From Linderina pennispora (Eukaryota; Kickxellomycota; Kickxellomycetes; Kickxellales; Kickxellaceae): DNA of 51,608 nucleotides. A program made the position numbers and the translations under genes. The stretch lies in contig NW_024468306.1 in the NCBI RefSeq assembly GCF_002104995.1, positions 1-51,608 of the forward strand. Reading direction: 5' to 3'. Position 1 is the stretch's first letter. Each line of letters opens with the position of its first letter. Below the pieces are notes generated by a model. It ran no database searches. It was not told the origin of the DNA and saw only the letters and a list, made by a program, of their open reading frames with translations. Below are positions 1 through 51,608 of this stretch, piece after piece.

Positions 1-979
1 TCATTACAATACATGAGGTCGTAAGAGGCACAATACCAGTCATCATGCGCCTTTTAGTATACTTGCTCATGTCTATAGGAAGCTATCCTCAATGTAGAGG
101 TAGCCAGCTGGTTATAATACAAAGTAGCCATGTGTATTGGTCGGGAAATGAAGCACAGAGTCACCAATGCAGCTGGCCAATGGGCTGTATATTCGTAACT
201 AGTACCATTTAAAACAGGCTGCATCATTCAGAAAGATACTGAATTTCATGTTATCTTCAGCTTTATCTCACTAGAAGTCCACAAAAATGGTTGTGATAGT
301 TTGTGATGTGCTAATAGGGGAGTTTAAAGAAGTTTGAATTTCAAAACAAAAGAAAAGGGAGAAAAGAGAATAGATGAGTTGCACAGAGGTGTTTTCAATG
401 TGGCCATCTGTGCAGTTCATCAGAAGCTAGATGCTACCTCTATAGTGTAGGCTGTAGCAGGGCTCTCGTTGGTGCCTGGCCTGCGGTCACCTGGTTCGAC
501 TGACATGTCGACGTCAGGGACAGCTGTGGTGGGCGCGCAACACTACTGTTATGATAATATAGAGCACATAAGATATGGGTATTTCTGTACATGTTATTGA
601 AAGATTTGAATTACGGAACAAGAGAATAAAACAGGAAGGGTCAATAAAATTACAAGCGCCGCACACTGCCCCTTTTGAGTATTTCGTTCTTGCATAGTAT
701 CTGAGCGCAGCAGCTAAACCAGGGCAGCAGGCTGCGATTGTAGTGATCACAAGTCTCAGTTCGATTCCTCAATTGGCTCAACACTAGAACTATTCTGGTT
801 ATCGGCCAAGGTGATGGCTGACATGATATTGTCTTGCAGAACAACTTGAGCCACACAACAAGACTAAAGAACATTTGTTAGAATATCTAATGATGAATTG
901 AACTATCATGATCGCTTTCGAGAGGGAGCATCACCAATACTACTTGTGGTTAATTCAGTCTTAATGTCATCATGTGTAA
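1..979. other. Intergenic stretch, no gene recognised
   Basis: Only short, low-quality open frames occur on either strand and none has a recognisable motif or a plausible splice chain. The segment is outside the inverted duplication, which starts at about 980. I see no RNA gene that folds convincingly here. Confidence 0.5.
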
Positions 980-1138
980 TATCCAAGGAGCAGGAGGTTC
1001 TGGGGTTATATTAGCGGCAGAGTGCAAGAATGCAGTGTCAAGCGTACTGCTCCACTGTTCAATTCCTTTATGTATACATTATTTCCCACTAATTTCAGCA
1101 GTTGATCGGCTCAGAGCCTCGGCTCGATCCAGATAAGC

Positions 1139-1220
1139 GTCAGTGTGTCCGAGTGGTTAAGGAGACAGACTCGAAATCTGTTGGGCTCTGCCCGCACAGG
1201 TTCAAATCCTGTCGCTGACG
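1139..1220 (+). tRNA. tRNA-Ser(CGA), left copy
   Basis: An 82-nt class II tRNA with a long variable arm. The acceptor stem GTCAGTG pairs with CGCTGAC at the 3' end, with one G-U. The anticodon loop CTCGAAA gives anticodon CGA at 1172-1174, reading UCG. The T arm contains GGTTCAAATCC. A Pol III terminator TTTT follows at 1225-1228. An identical gene lies in the other arm of the inverted duplication. Confidence 0.96.
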
Positions 1221-1521
1221 ATTCTTTTGCCCATTCCTTTTGCCGCCCCACCCCGGCCTCGGCAATCCTCACTCCCCGAGTGCTGACCAAGTCACGCCCT
1301 CACATGTTTTTGCTGCTGCTTTTGGCGGACCGCCGGCGATTCCTAAGCCGGCCGGGTCACGCTTCCCACCACCACACCGCAAGCCACTGTCCCCAGCCCC
1401 CCCCCGACGCCTTATGTAAAGGCTGCTGCTTGTGCTGCCAGCTGCGTATTTATTGCGCTCCAACCCACATGGAACGAAGCGCCTGCCTCACCTTGTCCTC
1501 CACTCCAACCATGCTCCAACC

Positions 1522-3459
1522 ATGCTCCAACCACTCGTATCTACCATTTACTTTGCTGCTCTGTCCTGTGCGCTTATCTCCCAGCCACAGCAGCGACAGC
1601 TCTCCACGCCAGCCAAGCCGTTCAGCCCTGCTCTCAGCCACAGACAGCCATTTACTGTCTACGAGACTCCTCTGTCTCTGAACCCCATTGCAAGCCCTAC
1701 CACCTTTTCCTCGTCGCTTGCCCACAGCGACCCCTTGCTGCTGCAGAGCATGTCGATTGCTGCCACTTATCTGCACCAGAAGCATGGCATCCAACTGGAC
1801 AGCATCCACATCACCGATGCATACACCGACACTGCTACAGGGCTAACACATGTCTACATGGTCCAGACCCACGATGGCCTGCATGTCACCAATGCCGTAG
1901 CAAACGTCAACATTGACAAGAATGGACGTGTCATTTCGTCTGGCCATTCATTTACTCCTGGGCCTCTGGCTAGCAACAATGCCGACTTTTCATCAGCTGC
2001 TCTCTCAACAGACTCTGCCAGAGCGGCCCTTCTTGCTTTGGCCAACCACATCCAAGCACCACTTGCCGACACTGACCTTGGTGGCATGGCGGCAACCAGC
2101 TTTGACTCATCGTCTGGGCTCACTGTCACGAACTTGCCTGCACACTTTGCCATCGATGGAACTGCCCGTATTACCTCTGCTCTCTTGCAGAATGCTGACG
2201 GCTCAGTATCCAGCGTCTGGCGTGTCAATGCCGAGCAGCAGGACCACTGGTGGACTGCAAGCATCGACACCTCTTCGCACAATGTGCTCGCCCTCTACGA
2301 CTGGTACTCGCAGTCTGAATCATACAATGTCTATGCCAAGGATGTGCTGTCTCCTGAAGATGGCAAGCACACACTGGTTGCTGACCCGGCAAGCAAGGAT
2401 GCCAGTCCAAAGGGCTGGGTCACCAAGGGCTCGACCTACGGCAACAATGTCTGGGCACAGTCCAACCCAACCGGTGGCTCGACATGGCAGACAAACCACC
2501 GCCCGAAAGCTGGCCCCGGCAATGTGTTCGATTTTCCCCTCAACTTGTCGCAGCCACCAGAGTCGTACATTGACGCAGCTATTGTGCAGCTGTTCTATAC
2601 CAACAACATCATGCACGATCTGTCCTACATCTACGGCTTTGATGAGGCTGCAGGCAACTTCCAGGATGAGAACTTTAGCGGCAGAGGGGTTGGCGGGGAT
2701 GGCGTCATTGCCAATGCCCAGGACGGCTCTGGCACCAACAATGCCAACTTTGCCACGCCTCCCGATGGCCAGCGTCCGCGCATGCGTATGTATACATGGA
2801 CCCAGACTATGCCAAACCGCGACGGCGACTTTGAGCAGGACATTGTAGCACACGAGTTCACCCATGGAATCTCGAACCGGCTGACAGGTGGGCCCGCCAA
2901 TACCGACTGCCTGAATGATGGCGAGTCGGGTGGCATGGGCGAGGGGTGGAGCGATGCAGTGTCGACTATCCTGCGCCTCAAGAGCACTGATACACATGAC
3001 GCTGACCTCGTGCTGGGCCACTATGTGTACACCAAGGGGATTCGCAACTATCCGTACTCAACCAGCATGGACACCAACCCATCAACATACAGCTACCTCG
3101 ACCGCATGGACTACCAGGAAGTGCATGCCATCGGCGAGGTGTGGGCTGAAATTCTGTATGAAGTGATGTGGGCGCTGATTGACAAGAATGGCTTTGCCGA
3201 TGACATCTTTGCCCACGACCTGACCAAGGGCAACTCCATCATGCTCCAGATCCTGCTTGACGGGATGAAGCTGCAGCCGTGCAACCCAACGTTTATCGAT
3301 GCACGCAATGCCATAATTCAGGCCGAGCAGAATCTGACTGGTGGCAAGAACAGGTGCGAGATCTGGGGTGCATTTGCCAAGCGCGGACTTGGTGTCAATG
3401 CACCAGGTGGTGGATGGGGCAGGCATACCGATGACAGCAGTGTTCCTGATGGGTGCTAG
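1522..3459 (+). CDS. Fungalysin, secreted M36 zinc metallopeptidase (left copy)
   Basis: A 645-residue secreted zinc endopeptidase of family M36, made as a prepropeptide and expected to act outside the cell on proteins such as elastin or collagen. The ATG at 1522 is chosen over an in-frame ATG at 1432 because it places a hydrophobic signal peptide (MLQPLVSTIYFAALSCALIS) at the N-terminus. An FTP/PepSY-like propeptide covers roughly residues 60-270. The catalytic motif HEFTH is at residues 444-448, and the third zinc ligand is in GMGEGWSD (Glu about 474). Both are typical of fungalysins, and the length fits the family. It lies between tRNA-Ser and tRNA-Phe. The second copy at 23681-25618 differs at three residues, all upstream of residue 170. 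No intron is needed. Confidence 0.93.
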   Translation: MLQPLVSTIYFAALSCALISQPQQRQLSTPAKPFSPALSHRQPFTVYETPLSLNPIASPTTFSSSLAHSDPLLLQSMSIAATYLHQKHGIQLDSIHITDAYTDTATGLTHVYMVQTHDGLHVTNAVANVNIDKNGRVISSGHSFTPGPLASNNADFSSAALSTDSARAALLALANHIQAPLADTDLGGMAATSFDSSSGLTVTNLPAHFAIDGTARITSALLQNADGSVSSVWRVNAEQQDHWWTASIDTSSHNVLALYDWYSQSESYNVYAKDVLSPEDGKHTLVADPASKDASPKGWVTKGSTYGNNVWAQSNPTGGSTWQTNHRPKAGPGNVFDFPLNLSQPPESYIDAAIVQLFYTNNIMHDLSYIYGFDEAAGNFQDENFSGRGVGGDGVIANAQDGSGTNNANFATPPDGQRPRMRMYTWTQTMPNRDGDFEQDIVAHEFTHGISNRLTGGPANTDCLNDGESGGMGEGWSDAVSTILRLKSTDTHDADLVLGHYVYTKGIRNYPYSTSMDTNPSTYSYLDRMDYQEVHAIGEVWAEILYEVMWALIDKNGFADDIFAHDLTKGNSIMLQILLDGMKLQPCNPTFIDARNAIIQAEQNLTGGKNRCEIWGAFAKRGLGVNAPGGGWGRHTDDSSVPDGC

Positions 3460-4222
3460 TGGTGAACATGTGCATATGTAAATGTCCCCTCCATTCCACC
3501 TCCATCAGTTTTCAATGCCCATTTATAAACATCGCTTTCCAGCCTTGCAGCTATTTTGTTAACCACACCGTCCATTTCTCAGATGCATCGTTATGCGCCA
3601 TGTGCACAAGCAGTAGAAGGAAGGCTTTGCTTAGAAGTAAGGTGTTTGGCGGCAATGGCTTCCAATCAATTTCGACATTTCATTGTGGTATTGTCCAGAT
3701 ATTTGGATCTGTGTGTTTTATTATCCAGAAAAATGGCTCTGCTAGGCCCTGCTCATCAGGTATAAATATCACAGCGGCCTGTTGCTAAATGACAGGACCA
3801 TCGTCAAACACCCAGTGCGGTTCCCTATTCCCCATTCCCTATGTTTCTCACTTGAAAGCACTTGCAGCAAAGGCAGATATTCGACTGGTCTTTTCTGCTT
3901 GCCTGTACATAGATTCAGTATCCAGCAGACGAATGGCTTGCCAAACATATCTTATCGGACAAGCGACAGCGAGTTAATGCACATAAATATGTACTGCCAG
4001 TGCCCGAAGCGGCAAGAGGCAACCAATACGATTGCTGGCTCTTGGTCCTCTGAGGGACATGGCATGGGGTTGCCCGAATGACAACAATATGCATGCACAA
4101 TCGACTGAGCAAAAAGCAAACGTGGCATGGATGAGCACCACCGGTTGGGGCAAACCAGTGTGTCGAGCACTGGGACGATCCAAAAGAGTATGGCGATCTG
4201 GCGAGCAAAAATAGATCCGTAG
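3460..4222. other. Non-coding spacer between fungalysin and tRNA-Phe (left arm)
   Basis: The interval holds the fungalysin 3' flank and about 700 bp without a recognisable gene. Short open frames are present, but they are preserved in the other arm only because the whole DNA is duplicated, so conservation there is not evidence for coding. Confidence 0.6.
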
Positions 4223-4295
4223 TGGGGCTTCCGTGGATCGAACACGGTGCCTTATGAACTTCAGTCATACGCTCTCCCAGATGAGCTAAAGCCCC
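4223..4295 (-). tRNA. tRNA-Phe(GAA), left copy
   Basis: A 73-nt tRNA on the minus strand. The acceptor GGGGCTT pairs with AAGCCCC and the discriminator is A. The D arm reads TTTAGCTCATCTGGGAGAGC, and the anticodon loop CTGAAGT gives GAA. The T arm contains GTTCGATCC. A T5 Pol III terminator (A5 on the plus strand) lies at 4207-4211. There is an identical copy at 22845-22917. Confidence 0.96.
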
Positions 4296-4562
4296 AGAAC
4301 CGTCGAAACTGGAGTCCGATTAGGCCTTAGATTCTGGATTCCTCCGAAAACAAAAGCATATATATTCTTATTCGTCAACTCCACCTTTGTTATCATCACT
4401 TTTCTCTTCCACCTGACGAATCTTGATGGGCTTTCGTCACAAGAGGGCAATGCTGCATACCTAGTATTTTCATTATGTCGTGTATGTGGATACCTATGAT
4501 CCACATTAGTGGCTGTTTGATATCTACCCATTTGAAGTATCTATAAATAAAACAGCCACATC

Positions 4563-7500
4563 TTACAAATCATCCAACATCCTGTGCTCGAATTCGCCAA
4601 GCTCCGGTGGCAGATCTGTCTCGGGAGGAGTTAGAATGACAGTTACTGAGGGAAACTCTGGATCGGCAAACTTCTTCAGATACAGCTCATATACCCTGCG
4701 CAGATCCTCCTGCTTGACAGCGCCCAGATGCTTTTTGCGCCATAGATCATACATGGCCGCTGATTCGAAACCGCAAATGTTGCTTGTAATGCAGTTGGCA
4801 ACAACGCTATCAGGCGTGGATTCCAACGAGGCATTGCTGTACACGATTGACGAGCGAGTCATGTTGATTTCAAAGTCGGTGACGTGCTCGCCCCAGTCTT
4901 CATCAAGTGAGGCCACAAGGGACTGCATTTCCATGATGGCTTTGGGAGCGTCAGAGGCGCTGCTGCAGTCGAACACGAGCATGCCCGTCCACATATACTG
5001 CTGGAAAAATGCGCCATACGCATAGCCCTTGCCTCGGATCGCATTGTACAGAGGGCCGTCGGAGCGCTGGAGCAAGGCAACTAGCATTTCGAGCGCGTAA
5101 AAATCAATGGCAGGAAGCTCCGCCAACTGCTCGGCAAATGGACGTGTGCTGGTTGGCTGACGGTACAAGTTGCAGTGGAATGAGATCTGGACATTGGATG
5201 CCTGTAGAGTAGGCATTGTGACTTGCACACGCAGGGGCTTGGCTAGATCAGGGAACCTGATGTGACGCGGGAATGGGAATGGGCATGCGGACAGGTCAAC
5301 GTCGTTGCATAGGGAGCTGCGGGGATTCTGACCCACAAACTTTTCAAAGCAGTTCTGCCACTTGCGACCAAACTCGCCAATAAACTCCATGCTGGTATTT
5401 CTGTGGCCCTGTGGCGCGCTGAGCGACATGAACCCGCCGCTGGTATTGATAACAAACTCCTGGATCAGGTTCAGCTTCTCCACAGCACTCATGTTTCCTG
5501 CCTTGAGCTCCTCGATGACTCTACGAAGCACGCGATCCTGCTCAAACAGACTGATGTGGTTGTCGATCCAACGAGGGCATCCTTCACGGTCCTGCGTAGT
5601 GAAAAGCGTAGTAACTGGAACCACCATCTGGTCGCCATTGCGTTTTAGATCAACAATCTCGCTGAGTAAGTTCTGCGCGACTGTCAGGATACGCTCGACT
5701 GCGAAGTCAGCAAACATCATTGCGTAGATGATGCTTTGTGTAGCCTCCTGCAGCTTGTCCTGTGGCGAACGAACGTAAATGTTGAACAGCTCGTCGAGCC
5801 AGCTGCATGAAAACCTCTCGTTTTGGTACCCAATCGCCGCACCGTTGAGCGTGGTAATGTCGGCAAGGTGGTTATCAACTCGACATAGTCAATCCGATGC
5901 TCAGTTTCTGTCTCCCTTCCATCAGCACCATATGGTACACCCGCTGGAAGGACTAGGTCGGTCCCAAGAAGTAGCTCCTGGAAAAGCACAAGGTATGCAC
6001 GCAGCTCATCAGGCAGGTTAGTGAGCGGGACATGCAGTTTGAACTCAGGGAATTCCGAATCAACCTCGACCAGCTGAACAACCTTGGCTGGGCCGACAGG
6101 GGTATCTAGCTTGATCACGGAGTGGTTATGCGGCAGTCCACTGATCCGCGAGGCATCAGGAATCGGGATGCTATACTTCAGCTTGTCTGAAATATTGACC
6201 TTATTCGCCTCAACGGCTGCATCGATCTCTCTTGTATGCTCGTTCTTGTCGGCGATAGACTGCTCATTCCTGAGCTCAATCTCTTGGCGCTCTGCCTCCA
6301 GCTGCCTGTTCAGTTCAGCATCTGGAACCATGGCGACGTGGTACATGGGCTCATCAATGAGCCACTGGAGTAGATCAAGCCAGAACCCGATGGGCTTTTG
6401 AGCCAGCCTATCAATGACGTCGAACACGCGAGCACGGGTGCCAATATGCGCACAATTACTGGGAGAGAAGTGGGCGGCGACGACATCGGGCAAAATCACT
6501 TCTTGCATCACGTCGAGTGGACTGTCCTCGATGTTGGCAGCGAGCTTCTGACGGAACCGCTTGGTTGCTTCAGCCATTGCAGCCCGGTTACCGTCGAACT
6601 GCGAGTCGTGGATCCGTTGGAGCTCCTCAATAAGCAGGCGCTCAAAGTGCCCCTCAGCGAACAACATAGGGATATCTGGATCATGGTAGTCCTCCTCTTC
6701 GCTCTCTTCGTCATCGTGCCCATGGTCGTCATCGTGCCCATGGTCGTCATCGTCGTAGCTGTCGTCGTGGTCGTCGTCATGGGAATCCACATTGGGGTTA
6801 TTCGGGTCGGAGTAAGGAACACTGGAAAACGTCAGGGTGATGGAGCTCGGCAGCGTCATCCGCACATCGGCATACAGGTACCCGGCCAGCGGCGCTGGGC
6901 GCTCAACAAACCGCTGGGCGAGCGGGCTTGACGCGTTATCAGCCAGATATGCCATCAGGATCTCGATCGCCGTTACAGTCTCCACATTCCCGGAGAGGGG
7001 ACCACGCCAGCCAAATGCAAACGATCCAAAGTCTGCCTCTGCCGAAGGGAACTTCACATACTCGAACCGCTTTTCCGAGGTAGGCATGGAGCAGTTCATG
7101 GGCTCGCGCGAGTCGCAGCCCTGACTGGCCACAAGGTCAGTGGGCAGGTTCTGGATCACATTCTCGAAGGTGTCGCTGAATGAGCCGATCAGAACCACCG
7201 TGGCATTATTGGCATCGTAGAATCTGCGGTGGTACTCGGTGATCTCTTTGTTTGTCAGCATTGCAATATCCTTGGTCAGGCCGCCGGTTTCAAAGCTGTA
7301 GGTTGAATCATCGGCAAACATCAGCCGGCGAAGACTCAGATCCATCAGATCCTCCTCGCTGTTCTCGCGCGCGACCATCTCGCTGAACACCACGCCCTGC
7401 TCCTTGCCCGTCGCGTCAAAGTGGTACACTTCGGTGATAAACTGGCTGTCGGTCAGCAGCGGGTGCAGAACATGGTCGAGGAACACCGGCAGAACATTGG

Positions 7501-7873
7501 CAACCGCCTCCTCGCCTGCTGTCGTAAGCGTATAGCACGTGTGGTCCTCTGCCGTCCACGCGTTGGTACCGATCGAGAAACTGCAGTTGGCCAGTGCGTC
7601 CAGGTAGCCGCGATGCGGGTGGCGCAAGGAGCCGCAGAACACAAGGTGCTCCAGCGTGTGCGGTAGGCCCTTGTTGTCCTTGGCAATTGTTGGCACATAA
7701 ATGTTCATTGAGCACAGTGGGCCTGGCACGCGGCACAGCACTACGCGCATTTTGTTCTCGCAATGCCTGTAGACCGTGGTGCGGAACCCACCGTTGCTCG
7801 TGCCGCTCTGAAAGACGAAGTCCTCGCCTTCACGAACAAACAGCTCTTCTGCTTGCATCGACTTGACCGGCAT
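4563..7873 (-). pseudogene. M16-family (insulinase/YOL098C-like) metallopeptidase with one frameshift
   Basis: The open frame from the ATG at 7873 carries the inverted zinc motif HTLEH (HxxEH, residues 72-76) and a downstream Glu in VVFSEM (about residue 165), the usual M16 zinc ligands. It continues through the second M16 domain to about 5880, where the protein-like sequence moves to another frame and runs to a stop at 4563. Together about 1100 residues, the length of the YOL098C/M16C group. In the region after 5880 the second frame reads ...NHLADITTLNG..., which is protein-like, while the first degenerates and stops. This is a single-base shift rather than an intron, since there are no GT-AG signals and no gap. 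A residue stretch near 360-400 is very rich in Asp and His. The gene could be a recent pseudogene or a sequencing error. No mitochondrial presequence is evident. Confidence 0.85.
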
Positions 7874-8200
7874 TGTTGGATGTAATGTAAAAAAAGTAGA
7901 ATATATAGTGCAGAAGAAAAAGTTTTCTCTCTCCTTCCATTAAGGGTGTACTTGCTGCGGCTTGCATCTTTCAGTGACCGATCGGCTAATTTAATGCAAA
8001 GTTATGCTGAGGTGACCTGTAGGCATATCTGCACGCTCAAGTACCATGTGCCTTCATGCGCAATGGAGTATTTGGGGCTGCGTATTCAGACATGCAGAAC
8101 CAGCTTTGGCTCTGGCCGACCCATACCACTCCAAAGCCATGGCGCTATGGACGAGTATACCGTATATTGAAAAGAACGCAATGCTAGCTAATAAAGCATT
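7874..8200. other. Intergenic: M16 promoter side and RTA1 3' flank
   Basis: A 327-bp gap between two minus-strand genes. AT-rich sequence with TATATAG-like runs near 7900 could serve the M16 gene. I see nothing else in it. Confidence 0.4.
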
Positions 8201-9121
8201 CTAAGCTTCGAGTTTAGATGCAGTGCCGGCAGCTACCAGGTCGGTAGACGAGTCGGTTAGGGCCTTGTTGCGCACAAAATTGTGCCCGATAAACCAGAGA
8301 CAGTAAATAGCAAAGGTCATGAAAATGAAAATGGTATCGAACACATAGAATGCCCATTCTGCCCTATACACCGGGCTCGCATACCCATCGGCAAACTCGG
8401 CAACGCGGTAGATTGATCTCAAGTATAGCACCACTGTGGTCCCAACCACCACCCGCATGACCTTAGTCTTCGCTTCCGCCCCATCCCTATCATGCTTGCC
8501 CGTAGAGACAACGTACTCTGCGCGGCACCAAACATACACAGCGATGAAAAAGAAACAAGCGAAAAACACCAGCTGCACGCACAGCCCGATCAGCGCAATA
8601 GCCTTGGCAGGCGTCTGCAGGGACTCCGAGGTGGACATGCCGCCGCCGGTCCCTTGCATGGCGATCGAGAACAGGTCGCTGGCGAAAAAGAACCAGGTGA
8701 CGAAACGAGGGCGCAGCCAAAACCGCCTAGGTTCGACATTGGAGGTGCGGATGATCTCGCCCAGTGTCTTGTAATTCACCAAGGCCAGGGCGTTGGGCGG
8801 TAGGAGCAGGAACAGGGTCATTAGTACGAACAGGCCGAATGTTGTATGGTAGACGCAGGCGGTGCGGAAGCCGTAGCCGAGACATTCGGCTAGTGCAGTG
8901 CCGGATAGTATATAGAGCCAACGCTGGGCACCCGCCCGATGGGTCTGGATTGCTAGCACGATGGTGGTCAGGAGGTAGGCGGCAGCGGCGATTTCCGGTG
9001 CGGTGTTTATTGGAAAGTATGTGAAGTATACGAGCCGCCCGTCGGCATCGCTAGGGAGATGGTAGTAGTCTACTGGGCCAGTGGCGGTTGCCAGGTCGGC
9101 GCCAACCGGTATGTCGGACAT
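8201..9121 (-). CDS. RTA1-like 7TM membrane protein
   Basis: A 306-residue polytopic membrane protein with about seven hydrophobic segments. Family landmarks of the RTA1 group (lipid-translocating exporter-like, fungi only) are visible: an E-x-LGYGFR stretch after the second helix, FFFASDLFSIAMQGTGGGM in the middle, and a Trp/Arg-rich loop before the sixth helix. Known members (RTA1, RSB1, PUG1) sit in the plasma membrane and affect resistance to 7-aminocholesterol or sphingoid-base export. The substrate of this one cannot be inferred. The ATG at 9121 is the first in frame and gives a short polar N-terminus before helix 1. Length is within the usual 280-350 range. There are no introns. Confidence 0.85.
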   Translation of the reverse strand: MSDIPVGADLATATGPVDYYHLPSDADGRLVYFTYFPINTAPEIAAAAYLLTTIVLAIQTHRAGAQRWLYILSGTALAECLGYGFRTACVYHTTFGLFVLMTLFLLLPPNALALVNYKTLGEIIRTSNVEPRRFWLRPRFVTWFFFASDLFSIAMQGTGGGMSTSESLQTPAKAIALIGLCVQLVFFACFFFIAVYVWCRAEYVVSTGKHDRDGAEAKTKVMRVVVGTTVVLYLRSIYRVAEFADGYASPVYRAEWAFYVFDTIFIFMTFAIYCLWFIGHNFVRNKALTDSSTDLVAAGTASKLEA

Positions 9122-9504
9122 TGGTATTTACAAAGGAGAGGCAGGATATTACAAGAAAGGGCTGAAAGAAAGCTGTATTTTTTTTACTGCAAAGCGGGAC
9201 TGCTTGGGATGTTTATATTCTGTGACGGCAGGATTTCGGTCTGTTGCCCAGAGGATCGCATCTTCTCGCTATTCTATCCGCCATACCACCCCAAAGAGTT
9301 CAGACCGTGAGGAGTTTTTCCGCATACAGCTTTGGCTGCTTACTAAAGTCGGCCAAGTCCGAGTCACACACAAACCCCCCAGTATTCATACGGATTAGCC
9401 AAAAACTCCGCCTAGTATGGAACGGGCATTCTGATACTCTTGCGTCGTTGCTTGGCTTCGAGTTTGTTTCTTGGCGCAGCTCAGGAATATGCCAAAAGCT
9501 GCTA
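9122..9504. other. Intergenic, RTA1 upstream region
   Basis: About 380 bp upstream of the RTA1-like gene and downstream of a putative small spliced gene on the same strand. I recognise no element in it. Confidence 0.35.
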
Positions 9505-9800
9505 TTATGAACACTCCACATGTGTAAAAATGTACTCGTCATCAACGAAAATATACAGGCGCTCCGGATTATATCCGTTGTTTGGGTTACCGAAAGTGTA
9601 ATCAATGTAGTGTGGGAACGGAATATCCTGCTCAAACACAGTATTCTACACAAAAGAAACAGGGTTAGAGCGTGTCGATCAACAAAAAAGGCGGTATGCA
9701 AACGTACTCGACGGTCGCCAGAGTATTCGATGCGCGACTCAAAGGCAATATTTCTGCCCTGTAAGCGATCGCTCCACTCGTAGAGTTTGCGTACGTGGTC
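9505..9800 (-). CDS. Putative small spliced gene, 3' part (function unknown)
   Basis: Two stretches join in frame across a textbook fungal intron at 9646-9707 (62 nt): 5' GTACGT, branch-like CTCTAAC, 3' TTTTGTGTAG. The upstream piece (9708 to about 9780) encodes ..WSDRLQGRNIAFESRI.., and the downstream exon (9505-9645) encodes FPHYIDYTFGNPNNGY and ends ..FTHVECS then TAA. The junction is phase 0 on both sides. The composition, aromatic and acidic with no repeats, looks like a real protein. The 5' exon is unresolved. A GTAAGC...TGCTAAC...GAG intron further upstream would leave an exon ending ..VTAGN, but I could not find a convincing ATG. I recognise no family; a small secreted or organellar protein is possible. 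Confidence 0.4.
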
Positions 9801-10156
9801 AAGTGGTTAGCAGGGGTGCAGTTGGCTCGAATGGTACGTATACTGCTGCTTACATTCCCTGCTGTCACTGGCAAATAGAGCAGATACGACCAACATGGCG
9901 CTGGAACAGGTGGTGGATGGTAGCCACATTAATCTTTAGTGAAGCAAGAGAGGTATAAAACTGATACTGAGCAAAGCAGATGCTGCATAGCCTTGGCTCT
10001 ATATCCAAGAGGTGGATCTATATGACCCCTCACAGCAAGGCGGCCATTCTTAATCTCGCCACATGGGGAATGAGCGATATTGTTTAATAAAGTGATCGAG
10101 TAAAAGGAATGACAAGATAACGGAGGCTTTTATATCGGATTGTGCCGCATGCATGC
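9801..10156. other. Intergenic, contains possible 5' exon(s) of the small spliced gene
   Basis: About 350 bp downstream of SEC31. A minus-strand ATG near 10000 opens a hydrophobic, signal-peptide-like short frame, but I could not connect it by splicing. Nothing else is supported. Confidence 0.25.
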
Positions 10157-13100
10157 CTACATGGGCAGAGTCTTGAGGACATTGATGAGGTGCTTGATGC
10201 CAACCAGGTTGGTGGTGAGCTCGGAGTTGATAGTCATCAGCTCGGCCTGGTGGTGCAGGGCGGCCGGGAAGCGGCGGGCATCGAGTTCGCGCACCAGGGC
10301 CTGGAACACGGGCGCCAGCTGCTCCTTCTTGTTGACCTCGTCGCAGTTCATCAGATCAAACAACTGGTTCAGCCGCCGCTCCGCATCATCCACCATGCGC
10401 TTCTGGGCTGGCGCTGCAAACTGTTTGGCACGCGCAATGTGGGGGCCCAGAGCCACCACCACAGGCTTCCACTCGGCCGGCAGGTGTGACCGGTCACCGG
10501 CCGGGTACTTGGCCGTTGGCTTGGGCGTCGCTGGCTTGGCTGGCGTCGCTACACGTGCGGGCTGTGTGGCTCCAGGCGACACCACCTGGCCGCGCGATGC
10601 TTGCGCCACAGCACCCGGGCCGCCGGGCGCTGCACCGATGGCCGGTGGAATAAAGCCTGGCTGCTGCATCGGCTGCTGCATCGGCGGTTGGAACGGCTGT
10701 GCCTGCGGCTGCGGCGGTACATGCTGGGCCGCCGGGAACGGCACGCTGGCAGCGGGTGGGGGCGGCGCCGGCTTGCTCGTCGGAACAAATCCGCCGCGTG
10801 GAGGAGGTGGAGCCTGGGCAACGCCCGATGCCTGCGGGACAGGCGACCGCGCAGCGTTGAACGGTGCAATCGACGCAGGCGGCGGCGTGGCCCGGCCCTG
10901 CGGGAATGGGCTGACGATGGCGGCCGGCTTGGGGATGCCCTGCGGTGTGCGCTTGTTCGACTTGCTCACCATCGGCGGATCGTTCCAGGCGCCTTCCTCA
11001 CGGCGCGGCGGCGGAGTGCTGCCGCTGGGAATCGACGACGGATTCACCGGTTGCGGTGGTGGCGGGAAAACCGATGGCATCGTCGGCGCTGTCGGTGCGT
11101 AGGCTTGGGTCATCGACGGATAACCCGCCGATGCTGCTGGATAAGCAGACGACGCAACTGGGTAGCCCGGCGCCGGTGCACCGTAGCCAGGGGTGTAAGG
11201 AGCCGAGTAGTGCTGGGCAGTGGGCATATTAGCCGGCGCATAGCCTGGCTGAGAACCGTAGCCACCTGCAGCGCCGGTCGGCGGGTAGGCCGAGCTCTGC
11301 GTCGAGGGGTAGGCCTGCGACACCTGGCGCTGTTGCTGCTGCTGGGCGGGCTGGGTTACGGGTTGGACTGTAGGCTGGACCTCAGGTTGGACCTGGGCAC
11401 CATCGGCGGCCACTGGAGCGGCGGTCCACGGGGCATCAGCAGTGGCCGACAAGCGGTTACGCAGCGCAGCCAAGCCGTCCTCACCGGCCGGGGTGAAGCA
11501 GCGGTAGGATGCAGGAGTGCGCTCCAGGTACCGGCTGGCAATGTCCCGCAGGCCCTGCGACGCCAGGAAGTTGGCATACTCGATGTAAGCGTCGTACAGT
11601 GGCGCCAGCGGGAACGCCGCCTGCTCGTCGCCGAGCGCCGGGTCAATGTACTGCACAGCATTGCGGAACACCGACACCTTCTCCACCAGCGCATGCAGCG
11701 CCTGGATGCGCGCCGGGCCCTCGGCACCCTGTTCACGTGCAATCCAGATCCCCGCAACCTTCTCCAGGTTGCCAGACGCTAGATAGCACAGAACCGCATC
11801 GCTGAGCCGCTGGGCCTCGTCGAGCCGGTTGCCCAGCTCCTCGCACAGGCTGCTGAACTGGTCACCCTGCGCATACGTGCACAGAAGCGCCAGGATCTCG
11901 TCCCACTCGCCCAGATCTGCATTGCGGACAATGTCCGTCAGGTCGCCGCTAACAATACCATGCAGAAGCCGCACGTACGATGCCTGCTGCGCGCGCTTGC
12001 TGAAGTACGCCTGCTGCACACGCTGCGCAAGCTCTGCGCTGCCACACGTGGCCAGAATCAGCGCATCCGCAAACCGCTCCTGCTCAATGCACAGCTCCAC
12101 TGCTGCCTCGATGTCGCCAAGCAGAATCGCCCGCGTGATCAGCCCGTCAGCATCCTCTGTTGCGATGTCCTTGGACTTGTCGTAGATGCGGAATGCTCCT
12201 GCAAACGCCGCCTGCAGCGGCTGGGACTCACTTCCTGAGACTGCAGCGGCTGGCTCGCTGTCTGCCGTCTCGATGGGCTTGCTGAAGAAGTCGTCAGCCT
12301 CGGCATTGCCCGAGGTGGACTGTGCGAACGGGTTGTCGTCTTCCTTCGCCTCTTCTTTCTCTTCTTTCTCTTCTTCCTCCTTCTCCTCTTCCTCTTCCTC
12401 TTCCTCAGCAGGCTCCTCAGACGGCTCCTCAGACGGCTCCCTGGAAGCCTCCTCCTTCTCCTCCTTAGCCTTGGCCTTAATGAGCTCCTCAATGCGCGCC
12501 TTGACGCCAGTCTTGTCGAAGCCCAGGAAGCTAATAAGCTTATCACGAGCATTTGTGTCGAATAGAATCTGCAACACCTCCCATGACCGCTCCTGGTCAG
12601 TGCCCTTGCTCTGCTCCAGACGCTCGCGGCAGACCTCAGCTGCCTGGTCGTTCTGCAGCAGCTCCTCAAGCTGGACTGCCTGTTTGGCAAGCTCAGGCTC
12701 CGACGCAAACTCGCGAATACTGACCAGTGCCGGTGCGGGCAGTGCAGGCTGCGCGGGCTGGCCCGGCACCTGAGCCACTGGTGCCACCGCCGTCTTGCCA
12801 AACGAGATCAGCTTGCCGCCGAACCCAAACGTCGCTCCGCAGGGCCGCGCCAGCCACTTGGGTGGCCGCTTCAGCGATAGTGCAGGTGCAAACGCCGTGC
12901 TGGACTGCGGTGCAAACGGATCGTCTGAAACCGGCGCCACCGCACTCTCGATCGAGTCGTTCTCACGCGCCAGCGAATACAAGTTGATGCGCCCGTCGAA
13001 CGACGCCCCGCTGAGCAGGTTCGGGTTTGCCTGGTTCCACTGCACGTCGTACACCCAGTTGCTCGACGGTGGCAGCTCGCCGATGATCTCGCCGTTGACC

Positions 13101-13987
13101 GGGTTCCAGCACACCGTGCGGTTGTCCTTGCCGCTCGACAGCAGAAGCCCAGAGTCCTTGCGGCACCACGACAGCGACAGAATCCCGCGCTGGTGGCCCG
13201 AGAACGTCTGCGACGGTGCGTTGGCATTGCGCAGGTCCCAGAGCATGATCACCGGGTTGTTGTCGTCGCTGGACGCTGTCACCACCTGCGTAGCACTGGC
13301 TGGGTTCCACACAATCGCTGACACTCCAGCGCGTCCGCCGCCCATCATGCTGTTGTGCCCGATCACTCCCGGGCTGTTGAGCGACAGAACCTCGCGCCGC
13401 GAGCGCAGATCCCAGACAACCGACGACCCAGTGTTGCTGGCAGTAGCCAGAATATGCTGCACCTGGTTGTTCCACGACAGATCCGTCACATTCTCAATGC
13501 GCTGCGAGCGCGCTCCGGGCGAATACGACTTGTACTCGTTGACGATATCCCAGATAAACACCTCGCCATTGCTGGCTCCCGACGCCATCAGGTTCGACTG
13601 GAACGGGTTGAATTCGAGCCCGCCCACTGCGCCCGTATGCGCCGAGCTCGAGTGCAGAAGCGCCCCGTCAGCCTCCCCAGCAATCACCTTGGCAGGATCC
13701 CACAGAGCGACGTCACCGTTCTCCAGACCTCCCGCAATCACCCCCAGATCGTGGGAACCGACCTTGCCTGACCACGCCAGCCGCTGGAACCGTGCCGTAG
13801 CATCAACTTTGCCCACCGCACCTAGTGCTCCCTCTTCGTCCGAGCCCAGCTTGAAGATCTCAAGCTCCGACGTGTTGGAGAATGTGGCATCCATGGCGCC
13901 TGCAACCGTTCCAGCTGCAATGAGCGTCTCAGATTGCTGAGGCCCCCACGCTGGGATAGCCGTTCGTTCGATATACTGATAAACCAT
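10157..13987 (-). CDS. SEC31: Sec31, outer COPII coat subunit
   Basis: A 1276-residue protein with the Sec31 architecture. An N-terminal WD40 propeller covers roughly residues 1-340; repeats such as SHDLGVIAGG, NLMASGASNGEVFIWD and HQRGILSLSW are visible. A Glu/Lys-rich linker lies near residues 510-550, followed by an alpha-solenoid (ACE1-type) region with FADALILATCGSAEL. A long Pro/Gln/Ala/Gly-rich disordered segment follows, then a C-terminal helical domain ending ..LIKHLINVLKTLPM (as YQYIERTAIPAW opens the N-terminus). Sec31 forms heterotetramers with Sec13 as the COPII cage on ER exit sites and stimulates Sar1 GTP hydrolysis through its Pro-rich fragment. Length matches yeast and animal Sec31. 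The frame is continuous. It is transcribed divergently from the EH-domain gene, with 408 bp between the start codons. Confidence 0.95.
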   Translation of the reverse strand: MVYQYIERTAIPAWGPQQSETLIAAGTVAGAMDATFSNTSELEIFKLGSDEEGALGAVGKVDATARFQRLAWSGKVGSHDLGVIAGGLENGDVALWDPAKVIAGEADGALLHSSSAHTGAVGGLEFNPFQSNLMASGASNGEVFIWDIVNEYKSYSPGARSQRIENVTDLSWNNQVQHILATASNTGSSVVWDLRSRREVLSLNSPGVIGHNSMMGGGRAGVSAIVWNPASATQVVTASSDDNNPVIMLWDLRNANAPSQTFSGHQRGILSLSWCRKDSGLLLSSGKDNRTVCWNPVNGEIIGELPPSSNWVYDVQWNQANPNLLSGASFDGRINLYSLARENDSIESAVAPVSDDPFAPQSSTAFAPALSLKRPPKWLARPCGATFGFGGKLISFGKTAVAPVAQVPGQPAQPALPAPALVSIREFASEPELAKQAVQLEELLQNDQAAEVCRERLEQSKGTDQERSWEVLQILFDTNARDKLISFLGFDKTGVKARIEELIKAKAKEEKEEASREPSEEPSEEPAEEEEEEEEKEEEEKEEKEEAKEDDNPFAQSTSGNAEADDFFSKPIETADSEPAAAVSGSESQPLQAAFAGAFRIYDKSKDIATEDADGLITRAILLGDIEAAVELCIEQERFADALILATCGSAELAQRVQQAYFSKRAQQASYVRLLHGIVSGDLTDIVRNADLGEWDEILALLCTYAQGDQFSSLCEELGNRLDEAQRLSDAVLCYLASGNLEKVAGIWIAREQGAEGPARIQALHALVEKVSVFRNAVQYIDPALGDEQAAFPLAPLYDAYIEYANFLASQGLRDIASRYLERTPASYRCFTPAGEDGLAALRNRLSATADAPWTAAPVAADGAQVQPEVQPTVQPVTQPAQQQQQRQVSQAYPSTQSSAYPPTGAAGGYGSQPGYAPANMPTAQHYSAPYTPGYGAPAPGYPVASSAYPAASAGYPSMTQAYAPTAPTMPSVFPPPPQPVNPSSIPSGSTPPPRREEGAWNDPPMVSKSNKRTPQGIPKPAAIVSPFPQGRATPPPASIAPFNAARSPVPQASGVAQAPPPPRGGFVPTSKPAPPPPAASVPFPAAQHVPPQPQAQPFQPPMQQPMQQPGFIPPAIGAAPGGPGAVAQASRGQVVSPGATQPARVATPAKPATPKPTAKYPAGDRSHLPAEWKPVVVALGPHIARAKQFAAPAQKRMVDDAERRLNQLFDLMNCDEVNKKEQLAPVFQALVRELDARRFPAALHHQAELMTINSELTTNLVGIKHLINVLKTLPM

Positions 13988-14395
13988 CTAAACTCGCTTG
14001 CTCTTTATTCCAGGCAGAAAAATATGGATTTAGCTTTCTAGATGACGCGACAAATGAATATGGAATGGATGTGAGGAAATAAAATAGAGAAACGAGGGAG
14101 AATTGCAGAACAGCGCACGCCGTCCAGCAGTTTCGGACGGAGAATGAAACTCTCAAAACTGCAACGCTGGAGAGAGCTTGGCCCAATCAGGGCAACCCAA
14201 CGAATGCCAGGCACAGAGTGTGCGTGTGCATGAGAAGCTCAGTCTTCACCTGCCAGTTTGGCCGCGCTATGCGTGTGACGCCCGATCGACAGAATGGCTC
14301 TAGGCAGGTTTGACACATAAACATGCCTCTCCCTTGTCTTCATTTGCTGAAAGCAGCCTATACTCTTTTAATTTTTACCCGAGGTCCATTTGAAG
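13988..14395. promoter_or_regulatory. Divergent promoter region between SEC31 and the EH/SH3 scaffold gene
   Basis: A 408-bp gap between two divergent start codons, both for membrane-traffic genes. A pyrimidine-rich stretch and TTTTAATTTTTACCC precede the plus-strand ATG. I see no single diagnostic TATA box for SEC31. That this region drives both genes follows from position only. Confidence 0.5.
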
Positions 14396-17300
14396 ATGAA
14401 TGCCCAGCAAGGTGAGCACCTCCTCTCTCTCTCGGCCGACCCGACAACACACTGCATACCACTAATTCCATAGCGCTACTGCAGGGTTTCCGCAACTGAG
14501 CTTTATCCCAGCCACCGATGCGCCCAACTACGCGCAGACGTTTTACAGCAGCGTGCAGCCCGGGGCTACCAGAATCTCAGGCCAGACGGCTCGCACAATC
14601 CTGGAGCAGTCAAAGCTGTCGACTATGGATCTGGGCAAGATTTGGGAACTGTCAGACCCGCACCACGCCGGGTCGCTGTCGCTGCCAGAATTCATGCTGG
14701 CCTTGTTCTTGACACAGTGCCGCATCAACGGCAAGACCGTTCCGCCTGCGCTGCCATCCAAGATTTCAGCTGAGATCGAGGCTGCCAACAACGCTGCTGC
14801 CTCGGGAGGCTTTGCCCAGGCCAGTATGCCCGTCCCGGCTCCTGGATACCAGGCACAGCAACAGCCTCCAGTGCAGCCCCAGATTCAGTCGCAGATGCCT
14901 GCCCCCGGCTACCAGCAGCCACAGGCAATGAATGTTGCTATGCCCACGCCTTCATTCTACAGTGGCGGGCAGCAGGCACCAACGCTGGTTGCGCCCGCTG
15001 TTGCAGTCCCTGCAGATATCTCACCTGTGCAAGACTTTGAGTCACGATTCCCCGACATTGTCCCTATGGGCGGCGTGGCCGCGTCACTGAGCAGCGCCAA
15101 GCAGTCGTTCCAGCAGAATTTACTCAGCGGACGCATCGGCGAGAGCGAGCACAAGTGGGCGATCTCGACTTCAGAGAAGGCGCAGTACGAGGCGATTTTC
15201 CGGCGCTGGGACCCAGGCCACCGCGGTGTGCTGAAGGGCGAGCAGGCACGCGAGGTGTTTGCGCAATCTGGGCTTCCACAGCACGAGCTGGCAAAAGTCT
15301 GGAGTCTTGCCGACATCAACAACCAGGGCGAGCTCAACCTGGACGAATTCAGCGTTGCCATGCACTTGATCTTCCGCCGCATCGCCGGAGATCGCCTGCC
15401 GCAGGAGCTGCCGCAGGAACTGGTGCCGCGCAGCAGCAAGGACTTTATGGACTCGCTGGTCAACATGAAAGAGCAGCTGATGTTCAAGGACTTTAAAAAG
15501 ACACCCGTCAGGGTCACCACGCCCCTGCGCGCCTCCTCGGTTCCCGTTGAAGAAGACGATGCCAGCTATTCGGCATACAAGAGCGCGAACCGCCGCCGCA
15601 ACCAGGCTGGATCGAGCCGCCACGGCACATCGTCGGCGGAACCCACACCTGAGGCCACAGCGCCCGTCACTGCCGAGTCGGTCGAGCAGCTGCGTAAGAG
15701 CGTGCGCCAGCGCAAAGACGAGATTGCGTCTCTCAAGGCTGGCATCGAGTCAAAGCAGCAGTCTCGCACCGAGTCTCGCATCTCCGCCCGCTGGCGCATC
15801 GACGAGCTCAAGCGCGAGATCGAGGACCTCCATCGCACAATCCCAGACACAGTTGGCGGTGAGTCAGAGTACAGCAAGCAGCTGGCCCGCCGTGCCAAGC
15901 TCGCTCGTGGCATCGATGAGCTGACAAAGGACCTACCATCTCTGATTACAGAGTACGAACGCCTGGCCACTGAGCTTGCCGAAACCAAGCGCGATGTTGT
16001 GCGCAAGCGCGATGCCAAGGAGAACCCTAGCCCTGGGGTTAACACCAGCGGGATGTCGGAGATGGAGGCGAGGGCTGCCAGGCTCGTCGCCCAGCGCATG
16101 GCCGCGCTGACTGGTCAGGCACTCGACGGGGATGATAAGTCGAACGAGCGCATCAAGCACGAGATTGAGCGCGTCGATAAGCAGCACCACGAGCAGCTGT
16201 ACCGCGCAAAGGCTGTGCAGAATGGCATGGAAGATGTCAAGCGAGAGATTAACAAGTTTGATCTCAGTGCCGCTTCGGCTGCCGATACTAGCAAGTGGCA
16301 GGAGGGCGTTGGGCTCAAGAGCGAGGAAGTCAAGGAGTTGATCGACCGCCTCAAGCGCATCGAGAAGATCACCAAGCCAAAGTTCACTCCGTCACCCGAC
16401 AGTGTCTCGACGCTGCGCACCTCGGCGTTCTCTCCTGTCACCAGCCAGGGCATGGGGGCTACTCAGCAGTCGTCATCGGGTCCCAGCATTGCTGAGCGCC
16501 TGGCACAGGCAAAGACTAAGCAGGAGCGGGACCAGCTGCTCAAGGACATGGCGGAAGAGCGATTCCGCGAACGCCAGCGTGCTCTGGGTCTCCCAGTGGA
16601 CCCGGAGCCCGAAGCAAAGAAGCCAGAGCCGGCACAGCAAAACAGCAACCCGTTTGCTGCCGCCACTGCCAGCCAACAGCCAGTCGAGCCTACCCAATCT
16701 ACTGCTCCGTACAGCGGGCCAAATTTTGCCAACTCGCTCGAACTTGACAACTACAGTGACACTAGCTCAGAGGAGTGGGACAACGACTCGGATGACGAGC
16801 CTGAAAAGCATGCTGCTGCTGCTGCTGCTGTCGCTCCTGAAGCCTCCACCAGCCCCACTGAACCAGCCGCCCAAGTACCTGATCCAAACAACCCCTTCCA
16901 TGGTCTTATCGCCGCCGCCTCTGCCGACGGCAGTAAGACGCCTGCCGCAACCAAAGAAGAGAAGTTCGACCACGACAACTACCAGCAGCTGCGTCTGCGT
17001 GCCCTCTATCCGTACCATCCTGACGGTGCCGATGAACTGTCCATTGAGACTGGCGATCTGGTTGAGACTAAGCCCGTGCCGCTCGGCCGCCCATCGACGC
17101 TCGACCATTCAGACGAAGGCTGGATGTACGGTGTTATTTTGAAGGAGGCAGAGAGCGATTCTGGCGATGGCTGGGAGCCCAGTGGCAAGATCGGCTGGTT
17201 CCCGAAAGATTATGCTGAGACTCTGGGCGCCCCGGGATCCCGCGGCTGGAACAAGACCAAAGCCCTGTTTGGTACCGCCAAATACGACTATGAGCCGCAG

Positions 17301-17444
17301 CATGACGATGAGCTGAAGGTTGCCGTTGGGGACCGTGTGAGGGTTGTGGATGGCGACAAGGCCGAGAGCTGGTGGAAGGTGCGCAAGATCGGCGACAAGA
17401 AGGAAGGAATGCTGCCAGCCATGTACATCGACCTGGACGAGTAG
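14396..17444 (+). CDS. EH-EH-coiled-coil-SH3-SH3 endocytic scaffold (Pan1/intersectin-like)
   Basis: A two-exon gene: exon 1 is 14396-14411 (MNAQQ plus one base), the intron is 14412-14484 (GTGAGC...CTGCAG), and exon 2 is 14485-17444, giving 991 residues. Splicing restores the start of the first EH domain, which the longest uninterrupted frame would lose. EH1 covers about residues 7-100 (DPHHAGSLSLPEF loop) and EH2 about 235-330 (DINNQGELNLDEF loop). A long charged coiled coil spans about 400-640. NPF motifs occur near 727 and 808. Two SH3 domains close the protein at about 840-910 (ALYPYHPDGADELS) and 930-991 (AKYDYEPQHDDELK). EH domains bind NPF peptides of epsins and similar adaptors, and SH3 domains bind Pro-rich actin regulators, so the protein should act in clathrin-mediated endocytosis. 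Yeast Pan1 lacks SH3 domains, whereas intersectin has several. Confidence 0.88.
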
Positions 17445-17565
17445 TCACGAAGCCTTAGCAATTCACAATACAGCATATATGGCAGTCAGCAGTGGTCACA
17501 TACAAGCCGTTCACTTGGAGATGTAACGTTCAACAGCATTTGAAACTAGAACATCATCAAGAACT

Positions 17566-18870
17566 CTACATCCGCCTGATATAGGCATCGGCCTCTGACT
17601 GATTGGCTGGGTATCTCTGGTGCAGCAGTCTCAATCTGGCCTCCAGAACCATCGAATCCGAGTTGACCGCAGACTCGTCATCGCTGGGCTCCGGGAATGC
17701 GAGCTGGTACGCTGACTTCTTGGTCGACATCGTATCCAGCGACAGCACCTGAAGACCACTGTCACTAGAAGACTCTGTATCAATTTCCTGGCTTGGCTCG
17801 GCCCTGGCTTCCTTGTGCCGTGCCACCAGCGGATATTTCTTGGTTAGCTCCCTATTGACTTCTTTGATAACGCGAATGACTGAAGGATCGGTCACAAACA
17901 CCAGAAAGTTGGCCAGCACTGTGGCCGCGTGTCCAAACCACGCGAGCTTCTGCATATGGACGAATTTTGGAATTTCGCTCCTGTCCGTCAGCTGGATAGA
18001 GTACTGGATGTAGTAGTATGCGATATTGCAGCAGAACCAAGCCAGCGGCGCAATGGTATACATAGCGATACGCACCGCTGCATTGTAGACGTTGCGAGCT
18101 GCCCGCAGCCGCTGCTCCTCGTGCCACATCGTGGTCTTGCACTTGCTGGTCTTGCTGCTGGACAGGAATGCCTGGTTCTCGGCAGAGATCTTTTGCAGGC
18201 ATTTGTTGATCTCGCGCTGCTTCTGCAAAAGCGACAGGATAATGCGCGTGAATGTAATGACGTTGTAGAGCAAGCAGAGTGCCGGAGTCAGCATATAGGC
18301 ACACACCACAAACACCACAAACGAGGCTGTTCCTGGTTGGTATGGTTCGAATGCCGAGCAGTAGCCTTGTTTTGCAGCGATCCCCGTAAGCGTCGCCAAA
18401 TGAACCAGTGCTGCCAGAATCGGAACTAGGAAGTACAGATACTCGCAGTACTCGCGTGGAACCACCAGCCTGGGTCGCAAAAACATGATGTGCAGATTGA
18501 CGGCAATAGCCGTGGATGCGTAGACACCTGTGTATGTGACAAAGCCAGTGAAGAAATAATATGCCCGGCAGCCTGTGCTATTCCCTTTCACCACCTTGGT
18601 CAGCATGGTGAGGCCCAGGACGCAATCCATAAGCGCAATAAAGAAAATTAGACGTAGAGATGTACGGTTGACAAGAAAGCGGCGCCAGACGAAGACAGCG
18701 AGAAGGAAAATCACCATGACTGCGGCAAAGCCCGAAGCCAGGCCGTAGCCGAGGTGGAAGAGATAGTATTCATTCTTTACCTGCCCCATAGCTTCGGCAA
18801 GGATTTTGTCTGGATTGTCAGGCTCCAAGGATAATGCCCGCATCAAGAGCGTACTAGTAGATGAAGACAT
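17566..18870 (-). CDS. Seven-transmembrane receptor-like protein
   Basis: A 434-residue protein with an extracellular-type N-terminus of about 35 residues, seven hydrophobic helices between about residues 38 and 340, and a Ser-rich cytoplasmic tail with acidic clusters. Helix features resemble fungal GPCR-like (cAMP-receptor/secretin-like) proteins: polar residues in helix 2 (FFIALMDCVLGLTML), Cys in the first and second extracellular loops (CRAYYFF and GYCSAF, possible disulphide), and a large third cytoplasmic loop rich in Lys, Gln and Ser (LLQKQREINKCLQKIS). The ligand and G protein are unknown. The stop is 121 bp from that of the convergent EH-domain gene. Start 18870 is the first ATG and there is no sign of an intron. 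Confidence 0.7.
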   Translation of the reverse strand: MSSSTSTLLMRALSLEPDNPDKILAEAMGQVKNEYYLFHLGYGLASGFAAVMVIFLLAVFVWRRFLVNRTSLRLIFFIALMDCVLGLTMLTKVVKGNSTGCRAYYFFTGFVTYTGVYASTAIAVNLHIMFLRPRLVVPREYCEYLYFLVPILAALVHLATLTGIAAKQGYCSAFEPYQPGTASFVVFVVCAYMLTPALCLLYNVITFTRIILSLLQKQREINKCLQKISAENQAFLSSSKTSKCKTTMWHEEQRLRAARNVYNAAVRIAMYTIAPLAWFCCNIAYYYIQYSIQLTDRSEIPKFVHMQKLAWFGHAATVLANFLVFVTDPSVIRVIKEVNRELTKKYPLVARHKEARAEPSQEIDTESSSDSGLQVLSLDTMSTKKSAYQLAFPEPSDDESAVNSDSMVLEARLRLLHQRYPANQSEADAYIRRM

Positions 18871-20042
18871 TATAAGGAGCTAATATAGCAAGTATGGCGC
18901 TGTCTGATATAATAATAACAGCACGATGGGTGCAACATAAAAGAAAGGAAGGGAGATAAAAAAATACCATTGGCACAATATTTCAAGCACGATTGCCTCC
19001 GCAAGCAAAACCTTATATAATATTCAATGCGCAGTTGCTCAATGCAAATGGCATAGGTATTGGGACACCATCACCTCTTAATTCTATACAGACACAAGCA
19101 GGGAGATATACTCCATACAGTGAATTGTGCAAAAACAGCCAATCTGCAGTTTATTTGCAAATGCTCCAGGCTGTTGGTTGATTCCGACCAATGTCCAACG
19201 CTTAAAACCCCGAGTGGGAAGGAATATAAGTGCCTAGGAAATGAGCATGTCACTTGCAAAGAGAACCATCGATTATATTTTGAATGACAATAGTTTATCT
19301 GCGCTGAAAGGGATTGGAGTGATAGACACTATATAAATAAATTGTAATTCAGTAAGCGTGTCCTTGTGCAAATGGATCATCAGTCTCGCTCTGTCGTTAA
19401 GAAACTTCAGTCGCTTGTGCATTGTGACTTTATTGCAAATTCATACAATAATCATATTAATAGAAATATCATGCTACAAGCAGTTTGTGAACTAAGCGGA
19501 CACCGTGTGGAGAGCTGCTGTTGTCCGACAAGCCATTGTAATCTCTCAGCCATTAAAAATGAAGTGATTTTTTACTATACAAGCACGCGCTTATAGACGC
19601 TTTTGAATTGGCGATCGCTTCAGTCCTGATTTACATTGGAGTTCAGCTAAGCCAATGGCCATATCAAGATTCAACAAAATCCTTCAGCTGATACCGATAA
19701 CGACGTGCATACAAACACTCATGGAGGCATTTGGATGACTTGGATACGTGGTAATGCAGAAGAACCAACATTGTAAACAACTGTATAACCTATAGATATA
19801 TTGCTTTTCGAGCCAAGTCTGCAAATTGAAGTAAAACAATATCACAGATTGAAATGGCACATAATACTTATGACTACTAGAATTGCTCTGCTCACGATGC
19901 AAGCTCGGCTGCTAACCAGCATGAGTTGACATGTCGATAAGAGCATCACGGCAAACCGGTCATTTGAACGTGTCGGATGATTGTTGGTGCAATGGTGATC
20001 ATGGACATCTCCCATCTTGATGGCCTGCTCAGCGCAAGCGCT
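18871..20042. other. 1.2 kb gene-free, AT-rich interval
   Basis: This holds the promoter side of the 7TM gene and the flank of a degraded mobile-element gene. Open frames are short, without motifs and in low-GC sequence. I found no tRNA-like fold. Confidence 0.45.
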
Positions 20043-21476
20043 TCAGCGCTGGTTCGCTGCTGCTGCACACCTCTTGCGCGGCCTCTTTGTTGCCGGAGTG
20101 GTGCCAGAAGTATGGGCAGCAGTAGCTGTAGAACGACAGAACCGTTCAGGAATATCGCCTGAATCACAGAGTGACTGGAAAGTGAGTCTGAAGTTTAGAA
20201 CTGCTGCGAGGTCGCGGTTCAAGAGCCGAGACGAATAGGCTCGCCCGCATTGTGCCATGGTCCGCTTACATGACTCGCTTGTACAGCAGAGAAGGCCATG
20301 GCACTTCACAGTTGGGTTCTTCGATCTCTGGTAGGGCCGTGGGTTGGGAACATGCCGGAATGTCTGCTGCTGCCGCCGATGCACCAGCAAGTGAATCAGC
20401 TGCTACTGCTGTAGTTGCTGCAGTGGCCTCTGTTGCATCTGATGGCATCTTCGCTGCTTCACGTGCAGCCTTCTTGGCCAATTTTTCGCCCTTTTCTGCT
20501 GCTTTCCTTGCCTCTGTTGCTGCCCTCTTTGCTGCATTGATTTTGGTAACCTGCTCGCGTGTTTTCGAAACAAACACCTGCTTGATTATTTGTTTGTCTA
20601 AGCGCACATGGCCTGGGATCCATGATGTCCGCAGAGGCAAGCATTGGGGGAGAGACTTGCCAAGCTGCTCATTCTCGATAAGCTGGCATAGGCGAATGTA
20701 TGCACGCAGATGCTTAAGTGGATTTACCTTGGCATCATAGCACCGGGTGTCTTTGGCGAATCTGTACTTGGCATCATAGGCATTAAGGACTGGTGCCAGC
20801 TTGTTGTAGATTGCAAGCATCGGTGGGGTGAGCACACTGAGATCAGGGTGCCTAGAGCCAACTGCCTGGCGGAGCTTCGGTGCAGGTAAATAAATACACA
20901 CTTGACATGCATTATTGAACTCAGCCTTGGACACATTGCCCATTGTACTGTGCAGTGTGTTTTTGCGGCTGCGAATATCAATCAGTTTGGCCAGAATCCG
21001 CTGTAGGCAAGTGCCATAGTGCAACACAATGTTGTTCTTGTATGCTGTCATCAGCTCGGTATCCACGTATGTTGCTACTTGATTCATATCACGTACACCA
21101 TGTAGCTTTATATCGCCATTATGAAATAGATTATCATAAATATGATATCTAACTACATCACCGAAATCTGCCCTTGACAGTTCGGACCTGTCCATCCGGT
21201 TAACGAAATACTTGGCAGATATGGCCGTCTTTGCCCTAAGGCTGTGATAAATAAATAAATTGAACGAAAGAATCCCTTTTTCACAAATGTTGCAGGGTCA
21301 AAGGCATCCCCGTCAGCTAGCTGATGGAGTAGTATCCATCGTGCAAGCATGTATGTATGCTCTTTGATGATATTGACGCTGTGTACAAATTGCTCTAGGC
21401 GGGGCAACATAGAATCACGGAAGCCAATACCACCAAGTGATGTCTTTATGACAGTAGTGCTGCGGGTAATATTCAT
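20043..21476 (-). pseudogene. Decayed Fanzor/TnpB-like RNA-guided nuclease gene, core deleted
   Basis: Three minus-strand pieces in different frames. The N-terminal piece (21476 to about 21235, ..LPRLEQFVHSVN..YMLARWILLHQL..) continues after a frameshift as ..RAKTAISAKYFVN.. to ..SLPQCLPLRTSWIPGHVRL.., then an Ala/Lys-rich linker. The C-terminal piece (within 20043-20390) reads KCHGLLCCTSESC, then SSRLLNRDLAAVLNFR and GDIPERF. The last block resembles the zinc-ribbon plus RuvC-III motif (NRDxxAxxN) that ends Fanzor1 proteins of fungi, and the first blocks resemble their N-terminal part. The middle, which should carry the RuvC-I Asp and RuvC-II Glu, is absent, so nuclease activity is not expected. 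Family assignment is from remembered motifs, not a search. An alternative is a lineage-specific transposon ORF of the same superfamily. Confidence 0.6.
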
Positions 21477-22725
21477 TTGAGAAATTCAATAGGCAAGTAA
21501 GAAGAGAAATGATGCTGTTCAGTTTTGCTTTATTGCATATGCATAGCATTAAGAACTTTTTTTATTAATAATGATCTGGCTTGCATGGTTCTTGGGGCCC
21601 TTAGCACTGATACAGTCTCTTGAATCAGTCTATACAGACTGGGTCTATTGTGGCCCAAATACTACTGCCTACGCATGTTCTTAAGACAAATTAATTTATA
21701 AAATAAATATACAAATATTATATAAACCACTAGAAGATCTATATGGCCTTATTCAATAGGTACTCATAAATACATATCCTATGAGTATTGTATAGCTAGT
21801 GATGACTACCATAATGATGCTATAGAAGGTATTAGGCCAGCTGATAATGAGAGCAGCTCTTGTGCTGAACCAATGGAGAAATATAGTGGAGACATATAAC
21901 TACTATAATAAGAGCTTATTACCCTGGGTTTACTAATGAGGTCAGATACTATTTAAGATCAAAAGGAGTTTATAGAGCAAGTCACCTAAGCTTACTTTAA
22001 GGTTTAAAAGAGCATTATTTTTAATCAATTAAAAAGGTTCTAGTAGATAGTTAGATACTTTTGAACTATATAACCTTATATAGGAGGTTATGAAGAGTTA
22101 CTTCTCTACCTATAAATTATTTGAGCATACTATAACTACTAGTACTTTTAGTTAAAATAACTATTAAAATAACTATATTGAAAATAATTATGTAAATATA
22201 TAACTAACTTAAAATTTACTAAACCTTAAAAGTTAAAGAATAACTATGATAGGAAAAGAATCTATTTGCTCTAATTTTTATATAATACTATGACCTTATA
22301 TCAGGTATTCTAGGGACTAGCAACAGATTAGTAGGCACTAATATAAATAGGTATAAGGATTAGTGCCCTAGAAAGCTGAATTTTGTCCCCTATGGTCTAA
22401 AAATAATTGGGATATATCAGATCATTTTATATTCAATAGTGATAAATACCATTATAGGATCTATTTAAAAGCATAATATGATATTTGCCCTTAGATTATA
22501 TAGTATTTTTCAATACATTTTTTCACATATCCAAATTATTTACTATTGATAGAGCAGAGCAGATTTAGTGTAAGCCAAAGAATACTTAACTCATATCTGT
22601 GCACTTAGCACTTGTTAAAACAAGCAAACCCCCCATATCTCTTTATACTTCTCTATGCTCTCTGTGTGTAGACCGACTACTTCATCAAACCCCTATTTTA
22701 TTCTAATAAACAAGCAATATTAAAG
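21477..22725. other. AT-rich, CpG-free block, probable silenced repeat
   Basis: Strongly AT-rich DNA with no open frame of note. Scanning the plus strand I find no CG dinucleotide between about 21673 and 22673, while flanking DNA is CpG-containing. The end near 22620-22725 (CTCTTTATACTTCTC, then TCTCTGTGTGTAGACCGAC) looks like the leader of a retroelement that runs into a gag-like start codon at 22726. I infer a methylated, mutated repeat, but no coding remnant is readable in the AT-rich part. Confidence 0.6.
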
Positions 22726-22854
22726 ATGGCAACGATCGATGCCACTCCTATTATGACCGCCGGGCCTGTCGAAGCAGGTCATGGCAGAACATTCGAGGAC
22801 TCTCAGGGTCCAAGGCTTAATCGGACTCTAGTTCCGACGGTTCTGGGGCTTTAG
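22726..22854 (+). pseudogene. Gag-like N-terminal remnant running into tRNA-Phe
   Basis: An ATG after an A-rich leader opens a frame of 42 codons (MATIDATPIMTAGPVEAG..) that continues to the 5' base of tRNA-Phe and stops inside it. Its composition and leader resemble the start of an LTR-retroelement gag. The last 45 bp before the tRNA are related to the matching flank of the left arm (about 80% identical), so that part may simply be tRNA upstream DNA. No capsid or zinc-knuckle sequence is present. Confidence 0.35.
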
Positions 22855-22917
22855 CTCATCTGGGAGAGCGTATGACTGAAGTTCATAAGGCACCGTGTTC
22901 GATCCACGGAAGCCCCA
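22845..22917 (+). tRNA. tRNA-Phe(GAA), right copy
   Basis: The same 73-nt sequence as the minus-strand gene at 4223-4295, now on the plus strand. The anticodon loop is CTGAAGT, acceptor GGGGCTT/AAGCCCC, and a TTTTT terminator lies at 22929-22933. Confidence 0.96.
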
Positions 22918-23680
22918 CTACGGATCTATTTTTGCTCGCCAGATCGCCATACTCTTTTGGATCGTCCCAGTGCTCGACACACTGGTTTGCCCCAACCGGT
23001 GGTGCTCATCCATGCCACGTTTGCTTTTTGCTCAGTCGATTGTGCATGCATATTGTTGTCATTCGGGCAACCCCATGCCATGTCCCTCAGAGGACCAAGA
23101 GCCAGCAATCGTATTGGTTGCCTCTTGCCGCTTCGGGCACTGGCAGTACATATTTATGTGCATTAACTCGCTGTCGCTTGTCCGATAAGATATGTTTGGC
23201 AAGCCATTCGTCTGCTGGATACTGAATCTATGTACAGGCAAGCAGAAAAGACCAGTCGAATATCTACCTTTGCTGCAAGTGCTTTCAAGTGAGAAACATA
23301 GGGAATGGGGAATAGGGAACCGCACTGGGTGTTTGACGATGGTCCTGTCATTTAGCAACAGGCCGCTGTGATATTTATACCTGATGAGCAGGGCCTAGCA
23401 GAGCCATTTTTCTGGATAATAAAACACACAGATCCAAATATCTGGACAATACCACAATGAAATGTCGAAATTGATTGGAAGCCATTGCCGCCAAACACCT
23501 TACTTCTAAGCAAAGCCTTCCTTCTACTGCTTGTGCACATGGCGCATAACGATGCATCTGAGAAATGGACGGTGTGGTTAACAAAATAGCTGCAAGGCTG
23601 GAAAGCGATGTTTATAAATGGGCATTGAAAACTGATGGAGGTGGAATGGAGGGGACATTTACATATGCACATGTTCACCA
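22918..23680. other. Non-coding spacer between tRNA-Phe and fungalysin (right arm)
   Basis: Mirror of 3460-4222 with very few substitutions (for example one base inside a run near 23272). No gene is recognised. Confidence 0.6.
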
Positions 23681-25618
23681 CTAGCACCCATCAGGAACAC
23701 TGCTGTCATCGGTATGCCTGCCCCATCCACCACCTGGTGCATTGACACCAAGTCCGCGCTTGGCAAATGCACCCCAGATCTCGCACCTGTTCTTGCCACC
23801 AGTCAGATTCTGCTCGGCCTGAATTATGGCATTGCGTGCATCGATAAACGTTGGGTTGCACGGCTGCAGCTTCATCCCGTCAAGCAGGATCTGGAGCATG
23901 ATGGAGTTGCCCTTGGTCAGGTCGTGGGCAAAGATGTCATCGGCAAAGCCATTCTTGTCAATCAGCGCCCACATCACTTCATACAGAATTTCAGCCCACA
24001 CCTCGCCGATGGCATGCACTTCCTGGTAGTCCATGCGGTCGAGGTAGCTGTATGTTGATGGGTTGGTGTCCATGCTGGTTGAGTACGGATAGTTGCGAAT
24101 CCCCTTGGTGTACACATAGTGGCCCAGCACGAGGTCAGCGTCATGTGTATCAGTGCTCTTGAGGCGCAGGATAGTCGACACTGCATCGCTCCACCCCTCG
24201 CCCATGCCACCCGACTCGCCATCATTCAGGCAGTCGGTATTGGCGGGCCCACCTGTCAGCCGGTTCGAGATTCCATGGGTGAACTCGTGTGCTACAATGT
24301 CCTGCTCAAAGTCGCCGTCGCGGTTTGGCATAGTCTGGGTCCATGTATACATACGCATGCGCGGACGCTGGCCATCGGGAGGCGTGGCAAAGTTGGCATT
24401 GTTGGTGCCAGAGCCGTCCTGGGCATTGGCAATGACGCCATCCCCGCCAACCCCTCTGCCGCTAAAGTTCTCATCCTGGAAGTTGCCTGCAGCCTCATCA
24501 AAGCCGTAGATGTAGGACAGATCGTGCATGATGTTGTTGGTATAGAACAGCTGCACAATAGCTGCGTCAATGTACGACTCTGGTGGCTGCGACAAGTTGA
24601 GGGGAAAATCGAACACATTGCCGGGGCCAGCTTTCGGGCGGTGGTTTGTCTGCCATGTCGAGCCACCGGTTGGGTTGGACTGTGCCCAGACATTGTTGCC
24701 GTAGGTCGAGCCCTTGGTGACCCAGCCCTTTGGACTGGCATCCTTGCTTGCCGGGTCAGCAACCAGTGTGTGCTTGCCATCTTCAGGAGACAGCACATCC
24801 TTGGCATAGACATTGTATGATTCAGACTGCGAGTACCAGTCGTAGAGGGCGAGCACATTGTGCGAAGAGGTGTCGATGCTTGCAGTCCACCAGTGGTCCT
24901 GCTGCTCGGCATTGACACGCCAGACGCTGGATACTGAGCCGTCAGCATTCTGCAAGAGAGCAGAGGTAATACGGGCAGTTCCATCGATGGCAAAGTGTGC
25001 AGGCAAGTTCGTGACAGTGAGCCCAGACGATGAGTCAAAGCTGGTTGCCGCCATGCCACCAAGGTCAGTGTCGGCAAGTGGTGCTTGGATGTGGTTGGCC
25101 AAAGCAAGAAGGGCCGCTCTGGCAGAGTCTGTTGAGAGAGCAGCTGATGAAAAGTCGGCATTGTTGCTAGCCAGAGGCCCATGAGTAAATGAATGGCCAG
25201 ACGAAATGACACGTCCATTCTTGTCAATGTTGACGTTTGCTACGGCATTGGTGACATGCAGGCCATCGTGGGTCTGGACCATGTAGACATGTGTTAGCCC
25301 TGTAGCAGTGTCGGTGTATGCATCGGTGATGTGGATGCTGTCCAGTTGGATGCCATGCTTCTGGTGCAGATAAGTGGCAGCAATCGACATGCTCTGCAGC
25401 AACAAGGGGTCGCTGTGGGCAAGCGACGAGGAAAAGGCGGTAGGGCTTGCAATGGGGTTCAGAGACAGAGGAGTCTCGTAGACAGTGAATGGCTGTCTGT
25501 GGCTGAGAGCAGGGCTGAACGGCTTGGCTGGCGTGGAGAGCTGTCGCTGCTGTGGCTGGGAGATAAGCGCACAGGACAGAGCAGCAAAGTAAATGGTAAA
25601 TACGAGTGGTTGGAGCAT
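23681..25618 (-). CDS. Fungalysin, secreted M36 zinc metallopeptidase (right copy)
   Basis: A 645-residue paralogue of the gene at 1522-3459, inverted. Signal peptide, propeptide, HEFTH and GMGEGWSD are all intact, so this copy should also be active. The start at 25618 is chosen as in the other copy because it opens a signal peptide. Protein differences from the left copy are Ser to Phe in the signal peptide, Thr to Ala shortly after it, and Pro to His in the propeptide; the remaining C-terminal residues are identical. The two promoters share everything back to and beyond tRNA-Ser, apart from a homopolymer of 12 rather than 9 G/C. Confidence 0.93.
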   Translation of the reverse strand: MLQPLVFTIYFAALSCALISQPQQRQLSTPAKPFSPALSHRQPFTVYETPLSLNPIASPTAFSSSLAHSDPLLLQSMSIAATYLHQKHGIQLDSIHITDAYTDTATGLTHVYMVQTHDGLHVTNAVANVNIDKNGRVISSGHSFTHGPLASNNADFSSAALSTDSARAALLALANHIQAPLADTDLGGMAATSFDSSSGLTVTNLPAHFAIDGTARITSALLQNADGSVSSVWRVNAEQQDHWWTASIDTSSHNVLALYDWYSQSESYNVYAKDVLSPEDGKHTLVADPASKDASPKGWVTKGSTYGNNVWAQSNPTGGSTWQTNHRPKAGPGNVFDFPLNLSQPPESYIDAAIVQLFYTNNIMHDLSYIYGFDEAAGNFQDENFSGRGVGGDGVIANAQDGSGTNNANFATPPDGQRPRMRMYTWTQTMPNRDGDFEQDIVAHEFTHGISNRLTGGPANTDCLNDGESGGMGEGWSDAVSTILRLKSTDTHDADLVLGHYVYTKGIRNYPYSTSMDTNPSTYSYLDRMDYQEVHAIGEVWAEILYEVMWALIDKNGFADDIFAHDLTKGNSIMLQILLDGMKLQPCNPTFIDARNAIIQAEQNLTGGKNRCEIWGAFAKRGLGVNAPGGGWGRHTDDSSVPDGC

Positions 25619-25740
25619 GGCTGGAGCATGGTTGGAGTGGAGGACAAGGTGAGGCAGGCGCTTCGTTCCATGTGGGTTGGAGCGCAATAAATACGCAGCT
25701 GGCAGCACAAGCAGCAGCCTTTACATAAGGCGTCGGGGGG

Positions 25741-25752
25741 GGGGGGCTGGGG
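25741..25752. repeat. Poly-G run, length-variable between the arms
   Basis: Twelve consecutive G (about 25735-25746) in the fungalysin upstream region correspond to nine C at about 1397-1405 in the left arm. This is the only length difference I found between the arms. Confidence 0.7.
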
Positions 25753-25922
25753 ACAGTGGCTTGCGGTGTGGTGGTGGGAAGCGTGACCCGGCCGGCTTAG
25801 GAATCGCCGGCGGTCCGCCAAAAGCAGCAGCAAAAACATGTGAGGGCGTGACTTGGTCAGCACTCGGGGAGTGAGGATTGCCGAGGCCGGGGTGGGGCGG
25901 CAAAAGGAATGGGCAAAAGAAT

Positions 25923-26004
25923 CGTCAGCGACAGGATTTGAACCTGTGCGGGCAGAGCCCAACAGATTTCGAGTCTGTCTCCTTAACCACTCGGACACAC
26001 TGAC
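25923..26004 (-). tRNA. tRNA-Ser(CGA), right copy
   Basis: Identical in sequence to the gene at 1139-1220 and in reverse orientation; 82 nt, anticodon CGA, long variable arm. The Pol III terminator appears as AAAA on the plus strand at 25915-25918. Confidence 0.96.
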
Positions 26005-26163
26005 GCTTATCTGGATCGAGCCGAGGCTCTGAGCCGATCAACTGCTGAAATTAGTAGGAAATAATGTATACATAAAGTGATTGAACAGTGGAGCAGTACG
26101 CTTGACACTGCATTCTTGCACTCTGCCGCTAATATAACCACAGAACCTCCTGCTCCTTGGATA

Positions 26164-26719
26164 CTACACACCAACAAATATACACATGCAAGAATGAACG
26201 TCAGCTGTCATGTTCCATAGTGCTATTGATATAATGCCACTGAGCGAAAGCAAGAACATACCAGCTTTCAATACCGCTTTTCGCAACCTATGCCATTTGT
26301 GCCTACGCATATTGGAGGGAATCGTTATCCGGTACCTCGCCACATCTAAAACAGCTCCAAAGAATTTTCTGCGCTAGTGTGCTAGTCTCAGAGTGCGAAT
26401 GCCGCCATGTCAAGAAATCAAACAACAACTGCCACTGTTGACACGCTGCTGATACTAATAGATTTTGCCAGCATGGTGTGTTTAATCCAGAAAAGTAAAG
26501 TAGAAAGGCAAACGGATGAGGCAGCGGCCAGCGTCTGTAGTAGACATGGCAGCTGCATTGTCAGTCAACCCAGACAGAGAAGCAGATCTCATTCCTGCTC
26601 CCAAGGAACTCAGCCTAATCACCCATTTTACACTCTCTGTCCACGTTTCTATAATAAATTAGCTCGATTATTGCGCAGTTCGGATCTTTATTTCAGCTGC
26701 TCTCGCTTTATGCTTAATA
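26164..26719. other. Intergenic, upstream of the OB-fold gene
   Basis: About 550 bp between the outer end of the inverted duplication and the OB-fold gene. An open frame from 26407 overlaps it but has no motif and runs into the next gene's start in another frame. I see no other element. Confidence 0.45.
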
Positions 26720-28660
26720 ATGGAATTCTCAGGCACTTTGGCTGCGTTGCGTGAGGATCTTGCAGCATGCTGTCAGAAGCAGCCAGGCGAGGTGCCGTGG
26801 CCGTGGATCGCAACGAAAGTAGCATCGCTGCTGACAGCACATGGAAATATGACGCGGACGGTTCTGTTAACTGAACTTGAAGCGTCATGGCACTCGCTAA
26901 TAGCCAAGGAATCTGCGGATGGTGAGATATTCCGGACAGTTGATCCATTCCTAGGACGCTCTATTCCGCCACCGCTATCAACTCGTTTCCACCTGAAGGT
27001 TTTGCAGACACACAAGCTTCCAGGGACAGATATCTGGCTATGGAGCGTCTGCGGTGGACCGAGCTCAGGCAGTGAGCGGCGGTTGCGCACGGCAGACAAG
27101 CACATGGATATGTTTGTCCACGAGCGACACTGCCCGATGATTGACTCCAAGGAGTTTGCTGGGTTTTTTGACCAGCGGTGCATCTACGCAACAAACCTCA
27201 AGGCAGCAGATCGCGGGTGCGGGTCAGGTAGACCATTGCTAACACTTTTGCCTGACTGTGCACTTGTATTTGAGGTCAAAGTCGGGCCATCCAACAGTGC
27301 GCTGCAGGACACCACGCCTACTGACGAGCTCTTCTTGCGAGACATATTTGGCGTTGCTTTTAGCCGAGAAAGGTTCGTATATGCACGGGACCCAATATTC
27401 GATGCGAACCAGGTGTGGGGGAAGATTGAGCGCATTGAGCGTACCAGAGAGGAATTCGAAGACGGCCGGCCAGTCTCGTATGCCACCGTCAGCTGTCTGA
27501 TCGAGCATGTGGAAGCACCATACCTGGTATCCATCCGATTTTACGATGCGGATATACCGCTGGTGCGGCTTTTCCATGATGATGACTACATTGGCTTGCT
27601 CTGCGCCGAGCAGGCCTCAGATACGGAGTTTGTCTATGGACCGCAGACAATTGCCTTCATCATGCGCGGCACACGCGCCTCATACAACGAGACATCACAA
27701 ACAAGCGTTGCGTACAATGACCTCGGGTTCTTTGACTATCGGCGATACGCGCACCAGATCTCGATTGGCCAACTTGTGCCCGAGATCATCAACCTGACGA
27801 TGATGGCGCGAGTCGTCGCAGTCTCTGAAAATTATCCGACCCAGGTAGAGAACGGCTCAACTTTGGACCGCTATGTTCTGCGCATCGGTGATGGAACAGG
27901 AGTATGCGATGCCACAGTTTGGGGTGAGCTTGGAAGAACCGCTGCCCGAACTATGCCTGGCCAACTGGTGGTGCTGCACAACTTTGAAACCCACGAGGAC
28001 GAGAGCCCGAATCCACTCAACGACAGCAGAGTCATTATCAATGGGAGCCTTGCAATCCATGCACAGATATTCAATATCTCGCAGATGCCTGGAATGCTAA
28101 GCTGCTCTGAGCTGCGGGGATATTCGTTCCTGGCTGACATTGCAGGTGAGGCCAATTGCTACGTGCGTGTAGTGGTGACTGGGATACATAGTGCTGGTGA
28201 TTTTGTCAAGGACTCGCGGGACCAAGTAGGGATAACAAGGTTTGCCCACAAAAAGTGCAGGCGAGCTGTTGTTCCCTCTGCACGTCTAGACGGCACTGTG
28301 CTGGAATCACTCAAGAGCGACTACGAGTTTAGCTGCCAGCGCTGCAAAATCAAAGAGGTCCCAGACATTGATGTTGTGTGGGAGTTTGCGCTTACAGCAG
28401 AAATCGATGACGGGACTGACTGTTGTACTGCAGATGTCTCGCCGGAAGCTGCAGCAACAATCCTGGGGATATCACCATCGCAGTTCCTGTCACTGTCCGC
28501 CGAGCACAAACAGCACCAACAACTGAAGAGTCCCTTAGGGCTGGAGTTTGTCATTTCGCTGACATCGTTTATCGACGGCGGTGGTGATAGTGGCCCTTTG
28601 TTGCGCATTGAAGCAGCATGTCCGATAGATAGGGTAGGAATATCAGAAGTACAAGTGTAA
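26720..28660 (+). CDS. Tandem OB-fold protein with zinc ribbon, RPA1/SHLD2-like
   Basis: A 646-residue protein, single exon. Residues about 165-300 form a beta-rich OB-like unit (..VSIRFYDADIPLVRLFHDDDYIGLL). Residues about 350-450 form a clearer OB fold (VARVV.., LRIGDGTGVCDATVWGELG, GQLVVLHNFETHE). A C-terminal unit has the spacing of the RPA1 DBD-C zinc ribbon: AHKKCRRAV, then FSCQRCK, followed by an OB strand set (WEFALTAEIDDGTDC.., EAAATILGISPSQFLSL) as in RPA1. It lacks the RPA1 N-terminal domain and linker and is more divergent, so a shieldin SHLD2/FAM35A-like or MEIOB-like single-strand DNA binder is the closest guess. Expected role: ssDNA binding at breaks or telomeres in the nucleus. 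The OB-fold call is firmer than the SHLD2 call. Confidence 0.6.
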   Translation: MEFSGTLAALREDLAACCQKQPGEVPWPWIATKVASLLTAHGNMTRTVLLTELEASWHSLIAKESADGEIFRTVDPFLGRSIPPPLSTRFHLKVLQTHKLPGTDIWLWSVCGGPSSGSERRLRTADKHMDMFVHERHCPMIDSKEFAGFFDQRCIYATNLKAADRGCGSGRPLLTLLPDCALVFEVKVGPSNSALQDTTPTDELFLRDIFGVAFSRERFVYARDPIFDANQVWGKIERIERTREEFEDGRPVSYATVSCLIEHVEAPYLVSIRFYDADIPLVRLFHDDDYIGLLCAEQASDTEFVYGPQTIAFIMRGTRASYNETSQTSVAYNDLGFFDYRRYAHQISIGQLVPEIINLTMMARVVAVSENYPTQVENGSTLDRYVLRIGDGTGVCDATVWGELGRTAARTMPGQLVVLHNFETHEDESPNPLNDSRVIINGSLAIHAQIFNISQMPGMLSCSELRGYSFLADIAGEANCYVRVVVTGIHSAGDFVKDSRDQVGITRFAHKKCRRAVVPSARLDGTVLESLKSDYEFSCQRCKIKEVPDIDVVWEFALTAEIDDGTDCCTADVSPEAAATILGISPSQFLSLSAEHKQHQQLKSPLGLEFVISLTSFIDGGGDSGPLLRIEAACPIDRVGISEVQV

Positions 28661-28836
28661 AAACGCTGTTCCATTGGTAGGATTCAAGGCGGCATCCGTC
28701 GACTGTTCGATTTTGTAAATCCTTCAAGGACATTAAGCCGCGTTTTCATGTTCATACATTGGCTTAAAGCAAAAAAATCCCCGCTATCTGCTTTACTCTC
28801 CGTCCCACCTCCCTATACCAGCTATTTTCACAGAGA

Positions 28837-28844
28837 TATATAAA
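28837..28844 (+). promoter_or_regulatory. TATA box of first GST gene
   Basis: TATATAAA lies 61 bp upstream of the ATG, followed by ATGCG. The same TATAAATGCG context precedes the second GST gene. Confidence 0.65.
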
Positions 28845-28904
28845 TGCGAAGCACCTGCTGTCCACCACTGCTTCGTATCATTCTTCTATCACCTGCCAAT
28901 TACT

Positions 28905-29555
28905 ATGTCTACCTATACTCTCCGCCATTTTCCAATCCAAGCCCGTCCTGAAACCTGCCGTGCATTGCTAAGTTACGATGGTGGGGATTATACCAGCGAA
29001 CACCCTGCCTGGCCGATGGAAAAGTCAAAGCAACCGTTTGGGAAGGTTCCTGTGCTGATTGAGACCGATGCATCGGGAAATGTATTCCAACTCAGCGATT
29101 CTATGGCGATTGAGCACTACTTGGCAACAAAGAAAGGTTTGATGGTTGATTCCAGTCCGCAGGACCGCGCCCGCCAGGATGAGCTGCGCAGCCAGATCCT
29201 AGACATTTTTCTTTTCGCACCGCAGTATCGTTTTGCCACTGAGGAGGCCCGCAAGACTATCAAAGAGCAGTATGTTACTCAAGCCAAGTTCTTTATCGAT
29301 TTCCATGAGAGCCACCTCAAGAACAACGGCTCCAACGGGTACTATTTTGGCAGCAAGATCACCTATGTGGATATCGCACTTGTGGCTACCATGAGAGCGC
29401 TGCGTAGGTTCGGCGATGAAAGCATGCCAGGGATGACCGGATATCTTTCACCAGAGAGGGCACCCCTGATCAACAAGGTTCTTGATGTGGTGGGCAATGA
29501 TCCGAAGCTTGCAAAGTTCTTTAGTGAGCCTCGTGTCAAGCCTGCCGTTCTGTAG
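28905..29555 (+). CDS. Glutathione S-transferase (GST-1 of a tandem pair)
   Basis: A 216-residue cytosolic GST. The N-terminal thioredoxin fold (residues 1-80) starts MSTYTLRHFPIQARPE and contains the cis-Pro loop FGKVPVL and the glutathione gamma-Glu-binding motif LSDSMAIEHYLA. The helical C-terminal domain carries YYFGSKITYVDIALVATM, the N-capping box of GSTs. The class resembles sigma/mu-like fungal GSTs; a Tyr at position 4 could be the catalytic residue. It conjugates glutathione to electrophiles or acts as a peroxidase. It is followed 393 bp later by a closely related copy in the same orientation. Confidence 0.9.
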   Translation: MSTYTLRHFPIQARPETCRALLSYDGGDYTSEHPAWPMEKSKQPFGKVPVLIETDASGNVFQLSDSMAIEHYLATKKGLMVDSSPQDRARQDELRSQILDIFLFAPQYRFATEEARKTIKEQYVTQAKFFIDFHESHLKNNGSNGYYFGSKITYVDIALVATMRALRRFGDESMPGMTGYLSPERAPLINKVLDVVGNDPKLAKFFSEPRVKPAVL

Positions 29556-29879
29556 CATGTGTACTTTGTATTGGTTGACGATAATAGGAAGCTCGCAACA
29601 AGCGGTGCTGACATGTCTGACAAATACGGTAGAGCGTGCCTGCAAGCTGTTAATGGTATGTTTGGCCTTAGTACGCCCAACTGGTGAAGCATGAGATCAT
29701 CTAGCAGCATACCAATTAGTAAGCATGTGCACATGGGAGCCCCTTAGTTTTTGATTTGCATGTACATCCGCAGCACCATTGTCTGTACACAATTATTTGG
29801 CGGTAATAGGTATTTCCGCTCGCTGCATACCTCACACTCATGGCTCCCCTACTCCAGCCTTAGCAAAGGGTCTGCCACA
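29556..29879. other. Spacer between the tandem GST genes
   Basis: A 324-bp non-coding gap containing the 3' end of the first gene and the promoter of the second. Nothing else is seen. Confidence 0.5.
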
Positions 29880-29885
29880 TATAAA
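29880..29885 (+). promoter_or_regulatory. TATA box of second GST gene
   Basis: TATAAA, in the context TATAAATGCG shared with the first GST promoter, 63 bp before the chosen ATG at 29948. An in-frame ATG at 29885 overlaps this box and therefore cannot be the start. Confidence 0.65.
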
Positions 29886-29947
29886 TGCGGCTCATTCTAA
29901 CAAGCAAACGCAGTGCTAGCATACCAGTATTCTTCGAACTCACCATT

Positions 29948-30559
29948 ATGTCTACCTACGTTCTTCGCTATTTCCCCATCAAGGCTCGTGCTGAGACCTG
30001 CCGCGCTCTCCTCAGCTACAGCGGCGCCTCCTACACTAACGAAGCCCCCGCATGGCCCCAGGAAAAGTCCAACCAGCCGTTTGGCAAGCTTCCTGTACTG
30101 ATTGAGACTGACGAGTCTGGTGCCACCTTCAAACTCAGCGATTCTCTGGCCATCGAGCACTATCTAGCGACCAAGTATGGATTGATGGTCGATTCCAGCC
30201 CACAGGACCGCGCCTGCCAGGACGAACTGCGTCACCAGATCAAGGATATCTATGAGTTTATCCCGCAGTACCGCTTTGGTAACGAGGATACCCGCGCATC
30301 GGTCAAGGAAAAGCTTGATGTCCAGATGAAATACTTTATCGAGTATCACGAGAACCACCTCAAGAACAACGGCTCCAACGGTCATTATTTTGGTGACAAG
30401 ACAACCTACGTGGATATTGCCTTGGTTGCCAGTATGCGTGCGGTACGTGAGTTTGGAGCCAGCATCATACCTGGTCTGGCCGACTGGCTATCACCAGACA
30501 ATGCACCGCTGATCAACAAGGTCATCGAGGTTGTTGGTGCAGACCCCAAAGCTAGCTAA
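29948..30559 (+). CDS. Glutathione S-transferase (GST-2), C-terminus shifted
   Basis: A 203-residue paralogue of the preceding GST. It keeps MSTYVLRYFPIKARAE, FGKLPVL, LSDSLAIEHYLA and HYFGDKTTYVDIALVASM, so fold and glutathione site are intact. The start at 29948 matches the paralogue and lies downstream of the TATA box. The frame ends ..GADPKAS. In the +1 register the same DNA would read PKLAKYFNE followed by a stop at 30575, matching PKLAKFFSE of GST-1. One extra A in an A3 run near 30550 therefore replaces about six final residues. The last helix is shortened, so function may survive. Whether the indel is real or a read error cannot be told. Confidence 0.87.
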   Translation: MSTYVLRYFPIKARAETCRALLSYSGASYTNEAPAWPQEKSNQPFGKLPVLIETDESGATFKLSDSLAIEHYLATKYGLMVDSSPQDRACQDELRHQIKDIYEFIPQYRFGNEDTRASVKEKLDVQMKYFIEYHENHLKNNGSNGHYFGDKTTYVDIALVASMRAVREFGASIIPGLADWLSPDNAPLINKVIEVVGADPKAS

Positions 30560-30628
30560 ATATTTTAACGAGTAGGCGTTGCAAAAGAAAAGGGAGAGGG
30601 GCAATAAAAAGGTTGACCAAACAAAAAT

Positions 30629-30700
30629 CTCTCCGACCGGGAATTGAACCCGGGTCTCCAATGTGACAGACTGGTGTACTCGCCACTATACTATCGGAGA
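30629..30700 (-). tRNA. tRNA-Asp(GTC)
   Basis: 72 nt on the minus strand. The acceptor TCTCCGA pairs with TCGGAGA, discriminator G. The D arm contains TAGTATAGTGGC, the anticodon loop CTGTCAC gives GTC, and the T arm contains GGTTCAATTCC. A T5 Pol III terminator (A5 on plus) lies at 30623-30627. The 5' end is only 22 bp from the LTR retrotransposon. Confidence 0.95.
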
Positions 30701-30722
30701 TCTGATGATCGATTTCTGAAAG

Positions 30723-31443
30723 TGTCATGTCGTAATCGGTCCACGGTTGGACCACGACAATGGTTACACATCAAGGGGTTTTATTTGTCTTCCTTTTTTT
30801 CTTTTACTTCTCTTCTCTTCTTCGTCACATGCCGCTGTTCCGCTATCAGGACGGACTGCCCCTGACTATCGCCGGTCAAGTTGTCGCCCACGAATGGATT
30901 CGCGGCGATGTACCTGGCTCGCGACGTCCACCAACAGATGGCCGCTGATGTGTATACATCGGGTCTATACGGAAATGGGAACACTGTCCCGTGGTCGCCC
31001 GGCAGCCGATAGCAGCAAGTAGCATACTCCGTTTGCCGAAGTCCATCCCGCCGAACGTGTATAAATACAGCCATGAGCAGTGAGCAACTTTTAGTTTTAT
31101 TGTCTACTTTTTAGTATATGATCTCGTTAAGGAACAGTTCACTGAGTTATATTTCTATTTAGTTTTCCAAAAGATAGTTAGGACCGTTACTGTCGAAGTA
31201 GTAGATTACCTCGCAGATTTCCACGAACGAGAGAAAAGAGCTTGGTAGTTTACTATTTCACTAGGATATCTGAATTTCCCGCGATTATTATTATTATTAT
31301 TATCATTATTATTATTACCGTTTATTCACGGATATTCGATTCAAGCAAGACCAACGACTACAATGTCCTTCATGACCGACCCAGACAGTGCTGGTGATCG
31401 ACTCACTGATCAAGCCTCTCCTTCACCCCTTTTAAACACCACA
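30723..31443 (+). repeat. 5' LTR
   Basis: 721 nt, TG...CA ends. It contains a TATAAATA box at 31060-31067, an (ATT)n stretch near 31285-31318, and the first 27 codons of gag-pol (ATG at 31363). Confidence 0.95.
31060..31067 (+). promoter_or_regulatory. TATA box in the 5' LTR
   Basis: TATAAATA about 300 nt upstream of the gag-pol ATG, positioned to start genomic RNA within the LTR. The same box recurs in the 3' LTR near 36901. Confidence 0.6.
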
Positions 31444-34400
31444 GATGGAGCCCGACGGGGGGGGGCTTTCAATTCGATTCCAGCACGGCCCACGATCTTC
31501 TCAGGCCAAGGTGCTGAGGACTATGTAGCACGATTCGAAGCCTACGCAACCAGCTTCGATTTACCGAAGGACTCCTGGGGTCGACACCTCATGAGTTATT
31601 TGAAGAAGAAGGAACACTTCTTGATGATGGCCAGCATCACGACCGACCAGCTAAAGGACTGGGCCATCGTTAAGGAGGTGTTCACCAATCTCTTTCCATC
31701 CCTGGAGCCGACCTACTCAGAAGCGGAGATGGCAGAAGCAGTTCTTGCAGTTCCGATGGACTGTGAGCAACCCCTGCCATACTTGTTCAAGGCCAAGGTC
31801 GCTCTACAAGGAGTATCGCAATGGTCGGACAGCCAGCGCTCAATCAAGCTACTGCGCTATATTGGTAGCAACTGGGCACGTGACATCAAGGACCTCGTTT
31901 GCGGAAATGAGAGCTTTGAGATGCTCTACAAGATCATCGTCAAATATGCCTCCCAGCAAGTCAAGAAGGGCGAGTGGTATGAGCAGGCATTCGCCGACAG
32001 TTCCCGGACGGAAGGTTCAGAAGCAGCAGCGAAGAGCAAAACAGACAAGTCTCCAGTGCCAAAGACACATCACCAGGAGTCGCATGCAGGTGACATCCTT
32101 GGCGAACTGACGGAGAAGTTCGAAAAAATGATGATAAATATTGTCCAGAAACACAGGGGACATGCAGCAGATGTGAACGCGGCAACCCAAGTTTCCCGAC
32201 CTCGAGCACAGCAATGCTTCTACTGTGGCAAGGAAGGGCACAGGATGCTGGGATGCGATTATCGGGCACAAGATGAGAAGGATGGGCTGATCAAGTTTAT
32301 CAACGGCTTCTGTTGTGATATCAACGGCCAACCGCTGCGTCGTTCTCTCAACGAAGGGTTTATGGCATCAGTCAAGAGGCCTACCATGGCAGTCGGCACT
32401 GTCAACGATATTCGAGTAGCCCAAATTTTTGAGGAGGACAAGCTAGAGGATGAGCACGAGGATCGCAGGGACGACGACCAAGAGGAGGAGCAGTATCATG
32501 TCGATGCCGGAAAGCGTGTTCGGGACCTTACGCAGGATGATATCAATGCCCTGGTTCTACAAGATAAGCGGCGCCGCCAAGCACCCAAAGGCATGGAGTT
32601 TCAACCGAATGTAGCTCAAGCTAAAGCTGCATCTGCTCACCCGAAGTCTGCTACTCCCTTCGGGCCATCGACCACTAGCGTGACAGAACAACGTCAGACT
32701 GAGACGACTAACCAAGACGCAGTAATGACAGAGCCAGTAGCAGCGAGTGATGCCCACAAGCGGGACCCACCAGCATATCGTGTACGGGCACAGGCCGAAT
32801 TGCCACCGTTGAAGTCGACACCTGAGAAAGCATTGCAGAGTGCAAACGTCACGATTCCTATGATGGAATTCTTGGGTATGAGTAATGAGGCACGGGACTA
32901 TCTACGCCAGGTGCTTACTCGTCGTCGTGTTCTAGGACCAACAGACTTGCCGAAAGTCAATGCCGCCATAGCCGAACCAATGAATATAAGGCCAAGACAG
33001 GGCGCGAGAACTTCATGCAAGATTATGCAAGTATGGGGCTCTGTGCGTAACACGCCAGTAGGAATCGTCATTGACCCTGGGTCAGAGCTAAACATCGCGA
33101 ACACGGAGTGGTTACAAGGTTTGAATGTACCCATCACTTCACGTCAGAATGCTGTGATGGTCGGCATTACGAATCATACGCAGAAGGGATCAGGTATGGC
33201 GCATCGGATGGACGTGACTATTGGAGCAGTAACTATTCCGGTAAACGTTTTGGCGCTCGACAACTTCAAGTACCATCTGCTATTGGGACTGCCATTTTTG
33301 GAACAAGCAGACTGGCAGGTCAAGAAGGCGTCAGATGGCACTCGACACTACCATATTTCAGATGGGGTAGCTGAGGTAAGATTTGCAACAGCAGAGAAGC
33401 CGAATCCTCAATACCAAACGCATGCAGCCAGTGCGATAGACAAGAAAATCGACGAAATCCCAGATGGCGAATTCATTTGCAACCTGACTTCATTGGGCAG
33501 CGAATGGGCGATGAATGCTGCACGATACAAGCCAGTCGCAAAGAAGATACATCCGGTAAACCAGCCACTGCGACCTGAGGATCAACTCGCTGAAACAGAG
33601 AGGCCCGACCAGCTGACTAGGCAGACGAAGCGCTTGACAGAGGAGCGTTTAGGTCAGTTGCAGATTGGGGATGGTTGGCTCACTCCCGTCGAGCAGGATT
33701 ACTTTCGAGAGCGACTACAGGAAGTGGACAAGGCATTCGCTTTCAATGACGAGGAAATGGGACTACTGAAGGAGTCCATTGAACCACCGATTCGTATCCC
33801 GACAGTGCCACATGAACCATGGGACCACAAGCCATTCCCTATGCCACGAGCCCTGTACGATAGGATCGTGGGGATGCTCAAGGAAAAACGCACTACTGGG
33901 GTATTGGAACCATCTATCGGACCATATGCAAACCGCTGGTTCGTAATCGAGAAAAAGGACAAGACGAAGCTGCGTTTTATTCAAGACGTTCGCCCTGTTA
34001 ACGCGGTGACTGTGCGAAACAGCGGGAAGCCTCCGAATGCAGATGAAATCACTGAAGATGCATCCGGAAGAGTGTTGATGACCATTTTCGACCTCTACTC
34101 TGGATACGATCAGCTGCCAATTGACCGACGTGACCGTGATCTTTTTGCACTACACACTCCTCTGGGGCTGATGAGGATGACACGGCTACCAATGGGCTGG
34201 ACAAATTCTGTGGGTATATTCCAGCGGGTTATGCACAAGATCTTTGCGCAATGGATGCCTGAGAAAGTGCGTATCTTCATGGACGACGGTGTTATTCTTG
34301 GACGAAAAGTTGGTACGATTGCAGATATGGATCGTAAAGATGAGGACGGAGTTCGACTAGTGGTCAAGGAACATGTGGACGATGTTCTAGCCGTTTTTGG

Positions 34401-36576
34401 GACGATGGTAGATGCCGGACTCACCGTCAGTGGGAAGAAGACACACTTTGGTGTTACCAATGCAGAGATTCTGGGACACGAGTGTACGCAGCAGGGACGA
34501 CGCCCGACTCATAGTGCAGTCACAAAGATTAGCGATTGGCGACGACCGGCGAACCAGACAGATGTACGGAGCTTTACGGCCGCAGTCTCGTTCTTCAGGA
34601 TCTGGATTCCGCAGTTTTCAGTCCAAGCTGCGCCCTTGTTTGAGCTCCTACGAAAGGATACCGAGTTTCACTGGGGCCCAATGCAAGAGGAGGCTTTTGC
34701 AGCACTGAAGAATGCGCTATCGTCAGCTCCTCTCCTACGTGCCCCGGACTACTCTTCTGGAGACCGACCTCTGATTGTGACGACCGATGCAAGCCCAGTC
34801 GGAGCCGGTGCAATGCTTAGTCAGTACGACACACTTGGGAATCGCTACGCCATCCGTTTCGAAAGCCAGAAGTTTAATGATCGCGAACGCCGATATCCGC
34901 AGGTGAAGAGGGAACTATACGCAGTTTATTCGATGGTCAAGAAGTTACGTCATTATCTCTATGGAGTCCGGTTTGTGCTAGAGACAGACGCTAAGCCAGT
35001 GGTCGCAATGATCAACAAGCCAGATCTGCCAAATGATACAGCTTCCAGATGGGTCGCATTTCTGAATCTCTTCGATTTCTCGATTGGACACATCCGTGGA
35101 CAAGACAACATGGTGGCTGACGCGCTGAGTCGCACATTCTTCAATATCGACAGTACGCGGATTAGTGAGCTTGAGGAAGAAGTATCACCAGCAGTCATCG
35201 ACGATTCGGAGGATCTATGCTTAGGACTTGACACGGTTAACCAGCTGAACATACGCAGCCAAGATCCAAGATCCGAATGGACAGATCTCATCATGCTTCT
35301 GACAACGGGAAACACCCCAGTTGGGCTCCCGCATGAAGCAGCGAAGCGACTAGTAAGCAAGTCACGGGGGTACTTCATCGACAAAGGTCTACTCTTCAAG
35401 CGCCACAAGATGGGCCTACCCCGACGCGTGATTGCAGACAAGACCGAGCAGCAGCGGATTACTGAGCGAGTGCATGATTCACACCCTACAGGACATCGCG
35501 GGGTACGAGCAACATTCCGAGTGTTATTTGAGCGATTCTACTGGAGAGGTATGTATGAGATGGTCGAGAATGTCTGTCGGTCATGTCCAGTATGTCAAGG
35601 CTGGAAGCATGGCACCTCGACGGAGCCGTTAACCCCACACCTTGGTTCGACACTATTCTCTCGCATTGGTATCGATCTCGTCGAGTGGCCCGAAGCAGAG
35701 GACGGCAGCGTTTACCTCGCAGTAGCCCGAGACGACTTGACTGGATGGGTAGAAGCTCGAGCGCTGAAGACGAAGCGTTCGATTGAGGTGTATCGGTTTC
35801 TGTACGAAGACGTGGTGTGTCGATTCGGAGTGCCTGGAGAAATACTCGCCGACCGTGGGGAACTATGGGGCCACATTGCTGAACAAGCCCAACAAGATGG
35901 CCTCAACCTCAAGTTCACTACTGCCTACCATCCGCAGACAAATGGTATGATCGAGCGAGGACATGCGGAGCTACGAAAGGCTATGGCACGGTTCATTACT
36001 CCCGAACGACAAAGATACTGGCCACAATATGTGTCGGCAATACTTTGGGCTGACCGGATCACAGTAAGGTCGACGACAGGTCATTCGCCCTATTATCTCG
36101 TATATGGGACGAACTGCGTTTTGCCGTTTGATATCGAAGAGGACACATGGATCGGTATTTATTGGGATAAGATCACGACGATTGAGGAGCTTCTGACTGC
36201 GCGTGCCGCTCAGCTTCTCTATAGCAGCAGAGTCCGCGAAAAGGCAGGGTTAGGTCTGGACGATGCTCGCCTGGTAAACAAGGTTTATTATGACCGTCGC
36301 GCTCGTATCCGTAAAGAACCATTAGCAGAAGATGATCTGGTGCTACTTTCCAATACTCGTTGGCGCAAGCGTGTTGCTGATAAGTTCGTGAACCGTTGGA
36401 CTGGGCCCTATCGTATCGCAGAGGTGTGCGGCCAGAATGTTTACCGCATTAAGGAACTCTCGGGAGATGTTCGCAAGGACAAGATCTCAGGGAATAGGCT
36501 CAAGCGGTTCTTCATGCGGTCGAAGTATTCTCGTCCTGAGGACTTCGAGCCACCCCCGGCCCCTGTCATGTCGTAA
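31363..36576 (+). CDS. Gag-pol polyprotein, single frame
   Basis: 1737 residues. The Gag part ends in a CCHC knuckle CFYCGKEGHRMLGC (from residue 285). The protease has the active-site-like IDPGSELNIAN (Asp about 571), with DPG rather than DT/SG. The reverse transcriptase contains RFIQDVRPVNAVT, FDLYSGYDQLPI, LPMGWTNSV and FMDD (972-975) in place of YxDD. RNase H contains TDASPVGAGA and ADALSR. The integrase has a HHCC finger (HPTGHRG..CRSCPVC), a catalytic triad Asp about 1438, Asp about 1497 and Glu about 1531, and a GPY/F module (NRWTGPYRI). There is no frameshift or stop between Gag and Pol. The ATG is inside the 5' LTR and the TAA inside the 3' LTR. The frame is intact, so the element may be competent. 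Confidence 0.93.
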   Translation: MSFMTDPDSAGDRLTDQASPSPLLNTTDGARRGGAFNSIPARPTIFSGQGAEDYVARFEAYATSFDLPKDSWGRHLMSYLKKKEHFLMMASITTDQLKDWAIVKEVFTNLFPSLEPTYSEAEMAEAVLAVPMDCEQPLPYLFKAKVALQGVSQWSDSQRSIKLLRYIGSNWARDIKDLVCGNESFEMLYKIIVKYASQQVKKGEWYEQAFADSSRTEGSEAAAKSKTDKSPVPKTHHQESHAGDILGELTEKFEKMMINIVQKHRGHAADVNAATQVSRPRAQQCFYCGKEGHRMLGCDYRAQDEKDGLIKFINGFCCDINGQPLRRSLNEGFMASVKRPTMAVGTVNDIRVAQIFEEDKLEDEHEDRRDDDQEEEQYHVDAGKRVRDLTQDDINALVLQDKRRRQAPKGMEFQPNVAQAKAASAHPKSATPFGPSTTSVTEQRQTETTNQDAVMTEPVAASDAHKRDPPAYRVRAQAELPPLKSTPEKALQSANVTIPMMEFLGMSNEARDYLRQVLTRRRVLGPTDLPKVNAAIAEPMNIRPRQGARTSCKIMQVWGSVRNTPVGIVIDPGSELNIANTEWLQGLNVPITSRQNAVMVGITNHTQKGSGMAHRMDVTIGAVTIPVNVLALDNFKYHLLLGLPFLEQADWQVKKASDGTRHYHISDGVAEVRFATAEKPNPQYQTHAASAIDKKIDEIPDGEFICNLTSLGSEWAMNAARYKPVAKKIHPVNQPLRPEDQLAETERPDQLTRQTKRLTEERLGQLQIGDGWLTPVEQDYFRERLQEVDKAFAFNDEEMGLLKESIEPPIRIPTVPHEPWDHKPFPMPRALYDRIVGMLKEKRTTGVLEPSIGPYANRWFVIEKKDKTKLRFIQDVRPVNAVTVRNSGKPPNADEITEDASGRVLMTIFDLYSGYDQLPIDRRDRDLFALHTPLGLMRMTRLPMGWTNSVGIFQRVMHKIFAQWMPEKVRIFMDDGVILGRKVGTIADMDRKDEDGVRLVVKEHVDDVLAVFGTMVDAGLTVSGKKTHFGVTNAEILGHECTQQGRRPTHSAVTKISDWRRPANQTDVRSFTAAVSFFRIWIPQFSVQAAPLFELLRKDTEFHWGPMQEEAFAALKNALSSAPLLRAPDYSSGDRPLIVTTDASPVGAGAMLSQYDTLGNRYAIRFESQKFNDRERRYPQVKRELYAVYSMVKKLRHYLYGVRFVLETDAKPVVAMINKPDLPNDTASRWVAFLNLFDFSIGHIRGQDNMVADALSRTFFNIDSTRISELEEEVSPAVIDDSEDLCLGLDTVNQLNIRSQDPRSEWTDLIMLLTTGNTPVGLPHEAAKRLVSKSRGYFIDKGLLFKRHKMGLPRRVIADKTEQQRITERVHDSHPTGHRGVRATFRVLFERFYWRGMYEMVENVCRSCPVCQGWKHGTSTEPLTPHLGSTLFSRIGIDLVEWPEAEDGSVYLAVARDDLTGWVEARALKTKRSIEVYRFLYEDVVCRFGVPGEILADRGELWGHIAEQAQQDGLNLKFTTAYHPQTNGMIERGHAELRKAMARFITPERQRYWPQYVSAILWADRITVRSTTGHSPYYLVYGTNCVLPFDIEEDTWIGIYWDKITTIEELLTARAAQLLYSSRVREKAGLGLDDARLVNKVYYDRRARIRKEPLAEDDLVLLSNTRWRKRVADKFVNRWTGPYRIAEVCGQNVYRIKELSGDVRKDKISGNRLKRFFMRSKYSRPEDFEPPPAPVMS
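31446..31460 (+). promoter_or_regulatory. Possible primer-binding site
   Basis: TGGAGCCCGACGGGG starts two bases after the 5' LTR and begins TGG, complementary to a tRNA CCA end, as expected for a minus-strand primer site. I cannot name the tRNA. It lies inside the gag coding frame. Self-priming of the Tf1 kind is an alternative. Confidence 0.4.
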
Positions 36577-37284
36577 TCGGTCCACGGTTGGACCACGACA
36601 ATGGTTACACATCAAGGGGTTTTATTTGTCTTCCTTTTTTTCTTTTACTTCTCTTCTCTTCTTCGTCACATGCCGCTGTTCCGCTATCAGGACGGACTGC
36701 CCCTGACTATCGCCGGTCAAGTTGTCGCCCACGAATGGATTCGCGGCGATGTACCTGGCTCGCGACGTCCACCAACAGATGGCCGCTGATGTGTATACAT
36801 CGGGTCTATACGGAAATGGGAACACTGTCCCGTGGTCGCCCGGCAGCCGATAGCAGCAAGTAGCATACTCCGTTTGCCGAAGTCCATCCCGCCGAACGTG
36901 TATAAATACAGCCATGAGCAGTGAGCAACTTTTAGTTTTATTGTCTACTTTTTAGTATATGATCTCGTTAAGGAACAGTTCACTGAGTTATATTTCTATT
37001 TAGTTTTCCAAAAGATAGTTAGGACCGTTACTGTCGAAGTAGTAGATTACCTCGCAGATTTCCACGAACGAGAGAAAAGAGCTTGGTAGTTTACTATTTC
37101 ACTAGGATATCTGAATTTCCCGCGATTATTATTATTATTATTATCATTATTATTATTACCGTTTATTCACGGATATTCGATTCAAGCAAGACCAACGACT
37201 ACAATGTCCTTCATGACCGACCCAGACAGTGCTGGTGATCGACTCACTGATCAAGCCTCTCCTTCACCCCTTTTAAACACCACA
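36564..37284 (+). repeat. 3' LTR
   Basis: 721 nt, the same as the 5' LTR. Its first 13 bases include the gag-pol stop codon. The sequence just before it (CACCCCCGGCCCC) is C-rich, not a purine-rich polypurine tract. Confidence 0.95.
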
Positions 37285-37995
37285 ACTTGCGGTCAAGAAA
37301 TAGCATACACAATAATCCTTGAATGTAGTCCTTTTGAGTTCTTTGATATTCACTAGCACTTTGCTCTTTTTCACTACTGCTTACACATACCTTCACTTGT
37401 ACATGTATACACGCTATTAAATGGGCTGATTAGGGCTGCTGTGCTGTCGAGGTTTCTCTAGTTCACTGCTGTTTGATGATATATCGGACATATTCATCAA
37501 TATCCTGCTGCATGCTGAAGCATTGAGTACAAAGGCTATCTGTTGGACACTAGTCAATGGACTATACAGTTAGTTCTAAATCGGCAAGCTACTGTGTTCG
37601 GAAAATCCTGACTTGGCGACTCACCACCTATGTGGCGCTAAACTCTTCCTTGAAAGAACACTTCTTTTTCTTTACTTTTGATCTTTATCGGTTTAGCCGC
37701 TTAGTATTTCCCCATTTCTTATTTATAAAACTTTGCGTATAACACCTCAGTTTACTTTACTATCCCCACCATGCTGCCGATATTCGTATGGTACACATAA
37801 TTAAATAGTAGCTTATGTCTCAGTTTCTGCTACTGCATGCATACTCGTATAAAATGTTTTATTAAGAAAACAACTAATTTCTCAGAATGCCAAGTTGCGC
37901 GGCCTTGGTAATTTGTTTAGTGATAGCTCCAATAGATCACCTGCATGACCTTATTTCGGTACTTATTCATGAAATTCGAAGGAACAAGTAAAAAT
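37285..37995. other. Intergenic between LTR element and NOX gene
   Basis: About 710 bp of AT-rich sequence with no recognisable gene. A short plus-strand frame at 37557 is Phe-rich and has no motif. Confidence 0.5.
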
Positions 37996-40486
37996 TCAAG
38001 AAAATGTTTCGTTACGGAAGTCAATCTTGGTGTTGCTCTGCTTGCGCAGAATGCTATCCCACTTGTGTGCCTCGCGCCTGACTTTGCGTGCCATGGGCTT
38101 TGGTCCGCAGAAGAATGTACCAATGCGTTGTCCGGGGTGAAGCTCACCAATCGACTCAAAGATCTCGCTGAAGTCGGGACGCCCAATATACGATCTAGTT
38201 CCAATCGACGTGTTGATGACCTGGTTGCCGAACTTGTCGTCAGGGGGCGTAAGCTGCGGGAAGCGTGTCTCGGGGATCTTTCCGGTGAAGTATGTGCGCA
38301 CCTGGACGATTGAGCTCAGTCCTTCCTCATCAAGAGCCACCAGAAGGTCCTTGAACCACTCCAGTGTGCCGATGTCGCGGTATACCCAGAACAGGTAGAC
38401 TTTCTTCGTGTTCATTGCGTATTGGTCGCGGATCCACTGGAAGTACACGCTGCGGAGGACCGATGCGGCGGGGGTGACTCCGATACCAGCGGCGATGAGC
38501 ACACCGACCTCGTAGTTGAAAAAGTGTTCCATTGGTCCAGTGTATGGACCGTCGATGTACAGTAACGGCATTTCACGACCCATCTTGATGGCCATGTTGC
38601 CTTCTTCAATTTTTGCCGAGGCTGATACGCTGTTGCCATTTATCTGGTCTATCTTGTGCATAGAGATCTTGGCCACCTCCTTTTCATCAGCACACAGTAC
38701 CATGCTGTTGCGGATGGACTTGGTACCACCCTTAGCAACCATGTCGATGCCCACATAAGAACTGTTGCCGCCGGCATTCGAATACATCGGGGCAGTTGTA
38801 GGATCGTGGTGCAGCGGGTGGTAGGGAACATCGAGGTGTTGCGACGTGGGACGCGGTCTCTCTGCCTTTGCAAACTTGATTCCTTTAACCCTGTCGGCCT
38901 TGGAAACGATACTCTGCCTACTAGAACCGCGAACATCGTTACCAAAGTTGCAGCCGAGACGCTTGGCCAGGTTGCGAGTCCAAGCACCTTCGAGACGGAA
39001 ATGGATAGTGAGAAGCTCCTCCTCGGGTGCGCTGGAGATTGTCAGAGGGTGCCACTGCAGCATCGAAACTGAGGGGCAATAGACCTTGACATACTGGCCA
39101 GGGCGGAAGCCAATGATCTTCTTCTCCATCTGAATCTCGACCACACCAGATGGGTGCTGAACCACAGCGTGAATGGGTGACTTGCCGACGATGCTGCGAA
39201 GGTTGCGGTAGAGGCGGTCAAGGACATACAAAGCGAGTGGGCCAGCAATGTACTTATACGCGAGATGGTTGTCATGATGGAGAAAGAGGAATACGAATGT
39301 CACCAGGAACAGGTGGTGCACATAATAGAACAGCTCGAACTGGCGCTTGCGGATGACTCCTATGTAATTCATATAATCATTAGTATCCATGTAGGTAAGC
39401 GTTTGGATAAGGAGTGGACACACAAATAACCGTGAAGGATGAGTTTAAATATTGTACTACTGCACTTACTGACAGACATGATAGAGATGAAGAAGAGGCT
39501 GAACATCAAGACATGCCCGGTCCAGCCGGTCTTCGTAATAAAGAGGGGCTTGTACAAAGGAACTCCTGGGACCATCTTGCCCAGCTTGACTTTAGATTTT
39601 GTCTCATCGATATAGCGCTGGTACCATATACCTATAGTAAAAATATATTTAGCCTGTGGGCAAGTAGTGCACATCTTATGGTGGTGTAAATCCCAGCTTC
39701 GCCATTCTCTATTAAGCTAGCTTAAGGGCAATATTTTACCCCAAACATCTTGCTGCAATGGCAATCTGTTTCTCATGGCAATGTGACATGGGAGAGTTAA
39801 CAATTGCCATGTAAACTGGTAGGAAATACCCTGCCAGCTCGCTCGGGTCAAAGATATTGGGGTTTTTGGCAACGAAGGTGAACGGAGATAGAATGCTGTG
39901 TATTGCTAGTGGCTCAATCAACAGGTAACTTACCAATGTGCACTGCTGACCAAAACAGCATTGTGTATGCGGCGACTTTGTGGGCATGGATGTTCTTTTC
40001 GAATTTGATGAACCGAGGCAAGAAGGTATGCTGTAGCAGCATCAAGAATGTAGGCGACATGAGAATCATAATGCATGCAACATCGAACAGCATACAGTGC
40101 ATCGAGGCGTTGTTCATCCTCGTGGCTAGTATACTGCTCTTGTCAGCTCCATGGTATGCGGTCAGAATGATGTGCGGAACCGTCCAGATAACAAAAGACA
40201 CAGTGCGTCGAACAGTGATCTCGGGGTAGAACTCTGGGTCGAGCAGGCTGCGCCATTGGAAGCGGTGGGTCTTGGTGCCAGATTCGCTAATATTGCCTTC
40301 AAAGTTACTGGAGGCTGAATTCTGACCCTCCTTGATGATCACTGGCTTAGAGGCCATTGAAACATCTAGCAGTGCCAAGGGGGTGGGTAGGCTGTTGGCG
40401 CAACGTGGTAAAGATTGGATGGTCAAGGTATCTGTTGGTTGAAATAGTTCGTAGTCAGTGCTGTTTAGGGGCACTGTTATCGGCAT
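37996..40486 (-). CDS. NADPH oxidase (NOX family), multi-exon
   Basis: A superoxide-generating flavocytochrome of the gp91phox/NoxA-B type. Exon 1 (39934-40486) starts MPITVPLNSTDYE and reaches transmembrane helix 3, whose two haem His are spaced H-x13-H (HKVAAYTMLFWSAVH); donor GTAAGT. A middle region holds one exon around 39740-39900 with unresolved edges, then an exon ending at 39470 (from 39631 or 39653) with KTGWTGHVLMFSLFF. The last exon, 37996-39359, opens VIRKRQFELFYYVHHLF (further haem His) and holds the FAD motif HPLTISSAP, the NADPH loop GIGVTPAASVLRS, the FCGPKPMA strand, and C-terminal ..IDFRNETFS. The intron 39360-39469 (GTAAGTGC...TACATAG) splices phase 1. An insert of about 110 residues lies between the FAD and NADPH parts. 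Ferric reductases are excluded by the helix and C-terminal signatures. Confidence 0.85.
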
Positions 40487-41387
40487 TGTGTTCCAAATGT
40501 GTCTGTTTGTAGTCCACTGTAAGTTCAGTTCTTAGAGTAATAAAAACAGCAAGGAAGAATATATGAAGGAAAATAGAAAAAATAGCGTCGATGGAGAACG
40601 AACAAACTATGCCAACCGAAGAATGGCCAGGAGCAAATAGGATGTGTTTTTGCCTGGGATGGACAGCCGAGCAGCTCGGGAACGTCCTGCGAAAACAGCA
40701 AGAATGGAGGATTGCCATTAAAACCTGTTTTCCATTTGACCATGGGTCGGGCGCCCACTGTGTGCTGTCGAATCGATTAGCCGGCTCCAGTATTGCCTGG
40801 TGATGTGCAAGCTCTTGGCACAGATGGCCAGATCCAGTGATCTGCTGTCTGCAATTTGCAGCTAGCAATCAAAAAATTGCTTGATTGTCAATAAGCATAC
40901 ATCCATGCAATCCAATTAGCTGTAAAATACATGTCGAGTCCACAAAACGCACCTGGCTGTGTAATCAGTTGTTCCAACGTAGAGTACATCAAACATACTA
41001 TGGCAAGTGGTTGCAGAAGATATGCTAGTGACAGATACAGGTTAGTGATCCTACAAACAGAATATCCATTTCATATGCTATAGTGTTTTAAGGTTGTGAA
41101 GCATCGATAACTTCTCCAAGTACTGAAAGGTTGGTAGAATTTGTACCAGTAGAGAATGATCGTGTTGTATCTGATTATATGAGGTGTGCAGAGTAAGAGC
41201 AAACATATTGCATAAATACCACAAGCCAGCAGACAAAACAGAGCACAGGCTTGCAGCGTGGATACTGGTATAGAGCAGATACGTGGAACAGAAGAGTGCA
41301 AAACCTAAACAATGCCCGAGCTGACCATATCCAGACATCCTGTATATTATATATTATATATTTTTCAAGAAAAACAGAGAAATACTG
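40487..41387. other. Intergenic, NOX upstream region
   Basis: About 900 bp between the NOX start and tRNA-Gly. Overlapping open frames of up to 137 codons on the minus strand lack motifs and a sensible composition. I see no gene. Confidence 0.5.
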
Positions 41388-41458
41388 GCGTCTGTGGTCC
41401 AGAGGTATGATTGCTCCCTGCCACGGAGTAGACCCGGGTTCGATTCCCGGCGGACGCA
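41388..41458 (+). tRNA. tRNA-Gly(GCC)
   Basis: 71 nt. The acceptor GCGTCTG pairs with CGGACGC (one G-U), discriminator A. The D arm is TGGTCCAGAGGTATGA, the anticodon loop CTGCCAC gives GCC, and the T arm is GGTTCGATTCC. TTTT follows at 41465-41468. Confidence 0.95.
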
Positions 41459-41617
41459 CTTCTATTTTGCTCCCCTTCTGCCCCTCAATTTTTCTATGTT
41501 CCACCAACTTGACACAACTACTTCGACCTGAACTTTTAGCTACACTACACTGTATGAGATAGCGTCATGTCGAGTGTGTTATCAGCATGAAATTCGAAAA
41601 CCAGTATCTCATTTTGA

Positions 41618-41623
41618 TATAAA
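41618..41623 (+). promoter_or_regulatory. TATA box of the secreted DNRLRE-like gene
   Basis: TATAAA 55 bp upstream of the chosen ATG at 41678. Confidence 0.55.
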
Positions 41624-41677
41624 TTACAGCCTACACAGGATGGGACAGTGCCCTTGTTGCCTCTCAAACAGTCCAGT

Positions 41678-42244
41678 ATGTATTCCTCAATTTTCAGCCT
41701 CGTTGCAACACTCTTTGTTGTATCCCTAGTCAGCGCTGCAGCTATAAGGACCGGTGTCGTGCATGATTCCACCATTACATATAACGCGAGGCTCTGCAAT
41801 GGGAGCCGGCCATGCGCCTCGATTGCTAAAGGGCTTCAGAGGACGCTAGGCACGTTCGACATGGATGGTAGCCAGGATCGCGTTCTGCTAAGATTTCAGC
41901 TTCCTGTCGACTCACGCACTATTGTTAGCTGCGCACTGAATGTACCGGTTCCCATCAGCGCGCCTGTTGGTCACTACACCCTGTCTATCAGTGCAACAGA
42001 CAACAACTGGGCAGAAAATACGGTTAGCGGTATCAGCAAGAGCAGGAATGGGACAGATGTTGGATCGGTTGTCATTTTTAATAATCAGCAGTTGCCGAGA
42101 TCAGTTCCGGTCACTTCAGCATGCCAGCAGTTTGCCGAAAACAATACGCTTAGCATGTTTGTTACGTCGGATGGAAAGCAAGTATCTTTTAATTCGCTAG
42201 AGTCGGGAAGTCCAGACATATTTTCACTCGATGTTAGCTATTGA
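41678..42244 (+). CDS. Secreted protein with DNRLRE/CBM96-like domain
   Basis: 188 residues, with a clear signal peptide MYSSIFSLVATLFVVSLVSA. The body is one beta-rich domain with the pattern of DNRLRE/CBM96-like modules: an aligned RVLLRFQLP near residue 70, regular hydrophobic strands, then NNWAENTVSGIS, which recalls the W-x-E-x-T core, and an N-x-L-S-MFVTS strand near the end. Such domains occur in cell-wall or polysaccharide-binding proteins. Several N-glycosylation sites are present. An in-frame ATG at 41648 is only 30 bp downstream of the TATA box and would bury the signal peptide, so 41678 is preferred. It is a single exon with no neighbour of related function. Confidence 0.6.
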   Translation: MYSSIFSLVATLFVVSLVSAAAIRTGVVHDSTITYNARLCNGSRPCASIAKGLQRTLGTFDMDGSQDRVLLRFQLPVDSRTIVSCALNVPVPISAPVGHYTLSISATDNNWAENTVSGISKSRNGTDVGSVVIFNNQQLPRSVPVTSACQQFAENNTLSMFVTSDGKQVSFNSLESGSPDIFSLDVSY

Positions 42245-42356
42245 AGAGGAACCAGAATAAATCAACGTCGTGTAGGTAGAGTCCCTTCATACATGCTACA
42301 CTGTGGCTAATAATGCATGTTATTGGCATATTTACAATTTTATAGCAATCACGACT

Positions 42357-43447
42357 CTACTTCTGCTTGCGCACGGTATCTGGCCCCGCAGTACGAATTG
42401 GTGGGAAGTAGTCGATGTCCCAAAAATGTTCTGGGGTGAGCGGACGGTCTCCCTTTAGGCGCGACCGGTCAGCTACTTCACGGCCCTTGCCCACTGCGCC
42501 ACTCCGTGTGAGTGTTAGTGGGGGCAGACGAGAGGTTTTCGTCGAAAAAAGCGGTGACAACTTGGTCTTACCCTTTTTATGAGTGCAAAGCCTGTCAAGA
42601 TCCTCCTTTGTCAAATTGAACCCTGGCTCATCATAAAACATTCTGCAACCTTCGCATCCACCTTCAAGCCTAGTAGACGATCTGCTAACACAGCCATTCT
42701 GTGGCTTCATGTGCGGCTGGGGGGACTTCTTGACTCCCTTAGCCATTTCCTCCTCGTCCGAGGATGGGCATAATAAAATAGGGGAATCGGTGACTGGTCC
42801 ATTTGCCTCGCTGGCATCCATTTGCGTTGTTTGAGAACTGGCAGCACACGGGGCCAGCTTTGTTCTCTCCGCCCGTACCTTCTTGCGCTGCCATGCCTTA
42901 TCGTTGAAATGGGCTACTGGACGGAACATGGGTGGGGATGATGAAAACAGCGAGTGCATCTGGTCCACGGAGGTATCAGTGCGCCGCCGCTTCGTCAACG
43001 ATGTTGTTGTCTCTGCGAAGCGCTTGGCTGAGGCTGGCTCTGAATGCGGCTGTGGGGCTTTACTCGTTGACTGGTTGTTGTCAGACACTTCTGGAGCGTG
43101 CACTACATCAGCTGTCTTTCTGCGCTCCAAAAGTCTGTTGTGCTTTGCTTCAAGCTCATCATAATCGCAGCATTTGCTCTGATACAGCCGCGTCATGACC
43201 TCGAGCTCTCTACACTTGCGCTCAAATCGCCCAATCTCAACCATACCCAGCTCTATACAGCCAAAAGTCCAATCTTAACATTAATTTGAAAAATGTGGAA
43301 CACAGAAAAGACATCATCGTAAAGCCTTGACATACCTTCTGGTGATGCACCTAGCTTCGTCTGCAGGGTGCCGAGGATTGTCAGCACCTGGTCAATGGTA
43401 TCTTTTGCATCGTCCATATGCGAATGGTACCTTCTGGGGGTGGACAT
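42357..43447 (-). CDS. CtIP/Sae2/Ctp1-like DNA end-resection factor
   Basis: Two exons: exon 1 is 43336-43447 (MSTPRRYHSHMDDAKDT..), the intron is 43253-43335 (GTATGT...CTGTATAG, phase 1), and exon 2 is 42357-43252, giving 335 residues. The N-terminus is helical and can form the tetramerising coiled coil of the family (..FERKCRELEVMTRLYQ..). The middle is disordered, rich in Ser, Pro and basic residues. The C-terminus carries the conserved CtIP/Sae2 block: a CxxC motif CEGCRMFYD and, near the end, DRPLTPEHFWDIDYFPP, with a Lys/Arg-rich linker. The family stimulates the Mre11 nuclease to open DNA ends for homologous recombination and is activated by CDK phosphorylation. The start codon is 310 bp from BNA6, in divergent orientation. 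Confidence 0.78.
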
Positions 43448-43757
43448 GGTATGAAGAAAGAAAAACGAAGTATAATTGGAAAAGGAAATGAAGGAAAAAA
43501 GCGAAAGCAAGTAGAATAGTATAAAAACGCCAGTGGGTAGGGGCTGCGCAAATATCCCAAACCGACCAGATGCTGAATAATAGCCCTTGATTAGATCGGC
43601 GGCGGGATTTGGGAATGGGTCACGTGGAACATTGCTCTGAAACAGAGGACCAGGGTTGCTGCTTATCAGTACAAGCCATACCACATTCGCGTCCACGAGC
43701 AGATCGAATACGTGGTGCTTTTCTCTGCTTAACTCTACATATTAACTAACATCAACC
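43448..43757. promoter_or_regulatory. Divergent promoter region between CtIP-like gene and BNA6
   Basis: 310 bp between the two start codons. A plus-strand TATAAAAA-like sequence lies near 43518, and a pyrimidine-rich stretch (CTGCTTAACTCTAC) precedes BNA6. Shared control is inferred from position. Confidence 0.45.
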
Positions 43758-44636
43758 ATGCCTACTGACTTCACTGCACTTCTGCCTCCCACCTTCCATC
43801 GCACGATCGAGAGCTGGCTTGCCGAAGACATCCCCTCCTTCGACTATGGCGGCTACGTCGTCGGCAACGAGGAGAAAACCGCTACGCTCTATTGCAAGAG
43901 CCCTGGAGTCGTCGCTGGCCGGCCCTTCTTTGACGAGGTGTTCCGGCAGGTCGGATGCACAGTGAGCTGGACTCACGAAGAGGGTGCCGAGATTGACCCG
44001 CTCGGCGGCAAGGTTGCCGTGGCCGAGGTCTGTGGGCCCGCGCGCAAGATCCTTCTGGGCGAGCGTCTAGCCCTGAATATCCTGGCACGGTGCAGTGGTG
44101 TTGCCTCGCGTGCACGCCGCCTGCGCAAGATTGCCGATGCCAGTAACTTCCAAGGCGTTGTCGCTGGTACCCGCAAGACTACGCCGGGGTTCCGTCTGAT
44201 TGAAAAATATGGCATGGAGGTTGGCGGAGCGGACACTCACCGCATGGATCTGTCTACTATGGTGATGCTCAAGGATAACCACATCTGGGCTACTGGCTCC
44301 ATTGCCAATGCGGTAAAGGCTGCGCGTTCGGTTGCCGGCTTCTCGATCAAGATCGAGGTTGAGTGCCAGAGTGAGGCTGAGGCTGACGAGGCTATCGAGG
44401 CAGGTGCTGACATTGTTATGCTCGATAACTTCACTCCCGAGTCAATGCAGGCTGCAGCAGTCAGTATCAAGGAGCGGTGGGCAAAGCTCTCGCGCGTCGT
44501 GCTGGTTGAGGCCAGCGGTGGTATCACTGAGGAGACGGCTCCGCTATACATGGGTCAGGGCATCGACATCATCAGCTTTGGCGCCATGACGCAAAGCGTC
44601 CCGCATGTCGATTTCTCGCTCAAGATTTCTCACTGA
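43758..44636 (+). CDS. BNA6: Nicotinate-nucleotide pyrophosphorylase (quinolinate phosphoribosyltransferase)
   Basis: 292 residues, the usual length. It converts quinolinate and PRPP to nicotinate mononucleotide, CO2 and PPi in de novo NAD synthesis. An N-terminal domain (residues 1-115) precedes the alpha/beta barrel. Family motifs are clear: LNILARCSGVAS, AGTRKTTPGFR (PRPP and quinolinate site), HRMDLSTMVMLKDNH, IEVECQ, ADIVMLDNF, VEASGGI and GIDIISFG. The ATG at 43758 opens directly into the conserved N-terminus. It is a single exon. Confidence 0.96.
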   Translation: MPTDFTALLPPTFHRTIESWLAEDIPSFDYGGYVVGNEEKTATLYCKSPGVVAGRPFFDEVFRQVGCTVSWTHEEGAEIDPLGGKVAVAEVCGPARKILLGERLALNILARCSGVASRARRLRKIADASNFQGVVAGTRKTTPGFRLIEKYGMEVGGADTHRMDLSTMVMLKDNHIWATGSIANAVKAARSVAGFSIKIEVECQSEAEADEAIEAGADIVMLDNFTPESMQAAAVSIKERWAKLSRVVLVEASGGITEETAPLYMGQGIDIISFGAMTQSVPHVDFSLKISH

Positions 44637-44802
44637 ATATTTGAATAAACTATCCGTATGCAGGTGTATGGTAAATAGAGTGCAATGGGTGTGATATGAA
44701 AGGACAACATTCCAATCACAACATTTGTAACACCAAGCATGTATGTTTTATGTAACTGTTTCATATGCATTTTTATAAATGATATGCTGACAAGCAGTCC
44801 GC

Positions 44803-45102
44803 CTAGTCTACGCAGTGGTGGGAATGGTGGATAAATGCGTCATCGGATGTCAGTTGGCTGTTGCAGTGGTGGCAGTAGAGGCTGGTGAATGCAAAGTTAC
44901 GTACAAGGTGTGTGCCACTACCCTCATCTGGTTGAGCGTTATCTGTAAGAGTTTCGCCATCCTCTTGCGAGTTCTGCCACAGTTTACATGCAAGTCCATG
45001 CATCTTTTCTATTTTATGCTGCCTTGTGTATTTGTTGGATACGGCTGAAGCATCATCACCGCTGGTACGATTGTTTGCAAGATTTCCTGTAAAAACATCC
45101 AT
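44803..45102 (-). CDS. Putative small zinc-finger protein A
   Basis: 99 residues. The N-terminal two thirds are polar with no motif. The C-terminus ends in a Cys/His cluster LYCHHCNSQLTS...HHSHHC with spacing C-x2-C-x12-H-x3-C, which could bind one zinc. A TATATA-like run lies just upstream of the ATG on the minus strand. The same spacing occurs in the next small gene upstream (45304-45703), suggesting a related tandem pair. I recognise no family. The gene might have a 5' exon. Confidence 0.45.
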   Translation of the reverse strand: MDVFTGNLANNRTSGDDASAVSNKYTRQHKIEKMHGLACKLWQNSQEDGETLTDNAQPDEGSGTHLVRNFAFTSLYCHHCNSQLTSDDAFIHHSHHCVD

Positions 45103-45303
45103 ATCGAAATATATAAAACCAATTAATTATGCAAAAAAAGCCCTTGGCGGAGGGCAGCCTTTATAAACTAGAGTCGGCTTGTGCATTGCAGCGGACGAAC
45201 AATTCTGTTGCCATCGAACTGAGGCGTTGGTTGGAACTACTAGAGCCAATAATAACAACTCGACAGTGAAAGTATTGTCGGACACTCCACACTAACTAAA
45301 AAA

Positions 45304-45703
45304 TCAGCTGTTCCCAAAACGTCCAGGTCTCATGATGTTTGGCATCCTGTAGGTACAGTACCTGTTGTGAGAGTCCGCCTCCCATAGCAAATCTATCCGA
45401 GCTCCACATTGCAGGCACCAAGCTTTCATTTCAGCAACATGACAGTAACAGCGTTTAGTGGTGGGAGGTGTGTGCATAGTAAAGTAATCAACAGTGGTTT
45501 GTATTGGCAAAGAAGGATAAAGCCACAGTAAACTTTAGCAGTTGTTTGCTAAATAGAACTGAGAGGTTCCGCTTTATTGCTTCATGATCACCATCGCTGA
45601 GGTTGTAATATAGAGCAGGTTTCCAGTAAACAACACTTTGGCCCAATTGAATAACATGAATGTTGATATTCGGATTTAACTTTCCAAATGAATATTCAGT
45701 CAT
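45304..45703 (-). CDS. Putative small zinc-finger protein B, probably spliced
   Basis: The 3' part encodes WCLQCGARIDLLW..DSHNRYC, spacing C-x2-C-x12-H-x3-C, followed by a tail ending ..RPGRFGNS. An upstream frame starting at 45703 (MTEYSFGKLNPNINIHV..) has good protein-like composition and a CAAAAATG start context but stops at 45488. A weak intron with donor near 45490 and acceptor before the WCLQC codons would join them in frame, but the donor (GTTGAT) is poor. Read alone, the 3' frame starts at 45510. No family is recognised. Confidence 0.4.
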
Positions 45704-46746
45704 TTTTGTTTATTTCTTTCAAAATCGCTTGTAAGGAGATAAAAGGAGGGTCAGATGGCTTCCCTGAACCCGTGTCTGGGCGTGTACAGTCAGACCTGGG
45801 GTGCCGTATGAATAACTTGGCGCTCCATGGCCAACAATGATGTTCTGTTGATGATATGGTTAGATGTGCGCTACGGAATACTCATGGGCTGGAGTCGCAA
45901 TATCTATGGTATGTATCGATTTCCCACTGGGACTTGACCACAGCAGCTATGCATGCCCACTTTGCCATCGAGGGCAGGCTAATGTTATAAACTCCCAAAT
46001 GATTCTAGCTCCCGAGGTATAATCTTCCTGTCAAGGACTGTAGATATATTGGAGAAAGCTTTTAATAGAGGGTAGACCAGCTGGCAGCACTTTTGTATCA
46101 TCGAATCAATAGGTGTGGCACACCCAGAATTGCCGACAGTTGTCAAAGCAGCGTGAAAGTTCAACTGATTAGCCCTTGAGACAATCGATTGTCTTTAGCC
46201 TATGCATTCGATGTTGTGTTCAATCTGGTCCTGAATCCCAAAGGAAGGCGTACATGAGCAAAATGGGCAACTGTCTCCTGGCTTGACTTAAAAAAAAAAA
46301 AAAAAAAGGGAAAAAGGATATTGTGACAAGGTGCTAGAGGTCATGCCTTTCAATTGACAAGTGGTCGGTAGAGAAGGGCGCTGTGATGATATTGAGGGAT
46401 TATGTAGTTTGGACTGTATTTATACTGTCAACTAAGGTCAGAGCTACCATGCCACAATTAATTTGTCCTTCGCCTGTTTCCGACTCGGTCCCTCCCTATG
46501 TATGTAGGTATGCATTAAGCGATTGACCATTCCGCAGCAAAGGCAAGCGGCGAGTCTTGTAATTCCGGTCTGATTTCAAACGTCCCAGCCTATGACAAGC
46601 TAGCCCATAGAGGTGAAGTAAACCCAGCATCTAGACTAAATAATGCATGGTGATTCAAGGTCCCAATTTGGGCCGGCAGTAGCATATATGCACAATAGCA
46701 CCTGTTTTCCCATTGTCCATGTGACGCAATCGACACGTTTGCACTG
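45704..46746. other. 1 kb gene-free interval with an A18 run
   Basis: No convincing gene on either strand. An uninterrupted run of 18 A lies at 46290-46307, which could be the tail of a retroposed sequence, although no source sequence is recognised upstream of it. Confidence 0.4.
46290..46307 (+). repeat. Poly(A) run, 18 nt
   Basis: Eighteen consecutive A in gene-free sequence, followed by GGGAAAAAGG. Possible retroposon tail or simple repeat. Confidence 0.6.
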
Positions 46747-47007
46747 CTATGAGTCTGTGCCCGAGGAGCGGGGAGCGTGTCCGCATGGTTGCTGCATCCG
46801 CTGGAGCATATTGTACTTTGTTCGCGCGATGCTCTCTCCTTCAGCAATGCTGATGAAGGCTGCCAGGCTATTATCCGAAGCGTAATATGCTAAGGTATCG
46901 CGGTGCTGGTTGACGAACCATTCGTGCTTGCTGATATCTGGGTTGCCGGTACCCACATACTTGGCATGCCAGTGCTCCGTCTGGCTGTTCATTCCAAACT
47001 TGTCCAT
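46747..47007 (-). CDS. SF3B5: Splicing factor 3B subunit 5 (SF3b10/Ysf3)
   Basis: 86 residues, exactly the family length. The signature blocks are present in order: NSQTEHWHAKYVGTGNPD, WFVNQHRDTLAYY, FISIAEGESIARTKYN and LQRMQQPCG. SF3B5 is a small subunit of the U2 snRNP SF3b complex that stabilises SF3B1 and helps branch-point recognition. It is a single exon starting at 47007. The introns in this window (62 to 110 nt with CTAAC-like branch points) are the substrates of that machinery. Confidence 0.95.
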   Translation of the reverse strand: MDKFGMNSQTEHWHAKYVGTGNPDISKHEWFVNQHRDTLAYYASDNSLAAFISIAEGESIARTKYNMLQRMQQPCGHAPRSSGTDS

Positions 47008-47154
47008 GGTAGAAAAAGAGGTTTAAGATGATGTTGAAAACAAGTAGTGCTACCACAAAATAGTATGACAACATCTGTATACCCTTGAATATTTATGGAG
47101 ATCAGCTCAGATGTCTATATTTTGGGGCATCAAAAGATACAAAAGCAAAAAGAT

Positions 47155-47228
47155 CGCTCTCGGATAGGCTCGAACTATCAACCTCCTGATTAACAGTCAG
47201 ACGCGCTAACCAGTTGCGCCACGAAAGC
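47155..47228 (-). tRNA. tRNA-Asn(GTT)
   Basis: 74 nt on the minus strand. The acceptor GCTTTCG pairs with CGAGAGC (one G-U), discriminator G. The D arm is TGGCGCAACTGGTTAGCGC, the anticodon loop CTGTTAA gives GTT, and the T arm is AGTTCGAGCCT. The A5 run at 47147-47151 is the terminator on this strand. Confidence 0.95.
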
Positions 47229-47531
47229 TGACCTGGCTTGTAAACCAATTTCTGAGAACAGGAAAATTAACATGTATATGATCTGCAATGCACTTGTGTT
47301 TGAGGCTACTTTCATCGTTGGTCCGTGTTGTCTCCACCAGCAGCACATGTGTCTTTGCCAATGCTTTAGTAGAACGCTGTCTCGTCCAGTGCCCTGCTCA
47401 TCAAACTACTGACATATTCGGTAAATAAACGCTGCTATTTGGAATATTGTACCGCTGACGGTCGATATGTGTGTTATGCATCTGCTACCGTTTCCATGAT
47501 ATGCAATGGACAAACCATACGGACCATGCAG

Positions 47532-47740
47532 TTAGATTAGAATATGCATGGCAGCATTTAGCTTAAGCACATGTTGCGTCAATGAAATGGCGGCAGCACT
47601 GTAGACTGCAAACTGTCTATAGTGCATAAAATGGAAGTCGTTGGTGTTGTCACTGTCTGTCGAATACATGCACATAGAGCTGGTCCACAGGTGATTCTTG
47701 AAGGTGGCGTTGTGGATCGTCAGCGGCTCCTGCTGAATCC
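47532..47740 (-). CDS. Putative 3' exon of an unrecognised gene
   Basis: The minus frame ending at 47532 uses mostly C- or G-ending codons like the real genes here and reads EPLTIHNATFKNHLW and ..DFHFMHYRQFAVYSAAA.. before its stop, which looks like coding sequence. The upstream DNA (47740-47940) is lower in GC and I see no good continuation; a TTCAG acceptor near 47732 would make this a terminal exon. No family is recognised. Confidence 0.3.
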
Positions 47741-47943
47741 AGACACATTGAGGACTTGGATAACAAAGCCAGTTTCTGCTATATATATGCATAGGAAGGC
47801 TGTTGCTGTATGCAGGAAGCACAGCGTAGACTGTGGCGGCTATCTACCAGCAAAGCAAAAAAACGGTCGGTTGGCAAAAAGCAGAGTAGGTCACCGCAAA
47901 CGATGCAAGCCGAAAGGTTTATTAAAATACTCTGTGAACAAGT

Positions 47944-48168
47944 CTAGCTGTGGTATGTGAATGGACGGGTGCCGAAACTGCCTTGACTGCTGCTAGCGCT
48001 ATAGAGGTATGTGAGGACATGGTCTGGACTATTGCCCTCGGCAGCACTAGCCAATGAATGGGCATTGCTTTGTGATTTTGTTGATGTATTCGAATAAAAG
48101 ATGGAGCCATCGGGTTCGGTGCGGGTGTCTGTGCTGGGAAGCCTCTTGAAGAAATTGCGGAATGGCAT
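47944..48168 (-). CDS. Small hypothetical protein
   Basis: 74 residues starting MPFRNFFKRLPSTDTRTE and ending GSFGTRPFTYHS, Ser/Thr-rich and without membrane segments or known motifs. The ATG at 48168 is preferred to an upstream in-frame ATG because the extension is low-complexity Ser/Thr/Asn. It could be a small stress- or spore-related protein, but that is only a guess. Confidence 0.4.
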   Translation of the reverse strand: MPFRNFFKRLPSTDTRTEPDGSIFYSNTSTKSQSNAHSLASAAEGNSPDHVLTYLYSASSSQGSFGTRPFTYHS

Positions 48169-48726
48169 GGTAGATGTATAGCTTGTACTGTTATTGTTGA
48201 CAAGTCTATGCGAGCAGGGGGATTGGGGCATGCCTGTCCCTTAAATGGGCTGGTGCTCTGCTTTCTGGTGCATGCACATCGGTGCCAAGGGGCGTGCTAC
48301 GTGCTTTTTGTGAGTTCGCCAAGTGCCGGGCCGGATAGGACTACTGCACACAGTCCTGTGACCAGCATATTCCAGAAGCAGTGGAGGGGTGTGCCTCGTG
48401 CATGGCGCTGTAGGTATATCTACACAAAACACTGCGGCGGGCTGCGGCAGCAAGGACACATGGACCTAACACCGGAGATGCTCTATCGATAGTTACTGCG
48501 ATTTCTATTTGCTAGGGTGTGAAACGCTTGCTAGAGAAGAGATCTTGCTGAAGCCGCATTCGCACTCGTGGTTTTCTCTGTTGGTGCATGCGCGCTCAAT
48601 AGCCATTATTCAGCTCTTGGAGACGGTATCTTGTCAAGGAGAGGAAATAGGAATGAACTAGCGGGTATTCGGGAAGAAGCGGGGTGGTGTTCCTCTGTTG
48701 CCCAGTCGAATCCAAAGCACTGTCGT
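48169..48726. other. Intergenic, no gene recognised
   Basis: About 560 bp with short frames on both strands and no supported gene. Confidence 0.4.
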
Positions 48727-49222
48727 TCACTGCGGGTGGGCATCTGCGATGGATGCACATGGCCAATCTCGGAAACTGACAGACCATCCGATTGCCAGCA
48801 GGACCACCCCTAAGGCAGCACCAGCGAGGGCAGTGGTGTCGACAGGGAATCGGTGGCTTAGAGTGGGGAGGCACCTCAGGTAAACTTCGACGCAGCAAGG
48901 GAGCCTGTGGTTTAGAGTTCGCTCAGTGAGACTGCCAGGACCCTTGCGGCCTTGCTTCATGGCAGGGCAGCTTGCATGTTCGTCGATAGAGCAAGTGCAG
49001 ATGCGCTGTTCTTTGAGAGCCCAGTCTTGTTGTTCCGATAGATTTGCTGGCTCTCACTCACAGCGCAAACATAACCATAATCGGTGGATGGGGAGGCGGG
49101 CGGTGACACGCAGCAGGCAGGGGCAGGCAGAGGGAGGAATCTTTACCTTTTGTTGTTGACAAGTGCCTGGTTGCCGGCTCCGTGCTATAAGGCTGCGCGC
49201 TGCTTTCCGCTACTGTGGACAT
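48727..49222 (-). CDS. Putative spliced small membrane protein
   Basis: A proposed exon 1 at 49147-49222 (MSTVAESSAQPYSTEP.., donor GTAAAG) joins exon 2 at 48727-49046 (acceptor GAGAGCCAG) in phase 1 and gives 131 residues. Exon 2 reads ..DWALKEQRICTCSIDEHAS.., a Cys-containing stretch that stays in frame through MKQGRKGPGSLTER to one strongly hydrophobic segment, TALAGAALGVVLLAIGWSV, and ends ..DWPCASIADAHPQ. A single-pass membrane protein is predicted. The acceptor is ambiguous (several AG within 30 bp, some in the same phase). No family is recognised. Confidence 0.35.
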
Positions 49223-49611
49223 GCTCCATGATGATCGGATTTGTAGCCCTGCAAGCGGAGACCCGGGCCTGCGGTCGCCTGCCCCGGTCAAACGGGGAGG
49301 GGATGGCAGGTGCCCGTCATAGAAGAATCCATGAACAGCATATTAATTGGGAACGCTGGTCTATCAATGTCCTCGTATCTCACCTGCGGTGCTGACATTC
49401 TTTTCAACAAACTGAGATTGGAAAACAGACTGAAGCAGTGGTTGTGATATGTGAATGATATCTATTGAATGGGTATGGAAGGAAAGGAGTTTGAAATAGG
49501 CTTTTTGGGATTCTGTGAAAACTGAATCCGGGGAGGGGTAAGGTGATACGAATAAAAGGTGCAAACGATGTTGTGTGGTATTAAATCTACGTAAACTTGG
49601 TACGTTACATT
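49223..49611. other. Intergenic, no gene recognised
   Basis: About 390 bp between a putative small membrane protein gene and the 3' end of the BTB-type gene. Nothing is supported. Confidence 0.4.
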
Positions 49612-51527
49612 TTAGGCGAATATGTTTTGAGCAAGGGTCTTCTGAGCAGCATTCTGGAAAACCCACTTGCGGCGCTGCGAGCGCGACAGCGTGTACTCGT
49701 CCGTGCCGTTTAATGGCAAGATAATTTTCGCATACTGCTCCACAGGCGTGCTCGACTCCCGCTTTGCAAAACACTCTGATGCCCGGCGCCGCTCAGGTTT
49801 CTCCACAGGCGCGGGTGGATTGAACGCATGGAACCGGTATGCCTCAATCAGCAAATCCTTCATCAGTGGCATGGCCATCAGCTCGGAATTACGTTCGACG
49901 ACAGTAAGCAAAAATTGCTTGTCCATCATCGGAAACCGGATGCAGGGGCAATAGCGACGATAGGTGTTCTTTGCGCGCATGCAATGTAGCCAAGGTGGCA
50001 GTATCGGAGTACTCGACTGACTGCAGCCGACATTACAGATTGACGTGCGCGGCGAATCGGTACTGGGTGGAGTGGTGGCGCCCGGCATAGCGCCTGCAGT
50101 GAAGGCCTCACGCGTCAGTTCAGATTTCCGGCGCGGGCTGCGTGCCTGCAGGAACGGCGATCGTGGGCTGCGCGGCAGGAGCGCCAAGTTGGCCGGCGAC
50201 CGGTAGCATTTGAGTACGGCGCTATCCGACGGCCGGCTGGTTTTGGTGTGCTTCTCGGCCGACACTATCTGGCCCGGAGGCGTGGCGCGCGCCTGCTGCT
50301 CGTCGCCCGAGTCGTCCTCGCTGAAACTCGGCCCATCGGACCACGGTCTCGAACAAATCCTCCTCGCTCTGCACATTCAGCGCATCGCTGGCCAGCACTT
50401 CCTTCAGTAGATGTGCAGCGCCCACATGGTTGATTCGTTCTGGCATAGCTGTGTGAAATGGCGGCAGCAGAACATGCGGCACGAGCTCATCTGCTCTTTC
50501 GCCTCCAGGTCGGTTGCTATCGACCATATTCTCCACACTGTCTCGATGGAAATCTTGGACATCAAGTTCCGCCAGCACACGTGGCGCAACTCTGTGACGC
50601 CAAACTGGTCAGCGCAAAGCAAGGTCTCGACGACCTCGTCTGGCGTAACATTGGCGGATTTGGGCGATTTAGGGTCCAGATCGCATTGCCGTTGTAGGCA
50701 AATTCCAAAAGCGCTCGAACGCCCGCGGCGTGACATCCCAGACTCCACAACCTGCTCGAATGTCTCGCGCATTCCATTGCTGAACATGGCCTCAATACCG
50801 GCGATACCTGCATCAGGATCGCCTTATGCGCATGATACCGGTGGCCCGGCAACGGCGGCTCGTCCATCCGTGGACGATGCGCATACGGTAATGCCCTGGG
50901 CGTGCGGTTCCCGGGCATCGGCGTCACGCACTGGTCGATGCCCAGCGGGTTGACAAATTCGCCGCTAGATCGTGGTGACGGCAACAGCCCGTGCGCGGGC
51001 GGGCCAGGTGACAGTAGCAATGAGGACGAGTCGCGCAGCTCAAACTGGATATCAGAGAACCGCGCGGACTTCAAAAGCTGGTTGAATGGCGCGGCGATTT
51101 TGTCTGGTACATACACGGCTATTGTGGATGTTGGTAGGGACATGGGGGCGCCTTCATGGATGGTCTCGCGCACATGGAAGCGCACGACTAGACATGCCGT
51201 GTCGTCGTTGAGAAAGCTGTTCATGTCGGCCAGGTCGATGAATTTGTCGTCCCCCCAGGTGCTGTAGTTGCTGTCGACCCACACGGTTATTGGCGCCGGG
51301 TATTTGTTGAAGCTGAGCGAGCGCGCCTGCAGATTCTCCAATGTGAACGAGATATCCAATTTTTTGCGCATCTGTCTGAGCCGGTCGGCAGACGATTCGT
51401 GCACGGCCAGATACAACGCCAGCGCCTACAGAAAATTATGCGATTTGGAGTCAGCACGTTCCCACTATATTCGGAATGCAAAGTGTATGCGCCACCTATT
51501 GTTCAGGCGGGCGTGTAGCTCTGGCAT
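49612..51527 (-). pseudogene. MATH/BTB-BACK-type protein gene, several frameshifts
   Basis: Protein-like sequence jumps among all three minus frames. The 5' part (from an exon after a TTTTCTGTAG acceptor at 51426) has a MATH-like end (..YSTWGDDKFIDLADMNSFL..) and the BTB start (FSDIQFEL.., YHAHKAILMQVSPVL). BTB continues as MFSNGMRETFEQVVE in the next frame, LGCHAAGVRALLEFAYNGN back in the first, and VTPDEVVETLLCADQFGV in the second. A BACK-like part follows (VLASDALNVQSEEDLFETVVRWAEF) in the third frame, then a Pro/Ser/Arg-rich C-terminus (49612-50376). At least five shifts lie between about 50330 and 50800, too close together for introns. BTB proteins are usually Cul3 adaptors. Either a young pseudogene or a badly read region. 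A possible first exon is at 51496-51527, but its phase does not match. Confidence 0.6.
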
Positions 51528-51608
51528 GAGAGAGAAAAAAGTCTATGTATTGTGCGTGAGGGAAAAATATCCTGGCCTGCTACTCTACCTGTGGGTTGCG
51601 CGTGCGGC

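Follow-up and report, generated by a model that had tools for sequence, protein, structure and literature searches.

The window, a 51.6-kb stretch of Linderina pennispora DNA (contig C177) that was analyzed as a whole, carries on its minus strand, at 21476-20043, a Fanzor1 gene without its middle. The initial annotation had described a Fanzor/TnpB-like gene reduced to its ends, with broken frames and no RuvC-I/II core, and had offered either a dead Fanzor-type nuclease or a non-autonomous derivative as its nature. As a reference we used P0001, an 870-residue full-length relative from the same genome, translated from locus L034. A tblastn search of the whole window with P0001 returned four pieces, all of them on the minus strand:

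21246..21485, minus strand, frame -1: Fanzor1 residues 1-80, with the start codon at 21476-21474 and 96% identity to P0001
20353..21297, minus strand, frame -3: Fanzor1 residues 64-379, 88% identical to P0001
20052..20366, minus strand, frame -1: Fanzor1 residues 742-846, the second half of the zinc ribbon and NRDLAAVLNF (RuvC-III)
20002..20082, minus strand, frame -3: Fanzor1 C-terminal residues 844-870, from the P0001 tblastn search

By tblastn the second piece covers residues 64-351 (21297-20437), and blastp extends it to residue 379 in the same frame, which is open over 343 codons; in the alignment to Parasitella Fanzor1, residues 64-379 make up the REC lobe and part of WED. Residues 742-846 are not in frame with the N-terminal part. 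For residues ~380-741, which hold the RuvC-I DPG, the RuvC-II glutamate, and the first zinc-ribbon CxxC, tblastn at E ≤ 1e-3 found no match in the whole window. Thus the first zinc pair and two catalytic residues, those of RuvC-I and RuvC-II, are deleted, and NRD is kept in another frame. The frame is broken twice, at the deletion joint and at a second small frameshift near 21246-21297. The annotation was therefore right that N-terminal blocks and a zinc-ribbon/NRDLAAVLN block persist in changing frames around a missing core, but "reduced to its ends" understates what is left, since the N-terminal part amounts to ~44% of the protein and is no stub.

Both parts could be placed among the Fanzors by comparison with solved structures. 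In phmmer searches, the middle frame matched the Fanzor1 proteins of Parasitella parasitica (E 1.6e-16), Guillardia (1.8e-4), and Spizellomyces (1.5e-3), and the C-terminal frame matched those of Parasitella (5.4e-12) and Spizellomyces (8.1e-7). Of the Fanzor/TnpB search that the annotation had proposed, this side succeeded, but Pfam gave no Fanzor/TnpB match for the three window Fanzor frames at E ≤ 10. Full-length copies in the same genome, which it had also suggested looking for, do exist, P0001 among them. This protein aligns in collinear segments over most of its length with the Fanzor1 proteins of Parasitella (1.1e-82) and Spizellomyces (2.3e-31), and it carries CVFIDPG at residue 517, IDEFRTSSMCPFC at 724-736, a glutamate six residues before CPFC, VKCHG at 761 with CTSESC after it, and NRD at 791. 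The features by which Fanzor1 is recognized in the available text of two earlier papers are a RuvC-I DPG, an alternative glutamate six residues ahead of the first CxxC, a C4 zinc ribbon, and RD (PMC10711439, PMC3627910); P0001 shows each of them together with the overall similarity. In Pfam it is matched weakly by PF07282 (E 0.11), and among the 7,994 candidates sharing most words with it that were scored in the protein collection, no relative was found at E ≤ 1e-3.

The element that holds the Fanzor pieces extends on both sides past the annotated interval, 20043 to 21476, from about 22093 to 19877. To delimit it, 20 copies were fetched with their flanks; they were picked as the best matches to the window protein and are thus biased toward well-preserved copies. 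L033, which is cut by a contig end, was omitted from the end-to-end and selection analyses. The alignment of the element ends gave the following features:

19877..22093, minus strand: Helitron copy with an internal deletion, 2.2 kb, its ends aligned between the fetched copies and the window
22074..22093, minus strand: 5' terminus, a mutated TCTTTACCTATATATAAG, from the alignment of ends
19890..19904, minus strand: 3' subterminal Helitron hairpin GCUUGC-AUC-GUGAGC, 9 nt before CTAG, read from the sequence
19877..19880, minus strand: 3' terminal CTAG, with host TA next to it at 19876-19875

The 5' end at 22093 is heavily mutated and approximate by a few bases. Across the family, similarity stops sharply at TCTTTACCTATATATAAG on the 5' side and at GCTCGCATCGCGAGC-AGAGTATTT-CTAG on the 3' side. 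Helitrons start with 5' TC and end with 3' CTRR, and most of the aligned copies run from TCTTTACC to CTAG; the exceptions are L031, which ends in CTGG, L021, which is truncated at the 5' end, and L022, whose left end is rearranged and includes an inverted terminus. The family 3' hairpin has a 6-bp stem nine bases before CTAG, and equally stable structures arose in 21 of 500 shuffles. No 5' hairpin was found in the family (equally stable shuffles, 319/500), and the longest inverted match between the family ends was under 6 bases. Terminal repeats, which the annotation had proposed to look for, are hence absent from the aligned ends, as is expected for a Helitron. Helitron2 or Helentron was rejected as the carrier type, the family having neither a 5' hairpin nor asymmetric terminal inverted repeats.

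The insertion sites point the same way. The 3' end GAGCAGAGNNNTTCTAG is present in 138 exact copies genome-wide; the next base is T in 137 of them and the next two are TA in 135, whereas the probability of A after T in the flanks is 0.18. An 18-base 3' pattern with one mismatch allowed gave 198 matches, against 2 for the reversed control. On the other side, 12 of 14 copies have A just before the 5' end; the window copy, heavily mutated in this stretch, does not. When the flanks of 14 copies were joined, two unoccupied sites were recovered (L023 and L026), and both read A^TA with nothing duplicated or lost. The A at position +2 is missing from one of the 20 copies, L026, and the empty site of L026 has A there. 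A TA target duplication was rejected, since only 7 of 14 copies have TA as the last two bases of the left flank and neither empty site shows a duplication. The ends, the A^T target, and the lack of target duplication identify the carrier as a canonical Helitron of the Helitron1 type. Full-length elements measure ~3.3-3.4 kb, and the class to which the window copy belongs measures ~2.0-2.2 kb. Five copies (L026, L031, L032, L036, and L037) carry tandem TCTTTA-type repeats or a duplicated terminus ahead of the 5' end, as if the element start had been replicated more than once.

The difference between the two length classes lies at a single joint, which was defined by alignment with 10 full-length copies:

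20361..20367, minus strand: deletion joint with the 7-bp microhomology GCAGACA

About 1.1-1.2 kb is lost here, including RuvC-I, RuvC-II, and the first CxxC. GCAGACA stands at both breakpoints, beside GCA repeats; from the breakpoint sequences, we rejected an origin of the joint by splicing. The same segment is missing from 10 of the 20 aligned copies (the window and nine of the 19 fetched), and the upstream edge of the deletion varies: L026 has one form, L031, L039, and L040 another, and the rest a third, from which L023 and L024 deviate slightly. A 161-base query spanning the joint matched in whole at 28 or more places, the window included, among 41 matches listed; 28 is a lower bound, as the best 40 of 264 candidates were scored. 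By itself, the joint shifts the zinc ribbon out of frame, and it does likewise in the relatives that carry it.

Whether the window copy arrived short, or inserted at full length and lost its core later in place, is a close question, and we put the second course at slightly under even odds. Its evidence comes from sites represented on two contigs. Three of the 14 sites tested have the same insertion at another length on a second contig: 3347 versus 1675 bp at the L037 site, 3389 versus 1174 bp at the L032 site, and 2241 versus 1547 bp at the L024 site; at the L034 site both contigs have 3336 bp. The 1675-bp version at the L037 site, which has matching flanks, carries the joint, the reading of this partner being based on coordinates and match lengths. 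A full-length and a gutted element at one site would mean that the deletion arises, or is copied in, at occupied sites and is not only inherited through transposition. However, transposition of an already short element would produce the structure in the window just as well, the joint is present in both L024 versions, and gene conversion by another short copy offers a third route. In AU tests of a single origin for the short class, p was 0.038 for the 5' tree and 0.255 for the 3' tree, so a single origin is neither shown nor firmly excluded.

We examined selection over 346 codons of the N-terminal frame in 10 short and 10 full copies, with an expected N share of 0.714 taken from the mutation spectrum of the 5' non-coding region. 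Private substitutions were at N 103 and S 39 in the short copies (omega 1.06) and N 33 and S 13 in the full ones (1.02), whereas shared variants were at N 59 and S 60 (omega 0.39, p 7e-7). Neutral private changes beside constrained shared ones indicate that the masters were under selection in the N-terminal frame, that inserted copies decay, and that the window copy is, by this measure, dead. Over the whole C-terminal Fanzor frame, shared variants showed no constraint (N 42, S 16, omega 1.06), and in its zinc-ribbon part (N 5, S 5) the constraint was non-significant (p 0.18).

The N-terminal frame also shows constraint on the variants that only short copies share (N 10, S 15, omega 0.27, p 0.0013), in keeping with short copies having arisen repeatedly from masters under constraint. 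The same figures could come from a RuvC-less lineage that makes a selected protein of ~400 residues, comprising the REC lobe and part of WED, which might, for instance, regulate the intact Fanzor or the Helitron. Such a lineage would explain why short-only variants in the zinc ribbon, which is out of frame there, stand at N 4, S 1, with N 1, S 4 for those in full copies only or in both sets, and why 4 of the 10 short copies (L022, L026, L039, and L040) keep N-terminal open frames of 365-424 codons. We nevertheless consider it very improbable. The zinc-ribbon counts are few and far too small, constraint is equally expected where short copies repeatedly arise from constrained full-length masters, and repeated origin is what the L037 site and the 5' tree suggest, though not the 3' tree. 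Private changes are neutral, the window's own N-terminal frame is broken, and the deletion takes away P0001 residues 405-445, which align with 810-853 of Parasitella, just before RuvC, and were taken for the last WED strands.

A TldR-like regulator keeps the whole fold and loses the catalytic residues alone, under selection. The window copy was rejected as a nuclease-dead regulator of this kind: ~360 residues are deleted, the window frame is broken, and private changes are neutral. The alternative of an intact gene whose middle is missed, through an intron (as the annotation had considered, and for which the many exons of some Fanzor1 genes elsewhere speak; PMC3627910, in part) or through an assembly gap, is already refuted within the assembly, because P0001 finds no middle piece in the window, the relatives are intronless open frames, and the same joint recurs across the genome.

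Both natures offered by the annotation thus apply. Two catalytic residues and the reading frames are gone from the window copy, as in a dead nuclease, and the copy lies between Helitron ends with a joint shared by many relatives, as in a non-autonomous derivative. Judged from its sequence, it is a derivative of a Fanzor1 gene rather than a Fanzor nuclease.

The genome also holds a RepHel partner for the family. Helitron_like_N (PF14214) gave 13 matches at 7 loci, 12 of them within six RepHel loci, four of which were compared and are 93-97% similar. Downstream of all six, on the same strand, is a CTAG/TCTTTACC joint or a close variant, in which the 3' end of the RepHel element meets the Fanzor 5' terminus head to tail. 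The distance from RepHel to the joint is 3.0 kb in four loci and 1 kb and 16 kb in the others (16 kb on C212), and at L029 the RepHel frames extend up to the joint. With up to two mismatches, the RepHel 3' end GCAAGCATGAGACTGCTAG occurs eight times in the genome, each time followed by the Fanzor 5' terminus. A Fanzor N-terminal match directly follows five of these junctions; at two others (C2 and C157:1114975) none was found within 4 kb, and the remaining one (C171) lies 1.5 kb from a contig end. An unmutated 45-base Fanzor 5' terminus is also found 1.7-1.8 kb upstream of the RepHel genes at four or more of the six loci, a lower bound from scoring the best 40 of 146 candidates, the RepHel 5' ends being placed from coordinates and match lengths. 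Two composites, L029 and L038, show 98.8% identity across a 1186-base stretch that contains the joint, and their right flanks differ. Most simply, RepHel and Fanzor units would have a left end in common and travel alone or together. CTAG/TC joints are known from Helitron circles (PMC4778049, in the portion available). At C68:198243-198650 in the same genome (G000), a different Helitron Rep match is embedded in a 1989-codon open frame and may mark an intact autonomous Helitron from another family.

Within the 26.17 Mb searched (222 contigs), the longest frame of the window has 121 protein matches, 14 of them in open frames of 798-894 codons, and a 238-residue RuvC piece is matched over its whole length at no fewer than ~50 places. 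The copy has more than 100 relatives in the genome, some whole and many gutted at the same spot. Thirty-five of the 121 matches end near query residue 219; a further deletion class was rejected as the cause, since the five copies that were read (L041-L045) are one base short in a C run and change frame. The loss of one base from this run of 7 (one T allowed) splits the Fanzor frame. Other aligned copies keep the run at 7 or 10, with the position of the T varying, and the split copies are scattered over different branches of the N-terminal tree; a mutational hot spot, conversion, and a frameshift site are alternatives. L028 and L044 are the same insertion on two contigs with flanks 93% alike, and further such pairs, those of the L034 and L037 sites among them, suggest two haplotypes or a duplication.

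In the window, an M36 fungalysin gene, recognized by Pfam, neighbors the locus, and seven tRNA genes are spread over the 51.6 kb (1138-47228), including two for tRNA-Phe and two for tRNA-Ser(cga). Over the first ~400 bases of the element, differences per 100 bases number 30, 22, 19, and 11 and then fall to 2, 2, and 0. They are mostly C-to-T changes, at CpA (28/87) and CpG (22/30) and rarely at CpC (4/51) or CpT (2/74). This gradient (21500-22700) adjoins an AT-rich repeat and has the look of repeat-induced point mutation, or of methylation decay, that spread from it. The AT-rich block (22094-22700) has diverged partial copies elsewhere in the genome, 73-89% identical, and is probably an old mutated transposon beside the Helitron.

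The annotation had further proposed that an omega-RNA-like region might survive downstream of the gene. One stretch could be such a region:

19877..20001, minus strand: non-coding 3' region of 125 nt, possible omega RNA scaffold, with few shared variants in the family

This proposal stood in part. Between the last codon and CTAG lie 125 non-coding nucleotides in which shared variants are scarce: the last 142 nt of the family hold 11 shared and 39 private variants, whereas the 5' non-coding region holds 93 shared and 129 private ones (Fisher p 0.0098). With the terminal 46 bases removed, the difference weakens (6 shared, 19 private, p 0.09). The scarcity would suit an omega RNA in addition to the Helitron end and is no proof of one. 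But fold stability at the 3' end is ordinary (z 1.10, -0.08, 0.49, and 0.15), and Rfam found nothing in 18000-25000 beyond a tRNA at 22845. An omega RNA in the 3' region of the window copy is thus a prediction only, and the copy, which yields no functional Fanzor, could at most donate a guide RNA, through its 3' end, to a Fanzor from intact copies, a role already suggested for the "ghost" loci of Spizellomyces.

It has been proposed that Fanzor might aid HUH transposons such as Helitrons, as TnpB aids IS200/IS605 (Saito et al., PMC10432273), and PMC12477157 also names both Fanzor and Helitron; for PMC10432273 and the papers below, our comparisons draw on the portions available. The nearest precedents are CRe-1, CRe-2, and CRe-3 of Chlamydomonas reinhardtii (Bao and Jurka 2013, PMC3627910). 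There, too, Fanzor1 is carried by abundant non-autonomous Helitrons, whose copies show internal deletions and 5' truncations and keep their 3' ends intact. Those elements are Helitron2, insert after TTTT, often have target duplications, and contain multi-exon genes, whereas the family described here has Helitron1-type ends (one 3' hairpin and CTAG), an A^TA target with no duplication at two empty sites, an intronless gene, and a RepHel partner placed head to tail. Fanzor1 in Helitrons is itself known, from the Chlamydomonas Helitron2 elements; against the papers compared here, its canonical-Helitron, RepHel-linked form is new. The portions available of PMC3627910, PMC10432273, and PMC10711439 mention no fungal Fanzor-Helitron, with the subscription literature lying largely outside the search.

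Spu-1 of Spizellomyces punctatus (Saito et al. 2023, PMC10432273) likewise combines an intact Fanzor1 with many protein-less copies that keep the right end, and ghost omega RNAs of Spizellomyces functioned with SpuFz1 in human cells (PMC10432273). No transposase could be found for Spu-1, which has inverted repeats, in contrast to the Helitron carrier seen here, whose gutted copies still have the start and the end of the coding region. Parasitella parasitica Fanzor1 (PDB 9cf0; PMC11423790), the closest solved protein to P0001, aligns with it at the DPG and IDEFRTSS motifs and uses an ATN TAM and a 75-nt omega RNA; the window copy differs from it in lacking the RuvC core. This TAM is compatible with the ATA at the empty sites (PMC11423790). 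Joints of the CTAG/TC type can form by precise joining of 5' TC to 3' CTAG in circles, by bypass of the 3' end, or by tandem insertion (PMC4778049, PMC5148889). Similar joint routes apply to Helraiser, a bat Helitron (PMC4778049), and to the composite and tandem Helitrons of Fusarium and relatives (PMC5148889), with no Fanzor described in the available text on either.

We favor, with a probability of roughly 0.88, reading the locus as the fossil of a canonical Helitron that carries a Fanzor1 gene. RepHel would copy the elements by rolling circle, acting on Fanzor-only units in trans. The core (residues ~380-741) was lost by deletion between microhomologous GCA-rich stretches, and this RuvC deletion may repeatedly arise in place or spread by gene conversion, as is suggested by the L037 site, full length on one contig and gutted on another.

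A further step, which we regard as unlikely, is that Helitron and Fanzor form one homing unit with the gutted copies as guide donors. RepHel would insert the element at A^TA, so that an empty allele would present ATA followed by the right flank. Because the TAM of the Parasitella protein is ATN, A^TA would offer a suitable TAM when empty and lose it at the occupied right junction, which reads GTA and would be spared; the right flank would match the guide sequence of the right-end omega RNA. With nuclease from intact copies and guides from gutted ones such as that of the window, Fanzor would cut empty alleles and repair would copy the Helitron in. Cutting and repair between copies could also yield the recurrent RuvC deletions.

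Taken alone, the window copy is an ordinary dead element. Its family bears on a wider proposal, for which the discussion of PMC10432273, in the portion available, names no system where Fanzor and Helitron can both be followed. Here, one genome holds apparently intact and gutted Fanzor genes and a RepHel linked to them; the element ends are precise, some sites are filled on one contig and empty on another, and the A^TA target fits a known Fanzor TAM, so that the proposal would be testable in this genome.
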